NCBI GenBank assembly: GCA_007693785.1
Contig: RECY01000017.1
Coordinates: 1-64,000, forward strand
DNA length: 64,000 bases
Direction of reading: 5' to 3'
DNA from: Phycisphaerales bacterium
GTDB lineage: Bacteria > Planctomycetota > Phycisphaerae > Phycisphaerales > UBA1924
The position numbers and the translations under genes were made by a program. Below the pieces are notes generated by a model. That model had not been told where the DNA came from, made no database searches, and saw nothing but the letters and a program-made list of their open reading frames with translations. This document shows positions 1 through 64,000 of the stretch, piece by piece (positions within the stretch are counted from its first letter, which is position 1; the number at the start of each line of letters is the position of its first letter).

Positions 1-1254
1 GCCATCGGCAATCAGACCGTCAACCGCATCGCGATGTGGGACGGCGACGCGTGGCACCCGCTCACCGGCCCCAACGGCACCGGCGTCAGCGGCGACGCGC
101 TCGCCCGCGTCCGGGCGATCCTTGTCCACGACGACGGCAGCGGCCCGGCGGTCTACGTCGCCGGACGCTTCGGCAGCGCCGCCGGCGTGCAGGCGTTCGG
201 CATCGCGCGGTGGGACGGTGCCGAGTGGTCACCGCTCAGCGGGCCGAGCGGCAACGGGTTTAACGACGAGGTGTACGACCTTGTGGTCTTCGACGACGGC
301 AATGGGCCGAAGTTGTACGCCGGCGGCGCGTTCACCACGGCCGGCGGGCAGCCGGCGAACAGGGTCGCCAAGTGGGACGGCTCGGCGTGGTCGCCGGTCG
401 GGTCTGGCATGAACAGCAGGGTGCAGGCCTTGGCGGACTTCGACGACGGCGGGGGGCCGGCGCTCTACGCAGGCGGCACCTTTATCGTCGCTGGTGGACA
501 GGCTGCCAACCGCATCGCGAAGTGGGACGGCACCGCGTGGTCGCCGCTCGGCAGCAACGGGCTCTCCAGTCCTGCACCGTCGTACACCGTCTTAAGCCTC
601 GCCGTCGCGGATGACGGCACCGGGCCGGCCCTCTATGTCGGCGGGTCGTTCATCTTCGCCGACGGATTGCTCGTCAACCGCCTCGCACGCTGGGACGGCG
701 CAGCCTGGTCCGCTCTCGGATTAGGGCTCAGCGGCGGCAACGTCACAGAGATCGTGCCGTTCAACACCGGCTCCGGCCCCGGGCTGGCGGTCGGCGGGTC
801 GTTCAACGGCATCACTTCGGGCGATCCGGCACCGCGTGTCGCGCTCTACACGGCCGCCGACGGGTGGCAAGCGCTCGACCCGGGCGATGCGAGCCCGCTC
901 AACGGCACCGTCTCGGCGCTGGCCACCACCCCCGGCTCCGCTGACACGCCCTCCACGCTGATCATCGGTGGGGCATTCACCACCTCGCCGAGCGGCGCCG
1001 CCCGGATCACCGCCTGGCGAGGGTGCTTCGTGCCCGAAACACCCTGCCCCGCGGACCTGACCGGCCCGGCCCTGGACGGCATCCCCGACGGGCTCGTCGG
1101 TGTCGCCGACCTCAACTTCTACATCACGCTCTGGATCAACGGCGATCCCGCCGCGGACCTGACCGGCCCGGCCCTGGACGGCATCCCCGACGGCCTCGTC
1201 GGCGTCGCCGACCTCAACTACTACATCGCCCTCTGGATCGACGGCTGCCCGTAA
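1..1254 (+). CDS. Secreted WDG-repeat protein with C-terminal dockerin-like repeats (5' end outside window)
   Basis: The frame is open from base 1 and the sequence before the first internal ATG (34) already fits the repeat, so the gene begins upstream of the window. About 417 residues are visible. Five motifs of the form K/R-W-D-G-x-x-W-x-P/A-L recur roughly every 55-65 residues, alternating with D-D-G-x-G-P-x-L-Y-x-G-G strands, suggesting a beta-propeller-like or delta-60-like extracellular repeat. From about residue 347 come two 34-residue units with the core GIPDGLVGVADLN, ending GCP; these resemble the GC-type dockerins of Phycisphaerae exoproteins and probably bind calcium or serve as an anchor. 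No enzymatic motif is visible. The substrate or partner is unknown. Confidence 0.8.
   Translation, partial: AIGNQTVNRIAMWDGDAWHPLTGPNGTGVSGDALARVRAILVHDDGSGPAVYVAGRFGSAAGVQAFGIARWDGAEWSPLSGPSGNGFNDEVYDLVVFDDGNGPKLYAGGAFTTAGGQPANRVAKWDGSAWSPVGSGMNSRVQALADFDDGGGPALYAGGTFIVAGGQAANRIAKWDGTAWSPLGSNGLSSPAPSYTVLSLAVADDGTGPALYVGGSFIFADGLLVNRLARWDGAAWSALGLGLSGGNVTEIVPFNTGSGPGLAVGGSFNGITSGDPAPRVALYTAADGWQALDPGDASPLNGTVSALATTPGSADTPSTLIIGGAFTTSPSGAARITAWRGCFVPETPCPADLTGPALDGIPDGLVGVADLNFYITLWINGDPAADLTGPALDGIPDGLVGVADLNYYIALWIDGCP
1051..1254 (+). repeat. 102-bp tandem duplication encoding two dockerin-like units
   Basis: The segment beginning GCGGACCTGACCGGCCCGG at 1051 recurs at 1153, a period of 102 bp or 34 codons. 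The first two thirds are nearly identical at DNA level, including third codon positions. That points to recent duplication or gene conversion of the dockerin unit rather than two anciently diverged repeats. Confidence 0.8.
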
Positions 1255-1723
1255 GACAGAACGCCCGCGACAGGCGGCGGGCAGGCGAGACACGGCGAAG
1301 CCGCTCCGACCACGCACGACGCCGACGACGCAATTCCGGCATACGCGGCTCCGCCTCAGTCCCCCAGGCCGTCACTACAACCGCAAAGCGTGGACCCCCC
1401 GCCAGCCTCCGGTTCGGCTCGGCGGGAGGTCCGCGATACGATCGATATACCGCATCGCTGGTGATGGCGCCGGGGTCGTCGGGTATTGATCCTGAAGATC
1501 TGTGGTTTCATGCGTTGATGAGGAAGCTCGCAGTTTGACATGCCAGAAATTCGTGCGGGGTTGCGTCGTCCGGTTCGTGTGGCCATCATGATTGCTCGTG
1601 CGGAGCCGCGTGCTGTTTTGGAAAGCGAGAACATGGCCATCTACGAAGTCGTCTCGCGAGGCATATGGTGAACGGCTCGCCGAACACGCCCGCCCTGACG
1701 CGAATCAACTCGCGGGGAGCGTG
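1255..1723. other. Intergenic region, no recognised feature
   Basis: This 469-bp gap separates the dockerin protein gene from pxpB. It is slightly less GC-rich around 1440-1570. A TTGACA hexamer lies at 1535-1540, but no convincing -10 sits 16-18 bases downstream. The pxpB frame is open from 1592, but the sequence before 1724 does not resemble the family. No terminator or RNA gene was recognised. Confidence 0.5.
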
Positions 1724-2434
1724 ATGACCCGGGTGCGTCTGGTCTGGTCGAGCGAGCGTTCGGTGCACCTGATGGTGCCCGCCGAGGGCGACGCCTCGCC
1801 GGGGCTCCGGGTGGCTCGGGTGGCTGCGGCCCTCCGCTCCGCTCGAATCCCCGGCGTGCTCGATCTCACCCCCGCCTCCACCACAATCCAGATCGAGCTC
1901 GACCCGCACGCCCCCGACCCCGAGGCCGTCGCGAACCGATCGCTCACCATCGCGGAGCGCGCGCTCGCCGCCAACGCGCGGGCCGCCCCGACGCGGGAGA
2001 TCAGCGTCCCCGTCTGCTACGACGCCGACCTCGGGCCCGATCTGGCGTCGCTCGCCGCAGACGCCGGGATGCATCCCAAAGAAGCCGCCAAACGCCACGC
2101 GTCGGACGCTTACGCCGTCCGATTCCTCGGCTTCTCCCCGGGCTTCGCGTATCTCGACGGGCTCGCGCCCGAGCTGCACGCCCCGCGCCTGGGCACGCCG
2201 CGGACGCGCGTCCCCGCGGGGAGCGTCGGGATCGCCGGCTCGCGCACGGGGATCTACCCGCAAGCCACCCCCGGCGGGTGGCGTCTCATCGGCGCGACGC
2301 CGCTGCGCGTCTTCGACGCGTCGCGCGAGCGTCCGTCGCTCTTCGAGCCCGGCGACCGCGTCCGGTTCCACGCCGTCACGCGCGCCGCGTTCGACGAAAT
2401 CGCCGCCGAACAGGGACGCCGCGATGACGACTGA
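1724..2434 (+). CDS. pxpB: 5-oxoprolinase subunit PxpB (KipI family)
   Basis: A 236-residue cytoplasmic protein forming, with PxpC, the ATP-dependent 5-oxoproline (pyroglutamate) hydrolase that returns this damage product to glutamate. The family signatures GFSPGFAYLDGL and RVPAGSVGIAG, followed by a P-G-G-W-x-L-I-G segment, are all present in the C-terminal half. The frame is open further upstream to 1592, but ATG 1724 follows a GGGGAG box and gives the usual family length. The stop overlaps the start of pxpC by 11 bases, implying translational coupling. Some KipI-type proteins also act as kinase inhibitors, but the pxpBCA arrangement favours the metabolic role. Confidence 0.92.
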   Translation: MTRVRLVWSSERSVHLMVPAEGDASPGLRVARVAAALRSARIPGVLDLTPASTTIQIELDPHAPDPEAVANRSLTIAERALAANARAAPTREISVPVCYDADLGPDLASLAADAGMHPKEAAKRHASDAYAVRFLGFSPGFAYLDGLAPELHAPRLGTPRTRVPAGSVGIAGSRTGIYPQATPGGWRLIGATPLRVFDASRERPSLFEPGDRVRFHAVTRAAFDEIAAEQGRRDDD

Positions 2435-3422
2435 TCACCCCCAGGACGCGCCCACAGCCCGGGTGCTCGAGCCGGGCATGTTCACGACCGTGCAGGACAT
2501 GGGGCGTCCCGGGCACGGCTCCATCGGCGTGCCGCCCTCGGGCGCGTGCGACACCACCTCGCTCCGCGTCGCCAACCGGCTGCTGCACAACGACGACGGG
2601 GCGGGCGCGCTCGAGTGCACGCTGCTCGGCCCGGTGCTGCGCTTCACGCGCGACGCCGTCGTCTGCCTCACGGGCGCGGTCTGCCCGAAGGCGACCGTCG
2701 GCGAGGGCGAGCGGGCCCGCCCGCTCGCGGCTTGCGTGCCGCACCGTGTGCTGGCGGGCGAGCGTGTCGCGATCGGCGGGCTGGCGACGGGCGCGCGTGC
2801 CTATCTCGCGATCGACGCCGGGTTCGACCTCCCGCCGGTGCTGGGGAGCGTCGCGACGCTCGCGAGCGCAAGGCTCGGCGGGCACCGCGGGCGGGCACTG
2901 CGCGCGGGGGACGACCTCCCGCTCGCGCCCCCCTCGCCACGCCCGCCGCGCGAGCCGTCCGAGCCGATCGCGCCGTGGCTCACCCGATCGCTCGCACGCC
3001 GCACCCTCCGCGTCACGCCCGCCCTGCACGCCGACCTGTTCGACAACGACGCGATGCGCACGCTCACCAGCGAAGCCTTAACCGTCGCCGACCAGTCCGA
3101 TCGCGTTGGCGTGCGCCTCCGGGGACCCTCGCTCCGATCCACGCTCCCCACAGGCTCGCTCGAGTCCGAAGGCGCGATCACCGGCGCGATCCAGGTCCCC
3201 CACGACGCCCCCCCAATCATCCTCGGCGTCGATCGCCCCACCACCGGCGGCTACCCGGTGCTCGCGTGCGTCATCGCCGCCGACCTCCCGATCCTCGCCG
3301 CCCTCCGCCCGCGCGACACCGTCCGCTTCGCCCTCGTCACCCGCCGCGTCGCCCGAGAACTCCACCGCGCCCACGAACGCGAGCTCGACGCGCATCTTCC
3401 GCCCGCCGGCACGTCGCAATGA
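2424..3422 (+). CDS. pxpC: 5-oxoprolinase subunit PxpC (KipA / biotin-dependent carboxyltransferase family)
   Basis: A 332-residue partner of PxpB. The N-terminal family signature is clear: GMFTTVQDMGRPGH, then G-x-P-P-S-G-A-C-D. Near the C terminus is the expected G-A-I-Q-V-P-x-x-x-P-P-I-I-L segment followed by T-x-G-G-Y-P. The gene starts inside the end of pxpB and is followed after 10 bases by pxpA, so the three genes form one tight operon. Older annotations call the family allophanate hydrolase subunit 2 or urea carboxylase-like; the adjacent pxpA makes 5-oxoprolinase the better name. Confidence 0.92.
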   Translation: MTTDHPQDAPTARVLEPGMFTTVQDMGRPGHGSIGVPPSGACDTTSLRVANRLLHNDDGAGALECTLLGPVLRFTRDAVVCLTGAVCPKATVGEGERARPLAACVPHRVLAGERVAIGGLATGARAYLAIDAGFDLPPVLGSVATLASARLGGHRGRALRAGDDLPLAPPSPRPPREPSEPIAPWLTRSLARRTLRVTPALHADLFDNDAMRTLTSEALTVADQSDRVGVRLRGPSLRSTLPTGSLESEGAITGAIQVPHDAPPIILGVDRPTTGGYPVLACVIAADLPILAALRPRDTVRFALVTRRVARELHRAHERELDAHLPPAGTSQ

Positions 3423-3432
3423 TCCACCACCA

Positions 3433-4227
3433 ATGAACCCTGCGCGTGCGCCAAACCCGTCGATCGACCTCAACGCCGACATCGGCGAACGCGACGCCGA
3501 CGGATCGGACGCAACCGCCGAAGCGGCGCTCGGCACGCTCGTCACCTCGGTCAACATCGCCTGCGGCGGGCACGCCGGGAACGAACGCACCATGCGGGCC
3601 GCGGTCCGGCGCGCCGCGGCCCACGCCTGCGCCATCGGCGCCCACCCCGCCTACCCCGACCGCGAGGGCTTCGGGCGTCGCACCGTGCCCATCCCCGCCG
3701 ACACGCTCAGCGAAACGCTGACCACGCAGATCGGCGCGCTCGCCCGCATCGCGTCGGACGCGGGCGCGGGACTCCGCCACGTCAAGCCGCACGGCTCGCT
3801 CTACCACGACGCCAGCACGCACGAGGCGATCGCCCGCGCGATCATGGACGCGGCCCGTGCGCACGACCCCGCCCTGCGCCTCATCGGGCCCGCCGCCTCC
3901 CAAGCCGTCCGCTGGTGGCGCGCCTGGGGCGCACGCGTCGGCGAGGAGGGCTTTGTCGATCGGGTGTACGAGGCGGACGGACGCCTCCGCGACCGCGACC
4001 GCCCCGGCGCCCTCCTGCGCACGCCCGACAAGGCCGCCGCGCAAGCGGTGCAGATCGCGACCCGCGGCACCGCGACCGCCTCGGACGGCTCCACCGTCCG
4101 CGTTCCCGCCCAAACGCTCTGCCTCCACGCCGACACGCCCGACGCCGTCGCGATCGCCGAGCGCGTCGGGCGCGCGCTCCAGGGCGTCGGCGTCACGCTC
4201 CGCGCGCTCGACCACACCGCGAGCTGA
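3433..4227 (+). CDS. pxpA: 5-oxoprolinase subunit PxpA (LamB/YcsF family)
   Basis: A 264-residue protein of the YcsF fold, third component of the 5-oxoprolinase. Family landmarks in order: IDLNADIGER near the N terminus (usually DLNCDLGE), VNIACGGHAGN, GAHPAYPDREGFGRR, and VKPHGSLYH with its conserved lysine and histidine. The open frame extends upstream into pxpC, but ATG 3433 places the conserved segment at the expected N-terminal position. No good ribosome-binding site is visible, so coupling from pxpC, ending 10 bases upstream, is likely. The order B-C-A is one of several seen for this system. The lineage-typical cysteine of the first motif is alanine here. Confidence 0.93.
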   Translation: MNPARAPNPSIDLNADIGERDADGSDATAEAALGTLVTSVNIACGGHAGNERTMRAAVRRAAAHACAIGAHPAYPDREGFGRRTVPIPADTLSETLTTQIGALARIASDAGAGLRHVKPHGSLYHDASTHEAIARAIMDAARAHDPALRLIGPAASQAVRWWRAWGARVGEEGFVDRVYEADGRLRDRDRPGALLRTPDKAAAQAVQIATRGTATASDGSTVRVPAQTLCLHADTPDAVAIAERVGRALQGVGVTLRALDHTAS

Positions 4228-4278
4228 CCCGCACGCCACACATCAAAAGCAGGTTCGGGATGCGTAGAGACCGCTCGC

Positions 4279-4842
4279 TCAGGTGGTCGGTGCGGGGCCG
4301 TTGAGCAGTTCGCAGAGCTTGGCCTCGAAGTCCGGCGTGACGGCCGGGGCGGCTTCGCGGATGAGGGTGTTCGGACACCGGTCAATCATGCTGGTCCACC
4401 GGCGCACGATGTTTTCGCCGTTCTCGTCGAGCGTCGCAACACCGCGGTTGGTATCGACGCAGAACGTGACCGGCAGGCTCGCGCGCCCGCCGACCATCAG
4501 CTGGGCCTCGCCCTCAACAACGTTCTCGTGCGTGCGGAGTCTGGCGCCGGAGAGCATGTCTTCGACGATCACGTCACGCCGGTGCACGCGGTGAAAGAGC
4601 AGGTCGCGAGCCGGGTAGGCCGTGAAGCGACCCTTGCACGCCCGGTCAATCGCCGCTTCCAGCGGGACGCGGACGACCATGTCCACCCACGCGAGGTCCG
4701 CCTGCTGGCGGGTGCACGCGCCCTGCGCGGCGAGGATCCGCCCGATCCGCCCACCCTCGCGACGCTGCACGTGGACGGCCCGGGCCAGTTCATCCCGTGT
4801 CACAATGCCCGTATCGAGCATGAACTGGCCGAGTCGATCCAT
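4279..4842 (-). CDS. Protein with a GspE/MshE N-terminal-like domain and an uncharacterised C-terminal domain
   Basis: A 187-residue soluble protein. Residues 1-60 (MDRLGQFMLDTGIVTRDELA, then G-x-R-I-G-R-I-L and a second helical repeat) match the N-terminal domain of GspE/MshE-type secretion ATPases, some of which bind c-di-GMP; the ATPase domain is absent. The remainder carries R-H-R-R-D-V-I-V-E-D-M-L and is not assigned. ATG 4842 was preferred to 4896 because a GGGGAG box lies seven bases upstream. It is convergent with pxpA and divergent from the exported-protein gene at 5133. A regulatory or adaptor role is inferred; no partner is linked here. Confidence 0.6.
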   Translation of the reverse strand: MDRLGQFMLDTGIVTRDELARAVHVQRREGGRIGRILAAQGACTRQQADLAWVDMVVRVPLEAAIDRACKGRFTAYPARDLLFHRVHRRDVIVEDMLSGARLRTHENVVEGEAQLMVGGRASLPVTFCVDTNRGVATLDENGENIVRRWTSMIDRCPNTLIREAAPAVTPDFEAKLCELLNGPAPTT

Positions 4843-5132
4843 GCCGAGGCTCCCCGAGCCGCCCAGGGTCGCACCCGAGCGTCGCCGACCGAACATGGAG
4901 ATATCGACCCGCCCGCGCCGCCGGTCCAGCCCGAGCGAACGCCGCCCCGGGGTTTTTCACCCGACCCACGCAAACAGATCACCAGATCAGGGCTTCCAGC
5001 CGCCGTCAGAAGACCGAGAATCACGCCCGCCGCCTGCCCGGGCAAAGCGTGGCTGGCCCGGAACCCAGCGCCCCCCCACGCGTCGGACTGCAACAGAGCC
5101 GACCTCTCCACCACGCCGATCCTGGAGCCCGA

Positions 5133-6068
5133 ATGCTGACGACCGCCCGCCGCCCCATCGCCCCGCTGCTCGCCTTCGCCTGCCTGCTCGCGTGGATGGC
5201 GCCGCTGATCGCCTTGGCCCCGTCGGCCTCAGCCGGGGAGACGGTCGATCTCCGCCCCCGGTTCCAGGTCGGGCAGCCCGTTCGATTCGAGCTCACCCTC
5301 CGCACCCGCACCCACGCCCCGCGGGAGCTGCAAGAACTCGGCATGGCGATGCCCTCAACCGAGCTCCGCATGACCCTGACCATGACGCCCACCGAAGCCG
5401 GCGAGCCCGGCGACGGCGCCGCCGTCCGCCTCACGATCGACGAACTCCAGTACCAGACCGACACCCCCGAGCCCGTGTCCTTCGACAGCCGCCAGCGACG
5501 CGGGAGCCCGCCGAACGACCCGGGCGCCAACCCGCTCCACGCCGCCTTCGCCGGGTTCATGCAAAACCCGATGACGGTGCGGATCGACGGGCGGGGCAAC
5601 GTGACCGGCGTCGATGCCGCCGCACCCTCCGGGCTCGGTGCCGGGGGCGACCCCGCGGGCGCCATCGGAGGGGCCGTCCGCCAGCTCTTCGGCCCCATCA
5701 TCACCAGCGCCCCCCAGAGCGGCGTCGCGCGCGTCGGCGAACGCTGGACCACCCGCACCTCGATGCCCGGGCTCGCGGTCGGCGCCGGCGAGCTCACCAC
5801 CACCCACCACCTCGTCAGCGCCCAGCGCGACCGCGCCAACATCGACGTCCGAGGCGAGTTCCAAACCGGCGCGGGCGGCATCGGGGCGGCCGAATCCCGC
5901 TTCAATGGCGAAATGGTCTGGGACCGGCGCGCTCAGATGATCGAACGCTACGAGGGTGCGCTCGACCTCACCGTCCGGCTCCCCGCCGGGCTCGACGCCG
6001 CCGCGTCCGAGAACGCAGGCTCGATCCGGCTCGAACAATCCATGCACATCCGACGCCTCGGGCGGTAA
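5133..6068 (+). CDS. Exported protein of unknown function
   Basis: A 311-residue protein with a Sec signal peptide (arginines at 5-6, a hydrophobic core rich in Leu and Ala, and an A-S-A-G cleavage region near residue 34). The mature part is beta-rich, beginning with a V-G-Q-P-V-R-F-E-L-T-L segment and closing with a conserved-looking N-G-E-M-V-W-D-x-x-A-Q-M-I-E-R-Y-E-G block. This resembles secreted DUF6263-type proteins in which precursor and output terms are compared, but I cannot assign it firmly. The upstream ATG at 5049 would put the signal peptide inside the protein; GGAG at 5124-5127 supports 5133. It is a single gene with about 140 bp before the next. Confidence 0.65.
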   Translation: MLTTARRPIAPLLAFACLLAWMAPLIALAPSASAGETVDLRPRFQVGQPVRFELTLRTRTHAPRELQELGMAMPSTELRMTLTMTPTEAGEPGDGAAVRLTIDELQYQTDTPEPVSFDSRQRRGSPPNDPGANPLHAAFAGFMQNPMTVRIDGRGNVTGVDAAAPSGLGAGGDPAGAIGGAVRQLFGPIITSAPQSGVARVGERWTTRTSMPGLAVGAGELTTTHHLVSAQRDRANIDVRGEFQTGAGGIGAAESRFNGEMVWDRRAQMIERYEGALDLTVRLPAGLDAAASENAGSIRLEQSMHIRRLGR

Positions 6069-6207
6069 AGCTCCGCCGATAAGCGGGGCAAAAAATACAG
6101 GCCTGAAGCGGGGGCCACAAGACACAAAGCCCCGGGGCACAAGGTTTCCTTCGAACCGTCACGCCTCGGTGTGAACGCGATCGCCCGCGGGCCCGATAGA
6201 CACCGCG

Positions 6208-6588
6208 ATGTCAGGTCACCTCCTCGAAACCCTCGGCAAGCTCCGTCCGCAGGACCGACGCACGCGCGGGCGGGTCCGCGTGGAACTGATCCAAACCAAC
6301 CTCGGGCGGGTCATCGACCTCTCGGGCACGGGGATGAAAGTCGCCGCCCGCTGGGGGTACCGCTACGAGCAGGGTCAGCACGTCCGCGTGCAGATCCGCT
6401 CGGTCTACGGCAACCTGGACCTCACCTCGCAGGTCATGTGGGTCACCAAAGCCGGCTGGCTGAAGCAGGAGCTCGGGCTGCACTTCCTCGAACTGAACGA
6501 GGCGCAGAAGAAGCTGCTGACCCACATCGGGCGGTCGGCCGCGAGCAACGAGTGCGTCCGCCACCCCAGCCTGCGCGACGCCGCCTGA
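6208..6588 (+). CDS. PilZ domain protein (probable c-di-GMP receptor)
   Basis: A 126-residue cytoplasmic single-domain protein. Arginines 17, 18, 20 and 22 (DRRTRGRVR) supply the R-x-x-x-R switch and residues 37-42 (DLSGTG) the D/N-x-S-x-x-G motif that together bind c-di-GMP in PilZ domains. Both motifs look intact, so ligand binding is expected. After the barrel is a short C-terminal helix (L-N-E-A-Q-K-K-L-L). No secretion or motility gene is adjacent, so the target is unknown. No clear ribosome-binding site is visible before ATG 6208. Confidence 0.85.
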   Translation: MSGHLLETLGKLRPQDRRTRGRVRVELIQTNLGRVIDLSGTGMKVAARWGYRYEQGQHVRVQIRSVYGNLDLTSQVMWVTKAGWLKQELGLHFLELNEAQKKLLTHIGRSAASNECVRHPSLRDAA

Positions 6589-6672
6589 CCCGCACACGCC
6601 GCACGCGAGCAAAAACCGTTCCAACCTAGGACCCGACGCGTGCCCGTCACCAAGGATGGAGCGTCCGAGCAA

Positions 6673-7770
6673 TCAGCGGTCTTGGTCCGCCTCGATCGCC
6701 TCGATCGTGCGCACGTTCTTCTGCTCAAGCGTCACGCCGAGGTCGCTGGTCGTGACCGGTCCCTCCTGGGTCAGCCACTCGTGGGCGACCGGGTCGGCGA
6801 GGAGGTAGGCGTCGAGGAACGCCGTCACCGCGCCGAGGATGTCCTCGTGTGCGCCCGGCGGACGCGGCATGTTGATCTCGCCCATCTCGTCATCCGTGAA
6901 AAAGTGGCTCATCCCGTTGTGGAGCGACCAGAAGAACAGGTCCTGGCCCTGGCTGAGCGCGAACGGCTCGCGCCGCCGGGTCGGGTCGTGGGTCCAGCGC
7001 CCGCGGTCCTGCGTGCCGGACATGTAGAGGATCGGGACCTGCATGTGGTCGAACGAGTCACTCTCGACGCCGAAGAAGATCGTGCCGTCCGGGCTCATCG
7101 CCACGACCGCGCCGACGCGACCGTCGCCGAGGCGGTGCGAGGGCCCGCTGGACGTCTCGGCCCGCATCCCCGCGGTCTGCAGCGCGGAGTAGCTCCCGAA
7201 CCCGTGCCCCACCACCGCGACGCGATCCGGGTCCACCCGGGTCGCGAGACGCCCGGGGCGGCTCGCCTCGGTGATCGCGTACGCGATGTCCCGCACGTTC
7301 GCGATCCGGTTATCGGTCGCCAGCGCCCGGGGGAGCTGGCCCTGGTCGCGCAGCGCCATCGACGATTTGCTGGTCGAGGGGTGCTCGAGCACCACCACCG
7401 CGTACCCCCACGAGGCGAGGTGCGTCGCGAGATAGCTCATCCCGTCCTTGGTGTGCCCGAGGTGCTGGCTCACGATCACGATCGGGGCCGACTGGCCCTC
7501 GTCGGTCAGCTCGGGCGTGTACGCCTTGATCGGGATCGGGCGGGGGTCGGTCCGCGCCCGGTCCACCCAGACGGCCTCGTGCGTCTCGATCGAGAACGGC
7601 CCCGGCGTTGCGCGGTAACGCTCCAGCAGGTCCGCACCCGCGGGCGCGCCCTGGGCCCAAGCCTCGCCGCCCGTCAGCGGCACCACCGCGCACGCCACGA
7701 CCAGACCGAGCGTCAACGCCCCGCCACGCCGAGCGGTCTCGAAAATCCGACGCCGAACCCCGGTTCCCAT
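6673..7770 (-). CDS. Exported alpha/beta-hydrolase-fold protein lacking the nucleophile serine
   Basis: A 365-residue protein with an N-terminal signal sequence (charged to residue 16, hydrophobic 17-39, E-A-W-A-Q). The fold resembles dienelactone hydrolase or PAF-acetylhydrolase-like enzymes: P-I-V-I-V-S-Q-H-L-G, then V-V-L-E-H-P, the elbow VVGHGFGSYSAL at 186-197, G-T-Q-D-R for the acidic residue, and histidines near the C terminus. The elbow should read G-x-S-x-G, but residue 190 is glycine (codon GGG), so the usual serine nucleophile is missing. It may be a non-catalytic binding protein. The coding start is well supported by the signal peptide. It ends convergently with the PilZ gene. Confidence 0.75.
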   Translation of the reverse strand: MGTGVRRRIFETARRGGALTLGLVVACAVVPLTGGEAWAQGAPAGADLLERYRATPGPFSIETHEAVWVDRARTDPRPIPIKAYTPELTDEGQSAPIVIVSQHLGHTKDGMSYLATHLASWGYAVVVLEHPSTSKSSMALRDQGQLPRALATDNRIANVRDIAYAITEASRPGRLATRVDPDRVAVVGHGFGSYSALQTAGMRAETSSGPSHRLGDGRVGAVVAMSPDGTIFFGVESDSFDHMQVPILYMSGTQDRGRWTHDPTRRREPFALSQGQDLFFWSLHNGMSHFFTDDEMGEINMPRPPGAHEDILGAVTAFLDAYLLADPVAHEWLTQEGPVTTSDLGVTLEQKNVRTIEAIEADQDR

Positions 7771-7862
7771 AACTCAACTCCTCCGTCGCTCGCTTCTGTC
7801 CCGCTCGCCACGCCCCGCGCTCCACCCCGCTCGGGCAGCATCGGCACGCGGGACACGAGGCA

Positions 7863-9248
7863 TTATGCGTTCGCCCGACCCGGCGGGTCCACCTCGCGCG
7901 TCCGCTCCGCACGCGTCCGGATCCCCAGCGCGTGCATCCGCCGGCTCATCACCACAAACCCGAGCGCCCCGGCCGTCGCGAGCGCGAGGCACCCCGCGAA
8001 GACATAGCTACCGCCCCCCCGCTCCAGGGTTTCGAGCCCCTCGTACAGCGTCACCCCCGCCACCCCCGCGATCAGACCCCGCACACCGGTCAGCGTGACG
8101 TGGACCCCGCCGTAGAGCGATTCCTTGTGGCGCGGCGCAAAGTCCAGGTGCCCAAGCGTCCACGCCAGCACGCCCCCGCCGAAGGCGATGCCCGTGAAGA
8201 CCGAGTAGCCGACCAGCAGCGGCAGCACGCCGAAGCGGGCGCCGAGGAACAGGCACGCGAGGGCGGCGACGAAGACCCAAGAGTGGATCGCGCGGAAGTG
8301 GACGATGTGGGTCCGGTCGAGCAGGCGGGCCCAGAGGGGGATGGTGACCGGCATCATGATCAACGGGAGCGCGGTGGAGAGCAGGAGGCTCAGCAGGTAG
8401 TTGGCTTCAAAGCGTTCGCGGAGGGTGATCGCCAGGAGGCTGGAAGCCATGATGTTGCCGAGCCCGAGGAGAAACTGGCTGGCCATAAACATGTCGTACG
8501 CGCGGTCGTGGCGCACGACGCCGAGGAGCTTGGCGGGGTTGAAGCTGGGCGCGTTGAGCGCGTCGGCCGCCCGCTCGCGGCTCAGCAGCCTGCGGTGTGT
8601 GCGGACGCGGACCTTGCGCCATTGCCAGACGCCGCAGAACGCGAGCACCGCCCCGATCGGGAGCAGCACGCGGAACGCCCGCGGGTCGGCGTCCATCGCC
8701 ATGCCGAGCCCGAGGCTGAGGACCGCGATCATTGTGACCTGCACCGTCGCGAACTTGCCCGTGAGGCTCGCACGCCGAGCCTGCGGGTAGTTGAGCTTCC
8801 AGACGGTGCTGCGGACGCTGAGGATCCCGGCCCAGCAGGCCTTGGCGGTGAAGACCGCCGCCACGATCATGAAGAGCCCGACCAGGTTCCGCGGCGCGAA
8901 CGCGATCACGATCGCCATCGAGACGACGATCGTCTGCAGCAGCACGATGAAGCGGACCTTGTCCACCCCGTGGCTGAGCTTGACCCAGACAAAGCTGGTG
9001 ATATTCGCCAGCGCCGGGATGATCGCGAGCGTGCCGACGACGTAGTTCAAAAGCCGCGGCTCCACGCCCGCCTGCCCTTCGAACGCCAGGCGCACCAGCA
9101 CGCTGATGACCGAGCCCTCGAAGACCGCGAGCACGAACGGCAGAAAGAACGCGGCCGTCAGCTCGCGGGCGTAGTTCCGTCGCGCGATCGCGGGCACGCG
9201 GGTCGGGCGGTACGAGCCGAGGGTGTGGTGGAACGCGCCCGTCGCCAC
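7863..9248 (-). CDS. MFS-type transporter
   Basis: A polytopic inner-membrane protein of about 461 residues with some twelve hydrophobic segments in two halves, separated by a basic loop (W-R-K-V-R-V-R-T-H-R-R), typical of the major facilitator superfamily. The substrate cannot be told. The open frame continues upstream to 9740, but that part is low-complexity and contains the repeat at 9372-9470. I propose GTG 9248, giving a short cytoplasmic N terminus before the first membrane helix (FFLPFVLAVFEGSVISVLV); no strong ribosome-binding site distinguishes it. The gene is followed upstream by lepA, transcribed divergently. Confidence 0.75.
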   Translation of the reverse strand: MATGAFHHTLGSYRPTRVPAIARRNYARELTAAFFLPFVLAVFEGSVISVLVRLAFEGQAGVEPRLLNYVVGTLAIIPALANITSFVWVKLSHGVDKVRFIVLLQTIVVSMAIVIAFAPRNLVGLFMIVAAVFTAKACWAGILSVRSTVWKLNYPQARRASLTGKFATVQVTMIAVLSLGLGMAMDADPRAFRVLLPIGAVLAFCGVWQWRKVRVRTHRRLLSRERAADALNAPSFNPAKLLGVVRHDRAYDMFMASQFLLGLGNIMASSLLAITLRERFEANYLLSLLLSTALPLIMMPVTIPLWARLLDRTHIVHFRAIHSWVFVAALACLFLGARFGVLPLLVGYSVFTGIAFGGGVLAWTLGHLDFAPRHKESLYGGVHVTLTGVRGLIAGVAGVTLYEGLETLERGGGSYVFAGCLALATAGALGFVVMSRRMHALGIRTRAERTREVDPPGRANA

Positions 9249-9371
9249 GCCCCGAGCCCCGCCCGGCGGCCCGGGTGGACGTGAAGAAGACTCGGATTCC
9301 GGTGCAGGCGGCACGACAGGGCGGGGCACAAACCACGATTGCAGGCCCGGACGACGAAAGCAAGAGACCGA

Positions 9372-9470
9372 TGTGCCACTGACCTCTTCTGAGAGGTCAG
9401 TGCTCCCCAGCCTCCCCCCTCTCCCATGCTCCGCCCGGAGCACTGACCTTGCGGACAAGGTCAGTGGCAC
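9372..9470. repeat. Paired-hairpin interspersed repeat, copy 1
   Basis: The element begins TGTGCCACTGACC and ends GGTCAGTGGCAC, so the outer ends are inverted repeats. Each end is itself a hairpin: CACTGACCTC-ttct-GAGAGGTCAGTG at 9378-9401, and CACTGACCTTG-cgga-CAAGGTCAGTG at 9441-9465. The core between them is C-rich and not shared with copy 2 (55247-55396), whereas both ends are identical but for one base. Both copies lie upstream of minus-strand genes. No transposase is nearby, so it resembles a REP/MITE-type dispersed element. Confidence 0.85.
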
Positions 9471-9558
9471 GCACAGAAGCCGCGCCGGATCTGGCACTCC
9501 GGCTCTTTGTGCTTTTGGCGCTCTCCCCTCAGACCCCCTCCGTCGGCTGCGCCGACAC

Positions 9559-9580
9559 CTCCCCCGCCGGGGCGGGGGAG
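9559..9580. repeat. GC-rich hairpin upstream of lepA
   Basis: Ten-base perfect arms (CTCCCCCGCC / GGCGGGGGAG) with a two-base loop. No T tract follows on either strand, so it is not an obvious intrinsic terminator. It resembles the short GC palindromes scattered in many high-GC genomes. Confidence 0.5.
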
Positions 9581-9682
9581 GGATGAGAAACGCCGCGGTG
9601 AAGCCCCGAATCCCCCGCGGCGTATGATTCGCCGGGCCATCTCGCCCGCCCCCTCCGACACAGACAGGACCCGCACCCGCCC

Positions 9683-11551
9683 ATGAGCCAGACCCCGAAC
9701 GGAAAACCCGGCGACGCTTCCCCCACGCCGCAGGTCGCAATGCGCAACTTCTCCATCATCGCGCACATCGACCACGGCAAGAGCACCCTCGCCGACCGCC
9801 TCCTCCAAGCCACCTTCGCCGTCACCGACCGCGAGGCCCGCGAGCAGCTGCTCGACAGCATGGACCTCGAGCGCGAGCGCGGGATCACCATCAAAGCCTC
9901 GGCCGTCACCGTCATGCACACCCACGACGGGCAGCCGATGATGCTCAACTTCATCGACACCCCCGGGCACGTGGACTTCGGCTACGAGGTCTCCCGCGCG
10001 CTCAAAGCCTGCGAGGGCGCGCTGCTGGTCGTCGACGCCTCCCAGGGCGTCGAGGCGCAGACGGTCGTCAACGCCTACCTCGCGGTCGAGCAGAACCTCG
10101 AGATCATCCCCGTCCTGAACAAGATCGACCTGCCGGGGGCGCGCCCGGACGAGATCGCGATGGAGATCGAGCAGGTCCTGGGCTTCCCGGCCGAGGACTG
10201 CATCGCCGTGAGCGCCAAGACCGGGCAAGGGATCCCGGAGTTGCTGGCCGCGATCTGTGCGCGCCTGCCCTCGCCGCGCCCGCCGGTCACGCCGAAGACG
10301 CGGGCGCTGATCTTCGACGCGGTGTACGACGACTACCGCGGGGTCATCGTCTACTGCCGCGTGTTCGATGGGCGCCTCCGCACCGGCGACAAGATCCGCA
10401 TGATGGGCCTCGGGCGCACGTTCCAGGTCACCGAGCTCGGCAAGTACACGCCCAAGCCCGTCAAGGTCAAAGAGATCGGCCCGGGCGAGACGGGCTACCT
10501 CGTCGCCGCGATCAAGACGCTCAGCGACGTCCGCGTCGGCGACACCATCACGCTGGATATCGACCCAGCCAACGAGCCCCTCGCCGGCTACGAGCCCCCG
10601 CGCCAGATGGTCTTCTGCGACTTCTACCCCGCCACCACCGGCGACGCGAAGGGGGCGGACTTCGAGGAGATGCGCGACGCCGTCGAAAGGCTCAGCCTCA
10701 ACGACGCGAGCTTCACCTTCCAGGCCGTCCACTCCGAGGCGCTGGGCTTCGGCTTCCGCTGCGGCTTCCTCGGGCTCCTCCACATGGACATCGTCCAGGA
10801 ACGACTCGAACGCGAGGGCGGCATCGAGGTCGTCCAGACCGCCCCCACCGTCAGCTACGAGGTCGTCGTCCGCGGCAAGGAAGGGGTCCTCGAAACCATC
10901 GAGGTCCACAACCCCGGCGACCTGCCCGACATGGGCCAGATCGAAGAGATCCGCGAGCCCATCTGCCGACTCGAGATCATGATCCCCAACAAGTACGTCG
11001 GCGACATCATGAAGCTCTGCATGGACCGACGCGGGATCTACAAGAGCCAGTCCGTCGTCGGCGACTCGCGACAGATCCTGACCTTCGACCTGCCGCTGGC
11101 CGAGCTCATCTACGACTTCTACGACAAGCTCAAGGGCATGACCGCCGGCTACGGCACCATGGACTACGAGGTCACCCACTACCAGTCCGACCGCCTCGTC
11201 AAGGTCGACGTGCTCATCAACGGCGAGCCCGTGCAGGCGCTGAGCTTCATCGCCCACCGCGACCACGCCGAGCAGCGCGGGCGACTGCTCCTGACGCGCC
11301 TCAAGAAGCAGATCGACCGCCACAACTTCGAGATCCCCCTCCAGGCGGCGATCGGCGGCAAGATCATCGCCCGCGAGACGATCAAGGGCTTCCGCAAGGA
11401 CGTCACCGCCAAGTGCTACGGCGGCGACGTGAGCCGCAAACGCAAGCTGCTCGAAGCCCAGAAAAAGGGCAAGGCCCGCATGAAGACCGTGGGACGCGTC
11501 ACCGTCCCGCAGGAAGCCTTCATGGCCGTGCTGGACGTGGCGAACGACTGA
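9683..11551 (+). CDS. lepA: Elongation factor 4 (LepA)
   Basis: A 622-residue translational GTPase that back-translocates or remodels paused ribosomes. G-domain motifs are intact: AHIDHGKST at 27-35, DTPGH in G3, NKID in G4 and SAKTG in G5. The C-terminal LepA-specific domain (KCYGGDVSRKRKLLEAQKKG) is present, distinguishing it from EF-G. Length is close to the family norm of about 600, with a short N-terminal extension before the first conserved residue. It appears monocistronic, divergent from the MFS gene and followed by a long imperfect palindrome. Bacterial distribution is near universal, so nothing suggests recent transfer. Confidence 0.97.
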   Translation: MSQTPNGKPGDASPTPQVAMRNFSIIAHIDHGKSTLADRLLQATFAVTDREAREQLLDSMDLERERGITIKASAVTVMHTHDGQPMMLNFIDTPGHVDFGYEVSRALKACEGALLVVDASQGVEAQTVVNAYLAVEQNLEIIPVLNKIDLPGARPDEIAMEIEQVLGFPAEDCIAVSAKTGQGIPELLAAICARLPSPRPPVTPKTRALIFDAVYDDYRGVIVYCRVFDGRLRTGDKIRMMGLGRTFQVTELGKYTPKPVKVKEIGPGETGYLVAAIKTLSDVRVGDTITLDIDPANEPLAGYEPPRQMVFCDFYPATTGDAKGADFEEMRDAVERLSLNDASFTFQAVHSEALGFGFRCGFLGLLHMDIVQERLEREGGIEVVQTAPTVSYEVVVRGKEGVLETIEVHNPGDLPDMGQIEEIREPICRLEIMIPNKYVGDIMKLCMDRRGIYKSQSVVGDSRQILTFDLPLAELIYDFYDKLKGMTAGYGTMDYEVTHYQSDRLVKVDVLINGEPVQALSFIAHRDHAEQRGRLLLTRLKKQIDRHNFEIPLQAAIGGKIIARETIKGFRKDVTAKCYGGDVSRKRKLLEAQKKGKARMKTVGRVTVPQEAFMAVLDVAND

Positions 11552-11885
11552 GGAAGGCACTAGGGACTAGGCATTGCACTAGGGCGGATCGGAACCGGAA
11601 GCTTCCGGTCCCAATCCGCCGTATTGCCTAGTGCCCAATACCTGGTGCCTATTGCCTCGCTCCCTGCCAGCTCATTGCCGAGAAAATGCGATCATTTATC
11701 GAGAAAACACATCGATTGCGCGATCATTTGTCTACAGTTTGCTAAAATCAAGTCCGTCGATGTGCGGTGAAGCAAGTGTGGCGTGGCGTTCTGCCACCCG
11801 TGCGGCTTCCGAGGGCTGGCCCCGCATCGGCATGACGTGGGCATATGCCGTGTCGAGCAAAACCCTGACCTCAGGAGGGATCATC
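11552..11885. other. Leader and upstream region of the methyltransferase gene
   Basis: After the palindrome comes a less GC-rich stretch in which C-G-A-G-A-A-A-A (11679-11686; 11700-11707) and GCGATCATTT (11688-11697; 11720-11729) each occur twice in the same orientation, possibly an operator. A TAAAAT hexamer is at 11743-11748, but no clear -35 accompanies it. The probable leader contains a small hairpin (GTGGC-gttct-GCCAC). I compared it with SAM and SAH riboswitches and found no match. Confidence 0.4.
11556..11649. repeat. Long imperfect palindrome between lepA and the methyltransferase gene
   Basis: Centred on an AAGCTT, the core arms GGCGGAT-x-GG-x-ACCGGAAG and CTTCCGGT-x-CC-x-ATCCGCC pair closely; outer arms made of G-G-C-A-C-T-A-G-G and C-C-T-A-G-T-G-C-C units pair imperfectly. 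It could act as a hairpin protecting or ending the lepA transcript, though there is no T tract. The GGCACTAGGCA motif also occurs near 16002, so the outer arms may be a dispersed repeat. Confidence 0.6.
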
Positions 11886-12764
11886 ATGTCTTTTGAACCA
11901 ACCGTCTCGAACCCGGAAACCGCCACCCCGCTGACCCCGGTGGAGGTCCACCCGCGCGAGCTGCTGGAGGGTGAAAACCGCTCAATCGCGGAGATCGAGG
12001 CGATCGGGCGACAGATCCGTGTCGCCTTTCCGCCCCGCTCTCGCGATCTCGAGCAGGACGAGGAGTGGTTCGTCTTCGACGCTGGCGAGGGCTGGCAGGA
12101 GATGCGCTTGCACGACTACGACGCGCTCTTCCCGGTGCAGGGCCTCTACGAGCGCGTGGTGTACGACGTTTTCCGCTGCGACAGCCCCCCGGTGATCCGC
12201 GACCTGCTCGGCGAGGCGGTGGACGCGGGCGAGATCGACCCGCTCCGGGCGCGGGTGCTCGATCTCGGGGCCGGCAACGGGCACATGGCGGCCCGCCTGC
12301 GCGAGATCGGCTTCCGCCACTTCGTCGGCGTCGATCTCTCGTCCCCCGCTCGCGAGGCCGCCGAACGCGACTTCCCCAGCCTCTACCGGGCCTACGCCGT
12401 GGGCGACTTGCTGAACCTGCCCCCCGAGGAAGCCCCGAAGGTGGACGACGAGCCGTTCCAGGCGATGACCTGCGTCGCGGCCCTCGGGTTCGGCGACATC
12501 CCCCCGAGCGTCTTCGCCGCCGCGGTCAACCGCGTGGAGGACGGCGGGAAGATCGTCTTCACCCTCCGGAGCGACTTCGTAGACACCGACGACCGCTCCG
12601 GCTTCGCGGGCTTGATCTCGGCGCTGGTGGAGCGCGACGCGTTCACCGATCTGCGGCGGAAGTCGTACACGCACCGGATCAACGCCGCCGGCGTCCCGAT
12701 CGAGTACACCGCCTTCTGCGCCACTAAGACCCGCGACATCACGCCGGACGAAATCCCCGCGTAA
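11886..12764 (+). CDS. Class I SAM-dependent methyltransferase
   Basis: A 292-residue cytoplasmic protein. Motif I VLDLGAGNGHMAARL begins at residue 124 and is followed by an acidic motif II (F-V-G-V-D-L-S) and a G-G-K-I-V-F-T-L strand, as in class I methyltransferases. The 120 residues ahead of the fold are not recognised; C-terminal residues resemble small-molecule methylases that end in a T-H-R-I/Y-T-A-F-C beta-hairpin. The substrate is unknown. The start is well fixed by AGGAGGG at 11872-11878 before ATG 11886; the frame upstream is spurious. It is convergent with the TetR gene. Confidence 0.85.
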   Translation: MSFEPTVSNPETATPLTPVEVHPRELLEGENRSIAEIEAIGRQIRVAFPPRSRDLEQDEEWFVFDAGEGWQEMRLHDYDALFPVQGLYERVVYDVFRCDSPPVIRDLLGEAVDAGEIDPLRARVLDLGAGNGHMAARLREIGFRHFVGVDLSSPAREAAERDFPSLYRAYAVGDLLNLPPEEAPKVDDEPFQAMTCVAALGFGDIPPSVFAAAVNRVEDGGKIVFTLRSDFVDTDDRSGFAGLISALVERDAFTDLRRKSYTHRINAAGVPIEYTAFCATKTRDITPDEIPA

Positions 12765-12803
12765 TCGGTCCCCCCGCACAACCAGAGCCTTGCGAGCCCC
12801 GCT

Positions 12804-13433
12804 TCAGGCCCGCAGCCCATGGGTGAGGAGCGTCTCGAGCGCCTCACCCACCGCTCGGCGGGCCCCGACCTTGTCGGCCGAGCGGGCGATGCACATCGCC
12901 CCCTGGTCGAGCGCGCCCATCAGCAGAAAAGTCGTCGTCTCGGCCGGGATCGGCTTCAGCTCGCCCGCGTCGATCACCGCCTGCACCGACTGACGCAGGC
13001 ACTGATAACACAGGTCGTCCTCTCGCCACTTCGCCCATCCGAACACCGCGGGGGCGTCCAGAAGCAGGATCTGACGCACCACCGGGTCCTCGCACAGATC
13101 CAGATACGCGTGACACTCGCCCACGAGACGCGCCCACGGCGTCTTCGCCGCCTCACCCCGCGCCCGCACACGCGCGACCAGTTCCGACCGCAGCTCCGCG
13201 ACCACCGCTCCGAAGACGTCCGCCTTGTCGGCAAACTGGTAGTACAGGGCGCCCCGGGTCACCCCGGCCGCCGACACCAAATCCTCCGTCCCCGTCGCGG
13301 CATACCCGCGTTCGGCAAACATGGCCCGGGCCGCCGCCAGCAGCTCGGCCCGCGTCCGAAGACGCTGCGCCGCCTTCCGGGTCGGACCCTTGACGACTTC
13401 AACCGACGGGATTGACTCGATGGCGTGCGTCAT
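12804..13433 (-). CDS. TetR/AcrR-family transcriptional regulator
   Basis: A 209-residue repressor. Residues 24-72 form the TetR helix-turn-helix (R-A-E-L-L-A-A-A-R-A-M-F-A-E-R-G-Y, then S-A-A-G-V-T-R-G-A-L-Y-Y-Q-F), followed by an all-helical ligand domain. The region beyond residue 120 contains several cysteines and W-A-K-W, but no ligand can be inferred. It probably represses itself through the palindrome at 13450-13465. Its regulated target is not adjacent on the divergent side, where more than a kilobase lacks a recognised gene. The upstream methyltransferase is convergent and not obviously controlled by it. Confidence 0.9.
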   Translation of the reverse strand: MTHAIESIPSVEVVKGPTRKAAQRLRTRAELLAAARAMFAERGYAATGTEDLVSAAGVTRGALYYQFADKADVFGAVVAELRSELVARVRARGEAAKTPWARLVGECHAYLDLCEDPVVRQILLLDAPAVFGWAKWREDDLCYQCLRQSVQAVIDAGELKPIPAETTTFLLMGALDQGAMCIARSADKVGARRAVGEALETLLTHGLRA

Positions 13434-13449
13434 GTACAGTGTGCCCGAA

Positions 13450-13465
13450 ACGTAAACCTTTACGT
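13450..13465. promoter_or_regulatory. Probable TetR-family operator
   Basis: ACGTAAA-cc-TTTACGT is a palindrome with seven-base arms, 17 bases ahead of the TetR start. A further half-site TTACGTAC lies at 13502-13509. On the minus strand a TTGAAT (-35 like) and GATAAT (-10 like) lie between them, 15 bases apart, so a repressor bound here would cover the promoter. Spacing and location fit autoregulation; binding itself is inferred. Confidence 0.6.
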
Positions 13466-13891
13466 ACGGGATTATCCCCTATATCCTTCACATTCAACGA
13501 CTTACGTACAGAGTGTGTCATTCTGACCCCCGCTGCGAAGGGGGTCGTCGGAGCCTGTCAGCGGGCGTGTATGGAAACTCGGAATACTTTGCATCAGGAG
13601 TTCGGCACGAGTCATTGGGGCGGAAACCCTGATATCGCGGGAATCGTGAAAAATCAGGGTCCGAGCCCATTTGGGGCTCGCCAACGCAGTAGGATGCATC
13701 CGTAACGATTGTTGCACCACGCTTTGAAGCAACGAGCGGGTGCCGAATGAATCCGGGGATCGCATCACAAGCGTTCTCCCGCTATGATCCGAGCAGACCG
13801 ATACGGGACACAACCCGAGCACGTCCGCTTTCCAAACGCCCGCCTAAGCCTTTCGGCCGAAGCGAGCACCCATCCCAAGCCCATCCCTCTG

Positions 13892-13930
13892 GCGGGGGGT
13901 TTCGCTTTGCGAGCCCCCCGCTCTTTTTTT
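13892..13930 (+). terminator. Strong intrinsic terminator without an assigned gene
   Basis: GCGGGGGG (13892-13899) pairs with CCCCCCGC (13914-13921), extended by an inner CGC/GCG, and is followed by TCTTTTTTT. This is a textbook Rho-independent terminator on the plus strand. The only plus-strand sequence upstream for several hundred bases is non-coding, so it probably ends a small RNA. Confidence 0.8.
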
Positions 13931-14158
13931 GCCTGGACGCCCCCTCCCTCAGGGGCGTGCGGCTCGTGATGCGCGGGCCGAACACGCGTGACGATGCTCG
14001 CTCGCTGTAGCGCAACAAGAATTAAGCCCGTCCTGATAGGGTTTGTTTCCACGTTTGCCACGAAAACCTCAAGCGAAGCCGAATTGAAGCAAAGCCACGG
14101 CGCTCAAGCAGGTCGTCCTGCCCGGTTGACGTCTGGGGTGGGCGCGATACAGTCTGCC

Positions 14159-14427
14159 CGCTTCAGGTGTCCGCGGGCCTCGGCCTGCGGGTGAAAATGG
14201 GAAGTGTGGTGCAAGACCACCGCGGACGCGCCGCCGTGACGGGCGAGACCGCGGGTCCCCCACCCTGCCTGGCTTTCAGGCCCCGACGCCCCCGCTGCAA
14301 CGGCGAGGCTCGGGCGGGAGCCGCGAACGGCACGGGTGCGGCACAGGCCACTGCTCGGGCGTCGTCCTGACGCCGGGTGGGAAGGCCGGACCCTGCGGGC
14401 CCGGAGCCGGAAGACCTGCCCGAAGCG
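14159..14427 (+). ncRNA. Cobalamin (adenosylcobalamin-class) riboswitch
   Basis: All core blocks of the B12 riboswitch occur in order: AGGTG at 14165, GGGAAGTGTGGTGCAAGACC at about 14199, GCGCCGCCGTGA (the C-C-G-C-x-A-C-T-G-T region), GCCACTG at 14347, GGGAAGGC at about 14379, and A-G-C-C-G-G-A-A-G-A-C-C-T-G-C-C ending at 14420. The closing P1 helix is visible as CGCTTC (14159-14164) with GAAGCG (14422-14427). Peripheral stems are GC-rich and enlarged. Downstream, before the gene at 14693, lie further hairpins (e.g. 14581-14611) but no U tract, so control is probably at translation initiation. Confidence 0.92.
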
Positions 14428-14580
14428 TGTCGTGACGGCCCTCGCGATTCAGGGCGTCGGCGGCGGTCGCTGCGCGCCCTCGGCCTGGTTCCCGCTCCCG
14501 GCATTGGTTCCGCACGTTTCCCCCGGCCTTCTCGCCGGCTCGGTGCGCACCACCCTTGGCGATGGCTGTCGAAAAGCAGA

Positions 14581-14611
14581 GCCCCTCCGCGCCGCGTCGG
14601 CGCGAAGGGGC
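14581..14611 (+). promoter_or_regulatory. Hairpin in the riboswitch expression platform region
   Basis: GCCCC-t-CCGCGCC pairs with GGCGCG-aa-GGGGC around a GCGT loop. It lies between the riboswitch core and the ribosome-binding site of the gene at 14693 and may be one of the alternative structures. No T tract follows. The assignment to a switch mechanism is inference from position. Confidence 0.4.
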
Positions 14612-14692
14612 GATCCGAGGGCCGCCCCCGCGAAACGGGGCGCGACAACGCAGCGGCGCGGCTTGTGTGCGCCGGGAAACTGGAAGGACCGC

Positions 14693-15550
14693 ATGGAACA
14701 TCACATGGATCAGGGTCGCGCGAGGGCCGCCGGGCTCGTTCGGGCGGGTTGGATCGGCACCGCTGCGGCACTCGCGATCGGGGCGTCGGCCACGGCGCAC
14801 ACGCCCTTTGCGGTCGAGGTCACCGAGTACATCGTCGGGAGCGGCGTCAACCCCGCGTTCACAGACTCCAACTCGGCGCTCGGCTCACCCTCACGCTTCA
14901 CCGGCATCCCGGCCGGGTTCCCAAGCGTTGTCAGCCCCTTCAGCGCCCCCTTCGACAACGACCAGCTTGTCCAGATCGGCGAGGGCGGCAGCCTCACACT
15001 CCGCCTCGGCACCCGCGCCTGGAACGACCCGAGCAACCCCTTCGGCGTCGACCTCATCGTCTTCGGCAACGGCAGCCTCATCGACACCGCCTTCCCCAAC
15101 GGCGTCGCCGGCACCCCCGCGGCCGCCTTCGGGCTCGACCCGATGGTCGTCGAGGTCAGCGCCAACGGCGTCGACTTCATCAGCCTCGGGACCTTCACCG
15201 AAGGCCTCTTCCCCACCATGGGCTTCCAGGACGGCGGCCCGTTCGACAGCACGCCCGGCTCGGTCCCGACCAGCTTCACCACCCCCGTCAACCCAGCGCT
15301 CACGCTCGCCGATTTCAGCGGGCTCGACATGGACGGCATCCGTGCGCTCTACAACGGCTCCGGCGGTGGGACGCCGATCGACATCGCCGCCAGCGGGCTC
15401 GACTTTGTCGATTACATCCGCATCGTCAACCCGCTGGGCAGCGGGATCACGGTCGAGATCGACGCGGTCTCGGTCGTGCCGACGCCGGGCGGGGGCGTCG
15501 TGATTATGCTCGCGGGCCTCGCCTGCACCGCGAGGCGTCGTCGCGCCTGA
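14693..15550 (+). CDS. B12-riboswitch-controlled surface protein with PEP-CTERM-like anchor
   Basis: A 285-residue exported protein: basic N terminus, hydrophobic 15-38 ending A-T-A-H, a beta-rich body and a C-terminal VPTPGGGVVIMLAGLACTARR sorting tail typical of exosortase substrates. The body contains G-E-G-G-S-L-T-L-R-L-G, N-D-P-S-N-P-F-G-V-D and LIVFGNG, features of a family of planctomycete surface proteins whose function I cannot name. The start follows GGAAGGA and lies 266 bases after a complete cobalamin riboswitch, so expression should fall when B12 is plentiful. A role in capturing corrinoids at the surface is a reasonable inference, not shown. A BFD-like ferredoxin gene follows. 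Confidence 0.8.
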   Translation: MEHHMDQGRARAAGLVRAGWIGTAAALAIGASATAHTPFAVEVTEYIVGSGVNPAFTDSNSALGSPSRFTGIPAGFPSVVSPFSAPFDNDQLVQIGEGGSLTLRLGTRAWNDPSNPFGVDLIVFGNGSLIDTAFPNGVAGTPAAAFGLDPMVVEVSANGVDFISLGTFTEGLFPTMGFQDGGPFDSTPGSVPTSFTTPVNPALTLADFSGLDMDGIRALYNGSGGGTPIDIAASGLDFVDYIRIVNPLGSGITVEIDAVSVVPTPGGGVVIMLAGLACTARRRRA

Positions 15551-15772
15551 GGCGCGAGACGTGATCGACGCTTGGCCGGATCTGCAAACCACACGCCGTC
15601 GCCCGCGGGAACGCGGGCGCCGGCGATTCCGAAGCATGTGCGCACGGGAAGCATGTGCGCACGGATCGTTGGATAGGCGCTGGCCGAGGCGGGTCGAGTG
15701 CAACACCGGGCGGCGACCGGGGGTTTCACTATGGGAGGGGCGTATGGGCGGAATGATACAGGGGCCTGACCG
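15551..15772. other. Spacer between surface protein and ferredoxin genes with a tandem repeat
   Basis: The 222-bp spacer contains two perfect, adjacent 17-bp units GAAGCATGTGCGCACGG (15631-15647 and 15648-15664). Each includes the palindrome GTGCGCAC. No terminator separates the two genes, so they may be co-transcribed, but a local promoter is not excluded. Confidence 0.6.
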
Positions 15773-16012
15773 ATGTCCGTAGACCGGTGCATGTGCCATG
15801 ACGTGACGTTCGCGGAGCTGCGCGAGCTGGCCGACCGTGGCGCGGGCGATCTTCAGGCGCTGGCTCGGGAGACCGGGTGCGGGACGGGGTGCGGGCTGTG
15901 CGTGCCGTACATCCGCGTGATGCTCCGAACGGGGCAAACGGTGCTGCCGGTGATGACCGCGAGCGAGTTCCGGGCACTGATCGGGACCGAGTGCGAAGGC
16001 ACTCGGCACTAG
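15773..16012 (+). CDS. BFD-like [2Fe-2S]-binding protein
   Basis: A 79-residue protein matching the bacterioferritin-associated-ferredoxin-like [2Fe-2S] domain: C6-x-C8 (CMCHDVTFAEL) and, in the second half, TGCGTGCGLCVPY supplying the C-x-x-C pair. It is a small cytoplasmic redox protein or iron-handling partner. It follows the riboswitch-controlled surface protein and might share its transcript, linking it to corrinoid uptake or reduction; this is inferred only from position. AGGGG about nine bases upstream supports the ATG. It converges on rpoC with a shared terminator between. Confidence 0.8.
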   Translation: MSVDRCMCHDVTFAELRELADRGAGDLQALARETGCGTGCGLCVPYIRVMLRTGQTVLPVMTASEFRALIGTECEGTRH

Positions 16013-16053
16013 GCAAGTCGTATGGGATCGTCGCATACGAGTGTGAAAAGAAA

Positions 16054-16082
16054 ACGGGCGTTCCCTTTGGGGGAACGCCCGT
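16054..16082 (-). terminator. Intrinsic terminator of rpoC (bidirectional hairpin)
   Basis: Twelve-base perfect arms ACGGGCGTTCCC (16054-16065) and GGGAACGCCCGT (16071-16082) with a five-base loop. On the minus strand it is followed by TTTTCTTTTC, making a good Rho-independent terminator for rpoC. On the plus strand it is followed by a weaker GTGTGTTTG and may also stop the ferredoxin transcript. Confidence 0.85.
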
Positions 16083-16116
16083 GTGTGTTTGTCTTGTCGG
16101 GGATGGTGAGGCGGGC

Positions 16117-20496
<4,380 letters not shown>

Positions 20497-20535
20497 GAGA
20501 AATCACTCCAATCACCAGCGATCTCGCTGGGATAG

Positions 20536-20898
20536 TCAGTCTTCGATATCGACCTGATCCGCAGCGGCGCGGGTCTTCGCGTCGCGGAGGATCCGGTCTC
20601 GTTCGTCCCGAAGCTCGTCGCGCCGCCGCCGGATCTCGGCGCCGTTGCGCCGTAACAGCGGGATGCGCCCAGACCAGTTCGAGAAAACCGGGACCAGGCC
20701 CATGCCGATCGCAGGCACTGCCGCCCTGACGATCGCGTCGAACAGCGAGAACACACCACCGGTCCAGGCCGTGATTGCCGATGCAAGCACGAAGCCCACG
20801 ACCCCACCGACCGCGGCGTACACAAGAACCGCGACACAGACGCAACCCACACTGTGCGTGGCGCTGGTGTGCTGCTGGATGTCACACTGGACCATCAC
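20536..20898 (-). CDS. Small membrane protein encoded between rpoB and rpoC
   Basis: A 120-residue protein with two hydrophobic helices (about residues 19-45 and 48-72), then a charged helix rich in Arg, Glu and Asp (E-I-R-R-R-R-D-E-L-R-D-E-R-D-R-I-L) likely to be a cytoplasmic coiled coil. The GTG start at 20898 abuts the rpoB stop codon without a gap, with an ATG in frame at 20895, which implies translational coupling. No family was recognised. Its presence in this invariant operon is unusual; it may be lineage-specific. Codon use looks like that of its neighbours. Confidence 0.65.
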   Translation of the reverse strand: MMVQCDIQQHTSATHSVGCVCVAVLVYAAVGGVVGFVLASAITAWTGGVFSLFDAIVRAAVPAIGMGLVPVFSNWSGRIPLLRRNGAEIRRRRDELRDERDRILRDAKTRAAADQVDIED

Positions 20899-24708
<3,810 letters not shown>

Positions 24709-25108
24709 CGATACCCTCACTTCATACCGACAGCCCGACCCGCCCAGCCTGCAAGCCGGTCGAGATAGTCCTGCGAGCGTGCCGCGCCCGCCGGGCCTGG
24801 ATGTCAGTTCATCTGATGTATGGTGGCACCCGCACTGTGCTGAACCCATGACAGTAGACGTCTGGCACGCCGATTGCCACCCCCGAGCCACTACAAAAAG
24901 TCAAGAAATCTGAGCAAATCCTTCTCGACATGAAACCCATGGGATGCCACTCACCCTAAAAAGGGTGTACTCCTCCCCCGTCTATCCCACGCCAAGCCCC
25001 GTCGGCACCTCCGATCGGGGCGAGGCCTTGGGCCGACGAGGGGGATGCCTTATACTGAATAAATCGCTTCCGCTCGACGTTGGCGTCACATTCCAGAACG
25101 GGCGTGGC
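24709..25108. other. Divergent region between rpoB and the PDZ-type exported protein gene
   Basis: This 400-bp region should hold the rpoB promoter. On the minus strand TTGACT occurs about 190 bases upstream of rpoB in an AT-rich patch, but the expected -10 is poor. On the plus strand a small hairpin CACCC-taaaaa-GGGTG lies at 24950-24966. No ribosomal L10-type leader structure was recognised. Confidence 0.45.
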
Positions 25109-26506
25109 ATGGAACCAAGTGCTGAACAACTCAGGGGATCCGCTCCGCGTCGAATCGACCGATCCCGCTTGCTCTGCGCCCGCCGCGGAGCCGCACGCCC
25201 GGTGCTGCTCGCGCTGACAGGCCTCGCCTTGGTCCTCGCGCCGGCGCACGCCTCGGGCGGAGAACCCGCGCCCGGGGGCGAGCTTGAGCTCGCCACCCCG
25301 AGCTTCGCGAAGGCCCCGCTCGAGATCCGACGCCTCATCGAGCGGCTCGACGCTCATTCCCCCGGTGACCGCGCCGTCGCGGAAGCCACCCTCAGCGAGC
25401 ACCCCGACTTCGATCTCGCGACCGCCTCCGCGGTCGCGCGTGATCCCGCCCTCACCCCCGAGCAGCGACAGCGCCTGTTGAACGTCGGCTGGCGGCTCTT
25501 CCGCGCCCACCCCCGGGCGGCGATGGGGATCAGCTTTGGCGGCGAGGTCGACGCGATGGTCCGCATCACCAACGCGATCGAACCGTTCGACGCCGCCCGC
25601 CTCCTCCAGGCCGGCGACCTGATCGACACCCTCGACGCCCGCCCGGTGCGGGCCTCGTCGGACGGGGATTTCTCGGCCCAGAACGACATGCAGATCGAGA
25701 TCCTCAGCCGCCTCCCGCACGAGCGGATGCGCGTCACCGGCTTCCGGCACGGTCAGGCGTTCGAGGGCGAGATCGAGCTCGGGCGGTGGAACCAGCTCAA
25801 TCAGGCCGGCACGCCGGACGAGTCGCTCCTCCGGGCCGCCTGGCTCCGACGCGTCCACCGCATGGAGCTCGACCGCCCGCTGGAGCTCAACGGCTCAAGC
25901 GGTGACGGGAAGGCGCGGGGCGCCGTCATTGACGCGGTGACGCCGCTCGCCATCCGCCCGAACTCCTATGAGGCGTTCGAGATGCGCATGGCGACGAGCA
26001 ACCGCTTCGCGCGGGAGATCGCCCCGGCCGTCTCGGTCGTGGGCCCGGACACGGGCTGGTTCGCGGAGCTGGACCCCCGCCTGAGCCACGCCGCAGGGAT
26101 TGCGCCGCAGAACAACCGCCCCAACATGCGTGCCCTGGTCGAAGCCCGGGAAGCCGAGGGCGTCGCGGGCGGCGTCGTCGAGATGCGCGTCTTGCCCGAC
26201 AACAACCCGCGGCGCATGGTCCTGCCCGGCAGAGACGACCCCGCCCAGGCGGCAGCAGAAAATGATCAAGCCCGCATCGCCGCCCAGCTCCGACGCGTGC
26301 AGCAGGCGCGTGCTCAGCAGATGCAGAACCTGGAACGGCTCATCGAGCAGCTCGACACGGCGCTGGAAACACCCCTCACGCCCGGCGATCGCACCCTGCT
26401 GATCGAGCGGCGAGACAGCTACCTGCGGACCATCCGCGGGCTTCAGGAGCAGGTCGATCTGACCGAGCGCCAGCTCCGCGAACTCGGCGCCGGCGTCCAG
26501 CCCTGA
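25109..26506 (+). CDS. Exported protein with a PDZ-like domain and C-terminal coiled coil
   Basis: A 465-residue protein. A signal peptide (basic residues 9-31, then LLALTGLALVLAPAHASGG) directs export. After a helical segment, residues from about 135 to 200 (A-M-G-I-S-F-G-G-E-V, then A-R-L-L-Q-A-G-D-L-I-D-T-L-D) resemble a PDZ domain with its 'gliding' G-D-x-I-x-x-x-D motif; no protease catalytic residues accompany it. Residues 385-460 form a charged heptad-rich helix (R-A-Q-Q-M-Q-N-L-E-R-L-I-E-Q-L). Function unknown; a periplasmic scaffold is plausible. The upstream in-frame ATG at 24944 was rejected because the signal peptide would lie internally. Confidence 0.7.
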   Translation: MEPSAEQLRGSAPRRIDRSRLLCARRGAARPVLLALTGLALVLAPAHASGGEPAPGGELELATPSFAKAPLEIRRLIERLDAHSPGDRAVAEATLSEHPDFDLATASAVARDPALTPEQRQRLLNVGWRLFRAHPRAAMGISFGGEVDAMVRITNAIEPFDAARLLQAGDLIDTLDARPVRASSDGDFSAQNDMQIEILSRLPHERMRVTGFRHGQAFEGEIELGRWNQLNQAGTPDESLLRAAWLRRVHRMELDRPLELNGSSGDGKARGAVIDAVTPLAIRPNSYEAFEMRMATSNRFAREIAPAVSVVGPDTGWFAELDPRLSHAAGIAPQNNRPNMRALVEAREAEGVAGGVVEMRVLPDNNPRRMVLPGRDDPAQAAAENDQARIAAQLRRVQQARAQQMQNLERLIEQLDTALETPLTPGDRTLLIERRDSYLRTIRGLQEQVDLTERQLRELGAGVQP

Positions 26507-26524
26507 CGCAAACGCGACCGACAC

Positions 26525-26559
26525 GCACAAGGCCGATGCGTTTCGCATCGGCCTTGTGC
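26525..26559. terminator. Bidirectional hairpin between convergent genes
   Basis: GCACAAGGCCGATGCG and CGCATCGGCCTTGTGC are perfect 16-base arms around a TTT loop. It lies between the stop codons of the PDZ-type protein and the GH35 protein. No long T tract flanks it, so termination efficiency is uncertain, but location and stability fit a shared transcript end. Confidence 0.7.
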
Positions 26560-26598
26560 AGTAGAGATCGCTTGAGCGCTGGACGCCACCGCCCCGCG

Positions 26599-29403
26599 TC
26601 AGCTGGCGGTGAAGGGTGCGGCCGAGCCGTCTTGGATCAGGCTGCACTTCATCGGCGTCCCGCCGTGCTCGTCGAAGATCATCAGCTCGTTCTCGTCGCT
26701 CCCGCTGCGGAGCCACGGGGCCGGGAGGAGCACGGTCGTCTGCGGCGGGACGCTCTCGCCCCCGGCGGTCGCGACGAAGTACCGCCCCACGTGACGCCCG
26801 TTGACGTAGACCTGGCCCTTGGTCAGCCCGGTCAGGTCGAGGAAAAGCGGGCTCTCGCTCCGCGCGGCGAAGGTCGTGCGGTACCACGTCGGCAGGCCCG
26901 AAGCCTTGGCCGACTTGGCGAGCGAGGCGAACGCGCTCGGGGGCGGGGGCTCCCACTTCGCGAACGCCCACTCGGCTTTCTCGGTCAGGGCGTTCGCGCC
27001 CTCGAGGAAGACCGTCCCGGCGCCGATCGCCTCGAGAGCCGCGGCGTGATGCGCCTCCGCGTCGGGGTGGTGCTCGTGCAACAACGCGAGCTGCACCACG
27101 TTCTTCCCGCGCGCCAGCACCTCGCTGTCGAGCAGCAGCTGGCGCGGGCCCGAGGCGTCGGCGTACCCGATCGGCTCGTCGTTGAGCAGGATCGCGGCCC
27201 GCATCGGCATCGCGCCGAACTGCACGATCACCGGGCTCTTGCGCCGGTGCGTGAAGCTCCACGTCGCCCGGTCCGGGTGCGTCACGTCGCCGGTGCGGAC
27301 CTCCCACAGCGGCTTGCGCACGCTCAGCATCTCGAGCGGTGCGCCCTGCTCGATCGTCATCTTGCCGGTCTTCAGCGCGACGGTCTCCCACAGGTGCCCG
27401 TAGAGCCCCTTGCCCTCCCCGAGCACGCAGCCGTTGCTGAATCGCCCGAGGTTCTCCGCGAGCGCGACCACCTGCTGCGGGCCTTTCTTGAGCGGGAGAG
27501 TCACGCCCTCCTCGGCGCCCGGGCCGAAGCCGAAGACACCGACCGGCTCACCCGTGTTGTAGAGGTGGACGCGGTCGCCGCCCTCGGGCATCGCGAGCTT
27601 GTGCTTCTTGGCGCCGGCGCTCTTGATGGTGAGCCGGTACCACCCGTATCCGTAGGGCGAGCCGAGGCTGGTGAGGTCCTTCGGCCCGTCGATCGCCGCG
27701 AAGCGCGGGCTGGAGCCGTCGATGTACTCGGTCGTCGCGGCCGCCGTCCACGGGCCGAGGGGTTTGCGCGTCGCGCGTGCGGCGGCGCGCGTCGGCCCGG
27801 TGGCCTGTTCCGCCTCGCCCCCGGCGCGGATCGCCAGGCACTGCTTCGACCCGCTCGGGAGCACGGGCGAGCCGTCGCCCTTGAGCCCCGCCGCCCCGAC
27901 ATAGCACGTCTCACCCGAAACGAAGCACGTGTCGATCTGCTCTTCGTTGCAGACGACCACCGTCAGGCCCTCGTGGATCACGATGCTGGGCTTCTTGCCC
28001 TTGGGCACCTCGACCTCCAGCGGCGAGCCGTTGACCGAGAGATACCCGCTGGTCCCCGCCGCCCCGTAGCAGATGAACATCGACCCCACGCTCGCGAACG
28101 CGTTGAGCGTGCAGGCGTCGAGGCGATGACGCCCGCCGAGGTGGACGTCGAACAGGCACCACGCGACCGCCTGCGTGCCGAGATCGACCGGGACGGCCGA
28201 GCCGTCGGGCAGGAGCAGGCGGGTCGTCCCCCCCGCGCCCTCGCTCGCGCCCGGGGCGGGCGCGGGCCCGAAGACGAACGCGACGCCGCCCTGAGAGCCC
28301 TGGGCGTGGACGACGCTGATCGCGGGCGCGGTCTTGCTCCGCGTGCTCGGCGCTTCGGGGATCGCGTCCGGGTCGGCGACGACCGGGCGGAAGGTCGGGT
28401 CGAGGTTGGCGAAGACGCGGCTGAAGCTCGAGGCGAACGTACAGATCCGCCGGACCGCCTGGAACGATGCGCCGGGCCCGCCGGCCTCCCCGAGCGGGGC
28501 GCCCAGGTCCGACGTCCCGGTTGTGTAGTCCCCCACCGCGTCGCTCAGGCGACCGCCCGTGAAGCCGAAGTTCGTCCCGCCGTGGAACGGTGCCAGGTTA
28601 AACTGCCCGCCCCCGGCGAGACACTCGGCGATCCGCCGCTGGAGCAAGGCCGGGCTCGCGGGCTCGGCGCTGTGCCCCCACGAGCCGACGCCCCGGGTCG
28701 GGAGATGGAGCACCATCTTCGGCGCGTCCGGAGTCACCTGACCGAGTTGGCGGAGCACCGCCAGCAGCTCGTCGCCGCCGGTCCAGGTGTCGATCTCGCC
28801 TTCCAGCTCCTGCCAGAGGTTGTTGTTGTTGAGCACCGGCACGTGCAGCCCGGCCTCGCGGAGGTAGCGCCCCAGCTCGCCGAGATACCCGGCCGCCAGG
28901 TCGTCCTGCCCGCAGGTCCAGCCGAATTCCTTTTGCAGCAAGACGATCGGCCCGCCCGCGCCGGGAGCCGTCACTTGAAGATCCCGCACCTGCTCGGCGA
29001 CCGCCGTCAGGAACCGGCTCGACGCCTCCAAGAAGGGCTGGTTCGCGGTGCGGTAGTCGATCCCCTCGACCTCGCGGAGCCAGGCGGGGAGCCCGCCCAT
29101 GTCCAGCCCGCCGTCGACGAAGGGCCCGACGCTGAGCACGCAGTACAGCCCGGCCTTGCCCACAAGCTCCACAAACCGGCGCAGGTCCGCGTCGCCCGTG
29201 AAGTCGAACTGACCCGCCCGCGACTCGTGACGCGACCAGATCACCGTTGTCTCGATCGTGTTCAGCCCGGCGAGCTTGGCCGCGTGGATCCGGTCGGCCC
29301 ACTGCTCGCTGGGAACCTGGGTGTACTGGACCGAGCCGCTGACCAGCCAGATCCGACGCCCGTCGAGCATGAAGCTCCGCCCGTCGTAGGTGATCGAAGC
29401 CAT
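26599..29403 (-). CDS. GH35 beta-galactosidase-like protein with altered catalytic residues
   Basis: A 934-residue protein with the glycoside hydrolase family 35 barrel at the N terminus (F-M-L-D-G-R-R, S-G-S-V-Q-Y, GGLPAWL at 103-109, HGGTNFGF at 274-281) followed by beta-sandwich domains. No signal peptide is evident. The acid/base region, usually Q-V-E-N-E-Y-G, reads QKEFG (157-161), keeping Glu159. The nucleophile block, usually T-E-x-x-x-G-W-x-x-x-W-G, reads LHLPTRGVGSWG (232-243), so the expected Glu is His233. Y-C-V-L-S-V-G-P-F also departs from the usual G-P-Y-I-C-A-E-W. It may have lost hydrolase activity or use another mechanism. Confidence 0.75.
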   Translation of the reverse strand: MASITYDGRSFMLDGRRIWLVSGSVQYTQVPSEQWADRIHAAKLAGLNTIETTVIWSRHESRAGQFDFTGDADLRRFVELVGKAGLYCVLSVGPFVDGGLDMGGLPAWLREVEGIDYRTANQPFLEASSRFLTAVAEQVRDLQVTAPGAGGPIVLLQKEFGWTCGQDDLAAGYLGELGRYLREAGLHVPVLNNNNLWQELEGEIDTWTGGDELLAVLRQLGQVTPDAPKMVLHLPTRGVGSWGHSAEPASPALLQRRIAECLAGGGQFNLAPFHGGTNFGFTGGRLSDAVGDYTTGTSDLGAPLGEAGGPGASFQAVRRICTFASSFSRVFANLDPTFRPVVADPDAIPEAPSTRSKTAPAISVVHAQGSQGGVAFVFGPAPAPGASEGAGGTTRLLLPDGSAVPVDLGTQAVAWCLFDVHLGGRHRLDACTLNAFASVGSMFICYGAAGTSGYLSVNGSPLEVEVPKGKKPSIVIHEGLTVVVCNEEQIDTCFVSGETCYVGAAGLKGDGSPVLPSGSKQCLAIRAGGEAEQATGPTRAAARATRKPLGPWTAAATTEYIDGSSPRFAAIDGPKDLTSLGSPYGYGWYRLTIKSAGAKKHKLAMPEGGDRVHLYNTGEPVGVFGFGPGAEEGVTLPLKKGPQQVVALAENLGRFSNGCVLGEGKGLYGHLWETVALKTGKMTIEQGAPLEMLSVRKPLWEVRTGDVTHPDRATWSFTHRRKSPVIVQFGAMPMRAAILLNDEPIGYADASGPRQLLLDSEVLARGKNVVQLALLHEHHPDAEAHHAAALEAIGAGTVFLEGANALTEKAEWAFAKWEPPPPSAFASLAKSAKASGLPTWYRTTFAARSESPLFLDLTGLTKGQVYVNGRHVGRYFVATAGGESVPPQTTVLLPAPWLRSGSDENELMIFDEHGGTPMKCSLIQDGSAAPFTAS

Positions 29404-29750
29404 GAACTTTCCCTTCTTCAGGGTGAAGAATCGTCCGCAGCCGAGCGCCGGGCCGATCCGAATCCGGGCGGTTCAAGCCACCCAAGCCCCGCGTCCAACC
29501 CCTCAAAACACCCGTCAAGGGCGATTTACAAGGAAAACCCTTGCTTTCAATGGGTTCAACGCTGAGCCTTAAGCCTAGGGGGGGATCTCGCAAGTGGCAA
29601 TGTTTCGGGGTTGGAAGCTTGCAGATGCGGGTTCGGGGCGGGGGTGGTGAGGGGTGCAACCCGGGTCCGGGCCTTGTCCTAGACTCGGGGCCGGGCCGCC
29701 GGGCCGGGATTCCGCCCGTTGTTCTACCTTCATCAGGGGATAGCGACTCG
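29404..29750. other. Divergent region between the GH35-like and TolC-like genes
   Basis: This 347-bp gap is relatively AT-rich at 29500-29560. On the minus strand TTGAAA (29550-29545) and TAAATC (29528-29523) sit 16 bases apart, a weak promoter candidate for the GH35-like gene. On the plus side AGGGGA about ten bases ahead of 29751 is the likely ribosome-binding site. Nothing else was recognised. Confidence 0.4.
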
Positions 29751-31652
29751 ATGCAATCTTGTGTACAGCGGTGGTCCTCAGCCTCGGGGTCGGTCCTTGC
29801 CGTGACGGCTGTCGCGCTGCTCGCGGGCGGGTGCGGATCGATGTCGTCGACCAACGACCGCCTCGAACGCATCGTCGGGCGCCAGACCGCCCAGCTCGAC
29901 CCGCAGACCCGCGCCCCGGTCCGGGAGGCGGACCTCGCGCGGAGCGAACGGGACCGCGACGCGCAGCTCGACCCGAGCCCGGGCACGGTCAACCCGCCGG
30001 CCGACGAACTCACGTACGTCCCCGCCGACCCGGACCGCGACGTGGCATCGCGTCTGGAGTCGTTCGCCGACGACCTCCCCTCGCCTGACGATTGGGACGA
30101 GGCGTGGCAGGGGGCGTGGCAGGACGCGTGGGGCGATCAGGCGTGGGTCGCCGACAGCACGGACCAGCAGCCGCTGGAAATCGACCTACCCCTCGCCTTC
30201 CGCCTGAGCCAGGAGTCGGCCCGCGAGTTTCTGAACGCCGAGGAGGAGTACATCCTCGCCGCGATCCGCCTGCTGGTGGAGCGTCACCGCTGGTCGCCCA
30301 GGCTGTTTAACGACACCAGCGCGTTCGTCTCGGGCGCGGAGAACAGCGAGGGGCGCTACACCTCGGCCGTCCGCGTCATCAACGACCTCCGCCTCACCCA
30401 GCGCCTGCCCTTTGGCGGCGACGTCGCGGCCCGGTGGGTCACCGACGCGACCGAACAGCTCCGCGAGACCGCCGGCGGGCGCTACCGCCAGTCCTCAGAA
30501 CTGATCCTCTCCACGAACGTCCCGCTGCTGCGCGGCGCGGGGGACGTCGCGCGGGAGGACCGCATCCAGGCCGAGCGGGACCTCGTCTACGCGGCCCGCA
30601 CCTTCGAGCAGTTCCGGCGCGAGCTGCTCGTCAACATCGCGCGCGACTACTTCCAGCTCCTCAACACCCTCGCGCAGATCACCAACCAGGAGCGCCAGCT
30701 CGAAGGCTTCATCCGCGCCGAAGCACGCGTCCGCGGGCTGGTCGAGAGCGGGCGCACCCGCGCGTTCGAGCTCAACATCGTCGCGAACCAGGTCCTCGAA
30801 GCCCGCGGCAACCTCGAGACCCGGCGCGAGGACTACCGCCTCCAGCTCGACCGCTTCAAGACACGCCTCGGGCTCCCGCTCTCCACGCCGGTCGTCGTCC
30901 GCCCGTTCGAGCTGCCGATCCCGGAACCCGACATCGCCCTCGGCGAGGCCGGGCAGCGCGCCCTCGAGTTCCGCCTCGATCTCCAGAATTTCCGCGACCA
31001 GGTCGCCGACGGGCGGCGCGGCGTCCACAACGCCCGCAACCTCATGCTCCCCAGCCTCGACCTCACCGGCGAGGTCGGCGTCGGCGTCTTCGGCACCAAC
31101 GGCGGCACCAACAGCCTCTTCGACAACCCCGACACCAACGCCGGCTTTGACGCGCGCGACGTCCGTTACCAAATCGGCGTCACCTTCGGGCTCCCGCTCG
31201 ATCGCGAGATCGAACGCCTCGGCCTCCGACAGTCCCTCATCACGCTCGAACGACGCGAACGCGGGTACCGCCAGTTCCGAGACAACGTCGTCATCAACGC
31301 GCGCGCCAGCGTCCGCAACGTCGAACTCGCACGCTTCCGCCTCGACCTCGCCGAGCGCCAGGTCGAGATCAACCGGCGACGCCTCGAAGAGCAGGAACTC
31401 CGCGCCGACCAGGTCACCGCTCAGCAGCTCGTCGACACCGAGGCCGCCCTGCTCAACGCGGAAAACCAACGCGACCAGGCCCGCACCGACCTCCGCAACG
31501 CGGTGCTGAACTACCTGCTCCAGACCGGGCAGCTCCGCGTCGCGCGCGACGGGGACTTCCAGCCGCTCCCGGGGATGGAGCTCGTCCGCGAGGGCGAAGC
31601 CCCGGCCGGCGAAGACCTGGACCAACCCGACGACGGCCCGCCCGGCACCTGA
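29751..31652 (+). CDS. TolC-family outer-membrane efflux lipoprotein
   Basis: A 633-residue lipoprotein: the signal sequence ends in the lipobox LAGGC (Cys at about residue 27). After an acidic, Trp-rich linker to residue 140, two long alpha-helical repeats follow with heptad-like coiled coils and beta-strand pairs (L-R-L-T-Q-R-L-P-F-G, I-G-V-T-F-G-L-P-L-D-R), as in TolC-type outer-membrane channels. The closing helix (A-D-Q-V-T-A-Q-Q-L-V-D-T-E-A-A-L-L-N-A-E-N) is characteristic. The frame upstream of 29751 is not protein-like. No inner-membrane pump or adaptor gene is adjacent, so substrate is unknown. It converges tightly (4 bp) on gnd. Confidence 0.88.
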   Translation: MQSCVQRWSSASGSVLAVTAVALLAGGCGSMSSTNDRLERIVGRQTAQLDPQTRAPVREADLARSERDRDAQLDPSPGTVNPPADELTYVPADPDRDVASRLESFADDLPSPDDWDEAWQGAWQDAWGDQAWVADSTDQQPLEIDLPLAFRLSQESAREFLNAEEEYILAAIRLLVERHRWSPRLFNDTSAFVSGAENSEGRYTSAVRVINDLRLTQRLPFGGDVAARWVTDATEQLRETAGGRYRQSSELILSTNVPLLRGAGDVAREDRIQAERDLVYAARTFEQFRRELLVNIARDYFQLLNTLAQITNQERQLEGFIRAEARVRGLVESGRTRAFELNIVANQVLEARGNLETRREDYRLQLDRFKTRLGLPLSTPVVVRPFELPIPEPDIALGEAGQRALEFRLDLQNFRDQVADGRRGVHNARNLMLPSLDLTGEVGVGVFGTNGGTNSLFDNPDTNAGFDARDVRYQIGVTFGLPLDREIERLGLRQSLITLERRERGYRQFRDNVVINARASVRNVELARFRLDLAERQVEINRRRLEEQELRADQVTAQQLVDTEAALLNAENQRDQARTDLRNAVLNYLLQTGQLRVARDGDFQPLPGMELVREGEAPAGEDLDQPDDGPPGT

Positions 31653-31656
31653 TGAT

Positions 31657-33204
31657 TCAGAGCCGCGCCTCGGCCCGCGGGTCGGCGGGCCAGTCGAGGT
31701 GGTAAAAGCTCCCGCGGGGCTGGTCGGTGCGCTCGTAGGTGTGCGCGCCGAAGTAGTCGCGTTGCGCCTGGATGAGGCTGGCGGGGAGCCGGTCGGAGCG
31801 GTAGGCGTCGAAGTAGCTGAGCGTGCTCATCATGGCGGGCGCGGGGACGCCGCGGGCCGCGGCGACGCCGACAACGGCGCGGAGGTCGGGCATCTCTTGG
31901 ATCAGCGCGTCGCCGAGGTCTCGGTCGAGGGCGAGGTTGGGGAGCTTGGATTCGCGCTCGAAGGCTTGGGCGATGGGCTCAAGGAGCTTGGCGCGGATGA
32001 TGCACCCGCCGCGCCAGATGCGGGCGAGGGCCGCGAGATCGGTGTTCCACCCGCCGGCGTCGGAGGCGTCGCGGATGAGCGCGAAGCCCTGGGCGTAGGT
32101 GAGGATCTTGGCGGCGTGCAGCGCGTTGCGCACGCGCTCGATGAAGTGCCGGTCCTCGCCTTCCAGCGGCGTGAAGGGCTCGGCCGGGCCCGGGAGCGCG
32201 CGGGAGGCCCGCTCGCGCTCTTCACGCAGGGCGGAGATGTAGCGGGCGAAGACGGCCTCGGCGATCGTGGGCACGGGCACGCCGCGGTCGAGCGCGATCG
32301 TCGCGGTCCACTTGCCGGTGCCCTTCTGCCCGGCGGCGTCGAGGATGACGTCGACGAAAGGAGCGCCGGTCGTCGGGTCGGTCTGGCGGAGGATGTCGGC
32401 GGTAATCTCGATGAGGTAGCTGTCGAGGTCGCCGGTGTTCCAGGATTCGAAGACCTCGCCGATCTCGGCCGGGGGTAGGTGGGTGACGGTGCGGAGGAGC
32501 TGGTAGGCCTCGGCGATGAGCTGCATGTCGGCATACTCGATGCCGTTGTGGACCATCTTGACGAAGTGCCCGCTCCCGGCGGGGCCGATGTAGGCCGAGC
32601 AGGCGTCGGCGTTGGTCGCGGCGACGGGCCTGCCGGGGGTGGCGCCGAGGATGGGCTTGCCGGTTTCGCGGTCGACCTTGGCGGCGATCGCGTTCCAGAT
32701 GGGCTCGAGTTCTTTATAAGCTTCGTAGTCGCCGCCGGGCATGAGGCTGGGGCCGAAGCGTGCGCCGAGTTCGCCGCCGGAGACGCCGGAGCCGATGAAG
32801 CGGACGCCTCGTGCGGCGAGTGCGGTCTCGCGTCGCTCGGTGTCGAGCCAGTGGGCGTTGCCGCCGTCGATGACGATGTCGCCGGGCTCGAAGAGCTCGG
32901 CGAGGGCGTCGATCGCGCCGTCGGTGATGGGGCCGGCCGGGAGGAGGATGATCGCCTTGCGCGGGCGCTTGAGCGCGCGCACGAAGTCGGCGAGTTCTTT
33001 CGCGGGCAGGACCGCGCCGCCGGGCCCGAGAACTTCGGGGGGGTTGACGTTGGCGAAGTCGAGGGTTTTTTCGTGAGTTCGGTTCCAGACGGCAACGCGG
33101 AAGCCGTGGTCGGCGATGTTGAGCACGAGGTTTTGCCCCATGACGCCGAGCCCGATGAGGCCGATGTCGGCGGTCGCGGTGTCGTGTGTGTCGTGTGTGG
33201 TCAT
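31657..33204 (-). CDS. gnd: 6-phosphogluconate dehydrogenase (decarboxylating)
   Basis: A 515-residue cytoplasmic enzyme of the oxidative pentose phosphate pathway, converting 6-phosphogluconate to ribulose 5-phosphate with reduction of NADP. The N-terminal Rossmann fold carries IGLGVMGQNLVLNIADHGF with N-R-T downstream, fitting NADP. The substrate and catalytic blocks S-G-V-S-G-G-E-x-G-A-R-x-G-P-S-L-M-P-G-G, V-K-M-V-H-N-G-I-E-Y-x-D-M-Q and K-G-T-G-K-W-T are intact. An upstream in-frame start at 33423 would add a low-complexity extension, so 33204 was chosen. It is a stand-alone gene, divergent from the membrane protein gene at 33237. Confidence 0.96.
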   Translation of the reverse strand: MTTHDTHDTATADIGLIGLGVMGQNLVLNIADHGFRVAVWNRTHEKTLDFANVNPPEVLGPGGAVLPAKELADFVRALKRPRKAIILLPAGPITDGAIDALAELFEPGDIVIDGGNAHWLDTERRETALAARGVRFIGSGVSGGELGARFGPSLMPGGDYEAYKELEPIWNAIAAKVDRETGKPILGATPGRPVAATNADACSAYIGPAGSGHFVKMVHNGIEYADMQLIAEAYQLLRTVTHLPPAEIGEVFESWNTGDLDSYLIEITADILRQTDPTTGAPFVDVILDAAGQKGTGKWTATIALDRGVPVPTIAEAVFARYISALREERERASRALPGPAEPFTPLEGEDRHFIERVRNALHAAKILTYAQGFALIRDASDAGGWNTDLAALARIWRGGCIIRAKLLEPIAQAFERESKLPNLALDRDLGDALIQEMPDLRAVVGVAAARGVPAPAMMSTLSYFDAYRSDRLPASLIQAQRDYFGAHTYERTDQPRGSFYHLDWPADPRAEARL

Positions 33205-33236
33205 GGGTCGTGCTCCGGCGGGGGTAGAGTTGGGCG

Positions 33237-34490
33237 ATGTTTTCGGCGTGGTCGGACGGGTCGGTGTGGGCGGGGCTGCTCGCGGCTGCGGCGTTGTCGT
33301 CGCTGCTGTCGGTCCTGCTCTTCCGCAGCAGGATAGCCGGGGGACGGGCGAGCGCCGGGCTCGCGGGGGGGCTGCTCGCGGGGGTGTTGCTGGGCCCGGG
33401 CGTGCTGGGCACCGCGCAATCACCGACCTACGAGCGTCTGTTCATCGGCGGGATCGAGGCCCGGGACGAGCGCCGGGGCGTGGAAGAACGCCAAGCGACC
33501 GAGCGCCGAGCACTGATCGAGATCGGCGTGAGCCCGGAAGCGGTGGACGAGCTCGACATCGAGCACGCGAACGAGCTCGCGCCGCTGCAAGCCGCCGCGA
33601 GCGAGGGCGTGCGCGCGCACCGTGAAGGCCTGATGCTCCTCCCGATCGCGGCGCTGGGGGTGCTGCTGATCGCGAGCGGGGCGGGCGCGCCCCGCGGGCG
33701 GAGCCGGGGCGACGAGCCGAGCGGGCCCGGGATGGGGGCGGGGCTGCTGATGACCGTCTTCGCGGCTCTGCCGTGCGCGTGGCTCGCCGGGTGGCTGCTG
33801 GGCGTGAGCCGCGAACTCGCGCTCGCGCTCGGCGCGTGCGCCGCGGGGGGGTGCCTGCTCCCGGGCGTTCGCCTCCGCTGGACGCCCGAGCACGGGCGCG
33901 GGGCGGGGGTCGAGGCGGCGCACGCCGGGGCGATCACGGGCGCGGGCGTGCTGCTCGGGTGGGCCGCCCCCGCGGCCCAGCCGTGGGCCGCGGCCATCGT
34001 CGGGGGCGCGCTCACCGGGCTCGTGCTCCGCGTCGTGCTGGGGGCGCGGTCACCGGCGGTGCGTCGTGCCGCCCGTGCGGCTCGCGGGGCGGCGGTCCTG
34101 GTCGCCCTCCCCGCGCTGCTCGCGATCGCGGTCGCGCAGCTCGACCCCGCGCACGCGATCCACAGCGCCGGGGCCGCTTGGTTCGTCCTCGCGTGCGTCC
34201 TGCTCGCGGGCGACGGGCAGCTCATCGGCGCGACGCTCGGCTATATGACCTTCGGGACCGACCACCAGCGTGCGCGCGGGCTCGGTCGCGGCGTCGAATC
34301 CGCCGCCGGCGCGGGGCTCGGCATCGCCGCCTTCACCGCCTGCCTGATCGCCGGCGGCGCGATCGACACCACCCGCCCGGTCGAGGCGAGCGGCGCGTGG
34401 GGCCTCATCCTCAGCGGGCTCGCCCTCGAACTGATGATCCCCATGACCCGGCGCGCCAGCACGGGCATGGTGCCAGAGCCGAACGACTAA
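33237..34490 (+). CDS. Polytopic membrane protein of unknown function
   Basis: A 417-residue protein with about ten hydrophobic segments rich in Gly, Ala and Leu. The first two are separated by G-V-L-L-G-P-G-V-L-G-T, which resembles a cation/proton antiporter motif, but the rest does not support that family and an acidic soluble loop (residues 60-125) follows. The start lies 32 bases from the gnd start on the other strand, so the promoters overlap. No substrate, partner or family can be named. The very high GC of the third codon position matches the window. Confidence 0.7.
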   Translation: MFSAWSDGSVWAGLLAAAALSSLLSVLLFRSRIAGGRASAGLAGGLLAGVLLGPGVLGTAQSPTYERLFIGGIEARDERRGVEERQATERRALIEIGVSPEAVDELDIEHANELAPLQAAASEGVRAHREGLMLLPIAALGVLLIASGAGAPRGRSRGDEPSGPGMGAGLLMTVFAALPCAWLAGWLLGVSRELALALGACAAGGCLLPGVRLRWTPEHGRGAGVEAAHAGAITGAGVLLGWAAPAAQPWAAAIVGGALTGLVLRVVLGARSPAVRRAARAARGAAVLVALPALLAIAVAQLDPAHAIHSAGAAWFVLACVLLAGDGQLIGATLGYMTFGTDHQRARGLGRGVESAAGAGLGIAAFTACLIAGGAIDTTRPVEASGAWGLILSGLALELMIPMTRRASTGMVPEPND

Positions 34491-34690
34491 ATGGGCGTGT
34501 CCGGCATCACGTTCCGAGGCTCTGATTCACGGATCGGCAGGACGAGCGTCCCGCCCGTCAATGAGTGTCGGGAGTGACGGGCCAGAGGCCCATCCCACCG
34601 AGTTTCAGAAGGCGTCTTCGAGCCGTCCGACAGAACCGAAGACCCCGCCGACCCCCACGCGGCGCCCCACGGACGCCCGATCCTGCGCGT
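34491..34690. other. Convergent intergenic region, no recognised feature
   Basis: The 200 bp between the membrane protein and ankyrin genes contain only a short GGGCC-aga-GGCCC hairpin near 34578. No gene or clear terminator was seen. Confidence 0.4.
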
Positions 34691-35623
34691 TCAGCTCCCG
34701 CCGCCGGGAGCGAGGCGGAGGATGTCCGCGACCTCGCGCCCGAGGGCGTCGTCGCGCCGTCGGGCCCAGTCCAGGGCGCGGTCGCCCGCCTCGTCGCGCG
34801 GGTCGGCGAGCGCGCCCGCGTTGAGCAGCAGGATCACGCGGGCGGGATCGCCCCGGCTGGCGGCACGCATCAGCGGGGTCACGCCGTCGCGGTCCTCGAC
34901 GTTCGGGTCCGCACCGCTCGCGAGCAGCAACTCGAGCAGCTCGATCGCGCTCTCGCCCGACGCGGCGGCTGCGGCGATCGGCGTGCGACCGGTGTTGTCG
35001 CCCTCGTTCACGTTGGCCCCCGCGCCCAGCAGCGCGCGGACCTTCTCCGATGACTGCGCCTCGGTCGCCAGGAGCAGGGCCGTCTCGCCCCAGCGGTTCT
35101 TCGCGTCCACGTTCGCCCCGGCGGCGAGCAGGGCGCGGAGGGCCTCGTACTCCCCGCGCGAAGCCGCCATCATCGTGGGCGTCCAGCCGTCGTCGCTCCG
35201 CGCGTCCACCCGCGCCGGGGGCGAGGCCTCCAGCAGCATCCGCACGCACCCGACCCCGCCCCAGCCCGCGGCATAAAACAGCGCGTTGCGCCCTTCGCGC
35301 CCGCGCGCGTCCGCCCGCGCGCCGCCGTCGATCAGCAGACGCATCCCGTCCTGGTGCCCGGCGAACGCGGCCGCCATGAGGGGCGTGAGCCCCGAGGTCC
35401 GCGAGCCGGAGCCCTCGTCGGGCGCGTTCAGGTCCACACCCGCCTGCACCTCGCGGCGCAAGGCCTCGAGGTCGTTCATCAGCGCCGCCTCGTGGACGCG
35501 ACCGGCCGACACCGGGCGGGACTCCCCGAACTCCCCGATCAACTCCTGCAAGGCCGCGTAGAGCAGCATCCCCGCCACCATCAGGCTCAGCGTGATCAGG
35601 ATCAGCGGGATGCGACGCTTCAT
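34691..35623 (-). CDS. Membrane-anchored ankyrin-repeat protein
   Basis: A 310-residue protein with an N-terminal membrane helix (IPLILITLSLMVAGMLLYAAL, residues 5-25) that probably anchors a periplasmic or extracytoplasmic domain. From about residue 40 come seven ankyrin units of about 33 residues with motifs such as G-x-T-P-L-M-A-A-A, L-L-L-x-A-G-A-x-V-N/D and D-G-V-T-P-L-M-R-A-A. It should mediate protein contacts; no enzymatic domain is present. No partner is adjacent. The start has the signal-anchor immediately after M-K-R-R, which supports 35623. Confidence 0.88.
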   Translation of the reverse strand: MKRRIPLILITLSLMVAGMLLYAALQELIGEFGESRPVSAGRVHEAALMNDLEALRREVQAGVDLNAPDEGSGSRTSGLTPLMAAAFAGHQDGMRLLIDGGARADARGREGRNALFYAAGWGGVGCVRMLLEASPPARVDARSDDGWTPTMMAASRGEYEALRALLAAGANVDAKNRWGETALLLATEAQSSEKVRALLGAGANVNEGDNTGRTPIAAAAASGESAIELLELLLASGADPNVEDRDGVTPLMRAASRGDPARVILLLNAGALADPRDEAGDRALDWARRRDDALGREVADILRLAPGGGS

Positions 35624-35747
35624 GGCAGAAACCCTCCCGCGCGAGCGCCCGCGACCGGCACGCCCACGCGCACAGACTGTACCCGAACGCGCCCGGGCGG
35701 GGAGCCGCCCCGGGCCTTCCCGCCCCGTCGACCCCGCCGCCCCGCGA

Positions 35748-37826
35748 TCAGTCCTCGTCGTGGTGCGGCTGATAGGCGTTGATGACTTCCTGCTGCACGT
35801 GCGGCGGGGTCGGCTCGTCGTGGCTGTAATCCATCGCGAACGACCCGGCCCCGTGCGTGATGCTCTTCAGCTCGGTCGTGAAGTTTTGCAGCTCGCCCAG
35901 CGGTGCCTGCGCCCGCAGCACGATGCCCCCGCCGCCGCCCATCGCCGTGTCCACCACGCGACCGCGCTTGGTGCTCAGTACGCCCGAAAGGTCGCCCATG
36001 TACGACTCCGGCGCAACGATCTCGAGGTCCACGAACGGCTCGAGCAGGACGGGGTGGGCTTTCTTGATCGCGTCGATGAAAGCTCGTTTGCCGGCCGTGA
36101 TGAACGCGATCTCCTTGCTGTCCACGTCGTGGTACTTCCCGTCGTAGACGCTGACGCGGACGCCGGTGAGCGGGTAGCCCGCGACCGCGCCGTCGGCGAG
36201 CACGAGGCGGACGCCCTTCTCGATCGCCGGCATGAACTGGCGCGGGATGCTGCCGCCGACGGTCTCGTTGACGAACTCAAAGCCCGTCTCGTGCTCCGGC
36301 GGGAGCGGCTCGACGCGCAGGTAGACCTCGCCGAACTGCCCGGCGCCGCCCGTCTGCTTCTTGTGCCGGTGGTGCCCCTCGGCCTTGCCCGTGATCGTCT
36401 CCTTATACGCCACACGCGGCGGCGCGGTCACCAGCTCGATCCCGTGGTCCGCCTTCAGACGCTCGATCACGATCCGAAGGTGCAGCTCGCCCAGCCCGCG
36501 CATGACGGTCTGCTTCGTGGCCGCGATGCGCTCGATCGTGAGGCACGGGTCCTCGGCCGTGAGCTTTGGGATCAACGCGCTGAACTTCGTCTCGTCCGCG
36601 TGGTTCTTCAGCTCAATGGCCAGCCCGTACATCGGCTTCGGCAACGGCAGCGGCTTCAGGTGCAGCGTGTCCAGCTCGTGCCCCTCGTGCAGCACGGCAT
36701 CGAAGTGGACTTCCTCGATCTTCGCGACCGCGCCGATGTCGCCCGGGCCGAGGGCCTCGACTTCCTGGTTCTCCTTGCCCTGACGCTTGAACAAATGCCC
36801 GATGCGGATCGGCTTCTTGTGGTCCCCGATCAGGATCTCGCTCTTCGCTTTCAGCGTGCCCTGGTGCACGCGGAAGACGCCGAGCTTGCCGACGAACGGG
36901 TCGCTCGACACCTTGAACACGTGCGCGATCGTCGCCTTGCCCGCGTCCGGCTCGGCGGCGAACGAGACCTCGCCCTCGACGCCCTCCTTGCGGCGCAGGA
37001 ACGGGCGCGGGTTCCCCTCCAAGGGGTTCGGCAGCAGGCTCGCGAAGATGTGCATGAGGTCCTGCACGCCCGCGCCCGTCTTGGCCGAGCAGTAGCAGAT
37101 GGGCACCAGGTGCGACTCGCGGAGCGCCTGCTCGAACGCGTCGTGCAGCTTCTGCCCGCTGATCGCCTCTTCCCCGGCGTCGAGGTACTTGGTCATCAGC
37201 TCGTCCTGCACCTCCACGATCTGCTCGATGATCCGCTGGTGCGCCTCGCCGACGGAGCTGAACAGCGCCTCGTCCCCCGCCTTGTCCGTCCCGTCGTGCT
37301 CGAAGACGTTCACCACGTCCTTCCGGTCCGGCGTCGGCAGGTTGATCGGCAGGCAAGCCGCCCCGAACAGCTCGCGCAGACGCTCGGTGAGCGCTTCCAG
37401 ATCCGCGTCCGGGTCGTCGATCTTGTTGATGATGAGCATGCGCGGGAGGTTGCGCTCCGCGGCGATCGCCATCAGGCGGCGCGTGACCGAGTCCGGGCCC
37501 TTGTGCGCGTCGACCACGACGGCGACGGTTTCCACGGCCGGGAAGACCGCGATCGTGTGACCCAGAAAGTCCGCCATCCCCGGCGTGTCGACCAGGTTGA
37601 CCATGTGCCCTTCGTGGTCGAAGTGCAGCGTCGACGTGCGGAGCGAGTGCTTGTGCTCCCGCTCGGCCTCCGTCCAGTCGCTCAGCGTGCTCCCCTCCTC
37701 CACCGTGCCGACGCGAGGGATCACCCCGGCCTGGTGGAGGAGCTGCTCGCTCAGCGTCGTCTTCCCGGCGCCGGCCTGACCAGCCAACGCCACGTTCCGA
37801 ATATCAGCGGGATCGCGTACAGCCAT
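35748..37826 (-). CDS. EF-G-like translational GTPase (FusA2 type)
   Basis: A 692-residue GTPase with the five-domain plan of EF-G. The P loop is GQAGAGKTTL (16-25) instead of the H-I-D-A-G-K-T of canonical EF-G; G3 is DTPGMADF and G4 NKID. Domains IV-V carry G-G-A-G-Q-F-G-E-V and L-x-G-V-R-V. These variants place it with EF-G-like paralogues (FusA2 type) whose function differs from normal translocation; a true EF-G is presumably elsewhere. The upstream side is the AT-richer island; a second copy of the first nine codons lies at 40104-40139. Gene ends with a short acidic tail. Confidence 0.85.
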   Translation of the reverse strand: MAVRDPADIRNVALAGQAGAGKTTLSEQLLHQAGVIPRVGTVEEGSTLSDWTEAEREHKHSLRTSTLHFDHEGHMVNLVDTPGMADFLGHTIAVFPAVETVAVVVDAHKGPDSVTRRLMAIAAERNLPRMLIINKIDDPDADLEALTERLRELFGAACLPINLPTPDRKDVVNVFEHDGTDKAGDEALFSSVGEAHQRIIEQIVEVQDELMTKYLDAGEEAISGQKLHDAFEQALRESHLVPICYCSAKTGAGVQDLMHIFASLLPNPLEGNPRPFLRRKEGVEGEVSFAAEPDAGKATIAHVFKVSSDPFVGKLGVFRVHQGTLKAKSEILIGDHKKPIRIGHLFKRQGKENQEVEALGPGDIGAVAKIEEVHFDAVLHEGHELDTLHLKPLPLPKPMYGLAIELKNHADETKFSALIPKLTAEDPCLTIERIAATKQTVMRGLGELHLRIVIERLKADHGIELVTAPPRVAYKETITGKAEGHHRHKKQTGGAGQFGEVYLRVEPLPPEHETGFEFVNETVGGSIPRQFMPAIEKGVRLVLADGAVAGYPLTGVRVSVYDGKYHDVDSKEIAFITAGKRAFIDAIKKAHPVLLEPFVDLEIVAPESYMGDLSGVLSTKRGRVVDTAMGGGGGIVLRAQAPLGELQNFTTELKSITHGAGSFAMDYSHDEPTPPHVQQEVINAYQPHHDED

Positions 37827-37838
37827 CGGGATGCCCTC
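37804..37838. repeat. Direct repeat, copy 1: start region of the EF-G-like gene
   Basis: This segment contains the start codon and first codons of the EF-G-like gene plus the bases just upstream. About 32 of 36 positions match copy 2 at 40104-40139, in the same orientation. Both copies read M-A-V-R-D-P-A on the minus strand. The two copies bracket the island at 37839-40103. Confidence 0.85.
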
Positions 37839-38018
37839 TCTTTCCTAAAGCGCACGTCTGGATCTCAAAGGCAGACCATTGCCAAGTTCGAAAACCGCAA
37901 ACGCTGCATTCTACAGCGAGTGGCTGCAAATGCAAACAGGCGATCCCCGCAACAGGGGTGCTGCGAGGTAGAGCTGGATACAGGGCTCGTGAAGATTCGA
38001 GAATTCTGAGTCATGCTC

Positions 38019-38047
38019 TTGACCACAATTTTAGAATCCATTATCTT
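38019..38047 (+). promoter_or_regulatory. Probable sigma-70-type promoter of the island genes
   Basis: TTGACC (38019-38024) and TATCTT (38042-38047) are separated by exactly 17 bases, in an AT-rich patch 12 bases before the MauE-like gene. The arrangement is the best vegetative-type promoter seen in the window and points into the 38059-40013 gene group. Confidence 0.6.
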
Positions 38048-38058
38048 CAACGCATGAG

Positions 38059-38467
38059 ATGCGGAACGGAAGCATTCACACGGGGGACGGGGGACGGGGC
38101 AATAGAGCATCAATTGACCGTATAGTATTTCGGTACGTCCTCGCGTGCGTGTTTCTGGTCTCCGCAGCCGCCAAATCCTTTCAGCCTGGGGAGACGATTT
38201 CGGTACTCGTCTCGACGCACCACTTCACTGCTGAGTTCGCGACGGCCGTGCTCATGTGCGTGATCGTGGTCGAGTTTGTGGTTGCTGGGCGTCTTGATGC
38301 GCCCATCCAGTGAGAGCTTGCACCGACTAGCCATTATTTGCATTGCACTTCGAAATCCATCAACAGATAATATCATCGGTGTCAAAGCAGATTGTGTGCC
38401 AATCCCAGATACCACCCCACCCGGCGGCGGCGATGACGGATCAATCGGTGACGGACTGGGCGGATGA
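38059..38467 (+). pseudogene. MauE/DoxX-like membrane protein fragment, apparently frameshifted
   Basis: The first 84 residues (to a stop at 38313) include FRYVLACVFLVSAAAKSF and a second hydrophobic segment (A-T-A-V-L-M-C-V-I-V-V-E-F), matching the start of MauE/DoxX-type redox-associated membrane proteins. The product then ends abruptly. In the next frame, overlapping from 38276, the sequence continues with R-L-A-I-I-C-I-A-L and GVKADCVPIPD, resembling the missing half with its cysteine. A single-base change between about 38276 and 38310 would join them. The tail is Gly/Asp-rich. The intact function would be electron or disulfide handling for a neighbour; family assignment is tentative. Confidence 0.45.
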
Positions 38468-38495
38468 TATTATAAATTAAAGCGGGCGCGAAATT

Positions 38496-39251
38496 ATGAA
38501 GTTGAAATTATATTTATCTGTTTTCTTTGTGGTTTTTGCGATTGCGATGCTAATCGTCGCGGCATGGCGTGTACGGGACAGGCCTCGCATTGTGGAAACG
38601 CCCGCGCCGGCACAGGCTGATCGGGCGGGAGATCTCCCGCCCGATCGCTCACCGGGCATGCTCCTTTCGGGCTCAGACCCGAGCGAAGCGACGGCGGCAC
38701 TCTCGATGCTCCAGTCGGATGTTGAACAGGTAGCAAGAGAAGTTCGGGGCCTGCCGGATTCGGCGCAGCTCGCGTCTGAAACGAGAGATGCCGTGGCGCT
38801 TTACATGTTTGGCGACGCCGGCGCGTTTGCGGACTATTTGGCGTCGAGACGTATCCAACCACCCGCGAATGCGACGCCTGCCACGATACACGCGATGTAG
38901 GAGGATCGCGCCCCGATATCGATCTTTGCGGATGCATGGATCGATCCGGGCTCATTCGAGATCCGCACCCGCTACCGCCGGGGGGTGGAGGTCCCGCTCC
39001 CCGTTCAGCCTCGGAGCGTCGACTCGGTGTATCGCCCGGGACGGCGGGGCGTGCTCGATGACCCAGCAGAAGCAAGGCTTGACGTGCAGGAACTCGTTTT
39101 TGCGTCCCGAATGAGCACGCTGGAGGGCGACCACTTCCTCGGGCGCGTCGGGTTCTGGTTCGCGTACGACCGCGCCGAGCGGCAGTGGGTGCTCATGCGT
39201 ATCAACGTCTATGACCGCCCTCGCGATGCAATAGTTATGCCACCGATTTAA
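38496..39251 (+). pseudogene. Membrane-anchored protein interrupted by an in-frame TAG
   Basis: Reading from ATG 38496 gives an N-terminal membrane helix (LYLSVFFVVFAIAMLIVAAW) and a helical domain, then TAG at 38898-38900 after 134 residues. The same frame stays open beyond the stop for 116 more codons to TAA 39251, with well-formed protein sequence (S-F-E-I-R-T-R-Y-R-R-G-V-E-V-P-L, G-R-V-G-F-W-F-A-Y-D-R-A). No suitable start serves the second half alone; only GTG 38985, far downstream, is in frame. This looks like one roughly 250-residue gene with a nonsense mutation, a readthrough site or a sequence error. Family unknown. Confidence 0.6.
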
Positions 39252-39299
39252 TCTTTAATCAGGCAACATGCTCGATCAACCCACACACGGAGTCTGCGG

Positions 39300-40013
39300 A
39301 TGCGGCAATCCGGCCGGGCGTTTTCAATGATTGAGTTGCTTGTCGTCATTAGTTTAGCGGCGGTCTTGATCGCAATACTTCTTCCGGCGTTCGCGGGCTC
39401 GCGATCGACCGCATTACGAATAATCAGCGCCAGCCAACTCCGCCAGATCGGCCTGCATTTCGGGGAATATGTCCACGAAACCGGGGGCTATCCCTTCGCG
39501 GGCGAGGGCGTGTTCTATCCCGGTGCCTGCGAAGGTGTGAGGATCAGCTTCGGTTATTGGGGAGCGGATCTACACTGGCCTAGCCTGGTGCTCAGTGATC
39601 AACAATACGATGCATATAATAGTTATCTTCTCGCACCCCGGGCGATCCGGAACCCGGAGATGTGCGGGCATCCCACATCGTACATCTACAGCCGCTCGTT
39701 CTTAGCTCGCCCTGCGAACTGGCGTTCCGGTGAAGCCCCCGATCCTTCATTGCTCCGGGGAGTTCGAGACGCCGACATCGCGCACCCCTCTGGCAAGGCG
39801 TTGCTCTGGGATTGGGAACTACCGTATCTGCCGCGAGAGCTCGTGTTTCAAGGCCGCGATCTCGCTGAGAAAACGCCGATTTTATTTGTGGATATGCATG
39901 TTAAAGAGCGAGCGCCTCACGAAGCGACCGCGCCGGTTCAGAGCCGGATGCGTCCCGAACCCCCGCAACGCCTTCACGATACGCCCGGCGGTGTTGCCGG
40001 TGTGGATTTCTGA
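39300..40013 (+). CDS. Type II/IV pseudopilin-like protein (prepilin N-terminal methylation motif)
   Basis: A 237-residue protein whose N terminus is a class III signal: basic residues, then FSMIELLVVISLAAVLIAIL with Glu at position +5 after the predicted cleavage following Ala7. The soluble part has L-R-Q-I-G-L-H-F-G-E-Y and a late L-F-V-D-M-H-V-K segment similar to planctomycete DUF1559-like pseudopilins, in which a final 'D-G-H-V' block is common. It would be processed by a prepilin peptidase and inserted in a secretion pseudopilus or remain membrane-anchored. It lies at the end of the island and is the only apparently intact gene of the three. Confidence 0.8.
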   Translation: MRQSGRAFSMIELLVVISLAAVLIAILLPAFAGSRSTALRIISASQLRQIGLHFGEYVHETGGYPFAGEGVFYPGACEGVRISFGYWGADLHWPSLVLSDQQYDAYNSYLLAPRAIRNPEMCGHPTSYIYSRSFLARPANWRSGEAPDPSLLRGVRDADIAHPSGKALLWDWELPYLPRELVFQGRDLAEKTPILFVDMHVKERAPHEATAPVQSRMRPEPPQRLHDTPGGVAGVDF

Positions 40014-40103
40014 GCGTCTTACACGACGATCGCTGCCCACCCCCTCTGGCATGCCACGGGTGATCACCCGCTTCGCACGCTGCCCTCACCGGGCGCCTCC
40101 ACC

Positions 40104-40139
40104 TCGGCGGGATCGCGTACTGCCATCGGTTATGCCCTC
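40104..40139. repeat. Direct repeat, copy 2: remnant of an EF-G-like gene start
   Basis: On the minus strand this reads M-A-V-R-D-P-A-E-V and then diverges, with a stop after 20 codons. It matches 37804-37838 across the start codon and upstream bases, with one extra base near 40131. It is a non-functional copy of the EF-G-like gene's start at the far end of the island. Confidence 0.85.
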
Positions 40140-40253
40140 CCAGACGCCGATCCGGCGCCCCGGGTGGGCACGGCTCGGCCTCACCGGGCGAGTCTAACCA
40201 ACAGGTCAAGATTCTGTAAACACCACGCCACCCATACCGAGCGCACCACGAAC

Positions 40254-40856
40254 CTACAGCCCGTACCCGCCCCGCATCGACGACCACGCCCGCGACAGAC
40301 GACCGTACATCGCCTCCAGGCTCGCCGGGATCACACGCACCTGCCCCAGCACCGTCATGTAATTCACGTCCCCGCCCCACCGCGGCACCAGGTGCACGTG
40401 CAGATGCTCCGGCACCCCCGCACCCGCCGCCCGACCTTGGTTGATCCCGATGTTCACGCCCTGCGGGTCCAGCGCCCGCTCCAGCAGGTCAGCCGCCAGA
40501 TCCACCAGCGCCCACAACGACGCACGCTGCCCCGCGTCGTAATCGGTCAGCCTCGGGCGGCTCTCCCCCAGCGCCACCAGCAGGTGCCCGTTCGCGTACG
40601 GGTACCGGTTCAGCATCACCATCCCCGCGCCCGTACGCACGATCACGAGCTGCGCCTCGTCCGCCTCCGGGTTCAGCCAGTAGTCGCGGAGGAAACACCC
40701 CGTCCCGCCCGCCGACGTCGCCAGACCGCGCTCCTTCTGGTCCACCTCGTCGATGTACCCCATCCGCCACGGCGCGTGCAGGGCGGGCACGTTGCCCGTC
40801 GGCTGGTCCGTCGGGCGGAGCCCGCCTGGAAACGGGCCGGGTTGCTGCTGCGCCAT
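40254..40856 (-). CDS. HIT-family nucleotide hydrolase or phosphorylase
   Basis: A 200-residue cytoplasmic protein of the histidine-triad superfamily. The active-site block PEHLHVHLVPRW (149-160) supplies H-x-H-x-H with the nucleophilic middle histidine. A preceding N-R-Y-P-Y-A-N-G-H-L-L-V segment is typical of the branch related to Ap4A phosphorylase/hydrolase. Likely substrates are dinucleoside polyphosphates or nucleoside phosphoramidates. GGAGG about ten bases upstream supports ATG 40856. It is divergent from the CBS-domain gene. Confidence 0.88.
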   Translation of the reverse strand: MAQQQPGPFPGGLRPTDQPTGNVPALHAPWRMGYIDEVDQKERGLATSAGGTGCFLRDYWLNPEADEAQLVIVRTGAGMVMLNRYPYANGHLLVALGESRPRLTDYDAGQRASLWALVDLAADLLERALDPQGVNIGINQGRAAGAGVPEHLHVHLVPRWGGDVNYMTVLGQVRVIPASLEAMYGRLSRAWSSMRGGYGL

Positions 40857-40998
40857 CGTTCACACCCTCCGACGATCGCCCGCGGGGTTCTCGGACCCGC
40901 ACCGACCGATGCTAACCCCGCCCCAGCCCGAAAGCCCGGGCCCGAGGCGACCGATGATCACTTCGGTCGTGTCAGACGCCGACCGGAGGCCTTTCCCC

Positions 40999-41460
40999 AT
41001 GATCGTCGATGACATCATGACCCGCGACGTCGTCACCGTCGGGCTCGACGACAGCGTCAAATGGGTCCGCGCCATCTTCGACGAGCGACGGTTCCACCAC
41101 CTCATCGTCACCGAAGGCGGCAAGGTCGTCGGCGTGCTCAGCGACCGCGACCTCCTCAAGCACATCTCCCCGTTCATCGGAAAAATGGGCGAACGCCCCC
41201 AGGACATCATCAGCCTCGAAAAACGCGTCCACCAGGTCATGAGCCGTGCGCTCATCAGCGCCAAGCCCGGAACGGACGTCTGCGACGCGGCCGTGCTTTT
41301 TGTCGAAAACCGCGTCGGCTGCCTCCCGATCATCGACGACGCCGGGCGCTGCGTCGGGATCGTCAGCCTGCGCGACCTCATGCGCGCCCTCGCCGGCATC
41401 GCCGGGTGCAACATCCCCCCGCGCGAGCTCGACGAAGACGCGAAGCCCAAAGCCGCGTAA
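40999..41460 (+). CDS. CBS-domain pair protein
   Basis: A 153-residue protein composed of two CBS motifs. The first runs from residue 1 (DIMTRDVVTVG, then G-K-V-V-G-V-L-S-D-R-D-L) and the second from about 78 (V-M-S-R-A-L-I-S, then C-V-G-I-V-S-L-R-D-L). CBS pairs bind adenine nucleotides or related ligands and regulate attached or partner proteins; no effector domain is fused. A GGAGG box at 40984-40988 precedes ATG 40999; earlier in-frame starts (40909, 40954) are low-complexity. A short tail of charged residues follows. Partner unknown. Confidence 0.9.
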   Translation: MIVDDIMTRDVVTVGLDDSVKWVRAIFDERRFHHLIVTEGGKVVGVLSDRDLLKHISPFIGKMGERPQDIISLEKRVHQVMSRALISAKPGTDVCDAAVLFVENRVGCLPIIDDAGRCVGIVSLRDLMRALAGIAGCNIPPRELDEDAKPKAA

Positions 41461-41527
41461 CCCGCCGCCCGCGCCCGACGCAAACGCCCCGCACGTGCGC
41501 ACCACCCGTGCGCACGACGACGCGGCT

Positions 41528-43411
41528 TCACATCCGGTCCACGTGCGGGATGCCCAGCGTCTCGAGCCCATCCTCGAGCACGCGGGCCGTCAGGGCGCAC
41601 AGACGCAGCCGCGACGCCCGCACGCCCGCCTCGCCCTTCAGCACCGGGCAGTGCTCGAAGAACCCGCTGAACGCCCCCGCGAGGTCGTAGAGATACGCGC
41701 ACAACCGGTGCGGCTCCAGGTGCTCGGCCGAGCGGCGCACCGACGACGGGTACGCCAGGAGCTGCATCGCGAGCGCCTTCTCCGCGGGTTCGCCGACCGC
41801 CAGCGGCGCGCGCTCGAAGCCGGCGGTGTCGATCCCCAGCTCCGCCGCCTTGCGGAAAATGCTCTTGATCCGCGCCAAGGCATACAGCAAATACGGCCCC
41901 GTGTTGCCCTGCAGCGCGACCATCCGGTCGTAGCTGAACACGTAGTCCTTGATCCGGTCGTTGCTCAGGTCCGCGTACTTGATCGCCGCGATGCCCACGA
42001 CCTCCGCGATCGGCAGGCGCTCGGCCTCCGGCGTGTCGGGGGAGGACTCCGCGACCTTCTCCCCGGCCCGCGCGATCGCCTCGTCCAGCAGCTCGCTCAG
42101 GCGGATGTTCTCGCCGGAGCGGGTCTTGAAGGGGCGGCGGTCCTCGCCGAGGACCATGCCGAACGCCGCGTGTTCGAGTTTCGCCTCGCCCGCGCCGGTC
42201 GTCGCATAGCCGGCTTTGTGCGCCGCGCCGAAGACCTGTCGGAAGTGCAGCGCCTGGCGTGCATCGACGCAGTAGACGACGCGGTGCGCCCCGAGTGTCC
42301 GCACGCGCCGGCGGATCGCGGCGACGTCGGTCGTCGCGTAGAGATAGCCGCCGTCGCTCTTGCGCACCAGGCAGGGCTCCTCGATCCCCCCCACACGAAC
42401 GACCACCGCCCCGCCGGCCTCTTCCTCAGCGACGCCCCGCTCGATCAGGTCGGCCACGAGCGGCGCGAGCTCCTCGCGGTAGCTGCTCTCGCCGGCGCTG
42501 TCTTGCTCGGTGATGCGTGTCTTGAGGCGGGCGCAGTTGTCGAGGCAGGCCGCGATGGTGACGTCGTAGAGCTTCTGCCAGACCGCCTCCACCTCGGCGT
42601 CGTGGTTCTGCAGGCGCACGAGCGTCTGCTTGCTCGCGCTCAGGTTCGCCTCGGCGGCCTCGTGCTCGCCCTCGAGCGTGCGCACGTCGTCCTCGAACTC
42701 CGCGTCAACCTTCGGGTGCCTCGCCCAGGCGCGCCACATCTTCAGCTTCGCGGTCGGCGGGGTGGACTCGGCCTTTGCCTCCTTATAAAGCCGGTCGAGG
42801 TCGTCGAGCGTGACGGCGTCGAGGTCGAGCTTGCCTTGGGCCGCCTGCTCCATGAGCGTGCGCGTGACCATCGCGATCGGGAGCCCCCAGTCGCCGACGT
42901 GGTTCTGGCGGATGACCGTGTGCCCGAGTCGCTCGAAGAGGCGGGCGAGCGCGTCGCCGATGACGGTCGAGCGGAGGTGCCCGACGTGCATCTGCTTCGC
43001 GAGGTTCACCCCGCAGAGGTCGACGACGACCGTCTCGGGCTCCGCCGGCGCCTCCAGCCCGAGGGCGGGCGAGTCGAGCTGCGCGAGCAGGCGGGCGAGG
43101 GCCTCGGGCTTCAGGCGGACGTTGATGAACCCCGGGCCGGCGATGTCGGCATCCGTCAGCGGCTCGACCAGATCCGACAGCAGCGGCCCGACCTTCTCGG
43201 CCAGCTCCGACGCGATCTCCCGAGGCTTGCGCCCGAGGATCTTCGCGAGCGGCATCGCCGCGTTGGACTGAAAATCGCCCAGTTCGGCCCGCTTGCTTGG
43301 CGTGATCAGCGGGTCGGCGTCGGCGGGGGCGCCCTCGATCGACGCGATCGCCTGGCGAAAGGCGTGGGTCAGCAACTCGACAGGGTCGAACTCAGAGCGG
43401 TCGGCGGGCAT
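41528..43411 (-). CDS. argS: Arginine--tRNA ligase
   Basis: A 627-residue class I aminoacyl-tRNA synthetase. The N-terminal additional domain (F-Q-S-N-A-A-M-P-L-A-K) leads to HVGHLRS (142-148), the class I HIGH motif, then R-Q-N-H-V-G-D-W-G, Y-A-T-T-D-V-A-A-I and the C-terminal anticodon-binding helices with F-F-E-H-C-P-V-L. As is usual in ArgS, the KMSKS loop is not canonical. Length is somewhat above the usual 550-580 because of insertions (e.g. around residues 210-330 with an acidic helical segment). It is essential and appears monocistronic, convergent with the CBS gene. Confidence 0.96.
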   Translation of the reverse strand: MPADRSEFDPVELLTHAFRQAIASIEGAPADADPLITPSKRAELGDFQSNAAMPLAKILGRKPREIASELAEKVGPLLSDLVEPLTDADIAGPGFINVRLKPEALARLLAQLDSPALGLEAPAEPETVVVDLCGVNLAKQMHVGHLRSTVIGDALARLFERLGHTVIRQNHVGDWGLPIAMVTRTLMEQAAQGKLDLDAVTLDDLDRLYKEAKAESTPPTAKLKMWRAWARHPKVDAEFEDDVRTLEGEHEAAEANLSASKQTLVRLQNHDAEVEAVWQKLYDVTIAACLDNCARLKTRITEQDSAGESSYREELAPLVADLIERGVAEEEAGGAVVVRVGGIEEPCLVRKSDGGYLYATTDVAAIRRRVRTLGAHRVVYCVDARQALHFRQVFGAAHKAGYATTGAGEAKLEHAAFGMVLGEDRRPFKTRSGENIRLSELLDEAIARAGEKVAESSPDTPEAERLPIAEVVGIAAIKYADLSNDRIKDYVFSYDRMVALQGNTGPYLLYALARIKSIFRKAAELGIDTAGFERAPLAVGEPAEKALAMQLLAYPSSVRRSAEHLEPHRLCAYLYDLAGAFSGFFEHCPVLKGEAGVRASRLRLCALTARVLEDGLETLGIPHVDRM

Positions 43412-43502
43412 GGGTGAAATGTAGGGGACGTCGACAGATGGGGAGAGCGGGGAGCGGGCCGAGAGCGGGGAAGGACGCGAGAGGCGGGAGCCCTCACCCC
43501 AG

Positions 43503-43523
43503 CCCTCTCCCAGGGGGAGAGGG
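43503..43523. repeat. Short GC palindrome upstream of argS
   Basis: CCCTCTCCC-agg-GGGAGAGGG forms a nine-base hairpin, preceded by C-C-C-T-C-A-C-C-C-C-A-G. This combination is the form taken by a common dispersed short repeat of many bacterial genomes. No T tract follows. Confidence 0.5.
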
Positions 43524-43534
43524 GGTTGCTGCGG

Positions 43535-44491
43535 TCAGCGGGCGGCCCACTCGTCGAGCAGCGCGTAGAGCGCCTCGGCGAGCACCGCGACGTGCGGCCC
43601 GGGGATCTGGCTCTGCGGATGATCCAGCACCCCGAGACGACGGGCGTCGCCCGCCTCGGTCGGGAGCGTCCCCAGACGCCCCATCGCCTCGACCGCCGCC
43701 TCGCTCGTGCGCACGTCCACGGGCGTGCGGCTCGGGGGCACGACGTCGCTCAGGGTTCCGGCCGGCTCGCCGGGCGTCGCGCGGATCAGCACAATCGCGC
43801 CCGGGTTCAGGCGGAGCACGTCCTCCGCGTCCAGATCAACCCAGGGCGAGGCGTCCGCCGGGAGGGCGCTCTCGAAGCCGGCGCGGAGAAGCAGGTCGTG
43901 GTGCCAGCTCCCCGGGCCGAACGCCGCGGGCGGGTTTACCGCGCCGAGCAGCAGCACCGGGCCGAGCGCGACGCGCGCCTCGAAGGTCGCCTGGTCCGGC
44001 GGGGCGAGGGCCTCCTGCATGCGCTCGATCAGCGCGCGCGCCTCGTCCTCGCGCCCCACGATCGTGCCGACGTCGTAGGTCGCGGTCCCCACCTCTTCGA
44101 TCGTCAGCAGGCGGTAGTCGCGCATCCACCACCCGTGGGTGTTCGCCATCTCCTGCATCCGCGGGGGGTAGTCGCGCGTGCCCCACTGCGTGAGCACGTG
44201 GGTCGGATTGGCCCGGAGCAGCGCCTCGTAGTCGATCCCGCTCTGATCCCCGCCCGCGGGCACCGAGGCCGGGAGCAGGCGGTCGAACCCGTGCCGAGCG
44301 ACCGCGAGCTCCGCCGCGTCCAGCTCCGCGAGGATCACCCCGAACGCCGGGCTGAGCGCCGCGACCCGGGCGCCCGACAGCGGCTCGGGCGCACCGGGGG
44401 TGCTCCGCGGGCTGCGGACGAGCGTCACGACCATCGCCAGCAGCACGATGATCGGCACCACGATCAGGACGTGCCGAACTTCTTTATGCAT
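43535..44491 (-). CDS. BtuF/FecB-like periplasmic substrate-binding protein
   Basis: A 318-residue protein with an N-terminal membrane segment (VLIVVPIIVLLAMVVTLV) that may be an uncleaved anchor, since no lipobox Cys is seen. The body matches helical-backbone binding proteins for corrinoids or iron chelates: R-V-A-A-L-S-P-A-F-G-V-I-L near the start, D-Y-E-A-L-L-R-A-N-P-T-H-V-L, then R-A-L-I-E-R-M and D-L-D-A-E-D-V-L-R-L-N-P-G-A-I. ATG 44491 follows GGGAGG and overlaps the stop of the BshC-like gene by eight bases. No permease or ATPase is adjacent. Ligand undetermined; B12 is one candidate. Confidence 0.78.
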   Translation of the reverse strand: MHKEVRHVLIVVPIIVLLAMVVTLVRSPRSTPGAPEPLSGARVAALSPAFGVILAELDAAELAVARHGFDRLLPASVPAGGDQSGIDYEALLRANPTHVLTQWGTRDYPPRMQEMANTHGWWMRDYRLLTIEEVGTATYDVGTIVGREDEARALIERMQEALAPPDQATFEARVALGPVLLLGAVNPPAAFGPGSWHHDLLLRAGFESALPADASPWVDLDAEDVLRLNPGAIVLIRATPGEPAGTLSDVVPPSRTPVDVRTSEAAVEAMGRLGTLPTEAGDARRLGVLDHPQSQIPGPHVAVLAEALYALLDEWAAR

Positions 44492-45953
44492 CCGACGAAC
44501 CTCCCGGGGCGACCCCTGGTTGAGCATACCGCGCCGCGCGGGTCGGCACGCCCCCCGACGCGCCTTCGAACGCCCGGCCCGTGCGCACGCGCAGCGCCGA
44601 CAACGCCCGCGGGGGGTGCAGGGCGAAGCTCCACGCCCGATCCGCGCGGAGCCCGCTCGCCTCGCGCTCGCGCTGCAAGCGCTCCGCCGTCGCACGAAGT
44701 TCCGCCAACGCGGACGCGTGCGCACGCCGGTTCTCCGCGAGCAGCTCGTGCATCGCGCGGAACCGCGTCGCGCGTTCTCCTGGGTCGGCGGCGGCTTCGA
44801 TCGCCCGGACGTGCGCACGCTTGCGCTCGGCGAGGGGTCCGTCGCCCAGCATCGCCGGGTCGTGGGCCGCGTGGTGCGCGCGCCAGCGGGCGCGGGCGAG
44901 GTCCGCCTCGGTGGGGATCGGGGGCGAGGGGCCGGGGAATTCCAGAAGCACGGTCGCGGTCGCGACGACCGCGGGCGCGAGGCGCGCCCACCCGAGCCAT
45001 GCCTCGAGCCACCGTTCCGTAACGCGGTCGTACCCCGGCTGGTTCGCGCCGCTCCCCCCGCCGCCGGTGCCGTGGATGAACAGGTCGCACGCGCCGAAGC
45101 GCACCAGCCCGGTCATGAGCAGCCCGCGCGGGGCGAGGGCATCGCGCTCGCCGAGCCCGCGCAGCCGCTCACCGGTCGCGGGCAGGCGTCGGTTGTCGCG
45201 GAGGATCCAGAGCGGGAACTCGCCCGGGGCGAGCGCGCGGATGCCCGGGCCGGGGCCGACGCCCTCGATCGCCCCGTTGTACGACCCGCGGCACGCCTCC
45301 GGCTCCGCCCGCATCTTCTCGACCAATTCCTGAAACAGCGTCGTTCGCCCGAGCGCGAGCGAGCTCAGGAGCGTGACGCGCGGCTCTTCCGGCGGGAGCA
45401 GGTCCTCGCCCGTGCGCGCGAGCTGGTCGGCGAGCGAAGCCGCGCCCGCGTGCGCGCGCAACGCGTCGGCGATCGCCTCCAGTCGCCCGGGAATCAGCTC
45501 GCCCAGGCCCCGCTCGATCGCGTCCTCCATCGCCGACAGGTCCGCGATCGCGGGGCGGAGCCCGAGCGGGCGGGCGGCGTCGTCGGGCGCGAGCCGGATT
45601 GCCCGCGCGTCGATCCCGCCGGGGTGCCCGGGCGTGCGCACGGGAATGCGAAGCACGCCCGCGTCGTCGGCGTCGTGGTCGACCACGAGCCAGGCCGAGC
45701 CCGCGTTCGTGCGCTCGGCGAGGGCGGTCAGGGCGAACCGCTTCGCAAGGATCCCCGGGTGCCACAGCCCCGGCTGGTGCCCGCTGAGCACCACCGGGCG
45801 ATCGATCGGGAGCCCGAACTCGGCACGCAGGCTCGCGCGGGCGGCGGCCTGAGCACTGGTGGCACCGTTGAAATGCTCACGCACGAGCGTGGGCCAGCCC
45901 GTGGGCGAGGGGCGGCAGGACGGCTCGGGGGCGGGTGTCTGGGTTTCGGGCAC
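44484..45953 (-). CDS. Uncharacterised protein with a BshC-like N-terminal motif
   Basis: A 489-residue soluble protein. Near residue 55 it has VVLSGHQPGLWHPGILAKRF and then W-L-V-V-D-H-D-A-D-D, which parallels the V-V-T-G-Q-Q-A-G-L-F-x-G-P-L and E-D-H-D blocks of BshC, the bacillithiol cysteine-adding enzyme. The remainder, including a glycine-rich F-I-H-G-T-G-G-G-G-S segment and a basic C-terminal helix, does not let me confirm that. Other bacillithiol genes (bshA, bshB) are not in the window. It is translationally coupled to the downstream BtuF-like gene, an unexplained pairing. Confidence 0.6.
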   Translation of the reverse strand: MPETQTPAPEPSCRPSPTGWPTLVREHFNGATSAQAAARASLRAEFGLPIDRPVVLSGHQPGLWHPGILAKRFALTALAERTNAGSAWLVVDHDADDAGVLRIPVRTPGHPGGIDARAIRLAPDDAARPLGLRPAIADLSAMEDAIERGLGELIPGRLEAIADALRAHAGAASLADQLARTGEDLLPPEEPRVTLLSSLALGRTTLFQELVEKMRAEPEACRGSYNGAIEGVGPGPGIRALAPGEFPLWILRDNRRLPATGERLRGLGERDALAPRGLLMTGLVRFGACDLFIHGTGGGGSGANQPGYDRVTERWLEAWLGWARLAPAVVATATVLLEFPGPSPPIPTEADLARARWRAHHAAHDPAMLGDGPLAERKRAHVRAIEAAADPGERATRFRAMHELLAENRRAHASALAELRATAERLQREREASGLRADRAWSFALHPPRALSALRVRTGRAFEGASGGVPTRAARYAQPGVAPGGSSDA

Positions 45954-45962
45954 GGGGCGCTC

Positions 45963-46042
45963 CGGAACGAGCCGCGACCGTGAGGGAGCGGTCCCCGACG
46001 GCCGAGGGTGCCGGACCGGTCCCTCACGGTCGCGGCTCGTCC
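45963..46042. repeat. Long inverted repeat upstream of the BshC-like gene
   Basis: The left arm begins ACGAGCCGCGACCGTGAGGG and the right arm is its complement, C-C-C-T-C-A-C-G-G-T-C-G-C-G-G-C-T-C-G-T, each continued by G-G-A-C-C / G-G-T-C-C bases, giving arms of nearly 30 bases around a 19-base centre. It sits between the convergent-facing ends of the BshC-like promoter and the glycosyltransferase stop. It may be a dispersed palindrome or a terminator of the glycosyltransferase... a T tract is lacking. Confidence 0.7.
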
Positions 46043-46050
46043 GAGGGAGG

Positions 46051-46821
46051 CTAGCCGCAGTTCGCGGGGGTTTCGTGGCAATCGCCGGGGATCACCAGCC
46101 CCTCAGCCGCCCCGGGTTGGAGGCGATCCGCGCACCGCTCGAGCTCTTTCGCCAGCACGCACCGGTAGTGCCGGAGGCGGACGTCGCGATCGTTCAACGG
46201 GCCGCCGAAGGTGCGGTTGAGGTCGTTATAGATCAGCCGAACCGGGATCTCGCGGATGCGGAGCCGGTTCGCGACCGCCTGCACCCAGAACTGAAGGGGG
46301 AAGGCGTAGCCGGGCTCGTCGAGGTGGAGCGTGGCGAGCGGGGCGACGCGGTACGCCTTGAACCCGCAGAACGCGTCGGTGAGCGAGAGCCCGAGGCGCC
46401 GGTTGAGTTCGTCGGTGATGTGCATGTTGATCGTGCGCCGCTCGGGTGGCGGGAGGTCGTCGCCGTCGTGCTGTCGCAGATAGCGCGAGCCGCTGACGAT
46501 GTCGGCGTCGCCGGCCGCGGCGGCCTCGAGGAATGCCGGGATCGCCGCGGGCTCGTGCTGCTCGTCGCAGTCCATCGTGATGATCCAGTCGAAGCCGTCC
46601 ACCTGGGCCCAGCGGAACGCGTCGGCCAGGCTCCGCCCGTACCCGCGGTTGGTCGAGTGACAGATGACCTCAACAGGAAACTGCGCGAGCAGAGCGCTGG
46701 TCGCGTCGGTGGAGCCGTCGTCGAGCACAAGCACGTCCGACGCGTGCGCCAGCACACGCTCCAGCACCCGCGCGACGTGCTTCTGCTCGTTGTACACGGG
46801 GATGGCGACGAGCGTGCGCAT
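46051..46821 (-). CDS. Family 2 glycosyltransferase
   Basis: A 256-residue GT-A fold protein. Residues 1-15 (LVAIPVYNEQKHV) and VLDDGSTD (32-39) form the nucleotide-sugar site, and MDCDEQH (83-89) supplies the D-x-D metal motif. A late segment R-L-I-Y-N-D-L-N-R-T-F-G resembles polyprenyl-phosphate sugar transferases, such as DPM1-type enzymes, but lacks C-terminal membrane helices. Product is likely a lipid-linked sugar or a glycan of the envelope. ATG 46821 follows GGAG; the upstream in-frame extension to 46926 is basic and not family-like. It is divergent from the exoprotein gene at 47118. Confidence 0.88.
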   Translation of the reverse strand: MRTLVAIPVYNEQKHVARVLERVLAHASDVLVLDDGSTDATSALLAQFPVEVICHSTNRGYGRSLADAFRWAQVDGFDWIITMDCDEQHEPAAIPAFLEAAAAGDADIVSGSRYLRQHDGDDLPPPERRTINMHITDELNRRLGLSLTDAFCGFKAYRVAPLATLHLDEPGYAFPLQFWVQAVANRLRIREIPVRLIYNDLNRTFGGPLNDRDVRLRHYRCVLAKELERCADRLQPGAAEGLVIPGDCHETPANCG

Positions 46822-47117
46822 GCGGGCTCCATGTCGGCGTGGGCGGCGTGGGCGTCCGGGTCGCACCGCTTTCGCAAGCGGTACCCCGGACGGATGCGGT
46901 CGGCTGCGATAGCGCTCAGAGCGCATGAAGACTCTACGCAGCGATGAAGCGGGGGCGGCAGGACAAGCCTCCGGAGACTTTGCCGTGGATTGAGAGGGTT
47001 TTTATGCTTGCGAACATGGGGGTTTTAGGTACAATAGTTTGAGTTTTGTTTGGTTTTGAGCCGAGACGCTCACCGGAGTGGGCGTCGGCTCGGGACAGAT
47101 GTGGATTGGAGACGCTG
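46822..47117. other. Divergent regulatory region with leader hairpin
   Basis: This 296-bp region includes an AT-richer stretch at 46986-47050 and the promoter candidate at 47008-47035. In the probable leader of the exoprotein mRNA, GAGCCGAGACGC and GCGTCGGCTC pair (47058-47092) to form a hairpin ahead of the ribosome-binding site GGAG at 47107-47110. Confidence 0.5.
47008..47035 (+). promoter_or_regulatory. Candidate sigma-70 promoter of the dockerin-type exoprotein
   Basis: TTGCGA (47008-47013) and TACAAT (47030-47035) are 16 bases apart in a locally AT-rich segment about 85 bases before the ATG. Good -10, moderate -35. Confidence 0.55.
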
Positions 47118-48509
47118 ATGCGGACAAATCGTGGATTGGTGATGTCGTCGGTATTGGTCGCGATCGCTGGGCTTTCGACCTCAGCGCTTGGGCAGGGCCC
47201 GGGTTCCGGGTCCGCTGGCGGCAGCGGCCGGTGCGTGGAAACACGGAGCGTTGTGCAGACCAGCGTGACATGGTCGTTTAATCTGTATCTGGGTGCCAAA
47301 TGTGAACTGACGTCAGCTCAGGGTGGGGTATCTGCCACCGCGAGCGTGGGCACTCTGGCGATTGGCAATAAACCAGAACCTTGCCCCTGCGAGAACGAAG
47401 AATCTTCAGAAATGGACGTTGGAGGCCCGATCACGGCGGATCTGCTCACCCATAGCCCGATTTCGGTGGGTGCGTTCCAAGAGGGATGCGGAGATGACTA
47501 CGGCGCCGGCTGGCCAGTGCGCGGCATCGCGGAGGCCGATAGTTTTCTGACGGCGACCAGTGGACGATTCAAGACGTTTACCCAGTCGACTTCGTGGTCC
47601 CGTTCGAATCCTGTCGATCGAGATTGCGACGGGCGGTGTGAAGACATCGAGTTCTGCGTGCACATGGGGCTGCCGGTCGCGGTTGCCACGGGGTGGTACG
47701 CCGCGGAACTCTCGGAAACATGCCAAGACTGGATGTTCGTTCCCTCGGCTTCGGTGAAGGTTTTCATCGATTCTGACCTGCTCTCGGAGCGGTGCCCGTG
47801 TTTCCCTCTTCTGGCCTGTGAGAAGGGCGGAGGAGTCGCTCCCGGAGTGGATCCCGGGGCTGGCTCGGGCACCCCGGGCCAGGACCACTTTGATGAGATC
47901 GGCGGCGGCGAACCGGCGACGGCCTTGTGGTTCACGGTGATGAACGTCACGCTCACGGACGCGTTCGGGCAAGAAACCACGACGAGTTTCCAAGGGACCA
48001 TCGGTGTCGATGACAACGGCGATCTCGTGCAGGAGGGGATCTTCGAGGGCTTGGAGACCCCACCCACAGGAGATCAGGACGTGGCCCTTGCCGCAAGCGT
48101 CAATCTCCCGGTGGACACCACCGGCGCGGTGGCGATCTACGTCTCGGTCGACACGATCGATATGACCGAGGCTCTTATGGGCGACCTCAACGGCGACGGG
48201 CAGATCACTTTTGAGGATCGCGTCATCGTGGCCAGCGCCCTCGGCACACCGTTCGGTCAGCTCGGATACGACCCGCGGGGGGACTTTGACGGCAACGGCG
48301 TGATCGACGCGAGCGATCTGGCAGCCATGAACGCGCTCGTCTGCATCGCCGACGTCAACGGCGACGGGGTGGTCGACAACGACGACCTGTCCGAGTATCT
48401 CGACTGGTTCAGCACCGCCGACCCGCGGGCCGAGATGGACGGCCTCCCGGGCATCACCCTCGACGATCTCGACACCTTCCTCGCCGCATTCGCCAACGGC
48501 TGTAACTGA
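47118..48509 (+). CDS. Secreted Cys-rich protein with dockerin-type calcium-binding repeats
   Basis: A 463-residue exported protein: signal peptide RGLVMSSVLVAIAGLSTSAL, then a Cys-rich N-terminal domain with C-P-C-E-N-E and D-C-D-G-R-C-E-D-I-E-F-C motifs probably held by disulfides, a linker, and a C-terminal set of calcium loops: GDLNGDGQITFEDR, G-D-F-D-G-N-G-V-I-D, A-D-V-N-G-D-G-V-V-D, ending in N-G-C-N. The loop region is of the GC-dockerin type seen also at 1-1254. No catalytic motif is seen. GGAG 7 bases ahead fixes ATG 47118. It is followed by a strong terminator and is transcribed alone. Confidence 0.85.
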   Translation: MRTNRGLVMSSVLVAIAGLSTSALGQGPGSGSAGGSGRCVETRSVVQTSVTWSFNLYLGAKCELTSAQGGVSATASVGTLAIGNKPEPCPCENEESSEMDVGGPITADLLTHSPISVGAFQEGCGDDYGAGWPVRGIAEADSFLTATSGRFKTFTQSTSWSRSNPVDRDCDGRCEDIEFCVHMGLPVAVATGWYAAELSETCQDWMFVPSASVKVFIDSDLLSERCPCFPLLACEKGGGVAPGVDPGAGSGTPGQDHFDEIGGGEPATALWFTVMNVTLTDAFGQETTTSFQGTIGVDDNGDLVQEGIFEGLETPPTGDQDVALAASVNLPVDTTGAVAIYVSVDTIDMTEALMGDLNGDGQITFEDRVIVASALGTPFGQLGYDPRGDFDGNGVIDASDLAAMNALVCIADVNGDGVVDNDDLSEYLDWFSTADPRAEMDGLPGITLDDLDTFLAAFANGCN

Positions 48510-48540
48510 GCCGACCCCCGGCGGCCGAGCCTGAGAATCC

Positions 48541-48578
48541 CACGCCGGGCGCGGGCGACCGCGCCCGGCGTGCTCTTT
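48541..48578 (+). terminator. Intrinsic terminator of the exoprotein gene
   Basis: CACGCCGGGCGCGG and CCGCGCCCGGCGTG are perfect 14-base arms with a four-base loop, followed by CTCTTT. Located 31 bases after the stop at 48509. Confidence 0.8.
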
Positions 48579-48640
48579 CAGGTCCCCCCCGCACGCGCAG
48601 CCCGCGGGCCAACCCGGCCTCGTTGGGCTCGCGGTGCTGC

Positions 48641-49306
48641 TCACTCTGGCGGGTAGTACAGGTCGCTGGCGTCTTGGCTCTGGGTTTTGGTGAAGGCCGC
48701 GAAGCCAAAGGGGCGTTTGGGGTCGCCGCGTCGGGTTTGCTGGGCCTCGGCGGCGGCTTCGACGCGCTGGAGCAGCTCGGGGCTGATCGAGTGCATCCCC
48801 CGGATCTCGTGGATCGGGAGGGTGTAGGTCTCCCCGTTCGGCGTCTCGATGCGGAAGACGCTGCACTGCACGTCCGCCGAGAGGGCTCGGCTCGCGTCGT
48901 CGGTGTTGATGCTGCAGCCGAACAGCGGCTGCACGTCGGCGATGGGGACGCGCTGCCCGAGGGCCGTGATGATCGCGAGGCGACCGTCGAACATGTCGTC
49001 GGCCTCCGGGTCGGCGGTCTGCACGCTCCCCTCGGGTGCATCGATCCGCTGCGCCTCGATCCCCGGCAAACGCGAACGCTGCAGGCTCATCACGCTCAGC
49101 CCCATCAGCATCTCACGCACCACGTTGTGCCAGAACAGCTCGCGCACTTGCGCGACGTGCGCGAGCGCGGACGACCCGTGACGCGACGACGACGCCTCCG
49201 CGGGCTCCGGCAACGGAACAGGCGTCGAAAGGGGCTGGCGAGCGGGTGTGTCCATGGGCTTCATCGCGGCGGGCCCCGGGTCCGGGATGCCCGCGAGTGA
49301 TCTCAT
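48641..49306 (-). CDS. Hypothetical protein co-transcribed with the MalK-type ATPase
   Basis: A 221-residue soluble protein, possibly starting at ATG 49264 instead. A helical first half (V-A-Q-V-R-E-L-F-W-H-N-V-V-R-E-M-L-M-G-L) is followed by a beta-rich region with V-F-R-I-E-T-P-N-G-E-T-Y-T-L-P-I-H-E-I-R. No family recognised. It begins six bases after the stop of the ATPase gene, so both probably share an mRNA, and it may act with that transporter component. Opposite-strand exoprotein ends about 130 bp away. Confidence 0.65.
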   Translation of the reverse strand: MRSLAGIPDPGPAAMKPMDTPARQPLSTPVPLPEPAEASSSRHGSSALAHVAQVRELFWHNVVREMLMGLSVMSLQRSRLPGIEAQRIDAPEGSVQTADPEADDMFDGRLAIITALGQRVPIADVQPLFGCSINTDDASRALSADVQCSVFRIETPNGETYTLPIHEIRGMHSISPELLQRVEAAAEAQQTRRGDPKRPFGFAAFTKTQSQDASDLYYPPE

Positions 49307-49312
49307 TCGGGC

Positions 49313-50506
<1,194 letters not shown>

Positions 50507-50719
50507 CGGTTCGGCGCTCCAACAACGGGCCGAGGGGGCGGACAACGCCCGAGAACGCGGGGGCCCGGCTCGCGGGGTATCAGCCTACCGAGCGCGTCGC
50601 GATTGTGCCAGACGGCACAGTCGGCAAAGCTTCGGCCGGTTGACACGCGGGCGGGGTGCGGGAGGGAAGTTGGGGCGGGGGCGAGCCGATCGGGGAAGCG
50701 TCCAAGGAGGTCGCTGTCT

Positions 50720-51082
50720 ATGCCCGCATCGGACGCCGCGTTCAACCAGGTCCGCCACATCCTCGGGAAGCTGGACCGATCGATCGATCAGGCTCGGTCG
50801 CGGCGCCTCAACGCCGACGGCGGCGACCAGGTCGTCGAACCCTCACGCCCCGAGCCCGGCGAACGCCACACCCCGGGCGCCCACGCCCAGCGACCCGAGC
50901 ACCGATCCCCCGCCTCGGACCCCGAGCGGGGCCCCGGCGGCGGGCCGGGCGGTTCCGGCGGCGAGCCCAAGCCGGCGCCCGACACCCCCCTGAGCGAGAA
51001 CGCCAAAATCTACGGACGCGCCAAGCCCATCCGCCCCAGCGGGCTCGGGTTCGATGGCACCAACGCCAGCAAGGCCGGCTGA
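50720..51082 (+). CDS. Small disordered protein with a strong ribosome-binding site
   Basis: A 120-residue protein: an N-terminal helix (F-N-Q-V-R-H-I-L-G-K-L-D-R-S-I), a Pro-, Gly- and Glu-rich disordered middle, and a final S-E-N-A-K-I-Y-G-R-A-K-P-I-R-P block. AAGGAGG at 50704-50710, nine bases before ATG 50720, is one of the best in the window and argues that it is real despite low complexity. The open frame continues upstream antisense to the ATPase gene, which is a shadow. Function unknown; perhaps a regulatory peptide linked to the STAS gene downstream. Confidence 0.6.
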   Translation: MPASDAAFNQVRHILGKLDRSIDQARSRRLNADGGDQVVEPSRPEPGERHTPGAHAQRPEHRSPASDPERGPGGGPGGSGGEPKPAPDTPLSENAKIYGRAKPIRPSGLGFDGTNASKAG

Positions 51083-51254
51083 ACGCCCACCATCACCCCT
51101 CGGCCCAGCAAGGCCGACACGCCTCTGTCATGCCAGTGCCCGTTGCATCGAGAGGCCGCGGCCCAAGCAGACCACCCGGGCCCGAGCGAGAGAGCACGCC
51201 GACCGCGTCACCGAGCCACCCGCCCGCGATCGGCCCTGGAGCAGGAAACAGCCC

Positions 51255-51800
51255 ATGTTCGGAAAGCTACGCCCGAAACCCCAGGATCAGGCCACCCCGT
51301 CCGCCGAGTCACCCGCCAAGCCCGCCCCGCCCGCGAGCGCGACGCCGACCCGCAAACTCGCGAACTATGAAACCCTCGGGCAGACGCTGGTCGTGACCGT
51401 GGTCGCGGACATCCTCTCCGGCGGCGACGCACGCGAGCTCATCGACGAGATCGCCAGCCGCAGCGCCTACGCCGCCGACCGCCCCGACGCCCGACCCAGC
51501 CTCGACGGCGACGTCGGCGGGCACGCCTCCGCCCCGCGCCACTTCGTCCTCGACCTCCAGAACGTCGAATACATGGATTCGGCCTGCCTCGGCGCGATGG
51601 TCGAGCTGCTCACCAGCATGCAATCCCGCGGCGGGCGCATCGCGCTGGTCAACGCCGGGCGCAACGTCGAGTACCTCTTCCGCCTGACGCAGCTCGACCG
51701 CGTCTTCCCCATCTGCCGCGAGGTCATGACCGCGATCGAAGCCGTGGAACGCGGGCAAGGCGGGCTCCCGAGCCATGGAAAAAAGAAGAAGCGGGCCTGA
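51255..51800 (+). CDS. STAS-domain protein (anti-sigma factor antagonist-like)
   Basis: A 181-residue protein with a low-complexity N terminus and a STAS domain from about residue 37. The phosphorylation loop MDSACLGAMVELL (107-119) keeps the conserved Asp108-Ser109 of SpoIIAA-like antagonists. A K-K-K-K-R tail ends the protein. It should bind an anti-sigma kinase, released by a PP2C phosphatase such as that at 60909, though the two are unlinked here. AGGA upstream supports ATG 51255 rather than 51054. A C-terminal low-complexity tail follows. Confidence 0.85.
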   Translation: MFGKLRPKPQDQATPSAESPAKPAPPASATPTRKLANYETLGQTLVVTVVADILSGGDARELIDEIASRSAYAADRPDARPSLDGDVGGHASAPRHFVLDLQNVEYMDSACLGAMVELLTSMQSRGGRIALVNAGRNVEYLFRLTQLDRVFPICREVMTAIEAVERGQGGLPSHGKKKKRA

Positions 51801-51816
51801 GGCGTTTGTGCGCTCG

Positions 51817-53054
51817 TTAAAGTGGTGTCGGCTGTCCCGGGCCAACCGGCAAGGTGGCATCGCCCGCGGGGGGACGAATGCCAATCCAAACCCAATCCGG
51901 CATTGGTTCGAAATACTTTCGGAGCAAGCGTTCTAATAAATCAGAAATGCCGTTGCCGTCAAGATCGTCTAAACCCAGCAGCTTGAGAAAATCCAGAACC
52001 CAATTAATATCCCCTTCGTGGTACGGCTGGCCAGTTTGGGGGTCGATTCCGTTCGTGAGATCGTCGATTATTGCCTGAATCTGCCTAAGGATATTCAAAA
52101 CCCTGTTCCGGTCGGTAGGATTATCTGGATCAAAACTTGGATTTGATAAAATTTTGTGGAGACGGAATGCATTACTGATGACTTGCACAAGACCCTTAGC
52201 CACAGCTTCGTCGGTACCCTCCTTAATGCCTCCCAAGCCGAGGAATCCGCCCTGACCACCTTGAGCGTCGATTGCGGCATGGATGAGTTCTTCAAGCACG
52301 ACCTGCCCGGATTGGTTCAGGCCGCCAAGTCCGGAAGCGTAAAGGTTGTCCTGATGAAAATCGGTATACACCGAATCATCGAGTACAACAAAGGGCATGA
52401 TTGCGTAGAGCCCGCCGTAGCTCGCGTTCGGGCTCAAGTAAACACCGGGCTCGCCTCCAGTGACATCATTTCCCGTTGCGGCAACGACCGCGCCCGAGTC
52501 GAGAACGCCCACACCATAAGTCTCAATAATCACAGACAACCTTGGCGGGATCGCGCCGGCCTGTCGGAGAGTGGTTAAAAAATCGCGGATTCTGCCCTGC
52601 CCAGGCGGCGTCGGCTCTGGATCGTCCGCTCTGAGAGGCTGCGGCTGGCCGGCAGGTGATTGCAACGGATGCACTGTGAATGCGCCGGCCAAGTCGCCGA
52701 GTTCTGCCGAGACGATAAATTTTCCGTCAGGAACGCCTGCGAGTTCACCGCTTTGCGAGATGGTGACAGCGTTGCTTGAGTGGATTGCCCAGCTCACGGA
52801 CGAAGAGATGTCGATCCATGTATTGTGATCGACGACAAGCACAGCCGCGAACGCATGTTCGCAATAGGCTCCCCGATGATTGCTTGGGGTCCTGAGGCAT
52901 ATCCCGTCGCTTGTAGATCGTCCCAACTGACGCTATCCTCGGAAGGAACGACGCGGATGGTCTGGGCATCAGCACCTCCCGCGAGTATCCCGATCACTAC
53001 AAACGCTAAGCACAATCGCACTGCGCTGCCGGAAAATCTTGGAACTCGAATCAT
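51817..53054 (-). pseudogene. Exported protein with BIG2-like domain, split by an apparent frameshift
   Basis: From ATG 53054 a signal peptide is read (VRLCLAFVVIGILAGGADAQ) then D-S-V-S-W-D-D-L, ending prematurely at 52794. The body lies in the next frame, starting usefully near 52880 with AAVLVVDHNTWIDISSSVSW and A-I-H-S-S-N-A-V-T-I-S, a BIG2-like immunoglobulin fold, and continuing to 51817 with E-E-L-I-H-A-A-I-D and a D-L-D-G-N-G-I-S-D calcium-like loop. Joining them needs one single-base shift between about 52850 and 52940. It may be a mutation or a sequence error. The intact protein would be a secreted, roughly 410-residue protein of unknown role. Confidence 0.55.
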
Positions 53055-53559
53055 GAAAAAATTTTTAGCACGATGGATCATGTATTCACTCCCGATTACA
53101 TTCTTATTTGGATGGCTGCTGATGGAGCGCGGCAACCTCCAGAGTCCGCGGGGACAGGTCTCAGTGAATATGTATATCGAAGATGATGGCTCTTGGCAAT
53201 CCCCAGAAGAGGGGGATGGCGATCTTGTGGTCACGGTCTACCGTCGAACGCTCGCTATGCCTCGCGGGGTGCCGCTCTGGGCGGTAACAGACCTACGGCT
53301 CGGCGCGAGCGGCCACTCTGCAAAAGGTGAAGTCGTAATGATGACCGACCGACATCTGACCGATCCGGCCCACCGTAGGGCAGCCCTCGACGCGCTGCGG
53401 GAAGCGGGGGTCCCGTTCGAACTGCCGGACGATCTGGAAACCAGACCTGTCGTGATTACGCGTCAGCGCCCCACCCTTGAAGCGATTATTGTGTTCGGCG
53501 GTCTTGGCGCGAGCGGTCTGCTCAGCTGGTGGCAAACCACTTGCAATCGACGATCATAG
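53053..53559 (+). CDS. Small membrane-anchored protein, unknown function
   Basis: A 168-residue protein with M-K-K-F-L-A-R-W then a membrane segment (IMYSLPITFLFGWLLM), an extracytoplasmic region with V-T-V-Y-R-R-T-L-A-M and, near the C terminus, a second hydrophobic stretch (AIIVFGGLGASGLLSWW). No family recognised. Its ATG overlaps the ATG of the opposite-strand exported-protein gene in a shared CATG. No ribosome-binding site is visible for either, so leaderless translation is possible. The upstream in-frame ORF extension to 52780 lies over that gene and is a shadow. Confidence 0.65.
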   Translation: MKKFLARWIMYSLPITFLFGWLLMERGNLQSPRGQVSVNMYIEDDGSWQSPEEGDGDLVVTVYRRTLAMPRGVPLWAVTDLRLGASGHSAKGEVVMMTDRHLTDPAHRRAALDALREAGVPFELPDDLETRPVVITRQRPTLEAIIVFGGLGASGLLSWWQTTCNRRS

Positions 53560-53664
53560 TGAGAACCAGAAGTGTCAGGCCGTGTTGTGTATCAAACATG
53601 GACCTGAGCCCGGCGTTCTTCCCGCGCCCCCCTCCTGATCTCGCCCTTCCACGAGCACCGACGC

Positions 53665-55176
53665 TCAGAGCTTGATCCTCATCGCTTCGATGATCGCTTC
53701 CAGTTCGTCCGCGACGCGGATCGGGCGGTTGCTGTGCGCGCCCGTGGGCTCGGCGTGCTGCCCGCGTTCGCTCATGATCGCCTGGACGCCCTTGGTGTCG
53801 ATGCCGGTGTGATAGCCAACGGTGACGTCCGGGTCCTTCAGCAGGTGCCCGGTGAGCACGCAGGCGACGGTGTCGGTCGGCGCGATCAGGCCTTCTCGCA
53901 CGAGCTGGCGGGCCGCGGCGACGCTCGCGCCGCTCGCCGGCTCGCACCCGAAGCCCCACCGCCCGACGAGCGCCTTGTGCTCGACGATCGTTTCGTCGTC
54001 GAACGAGCGCACGACGCCGTGCATCGTGTCCAGAGCGCGGAGGCACTTGGAGAGGTTCACCGGGCGGTTAATCTCGATCGCGCTCGCGACCGTGTGCGCA
54101 CGCTCCCCGGCTTTGTCCATCCGCTGGAACTCGGCGTCCACCGCGGCGTGATCAAAATCCCCGGGCTCCCGCCCCGGCGCGCGCCACGTCATGCCCAGCT
54201 CGTTGACCATGCGGTCGAGCGTCCGCGCGCCGTGCGCGTTGGCGACCGCGAGGCGCGGGATCTTCTTGATCAGCCCGAGCTCCTTCAGCTCCGCGAACGC
54301 CTTGCCGAACGCGCTCGAGTTCCCGAGGTTCCCCCCCGGCACGATGATCCAGTCCGGCGGCTCCCAGTCCAGCCCCTCCAGGATCCGGTACATGATGCTC
54401 TTCTGACCCTCGAGGCGGAACGGGTTCACCGAGTTCATCAGGTAGACGCCCAGCTCCGGGCGGTGGTCGGCGATCTCGCGGACGCGGGCGAGGCACGCGT
54501 CGAAGTCGCCGGCGACTTGGAGCGTGCGCGCGCCGTATTCGAGCGCCTGGCTCAGCTTGCCGTAGGCGATCTTGCCCTCGCCGATGAAGACGTAGCACGC
54601 CAGCCCGGTCAGTGCGGCGTACATCGCGAGGCTGGCGCTGGTGTTGCCGGTGCTCGCGCAGGCGACGCGCTGGGCGTTGACCATGCGGGCGTGGGTGAAG
54701 GCGGCGCACATGCCGTTGTCTTTGAACGAGCCGCTGGGGTTGAAGCCCTCGTATTGCAGGAAGAGGCGCCCGCCGTTCTCGAGGTCGAACCCGAGCTCGC
54801 AGGCGACATGATCGGCGCGCTGGAGGTTGGTCCGCCCTTCGCCCACGGTGACGATCTGCGTTTCGTCTTCGTAGAAGGGCATGAGGTCGCGGAAGCGCCA
54901 GACGCCGGAGAAGTCGAGGGCGGCGCGCGTGGCGGCGGTGCCGGCGGCCTCGCGCGGGCCGCGGGTCCCGCTCCGGAGCTCGAACAGCCGAAAATCCGTC
55001 GGCGTGGTTGCGGGCCAGCGGTAGCGGACGTCGAGCAGGCTCCCGCACGAGGGGCAGGCGGTGAGCACGCGGTGGACGGGGTACGTCTGTGCGCACGAGG
55101 GGTGGATGCACTGCTGGTACGCGACGCCGGCCTCCGGCGTCGTCGGGCTCTGGTCCGCGGTCTGGGCAGTCGTCAT
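53665..55176 (-). CDS. thrC: Threonine synthase
   Basis: A 503-residue PLP enzyme converting O-phosphohomoserine to threonine. A short N-terminal zinc ribbon (C23, C28, C41, C44) precedes the PLP fold type II domain: GSFKDNG with the Schiff-base Lys152, [10 protein letters not shown], and P-G-G-N-L-G-N for the phosphate loop. The zinc ribbon is typical of one bacterial and archaeal branch. The frame upstream of 55176 is shadow sequence. A paired-hairpin repeat lies in its upstream region. Gene appears monocistronic. No thrA or thrB nearby. Confidence 0.92.
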
Positions 55177-55483
55177 GCGGGACTTTAGCGCCGCGACGTG
55201 CGCTCCCTCGCAGAGAAAGGCGTGGCACCGGAGGGGGAGGATCCGGTGTGCCACTGACCTCTTCTGAGAGGTCAGTGCTTCTGGGTCTCTTTCTTCTCTT
55301 GGTGCTGGTTTGTTGGTGGGCTTGGGGAGTGCGGAGCGAAGGAGGGTGAGGAGGGTGGCCGGAGAGCACTGACCTTGCAGACAAGGTCAGTGGCACAGGG
55401 GGATGGGGAGGGGGAGGGAAAGGGAGATGGGGAGCATGGGTTGGCTCGGAAGCCACCCCGTGGCGCCGGACGGCCCGTTGCGA
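55177..55483. other. Intergenic region between aat and thrC
   Basis: This 307-bp gap is occupied mainly by the second paired-hairpin repeat (55247-55396). The remainder is G-rich low-complexity sequence. No promoter was recognised. Confidence 0.5.
55247..55396. repeat. Paired-hairpin interspersed repeat, copy 2
   Basis: It begins TGTGCCACTGACC and ends GGTCAGTGGCAC like copy 1 at 9372-9470. The left hairpin is CACTGACCTC-ttct-GAGAGGTCAGTG at 55253-55276 and the right hairpin CACTGACCTTG-caga-CAAGGTCAGTG at 55368-55392. The terminal 33-base blocks match copy 1 but for one base, whereas the core is about 84 bp here and unrelated to the 32-bp core of copy 1. Both copies lie upstream of minus-strand genes. 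Confidence 0.85.
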
Positions 55484-56278
55484 TCAGTTTTCGTCCGTCG
55501 CCCACACCCCCTGCGTTCGCATCGCGGCCGCCAGGCGACGCCGGTACACCCCTCGCAGGATCTCCCGGCACCCGAACGCCTCTGTCACGCGGCTGCACAT
55601 CTGCGTGTCAAACAACACAAACCCGCCCGCGCGCAGGCGGCGCTCGGTCTCCACCAAGCAGAGCTTCCCCGCGTCCGTCCCCCCCAGATCCGCGCGGTGA
55701 AACATGCTCTCCCCGGCGAACAGCCCGGCGAGCGCGAGCCCGTAGAGCCCGCCGACGAGCGCGTGGGGGACGCCCCCGAACGTGCGTACGCCGCCGAGAT
55801 CGGGCTCGATCAGCGGGAGCCCGCGTTCGTGCCCGTCGATGGTCTCGATCGGTCGCCAGGCCTCGACGCTGTGCGCGTGCCCGGCCCTGTGGAGGAGGTT
55901 GAACAAACCCGCGATGCGCCCATCGATCCACGCCCCCTCGCGCCCCGGGTCGGCGCAGGCGAAAACCACCGCGTCGAACGCGAGGTCGCTGGTCAGGCGG
56001 AAGAGCCCGCTCCGGGCCGTCTTCGCGAGCCGACGCGGCACGTGGAACCCCCGACCGATCGGGAGCACGCCCCGAGGGTCGGGGTCGTACCAACCCAGAT
56101 CGGCGGCACGACTTTCCAGACCGACGCCCGCTCGCTCCGGGTCGGCCATCGGGAACCACCCGCGGGCATACGCCCCGAGGACGGCGGCGACGGTTTCGCG
56201 TTCCGGCGCGGTCAGCATGTGGGCTCGCCCGCGGGGCGCGGGCTCGGGGGCCGAGGACATAGGGGAATCATTCCACAC
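55484..56278 (-). CDS. aat: Leucyl/phenylalanyl-tRNA--protein transferase
   Basis: A 264-residue enzyme that adds Leu or Phe to N-terminal Lys/Arg proteins, marking them for ClpS-ClpAP degradation. Family blocks: A-R-G-W-F-P-M near residue 40 (usually G-Y-F-P-M), G-G-L-Y-G-L-A-L with G-E-S-M-F near residue 185, and L-F-D-T-Q near the C terminus. GTG 56278 has AGGAAG eight bases upstream; ATG 56260 is an alternative start six codons in. No clpS or clpA lies in the window. Not in an operon with thrC, whose promoter region intervenes. Confidence 0.9.
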   Translation of the reverse strand: MWNDSPMSSAPEPAPRGRAHMLTAPERETVAAVLGAYARGWFPMADPERAGVGLESRAADLGWYDPDPRGVLPIGRGFHVPRRLAKTARSGLFRLTSDLAFDAVVFACADPGREGAWIDGRIAGLFNLLHRAGHAHSVEAWRPIETIDGHERGLPLIEPDLGGVRTFGGVPHALVGGLYGLALAGLFAGESMFHRADLGGTDAGKLCLVETERRLRAGGFVLFDTQMCSRVTEAFGCREILRGVYRRRLAAAMRTQGVWATDEN

Positions 56279-56534
56279 CTCGTTCTTCCTCGCGAGGCCC
56301 GAGAATCCACCAGGTACACACTTGAACAGGGTGATTTCATCTAAACTTATCGAAAATACGGCGATTTTGGGGCGATCCAGGCCTCATCTTTCGCGACAGC
56401 GGTTGACAACCTCGGGGTTCTCCTGGAAGATGTATGTGCGGGACTGACAAGACCCCGCGTGCATCCCTATAGGAGGGGATGCGTTCGATCCCACATCTGA
56501 GTGCTCCTTTTCAGGGGGCACTCTGGAGAGAGTC
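56279..56534. other. Leader region with two hairpins upstream of the PEP-CTERM gene
   Basis: TTGACA lies at 56403-56408 but the matching -10 is poor. In the leader GCATCCC-tatagga-GGGATGC (near 56461-56482) and GAGTGC-tccttttcaggg-GCACTC (56499-56523) form two hairpins just ahead of GGAGAG and the start. They might stabilise the mRNA or regulate translation. Confidence 0.5.
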
Positions 56535-57257
56535 ATGATGAAGAATGTGATCGCGCTGTGCGTTTGCGCCGGTTTGGCCTCGGCCGCCTCGGCGAGTATT
56601 TTCACCACGTCCGCCAACGGGCCCTCGCTCGACCGCGACGGGAACATCGGCCTTGCCCTCGGCAGCGTTGTGGACACCGGCAACGGCGTCTTCAACACCG
56701 CCGGCGGCGCCCTCCTCAACCAGGCTTCGGCCCACGAGATCGGCACCAGCGGCCCGATGGTGAACGTCCTCGAGCGCCCCAATACCGTCACCAGCAGCGT
56801 CACCACCGTGGATGACCTCCGCACCGTCACCATGACCTGGCGCTCCGCGCCCGGCACCGCGATGATCCAGCCCGGCGACGCCCTCGGCGGCCTGGCGATC
56901 ACCGACCTCTCCTTCGAGGTCGGCACCGCCAACTTCTCCGGCGGCGGCATCTTCGATCCCGACTTCATCGCCTTCGATCACGACGTCAACCCCGCCGACC
57001 CCACCACCTTCCTCGGCGCGTTCACCCTCGTGGACGCCAACGGTGCCACCATCTTCGACGGCAGCTTCTTCGTCGACTTCGACGCCGTCACCAGCGAAGT
57101 CGGCGGACGGACCTTCATCGCCGCCGGCGGCGCGGACCTCTCCGGCTTCAACATCGGCGGCGGCACCGCCACCTTCAGCTACTTCGTCATCCCCACGCCC
57201 GCCTCGGCGGCCCTCTTCGGCCTCGGTGGCCTGGCCGCCCTCCGCCGTCGCCGCTAA
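56535..57257 (+). CDS. PEP-CTERM-type exported protein
   Basis: A 240-residue exosortase substrate: an N-terminal signal (M-M-K-N-V-I-A-L-C-V-C-A-G-L-A-S-A-A-S-A), a beta-rich body with several D-x-D-G/N loops, and a C-terminal sorting tail IPTPASAALFGLGGLAALRRRR-like, that is P-T-P, a hydrophobic helix and arginines. It should be processed by an exosortase (not in the window) and exposed on the surface. Function unknown. GGAGAG supports the ATG at 56535 (second ATG 56538). A strong terminator follows, so it is a single-gene transcript. Confidence 0.85.
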   Translation: MMKNVIALCVCAGLASAASASIFTTSANGPSLDRDGNIGLALGSVVDTGNGVFNTAGGALLNQASAHEIGTSGPMVNVLERPNTVTSSVTTVDDLRTVTMTWRSAPGTAMIQPGDALGGLAITDLSFEVGTANFSGGGIFDPDFIAFDHDVNPADPTTFLGAFTLVDANGATIFDGSFFVDFDAVTSEVGGRTFIAAGGADLSGFNIGGGTATFSYFVIPTPASAALFGLGGLAALRRRR

Positions 57258-57329
57258 ACCGGCTTCGGAAAACGCCGAACCCGCCTTATCCCTCAAAAGG
57301 CGGGCCTCCGGCGTGTTCTCAGATCTTCG

Positions 57330-57367
57330 CCGCGGCTCCGGGGTCTTCCCCGGAGCCGCGGTTTTTT
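57330..57367 (+). terminator. Intrinsic terminator of the PEP-CTERM gene
   Basis: CCGCGGCTCCGGGG and CCCCGGAGCCGCGG are perfect 14-base arms with a TCTT loop, followed by six T. A textbook Rho-independent terminator, 72 bases after the stop codon. Confidence 0.9.
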
Positions 57368-57527
57368 GTGCCCCCTACCCCAGAGCGCGCCCCGCGCTCC
57401 TGCTAGCCCATGGACACCGGGGGTCGAACTTGCCACACTGAATCATTCCGCCGGGCGTGTGAAAACCCACAGCCCGGATTCCGAATGCTCTGTCGGCCCG
57501 TCACGGGCCCGCTTTCTGGAGGCCCGG

Positions 57528-57773
57528 ATGAACAGCATCACCCCTGACGTCTGGACCCTCGCGAACGTGAGCGACCGCACCGAGTTCTGGCTCATCGCGG
57601 GCACGGTCGCGATCGTCGCGGTCGTCTTCGGCACCATGTCCAGCGTGCTCAAAACCCGTGAGCAGGAGCGGACCCGACGCGAGATCGCGGCCTATATCGC
57701 CGAGGGCTCCATGACGCCGGAGCAGGGCGAGCGCCTTATGAAGGCCGGGAAGGACGCGGACGGGTGCGGCTAA
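57528..57773 (+). CDS. Small single-pass membrane protein
   Basis: An 81-residue protein: a short N terminus, one membrane helix (WLIAGTVAIVAVVFGTMSSV, 21-40), then a charged cytoplasmic helix (L-K-T-R-E-Q-E-R-T-R-R-E-I-A-A-Y-I-A-E-G) ending in M-T-P-E-Q-G-E-R-L-M-K, similar to a SHOCT-like tail. TGGAGG at 57517-57522 supports ATG 57528. It sits between the PEP-CTERM terminator and the convergent barrel gene. Function unknown, perhaps a small stress-related membrane protein. Confidence 0.75.
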   Translation: MNSITPDVWTLANVSDRTEFWLIAGTVAIVAVVFGTMSSVLKTREQERTRREIAAYIAEGSMTPEQGERLMKAGKDADGCG

Positions 57774-57900
57774 TCGCTCGCGGGCGCGAGGTGGTGGCGC
57801 TCATCGCGGAGGGGCCGATCCGCCCCGACGACGCTGTAGGGATCGCTGATCGCGCCCCGCGGCGTGTGGTCGGTTTCCGGGTGCTGGCTGGAGATCCGGC

Positions 57901-59262
57901 TCAGAACGGCAGCGTGACGCCCACACGCCCGCCGTGGCGCTCGAAGTCGTCGGCGAAGTCGCCCTCGTAGCCGACGGTGATATTGGCGCCATTGCGGAAG
58001 ACGAAGCTGAAGCCGGCGGTGGGCGACCAGTAGTGATCGATCGCCGAATCCTTGAGGAAGTCGGTGTAGGTCACCCCGCCGTAGACCTCGAGTTTGTGGG
58101 TCAGGCTATAGGCGGCCTTGGCGCCGAGCTTGAGGATCTGCTGGCTGACGCCCGGGTCGAACTCGTAGTCGTTGATCTTGAGTTTCTGCCCCTCGTGGAG
58201 GGTGAGTTGCTGGCTGGTGACGATGCGGAGCCGGTCGAGGTGGAAGATGAAGGTGTTGTTGACGCCGCCGGACCAGAGCACGCCGCCGGCCGCGTAATCA
58301 ACCGAGCCGGAAAGGTCCATGCTGACGCCGGGCGTGACCTGCCAGGTGAGCCCGTAGGGGCTGCCGTAGTCGGGGATGATGAATCGGACGGGCACATCGA
58401 TGTGGACGCCGCCGTTGAAGACGTCCGCGTCCTCGACCGCGTGGTAGCCGACGGGGAAGCCGAGCACCGCGGAGACGTGCTCGCTGAAGACGTACTCAAA
58501 GCTGGTGTTCAGGTCGAAGCTGTAGCCGTCGAAGCTCTGCGCGTCGATGTATTGCGCGGCGAAGTGGAACCGCGTGCGGATCGGCGTCGCGGCCTGGTGC
58601 ACGGGCAGGTTGTCGAGCGGGGCGCGCTCCGCCCCCGGCGTTTCGCCCCCGTTCGCGCCCGGGCTCCGGGCGCGACGGGCCGAGTGGTCCACGCTGAAGC
58701 GGTTGTAGAGCTCGCCCTCGGTCGTGGTGAAATCCGTGTGGATGCCGAAGCGTTCGAACTTGTAGCGGGCGCTGCGCGCGGTCGTCGCGAGCGGGTTGCC
58801 GTCGGTCACCGCGACGAGCGAGCGTCGGTTGACCTGCTTCAGGAAATCCTTGATCGCGTCGGGGTCGTCCTTGAGAAAGAAGTCGCGGATCTGGTTGCCG
58901 AGGTCCCCGTTGGCGCGGTCGAAGGTGGGCGTCGCGTCGGAGCCGAGGAGGCTGGTGATGCGGATGACCTCGCCGCCGTTCGCTCCGCCCGTCGGGTCAT
59001 ACTGGATCGCGATCGCGTTGTCGATGCCCGCGTAGGTCAGGTTGGCGGCAAAGGGGACGCCGTTGAACGAGGCGAACGCCCCGGTCTGGTCGGCGAGATT
59101 CTCCAGCAGGTTCGGCAGGCTGCTGGAGCCGACGAACAGGCGGTTGCCTGGGTTGCCGGTCTCGGCGAGGTTGACGTTGAACAAATCGCTCGCCCGGGCG
59201 GCGCCGGCGACAACAACGAGCGTGCTCAGGATCGCGGCACGGGCGGTCTGGCGGGTGCGCAT
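57901..59262 (-). CDS. Outer-membrane beta-barrel protein
   Basis: A 453-residue exported protein. Signal peptide at the N terminus (R-T-R-Q-T-A-R-A-A-I-L-S-T-L-V-V-V-A-G-A, ending A-R-A-S). The first half is soluble; from about residue 220 alternating hydrophobic strands such as F-H-F-A-A-Q-Y-I-D-A, R-F-I-I-P-D-Y-G and the final G-G-R-V-G-V-T-L-P-F (terminal Phe) fit an outer-membrane barrel. An adhesin- or porin-like role is plausible. Upstream in-frame start at 59388 rejected. It is divergent from uvrC, 138 bp away. Confidence 0.75.
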   Translation of the reverse strand: MRTRQTARAAILSTLVVVAGAARASDLFNVNLAETGNPGNRLFVGSSSLPNLLENLADQTGAFASFNGVPFAANLTYAGIDNAIAIQYDPTGGANGGEVIRITSLLGSDATPTFDRANGDLGNQIRDFFLKDDPDAIKDFLKQVNRRSLVAVTDGNPLATTARSARYKFERFGIHTDFTTTEGELYNRFSVDHSARRARSPGANGGETPGAERAPLDNLPVHQAATPIRTRFHFAAQYIDAQSFDGYSFDLNTSFEYVFSEHVSAVLGFPVGYHAVEDADVFNGGVHIDVPVRFIIPDYGSPYGLTWQVTPGVSMDLSGSVDYAAGGVLWSGGVNNTFIFHLDRLRIVTSQQLTLHEGQKLKINDYEFDPGVSQQILKLGAKAAYSLTHKLEVYGGVTYTDFLKDSAIDHYWSPTAGFSFVFRNGANITVGYEGDFADDFERHGGRVGVTLPF

Positions 59263-59400
59263 GCGTGGGTTCCCCCAACAAGGTTCGGGCTGGCTCGGCG
59301 CCCGGGACGCGGGCGGGGGCGTGCGCCCCACTTCTCGCCCTTTATCGGCGCGGAGCGTACCGCTACGCCACGACCCCTGCCAATCCACATATCATCCCCC

Positions 59401-60858
59401 GTGCCCGACGACCCCGACGCGCCCTTCACCGACGAGGACGGCCTCCTCCCCGCCGACACCCCCCCGCCCTGGGGCACGGAGCGCGACAACGAACGCCTCG
59501 CCCGCCTCCTCGCCAAGGCCCGCGGGCTTCCCCCGGTGCCTGGCGTCTACCTAATGAAGGACGCCGCGGGCGTGGTGCTCTACGTCGGCAAGGCCTCCAA
59601 GCTGCCCGACCGCGTCAGCAGCTACTTCGTCCCGAGCGCGGCCCTCGGCCCCAAGAAGCACCCCATGCTCGCACTCGTCCACGACTTCGACGTCCTCCGC
59701 TGCGAGGGTGAGTGGGAGGCGCTGCTCACCGAGAACCGGCTGATCAAGGACATCAAGCCGCGGTTCAACGCGCGCCTCATCGACGACAAGAGCTTCCCCT
59801 ACCTCGTCGTCACCAGCCCGCGGGCCGAGGACTACCCGCGGGTGTTCGTCACGCGCAACCCCGCCGGCATCCGCGACGAGGGCGGCACGCACCCGGAGAT
59901 GCGCCACGCCCGCGTCTTCGGCCCGTTCACCAACGCCGGCGCGCTCCGCGAGGCCGTGCAGGTCCTGCAACGCGTCTTCAAGTTCCGCACCTGCAAGCTC
60001 GACATCGTGCAGGGCGACCCGAAGAACAAACGCTTCCGCCCCTGCCTGCTCCACGCGATCGGGCAGTGCACCGCGCCGTGCGCCGAGAAAATCACCCCCG
60101 ACGCCTACAACCAAGACACCGACCGCTTCATCAAGTTCCTCAGCACCAAGCGCAGCGCGATGCTGCGCGAGCTGAAGCAGGAGATGGGCGAGGCGTCGGC
60201 CGAGCTCCGCTTCGAACGGGCCGCGGCCCTCCGCGACCAGATCAAGGCGATCGAAAAACTCGACGAGCGCGCGCACACCCGCGACGGCTGGCAACCCGAG
60301 ACCGAGATCGGGTATATCGACCCGAAAAAAGGCGTCAAAGCCCTGCAGAAAGCCCTCGGCATGGAGACCGCCATCCGCTGCATCGAGGGCATCGACATCG
60401 CCCACCTCCAGGGCGGCGAGACCGTCGGCAGCAAAGTCTGCTTCATCGACGGACGCCCGTTCAAGGACGAGTACCGGCGCTACCGGATCAAGACCGTGAA
60501 GAACCTGCCGGGCGAGCGCGCCAACGACGACTACGCGAGCATCCGCGAGGTCGTGAGCCGCCGCTACCGCGAGGCCGGTGCGGGGGAGGCGCTCTACCCC
60601 GAGGTGATCCTGATTGACGGCGGGCTCGGGCAGCTCCACGCGGCCCAGCAGGCGTTCGAGCAGCTCGACGTGCAGCCGCCGATGGTGATCAGCCTCGCGA
60701 AGAAAGAAGAGCTGATCTACACGCAGGCGCGGACGGAGCCGATCCGCCTGAGCCGCAACAACGCGGGGCTGCGCCTCTGCCAGCAAGTCCGCGACGAGGC
60801 CCACCGCTTCGCGCAGCACTACCACCACATCCTGAGGCGGAAGAAGACGCTGGAGTGA
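59401..60858 (+). CDS. uvrC: UvrC-type excinuclease subunit lacking the C-terminal HhH domain
   Basis: A 485-residue nucleotide-excision repair nuclease. GIY-YIG domain: GVYLM near residue 45 and LYVGKA near 60, active for the 3' incision; UVR motif with L-R-F-E-R-A-A-A-L-R-D-Q-I-K-A-I-E around 265; RNase H-like domain with G-I-D-I-A-H-L-Q-G, the I-D-G-G-L-G-Q aspartate and D-E-A-H-R-F, active for the 5' incision. It stops soon after R-R-K-K-T-L-E, where family members of about 600 residues carry two helix-hairpin-helix motifs. The GTG start at 59401 keeps a short acidic N-terminal extension; no ribosome-binding site is clear. Confidence 0.93.
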   Translation: MPDDPDAPFTDEDGLLPADTPPPWGTERDNERLARLLAKARGLPPVPGVYLMKDAAGVVLYVGKASKLPDRVSSYFVPSAALGPKKHPMLALVHDFDVLRCEGEWEALLTENRLIKDIKPRFNARLIDDKSFPYLVVTSPRAEDYPRVFVTRNPAGIRDEGGTHPEMRHARVFGPFTNAGALREAVQVLQRVFKFRTCKLDIVQGDPKNKRFRPCLLHAIGQCTAPCAEKITPDAYNQDTDRFIKFLSTKRSAMLRELKQEMGEASAELRFERAAALRDQIKAIEKLDERAHTRDGWQPETEIGYIDPKKGVKALQKALGMETAIRCIEGIDIAHLQGGETVGSKVCFIDGRPFKDEYRRYRIKTVKNLPGERANDDYASIREVVSRRYREAGAGEALYPEVILIDGGLGQLHAAQQAFEQLDVQPPMVISLAKKEELIYTQARTEPIRLSRNNAGLRLCQQVRDEAHRFAQHYHHILRRKKTLE

Positions 60859-60908
60859 AGGACCGAGGTTCTGTCTGACAGATCGAGGACGTCTTCACAA
60901 GCTCGTGC

Positions 60909-62639
60909 CTAACCCTCAGCCGGATCCCTCGCCACGCGGAGCACCAGGAGCGTCTGGTCATCGACGCGTCGCCGGAGGCCGGCGAACTGGCGCATCTGCC
61001 ACATGACGTGGTCGGCGATCTCGCTCGCGCTCGCCTCGGGGTGCTGGGCGAGGAAGGCGAGCAGGGCGTCGCGGAGTCGCGCCTTGCCGAATTTTTCATC
61101 GCTGAACGACCGCGCGTCCGGGATCCCGTCGCTGTAGGCGACAAGCACGTCGCCGGGGCGCAGGTCGTAGGCCGCGATTTGGTACCGCTGGCTCGGGTCG
61201 ATCCCGACGACCATCCCGCCGATGATCAGCTCGTCCACGTCGCGCACCGTCGGCGCCCGGTGCTCGGGCACGCGGATCACCATCGGCGGGTCGTGCCCGG
61301 CGCTGGTGAAGTGCAGGCGACGCGTCGCCGGGTCCAGCACGCCGAACCAGAGCGTCGCGAACTCGTGCTCCAGCGTGTCGCGACACATCGCGTGGTTCAC
61401 GCGCTCCACCACGTCGTTCAGCCCGCGGTCCTCCTCGGCGTTCGCCCGCAGCGTCGCGCGCACGGCGCTCATCAGCAGCGCGGCCGCCACGCCCTTGCCC
61501 ACCACGTCCCCCACCGTCAGGCCAAGCATGGGGCGCCCCTCGCGCTCCAGGCTGAACACGTCGTAGAAGTCGCCCCCGAGCTCGAAGCTCGGCACGTAGC
61601 GCGCCGCGACCTCCACGCCGGGCGTCTCGGGCATCTGGCTCGGGAGCATCCGGCGCTGCACGTCGCCCGCGATCTCGAGCTGGCGTGCGATCCGGCGCTC
61701 TTCCTCCTGCATCCGCAGCAGGCGCGCCTGCTCGACCGCGAGGGCCGCCTGCTGCCCGATCGAGACCAGCAGCCGCTGCTCCGCCTCGCTGAACCGGCGG
61801 CGCTCGCGCCCGTACAGACGCATCACCCCGATCGGGCGACCGCGGAAGACCAGACCCACGTTGATGCACGAGCGGAGCCCCTGCGCGATCACACGCTCGG
61901 GCTCCAGGATCCGCGCGTCCTCGCCCACGTCCTCCACCGTCACCACCTCGCCCGCCAGCGCCATGCGGTCGAACAAGCGGTCCCGGCTCAGCGGCACCGG
62001 GCTGTGCAGATAGTCCGCGCGAAGCCGGCGACCCGTCGCCAGACGCAGCGTGGTCTCCTCGGCCGACGACAACGCCCCCTCGGCCGCGTTCGCCTCCTCC
62101 GGGAGCAACACGATCGACCCCGCGTCCAGCCCCAGCACCTCCAGCGCCGAGTCCAGCGCCAGGTCCAGCACCCGATCGACGCTGCTCGCGCGCACGAGCG
62201 AGCTCGTCAGGCGGTAGAGCACGTCCAGCTCGTGGATGCGGCTGTCGCGCTCGACGATGTTCTCGCACACCTCGCTTGCCGCCGCCGCCAGAAAGTGCAG
62301 GCTCGCCACCAACGCCGCACGACCGCCCGCGAGCGACGTCTGCCCGGGACCGACCCAGATCGCGCCGATCTCCTGCCCCTCGACGACCAGCGGCGCACGC
62401 TCGGCCCCCGACGACGGCGACGGCGCGCCCGCCTCGATCCGGAACGGCTCGCCGTGCTCGCCCGGGCGCACCCGCGACCCGTCGGCGTCCCGAAGTTCGA
62501 TCGTGAGCCCCGTCATCCCGCTCAGCTCCGCGCACAGACGCGCCAGCGAGCCGTCGGTCAGGAACCGTGCCAGTGTCAACCCGATCGGCGTCGGCGAGGC
62601 CTCGCCGCCCCGGGCTCCGCGATCGCGCTCATCGCCCAC
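60909..62639 (-). CDS. RsbU-like GAF-PP2C (SpoIIE) serine phosphatase
   Basis: A 576-residue regulatory phosphatase. Order: an N-terminal sensory region (residues 20-110; L-A-R-F-L-T-D-G-S-L-A-R-L-C, PocR-like), a GAF domain near 135-300 (D-A-G-S-I-V-L-L-P, then G-V-M-R-L-Y-G), a linker helix R-R-I-A-R-Q-L-E-I-A, and a SpoIIE/PP2C domain with the metal motifs GGDFYDVF and GDVVGKGVAAALLM. It should dephosphorylate a STAS-type antagonist such as that at 51255 in a partner-switching cascade; that link is inference. GTG 62639 is assumed. It converges on uvrC. Confidence 0.88.
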   Translation of the reverse strand: MGDERDRGARGGEASPTPIGLTLARFLTDGSLARLCAELSGMTGLTIELRDADGSRVRPGEHGEPFRIEAGAPSPSSGAERAPLVVEGQEIGAIWVGPGQTSLAGGRAALVASLHFLAAAASEVCENIVERDSRIHELDVLYRLTSSLVRASSVDRVLDLALDSALEVLGLDAGSIVLLPEEANAAEGALSSAEETTLRLATGRRLRADYLHSPVPLSRDRLFDRMALAGEVVTVEDVGEDARILEPERVIAQGLRSCINVGLVFRGRPIGVMRLYGRERRRFSEAEQRLLVSIGQQAALAVEQARLLRMQEEERRIARQLEIAGDVQRRMLPSQMPETPGVEVAARYVPSFELGGDFYDVFSLEREGRPMLGLTVGDVVGKGVAAALLMSAVRATLRANAEEDRGLNDVVERVNHAMCRDTLEHEFATLWFGVLDPATRRLHFTSAGHDPPMVIRVPEHRAPTVRDVDELIIGGMVVGIDPSQRYQIAAYDLRPGDVLVAYSDGIPDARSFSDEKFGKARLRDALLAFLAQHPEASASEIADHVMWQMRQFAGLRRRVDDQTLLVLRVARDPAEG

Positions 62640-62895
62640 GCTCTGCTCGTCCGCCGCTACGCGGCCGCCTTCCGGACGCGCGTGCGGCGTGCCGGAGGGC
62701 CCGGGCCCGGTCTGGCGTGGTGTGTGTTCGATGATCCGTCACCTCCGCACGTCCGCACGCGCACCCATATTCAAGTGCTGGCATCGACGAACACCACCAC
62801 CCGCGCACAATCTTCCCGAAGCCCCAATCAAAACCGCATCGCCAACGACCACCGGGGAGCCGCTCCAGACACCCCGCTCCCGCCGCGGGCGGTGG
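62640..62895. other. Spacer between the TPR-like and phosphatase genes
   Basis: 256 bp between two minus-strand genes. An AT-richer stretch near 62740-62840 may hold the phosphatase promoter, but no good hexamers were found. No terminator was recognised. Confidence 0.35.
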
Positions 62896-63981
62896 TCAGT
62901 CCCGGTCTTGCGGCGCCCCCTCGAGATCGCGGCTCGGGCCCGGATCGCGGTCGATCCAGATCCCGCGGAGGAACGACGGCATCGGATCGCCACGCCCGCC
63001 GGCTTCCCGACGCTCGCGGTCGGCCCGGTCGAGCAGGGTGATCGCTTCGAGCACCGTTTCCCGCTCGCCGAGCTGGAAGGCGACGTACGCGAGCAGCGTC
63101 GCGTGGCTCTCGCGGATGCCGCTCGCGCCCTCGACCCGCTCGCGGAGCTGCCCGAGCACATGCTCTAGGCGTTCGTCGGTCGGGCGAGCCGCCAGGACGT
63201 ACCGCACGCCCGCCATCTCCGGGTGACGGGTCAGCAGGGCGCGGAGGTTGACCGCCGCCGAGTCCAGCAGCCCCGCCCCGAGCTGCGCGTGGACCCGCCC
63301 CACCATCGCCGACGGGTCGTTCGCACGCACCGCGAGCGCGGTGATGTACCGCGACTCGGCGTCGAAATACCGCCCGGCCTCCATCAGGCGGGTGGCGGCC
63401 GCCATGTGGCTCGTGAATAGGTCGCGCTCCACGTCGCCCGAGGGCAGCAGGCTGTCCAGCTCGCCACCGGAATCGCGGATCAGACGCAGCGTCTCCGGGT
63501 CGAACAGCCCGTCGTCCGGCTCGCGACTCTCATCGTCGTCTTCCAGCACCGGCCGCTCCAGGTCCACCTCCGGCAGCCTCGAACGTTCACGGTCCGACGG
63601 ATCGCCCGGGCGCGTCCCGTCCAGTGGACGCCCCTCCATCGCGGCTTCGAAACGGCGCAGCTCCGCGCGGAGCGCATCCAATCGCTCCTCCAGCGGCTCC
63701 ACCGTCGGCGAGACGCCCGAAGCCGGGTCCTCGGGCGACGCCGGCAACATCCCACGCAGACGATCCATCACCCGGTCGTGCGGGGTCCGCCGCACGTCAT
63801 CGTCGCGGCTTGTGCCCGTCGGCAGGCGAAGGTCCTGACGGCCCGCGTCCACCCGACCCGAGACACCCTGGCCCTGCAACGGGTCCATCCCGGGCATCGT
63901 CGGCGCATCCGGCATGCCCGGCAGACGCGACGCGTCATCCCGGCGAGGCGTCGGCGCCCGCGCCTCCTCACGAGCACGCAT
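62896..63981 (-). CDS. TPR-like protein, N terminus possibly beyond the window
   Basis: A 361-residue or longer protein. The first 150 residues are Pro-, Asp- and Arg-rich and probably disordered; from about residue 185 alpha-helical repeats follow (A-A-A-T-R-L-M-E-A-G-R-Y-F-D-A-E-S-R-Y-I, L-G-A-G-L-L-D-S-A-A-V-N-L), like a TPR scaffold. The frame stays open to base 64000, so the true start, perhaps with a signal peptide, may lie outside; ATG 63981 has a GGAGGAGG box upstream and could be used. No family or partner is identified. The end is a charged, unstructured tail. Confidence 0.6.
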   Translation of the reverse strand: MRAREEARAPTPRRDDASRLPGMPDAPTMPGMDPLQGQGVSGRVDAGRQDLRLPTGTSRDDDVRRTPHDRVMDRLRGMLPASPEDPASGVSPTVEPLEERLDALRAELRRFEAAMEGRPLDGTRPGDPSDRERSRLPEVDLERPVLEDDDESREPDDGLFDPETLRLIRDSGGELDSLLPSGDVERDLFTSHMAAATRLMEAGRYFDAESRYITALAVRANDPSAMVGRVHAQLGAGLLDSAAVNLRALLTRHPEMAGVRYVLAARPTDERLEHVLGQLRERVEGASGIRESHATLLAYVAFQLGERETVLEAITLLDRADRERREAGGRGDPMPSFLRGIWIDRDPGPSRDLEGAPQDRD

Positions 63982-64000
63982 CCCGGGATCCTCCTCCGCC

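Follow-up and report, generated by a model that had tools for sequence, protein, structure and literature searches.

A cobalamin riboswitch and the two genes behind it, located within the 64,000-nucleotide stretch of DNA that we analysed (the window), are very probably part of a B12-repressed corrinoid-acquisition system in a B12-using, Phycisphaerales-like planctomycete, with both corrinoid binding and regulation as predicted properties. The first gene encodes an exported protein, H1, whose predicted fold resembles the B12-binding domain of Bacteroides BtuH, and the second a BFD-like [2Fe-2S] ferredoxin. This reading provides a likely function for planctomycete surface proteins whose family has no name, and would place BtuH-type scavenging of B12, known from Bacteroidota, in B12-using Planctomycetota as well.

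Results

A cobalamin riboswitch precedes the H1 gene

We find that the element at 14148-14437 on the forward strand is, by sequence and structure, a real cobalamin aptamer, predicted to bind cobalamin and to control the genes downstream. In a permissive cmscan search it matches RF00174 over model positions 1-189, the full model, at 27.3 bits, with an E value of 6.1e-5 when the whole 3.06 Mb genome is searched. The Rfam Cobalamin check suggested by the initial annotation did return a match, but one that stays under the gathering score of 31.5; at gathering scores no Rfam family matches anywhere in the 64-kb window, and the riboswitch surfaced in the permissive scan. R1, a covariance model built from the riboswitch cores of 22 relatives and including neither copy from the window's own genome, recognizes it at 14199-14420 with 64.0 bits (E 2.3e-15). 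Alignment with the riboswitches of five relatives reveals common core letters, and in the Rfam alignment the closing helix pairs, though with a few non-standard pairs, which bears out the core blocks and closing helix described at the outset. Both alignments place extra sequence 5' of the GCCACTG box, and to this we attribute the low Rfam score. One exact 16-mer recurs in 72 of the 78 riboswitches examined, the window copy included.

The same genome carries a second RF00174 copy (C35:1576-1882) that scores 41.6 bits. It could be argued that this copy heads the intact system and that the window riboswitch is a degenerate remnant whose regulation has been lost, as its score below the Rfam cut-off, its extra aptamer sequence and the absence of propeller and prepilin-like genes from its locus would suggest. 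We consider this very improbable, given that relatives have the same core letters, that R1 scores the C35 copy equally (64.2 bits) and that the H1 and BFD reading frames are both open.

A sigma-70-type promoter-like site (TTGACG-16-TACAGT, 9 of 12 letters in a consensus scan) lies at 14126..14153 on the forward strand, overlapping the first bases of the RF00174 match; it is a likeness to the consensus, which is no proof of function. Leader folding, terminator scan and kissing-loop search found no expression platform: the leader folds no better than shuffled sequences (z 0.57), the scan found no forward-strand terminator before the 14693-15550 gene, and an L5 kissing loop was rejected, as the longest complement of the 16-mer within the 260 nt past the aptamer has a mean of 6.56 in 72 leaders as against 6.80 in shuffled sequence. 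Weak Rfam matches nearby, to atpB (E 0.13) and Guanidine-II (E 2.8), are taken as chance.

H1 belongs to a riboswitch-linked family of exported proteins

The gene at 14693..15550 (forward strand) encodes H1, a BtuH-like protein of 285 residues that is predicted to be secreted and anchored by its tail, as assessed from its open reading frame, its homologues, profile alignment to a sister family and its fold. By eye, the N terminus (14693..14797) resembles a signal peptide and no cysteine-type lipobox is seen. The C terminus (15473..15547) comprises the P-T-P motif as VPTP, a hydrophobic, predicted membrane helix at residues 267-284 and RRRR. A PEP-CTERM-type surface protein had been proposed; the motif, helix and basic tail are indeed present, but none of the curated PEP-CTERM models reaches E 1 against H1, and we therefore class it as PEP-CTERM-like only. 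Some proteins of the relatives' gene sets match a curated PEP-CTERM model (for example TIGR02595, 18.0 bits, cut-off 16). No Pfam family matches H1 at E 1, PF14717 (DUF4465) included, and DUF4465 as the identity of H1 is ruled out by the lack of a match in the protein or in its genome. Its NCBIfam match, to the LIC_13355 lipoprotein family, is weak (E 0.005). Homologues at E 0.001 occur in 71 of the 101 genomes searched, the window's own included, and fall into two groups, full-length H1 homologues and H2, a sister group that is larger and more distantly related.

Among these 101 genomes RF00174 is matched in 96 at E 0.1 and in 92 over the cut-off, and just one over-cut-off riboswitch is present in 86 of the 93 genomes having any (second copy of the window's genome counted). 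A same-strand RF00174 match lies within 3 kb upstream of 67 of the 72 protein hits in this set. Among hits over 75 bits the fraction is 37/39, at distances of 56-282 bp; for the other two (G089, G065) no riboswitch was found on the contig strand within 3 kb. Counted from the RNA, 64 of 100 over-cut-off riboswitches of relatives have an H1 homologue downstream. A second, protein-only scan of an 84,980-species collection confirmed 273 relatives, of which the best 80 loci were analysed; 40 of these are named as Phycisphaerales, -aceae or -ae, and many of the rest as Planctomycetota. How often the homologues follow a B12 riboswitch, a question raised by the initial annotation, can thus be answered: in 75 of the best 80 loci a riboswitch is found in the 1 kb upstream of the gene, and in 71 of the 75 it scores at least 39 bits; one further locus has its match only at 2.3 kb, and the remaining four show no match at E 0.1. 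Ten of the 80 share sequence with first-set loci, and the riboswitches of four of those ten (L105, L153, L163, L170) were among the 22 that built R1. Across the phylum, an H2-profile match at 1e-6 is found in 16 of 199 genomes, at least nine of which, among the matches listed, have a same-strand riboswitch 122-1054 bp upstream; in another of the 16 (G189) the listed riboswitch lies on a different contig.

Three side observations concern this distribution. The planctomycete family f50 has 3-6 cobalamin riboswitches apiece in the eight genomes listed. Two loci, L053 (G098) and L213 (G085), contain two consecutive cobalamin riboswitches, each heading its own genes. Finally, the planctomycete-type gene also turns up in L132, L171, L172 and L179, named Limnohabitans, Leptolyngbya, Omnitrophota and Caulobacteraceae; these are probably metagenome assemblies that carry a wrong name or are mixed.

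A probable relationship of H1 to the BtuH domain

The profiles of H1 and H2 align with an hhalign probability of 99.8 (E 3.9e-30). The H2 profile in turn matches BtuGH (PDB 8blw, 9.5e-34) and BtuH2 (7biz, 5.8e-27) along one stretch near each end of the domain, and nothing besides BtuH structures at 0.001; a single H2 protein finds the same two structures by phmmer (8blw 1.4e-23, 7biz 4.7e-20). Compared directly with structures, the H1 profile has 8blw as its best match, a weak one (E 0.057). The AlphaFold2 model of H1 (pLDDT 86.5) contains a jelly-roll domain at residues about 33-264 (14789..15484, forward strand), for which VIA-align ranks 7biz first (Z 11.9, rmsd 3.6 over 147) and 8blw second (Z 11.5, rmsd 3.3 over 149), followed by PAPP-A (Z 10.1) and carbohydrate-binding modules from Z 9.5. 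Given the profile chain from H1 through H2 to BtuH and this fold ranking, we consider H1 to be, most probably, a divergent member of the BtuH-like domains, with binding predicted from homology and fold. The initial view of a family without known function is corrected accordingly, H1 being linked via H2 to B12-binding BtuH domains.

Foldseek orders the matches of the H1 model differently; its best rows are CBM32 domains, none of them at E 0.001 or better, and 7biz and 8blw are absent among the 50 matches listed, emerging in the VIA-align comparison. Together with the Z of 9.5 that carbohydrate-binding modules reach in VIA-align, this would fit a CBM32-like jelly-roll that binds carbohydrate or matrix for attachment and is simply under B12 control. 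That BtuH structures outrank these modules in VIA-align, that H2 matches BtuH and nothing else at 0.001, and that the linkage to the riboswitch is near-constant make such a role quite improbable.

In the available part of PMC8941943, the C-terminal domain of BtuH2 is described to bind B12, with Asn399 contacting the phosphate. When BtuH2 residues are mapped by letter counting on the H2 profile alignment (chain number plus 100), the equivalent of Asn399 falls in an FGN motif kept in 22/22 H2 and 28/29 H1 sequences, and is N126 in the window protein. The Gln333 equivalent, on PAPGQF, is kept in 21/22 of H2 and absent from H1; at the Leu578 equivalent, on LGE, 11/22 of H2 have leucine and H1 lacks the motif. 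The remaining BtuH2 contact residues are not alignable in H1. With Asn399 kept and the Gln333 and Leu578 motifs missing, the B12 pocket is therefore only partly common to BtuH2 and H1. We do not file H1 as BtuH proper, because it departs from BtuH both in the contact set and in the features of a lipoprotein encoded with BtuB.

The riboswitch heads a recurrent gene set

The second gene, at 15773..16012 on the forward strand, encodes a 79-residue protein that matches PF04324 at 36.3 bits (cut-off 26), as expected of the BFD-like ferredoxin already recognized in the first annotation. It displays the cysteine pattern CxC...CxxC, found as CxC-x(25-50)-CxxC in all 41 BFD reading frames of the loci examined, and has no export signal. 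No terminator-like site was found on the forward strand between the H1 and BFD genes, and we take the two to form a single putative transcription unit, with BFD second. A terminator-like hairpin (terminator scan, 16054..16082, both strands) separates the BFD gene from a convergent rpoC.

By eye, rpoC and rpoB occupy 16117-24891 on the reverse strand, convergent to the riboswitch unit (the observation also takes in L059 and L200-L203), and an rpoC-like neighbour stands at the same place in G002, G014, G031, G043 and G060. While H1 and BFD adjoin the convergent rpoC in the window's genome, the whole gene set occupies that site in G002. Also by eye, two tandem copies of GAAGCATGTGCGCACGG lie at 15631-15664 between the H1 and BFD genes, where propeller and prepilin-like genes stand in many relatives.

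In relatives, the order 3' of the riboswitch is H1 followed by a PQQ_2 propeller, or another propeller followed by H2; a prepilin-like gene and often BFD, in many relatives the last gene of the set, then follow, and some sets have no propeller. Of the 78 riboswitches in the loci examined, 75 have at least 4.5 kb downstream, and among these we count BtuH-like genes at 65, prepilin-like genes (at least 150 bits) at 70, propellers at 54 and BFD at 40; these are descriptive numbers and no test, as the profiles were trained partly on the same loci. The PR2 propeller profile, which also caught dockerin-bearing H2 proteins (L070, L073, L077, L078), was used here with a score floor of 330, and the H1-like part of G073 was missed. 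A better test is the control-backed count over the 59 of the best 80 loci that have 3.6 kb downstream: 57 carry a prepilin-like gene, 30 BFD and 25 a PQQ propeller, and prepilin-like genes appear in 4 of 60 upstream and 1 of 36 further-downstream control stretches. In the window's genome the set is divided, with propeller and prepilin-like genes under the C35 riboswitch and H1 and BFD under the window riboswitch. That genome has 28 prepilin-like hits, among which the riboswitch-linked one is distinct, the next best scoring 77.7 bits.

The propeller was tried as BtuG; the matches of its PR1 profile are confined to hydrazine synthase beta, at E 6e-4, and, at E 0.018, a fibritin chain. A relative's prepilin-like protein is modelled as pilin-like: all four matches listed by VIA are type IV pilins, PilA4 first, at a low Z of 5.1, and with Foldseek the best match is a pilin at E 0.17, with nothing at 0.001. 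Past the N-terminal motif, this protein has 13 aromatic or histidine residues that 21 or more of the 22 sequences conserve.

The regularity of this partner bears on the question of which protein holds the vitamin. H1 might be a scaffold or hand-over partner that binds no corrinoid, leaving B12 to its propeller or prepilin-like partner. H1 retains few of the BtuH2 contact residues, the prepilin-like gene is nearly always present, its 13 kept residues recall the aromatic-rich pockets described for DUF4465 in the available part of PMC13398666, and some riboswitches (L054, L209, L212 and one of L213) head a prepilin-like gene with no BtuH-like gene detected. We nevertheless regard this arrangement as unlikely, since the fold match of H1 is to the very domain of BtuH that binds B12, and the sister family H2 matches that domain by sequence over both ends.

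B12 need, transport and a DUF4465 relative

The genomes appear to use B12: the B12-binding domain PF02310 is found in 31 of 31, and the window's genome encodes MetH with B12 and activation domains, its metH adjoining a FecCD-type permease gene (L194:9789-14768) beside which no BtuF or BtuD is seen by eye. CbiC, of B12 synthesis, is matched in 0 of 61 genomes and in 7 of 14 control genomes, and the TonB plug PF07715 is undetected in the window's genome and present in 12 of 31 (3 of 19 in its own family), absences that refer to draft genomes (the window's own 95.5% complete) and one model each. In G072 and G085 a riboswitch stands directly 5' of a TonB receptor gene, so a switch of this type can control a receptor in one place and the BtuH/prepilin set in another. 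G010 and G011 hold both a TonB plug domain and the H1 set, and the two are thus compatible. An unusual target was noted in L205 (G025 C301, 8738-11136): here the cobalamin riboswitch, scoring 41 bits and situated at the end of a contig, runs into the beginning of a reading frame for an AcrB-type RND transporter (PF00873).

DUF4465 is a B12-binding family: the accessible text of PMC13398666 reports B12 binding in eight diverse members, one from Mucisphaera calidilacus, and that of PMC12751083 presents BtuJ as a DUF4465 B12-binding protein. It occurs in one of 61 genomes, G073, and is absent from the window's own. In G073 the first frame past the riboswitch joins an H1/H2-like part (residues about 11-251; 48 and 49 bits with iterated profiles, 15 bits with A1 and 12.5 at best with A2) to DUF4465 (519-693), and prepilin-like and BFD genes follow. 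The frame has two ends that look like tails and another stretch resembling a signal, and so may hold two separate genes instead of one fused gene.

Discussion

The BtuH-domain homology, the riboswitch linkage, the DUF4465 of G073 and the missing CbiC together support the capture of corrinoids at the cell surface that the initial annotation had suggested, with binding as the predicted step. At low cobalamin, the riboswitch-led mRNA would be expressed; we propose such an OFF-switch by analogy, because known cobalamin riboswitches act in this way. H1, exported and with its BtuH-like jelly-roll domain, would be held at the cell surface by its PEP-CTERM-like tail, and there, judging from homology, fold and context, would bind scarce corrinoids. 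The usual partners, a PQQ-type beta-propeller and the prepilin-like protein, would be made under the second riboswitch, on C35, and the prepilin-like protein may have a part in capture or transport. The FecCD-type inner-membrane permease encoded beside metH could complete import, after which the BFD [2Fe-2S] protein perhaps handles electrons for cobalt reduction.

In dozens of genomes a prepilin-like gene is linked to a cobalamin riboswitch, and in several of these no TonB receptor is detected; how a molecule the size of B12 passes the outer membrane in such cells becomes a testable question. It is possible, though doubtful, that in this group the place of the TonB-dependent BtuB is taken by a pseudopilus or pilus tip under riboswitch control that displays BtuH-like and propeller B12 binders; if true, this would be a TonB-independent, pilin-based uptake of a small vitamin. 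A literature search, with most subscription journals outside its reach, found no pairing of a cobalamin riboswitch with a prepilin, nor of BtuH with Planctomycetes. In the accessible text of the one paper found to name both cobalamin riboswitches and PEP-CTERM, the PEP-CTERM genes follow c-di-GMP riboswitches.

Comparison with known systems

The window riboswitch is like RF00174 cobalamin riboswitches in core sequence and structure, yet it has additional sequence and its score falls short of the Rfam cut-off, and the near-invariant GCGGACGCGCCGCCGT stretch is a feature of the riboswitches of this planctomycete group. The prepilin-like member of the gene set resembles type IV prepilins and DUF1559 proteins in its prepilin-type N-terminal motif and its pilin-like predicted structure, whereas its subfamily is tied to the cobalamin riboswitch, in the window's genome on C35. 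With BtuJ and DUF4465 proteins, B12 binders according to the available parts of PMC12751083 and PMC13398666, H1 has in common an exported jelly-roll and riboswitch-controlled loci; H1 itself has no DUF4465 match, and a single relative, G073, has DUF4465 in a frame shared with an H1/H2-like part.

The closest known counterparts are BtuH (BT_1488, BT_1956) and the BtuGH fusion (BT_1490) of Bacteroides thetaiotaomicron. Both sides have an exported protein with a related jelly-roll domain, the B12-binding part of BtuH, along with a cobalamin riboswitch and a beta-propeller partner, fused in BtuGH. The Bacteroides BtuH proteins are lipoproteins encoded with BtuB receptors, whereas H1 bears a PEP-CTERM-like tail, part of the H2 sister family carries a dockerin, and the H1-type gene is adjoined by prepilin-like and BFD genes instead of a TonB receptor; most of the known BtuH2 contact residues differ in the H1 branch. 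Despite these differences, the proposed working of the planctomycete system is like the surface scavenging of B12 by BtuG, BtuH and BtuJ in Bacteroides.
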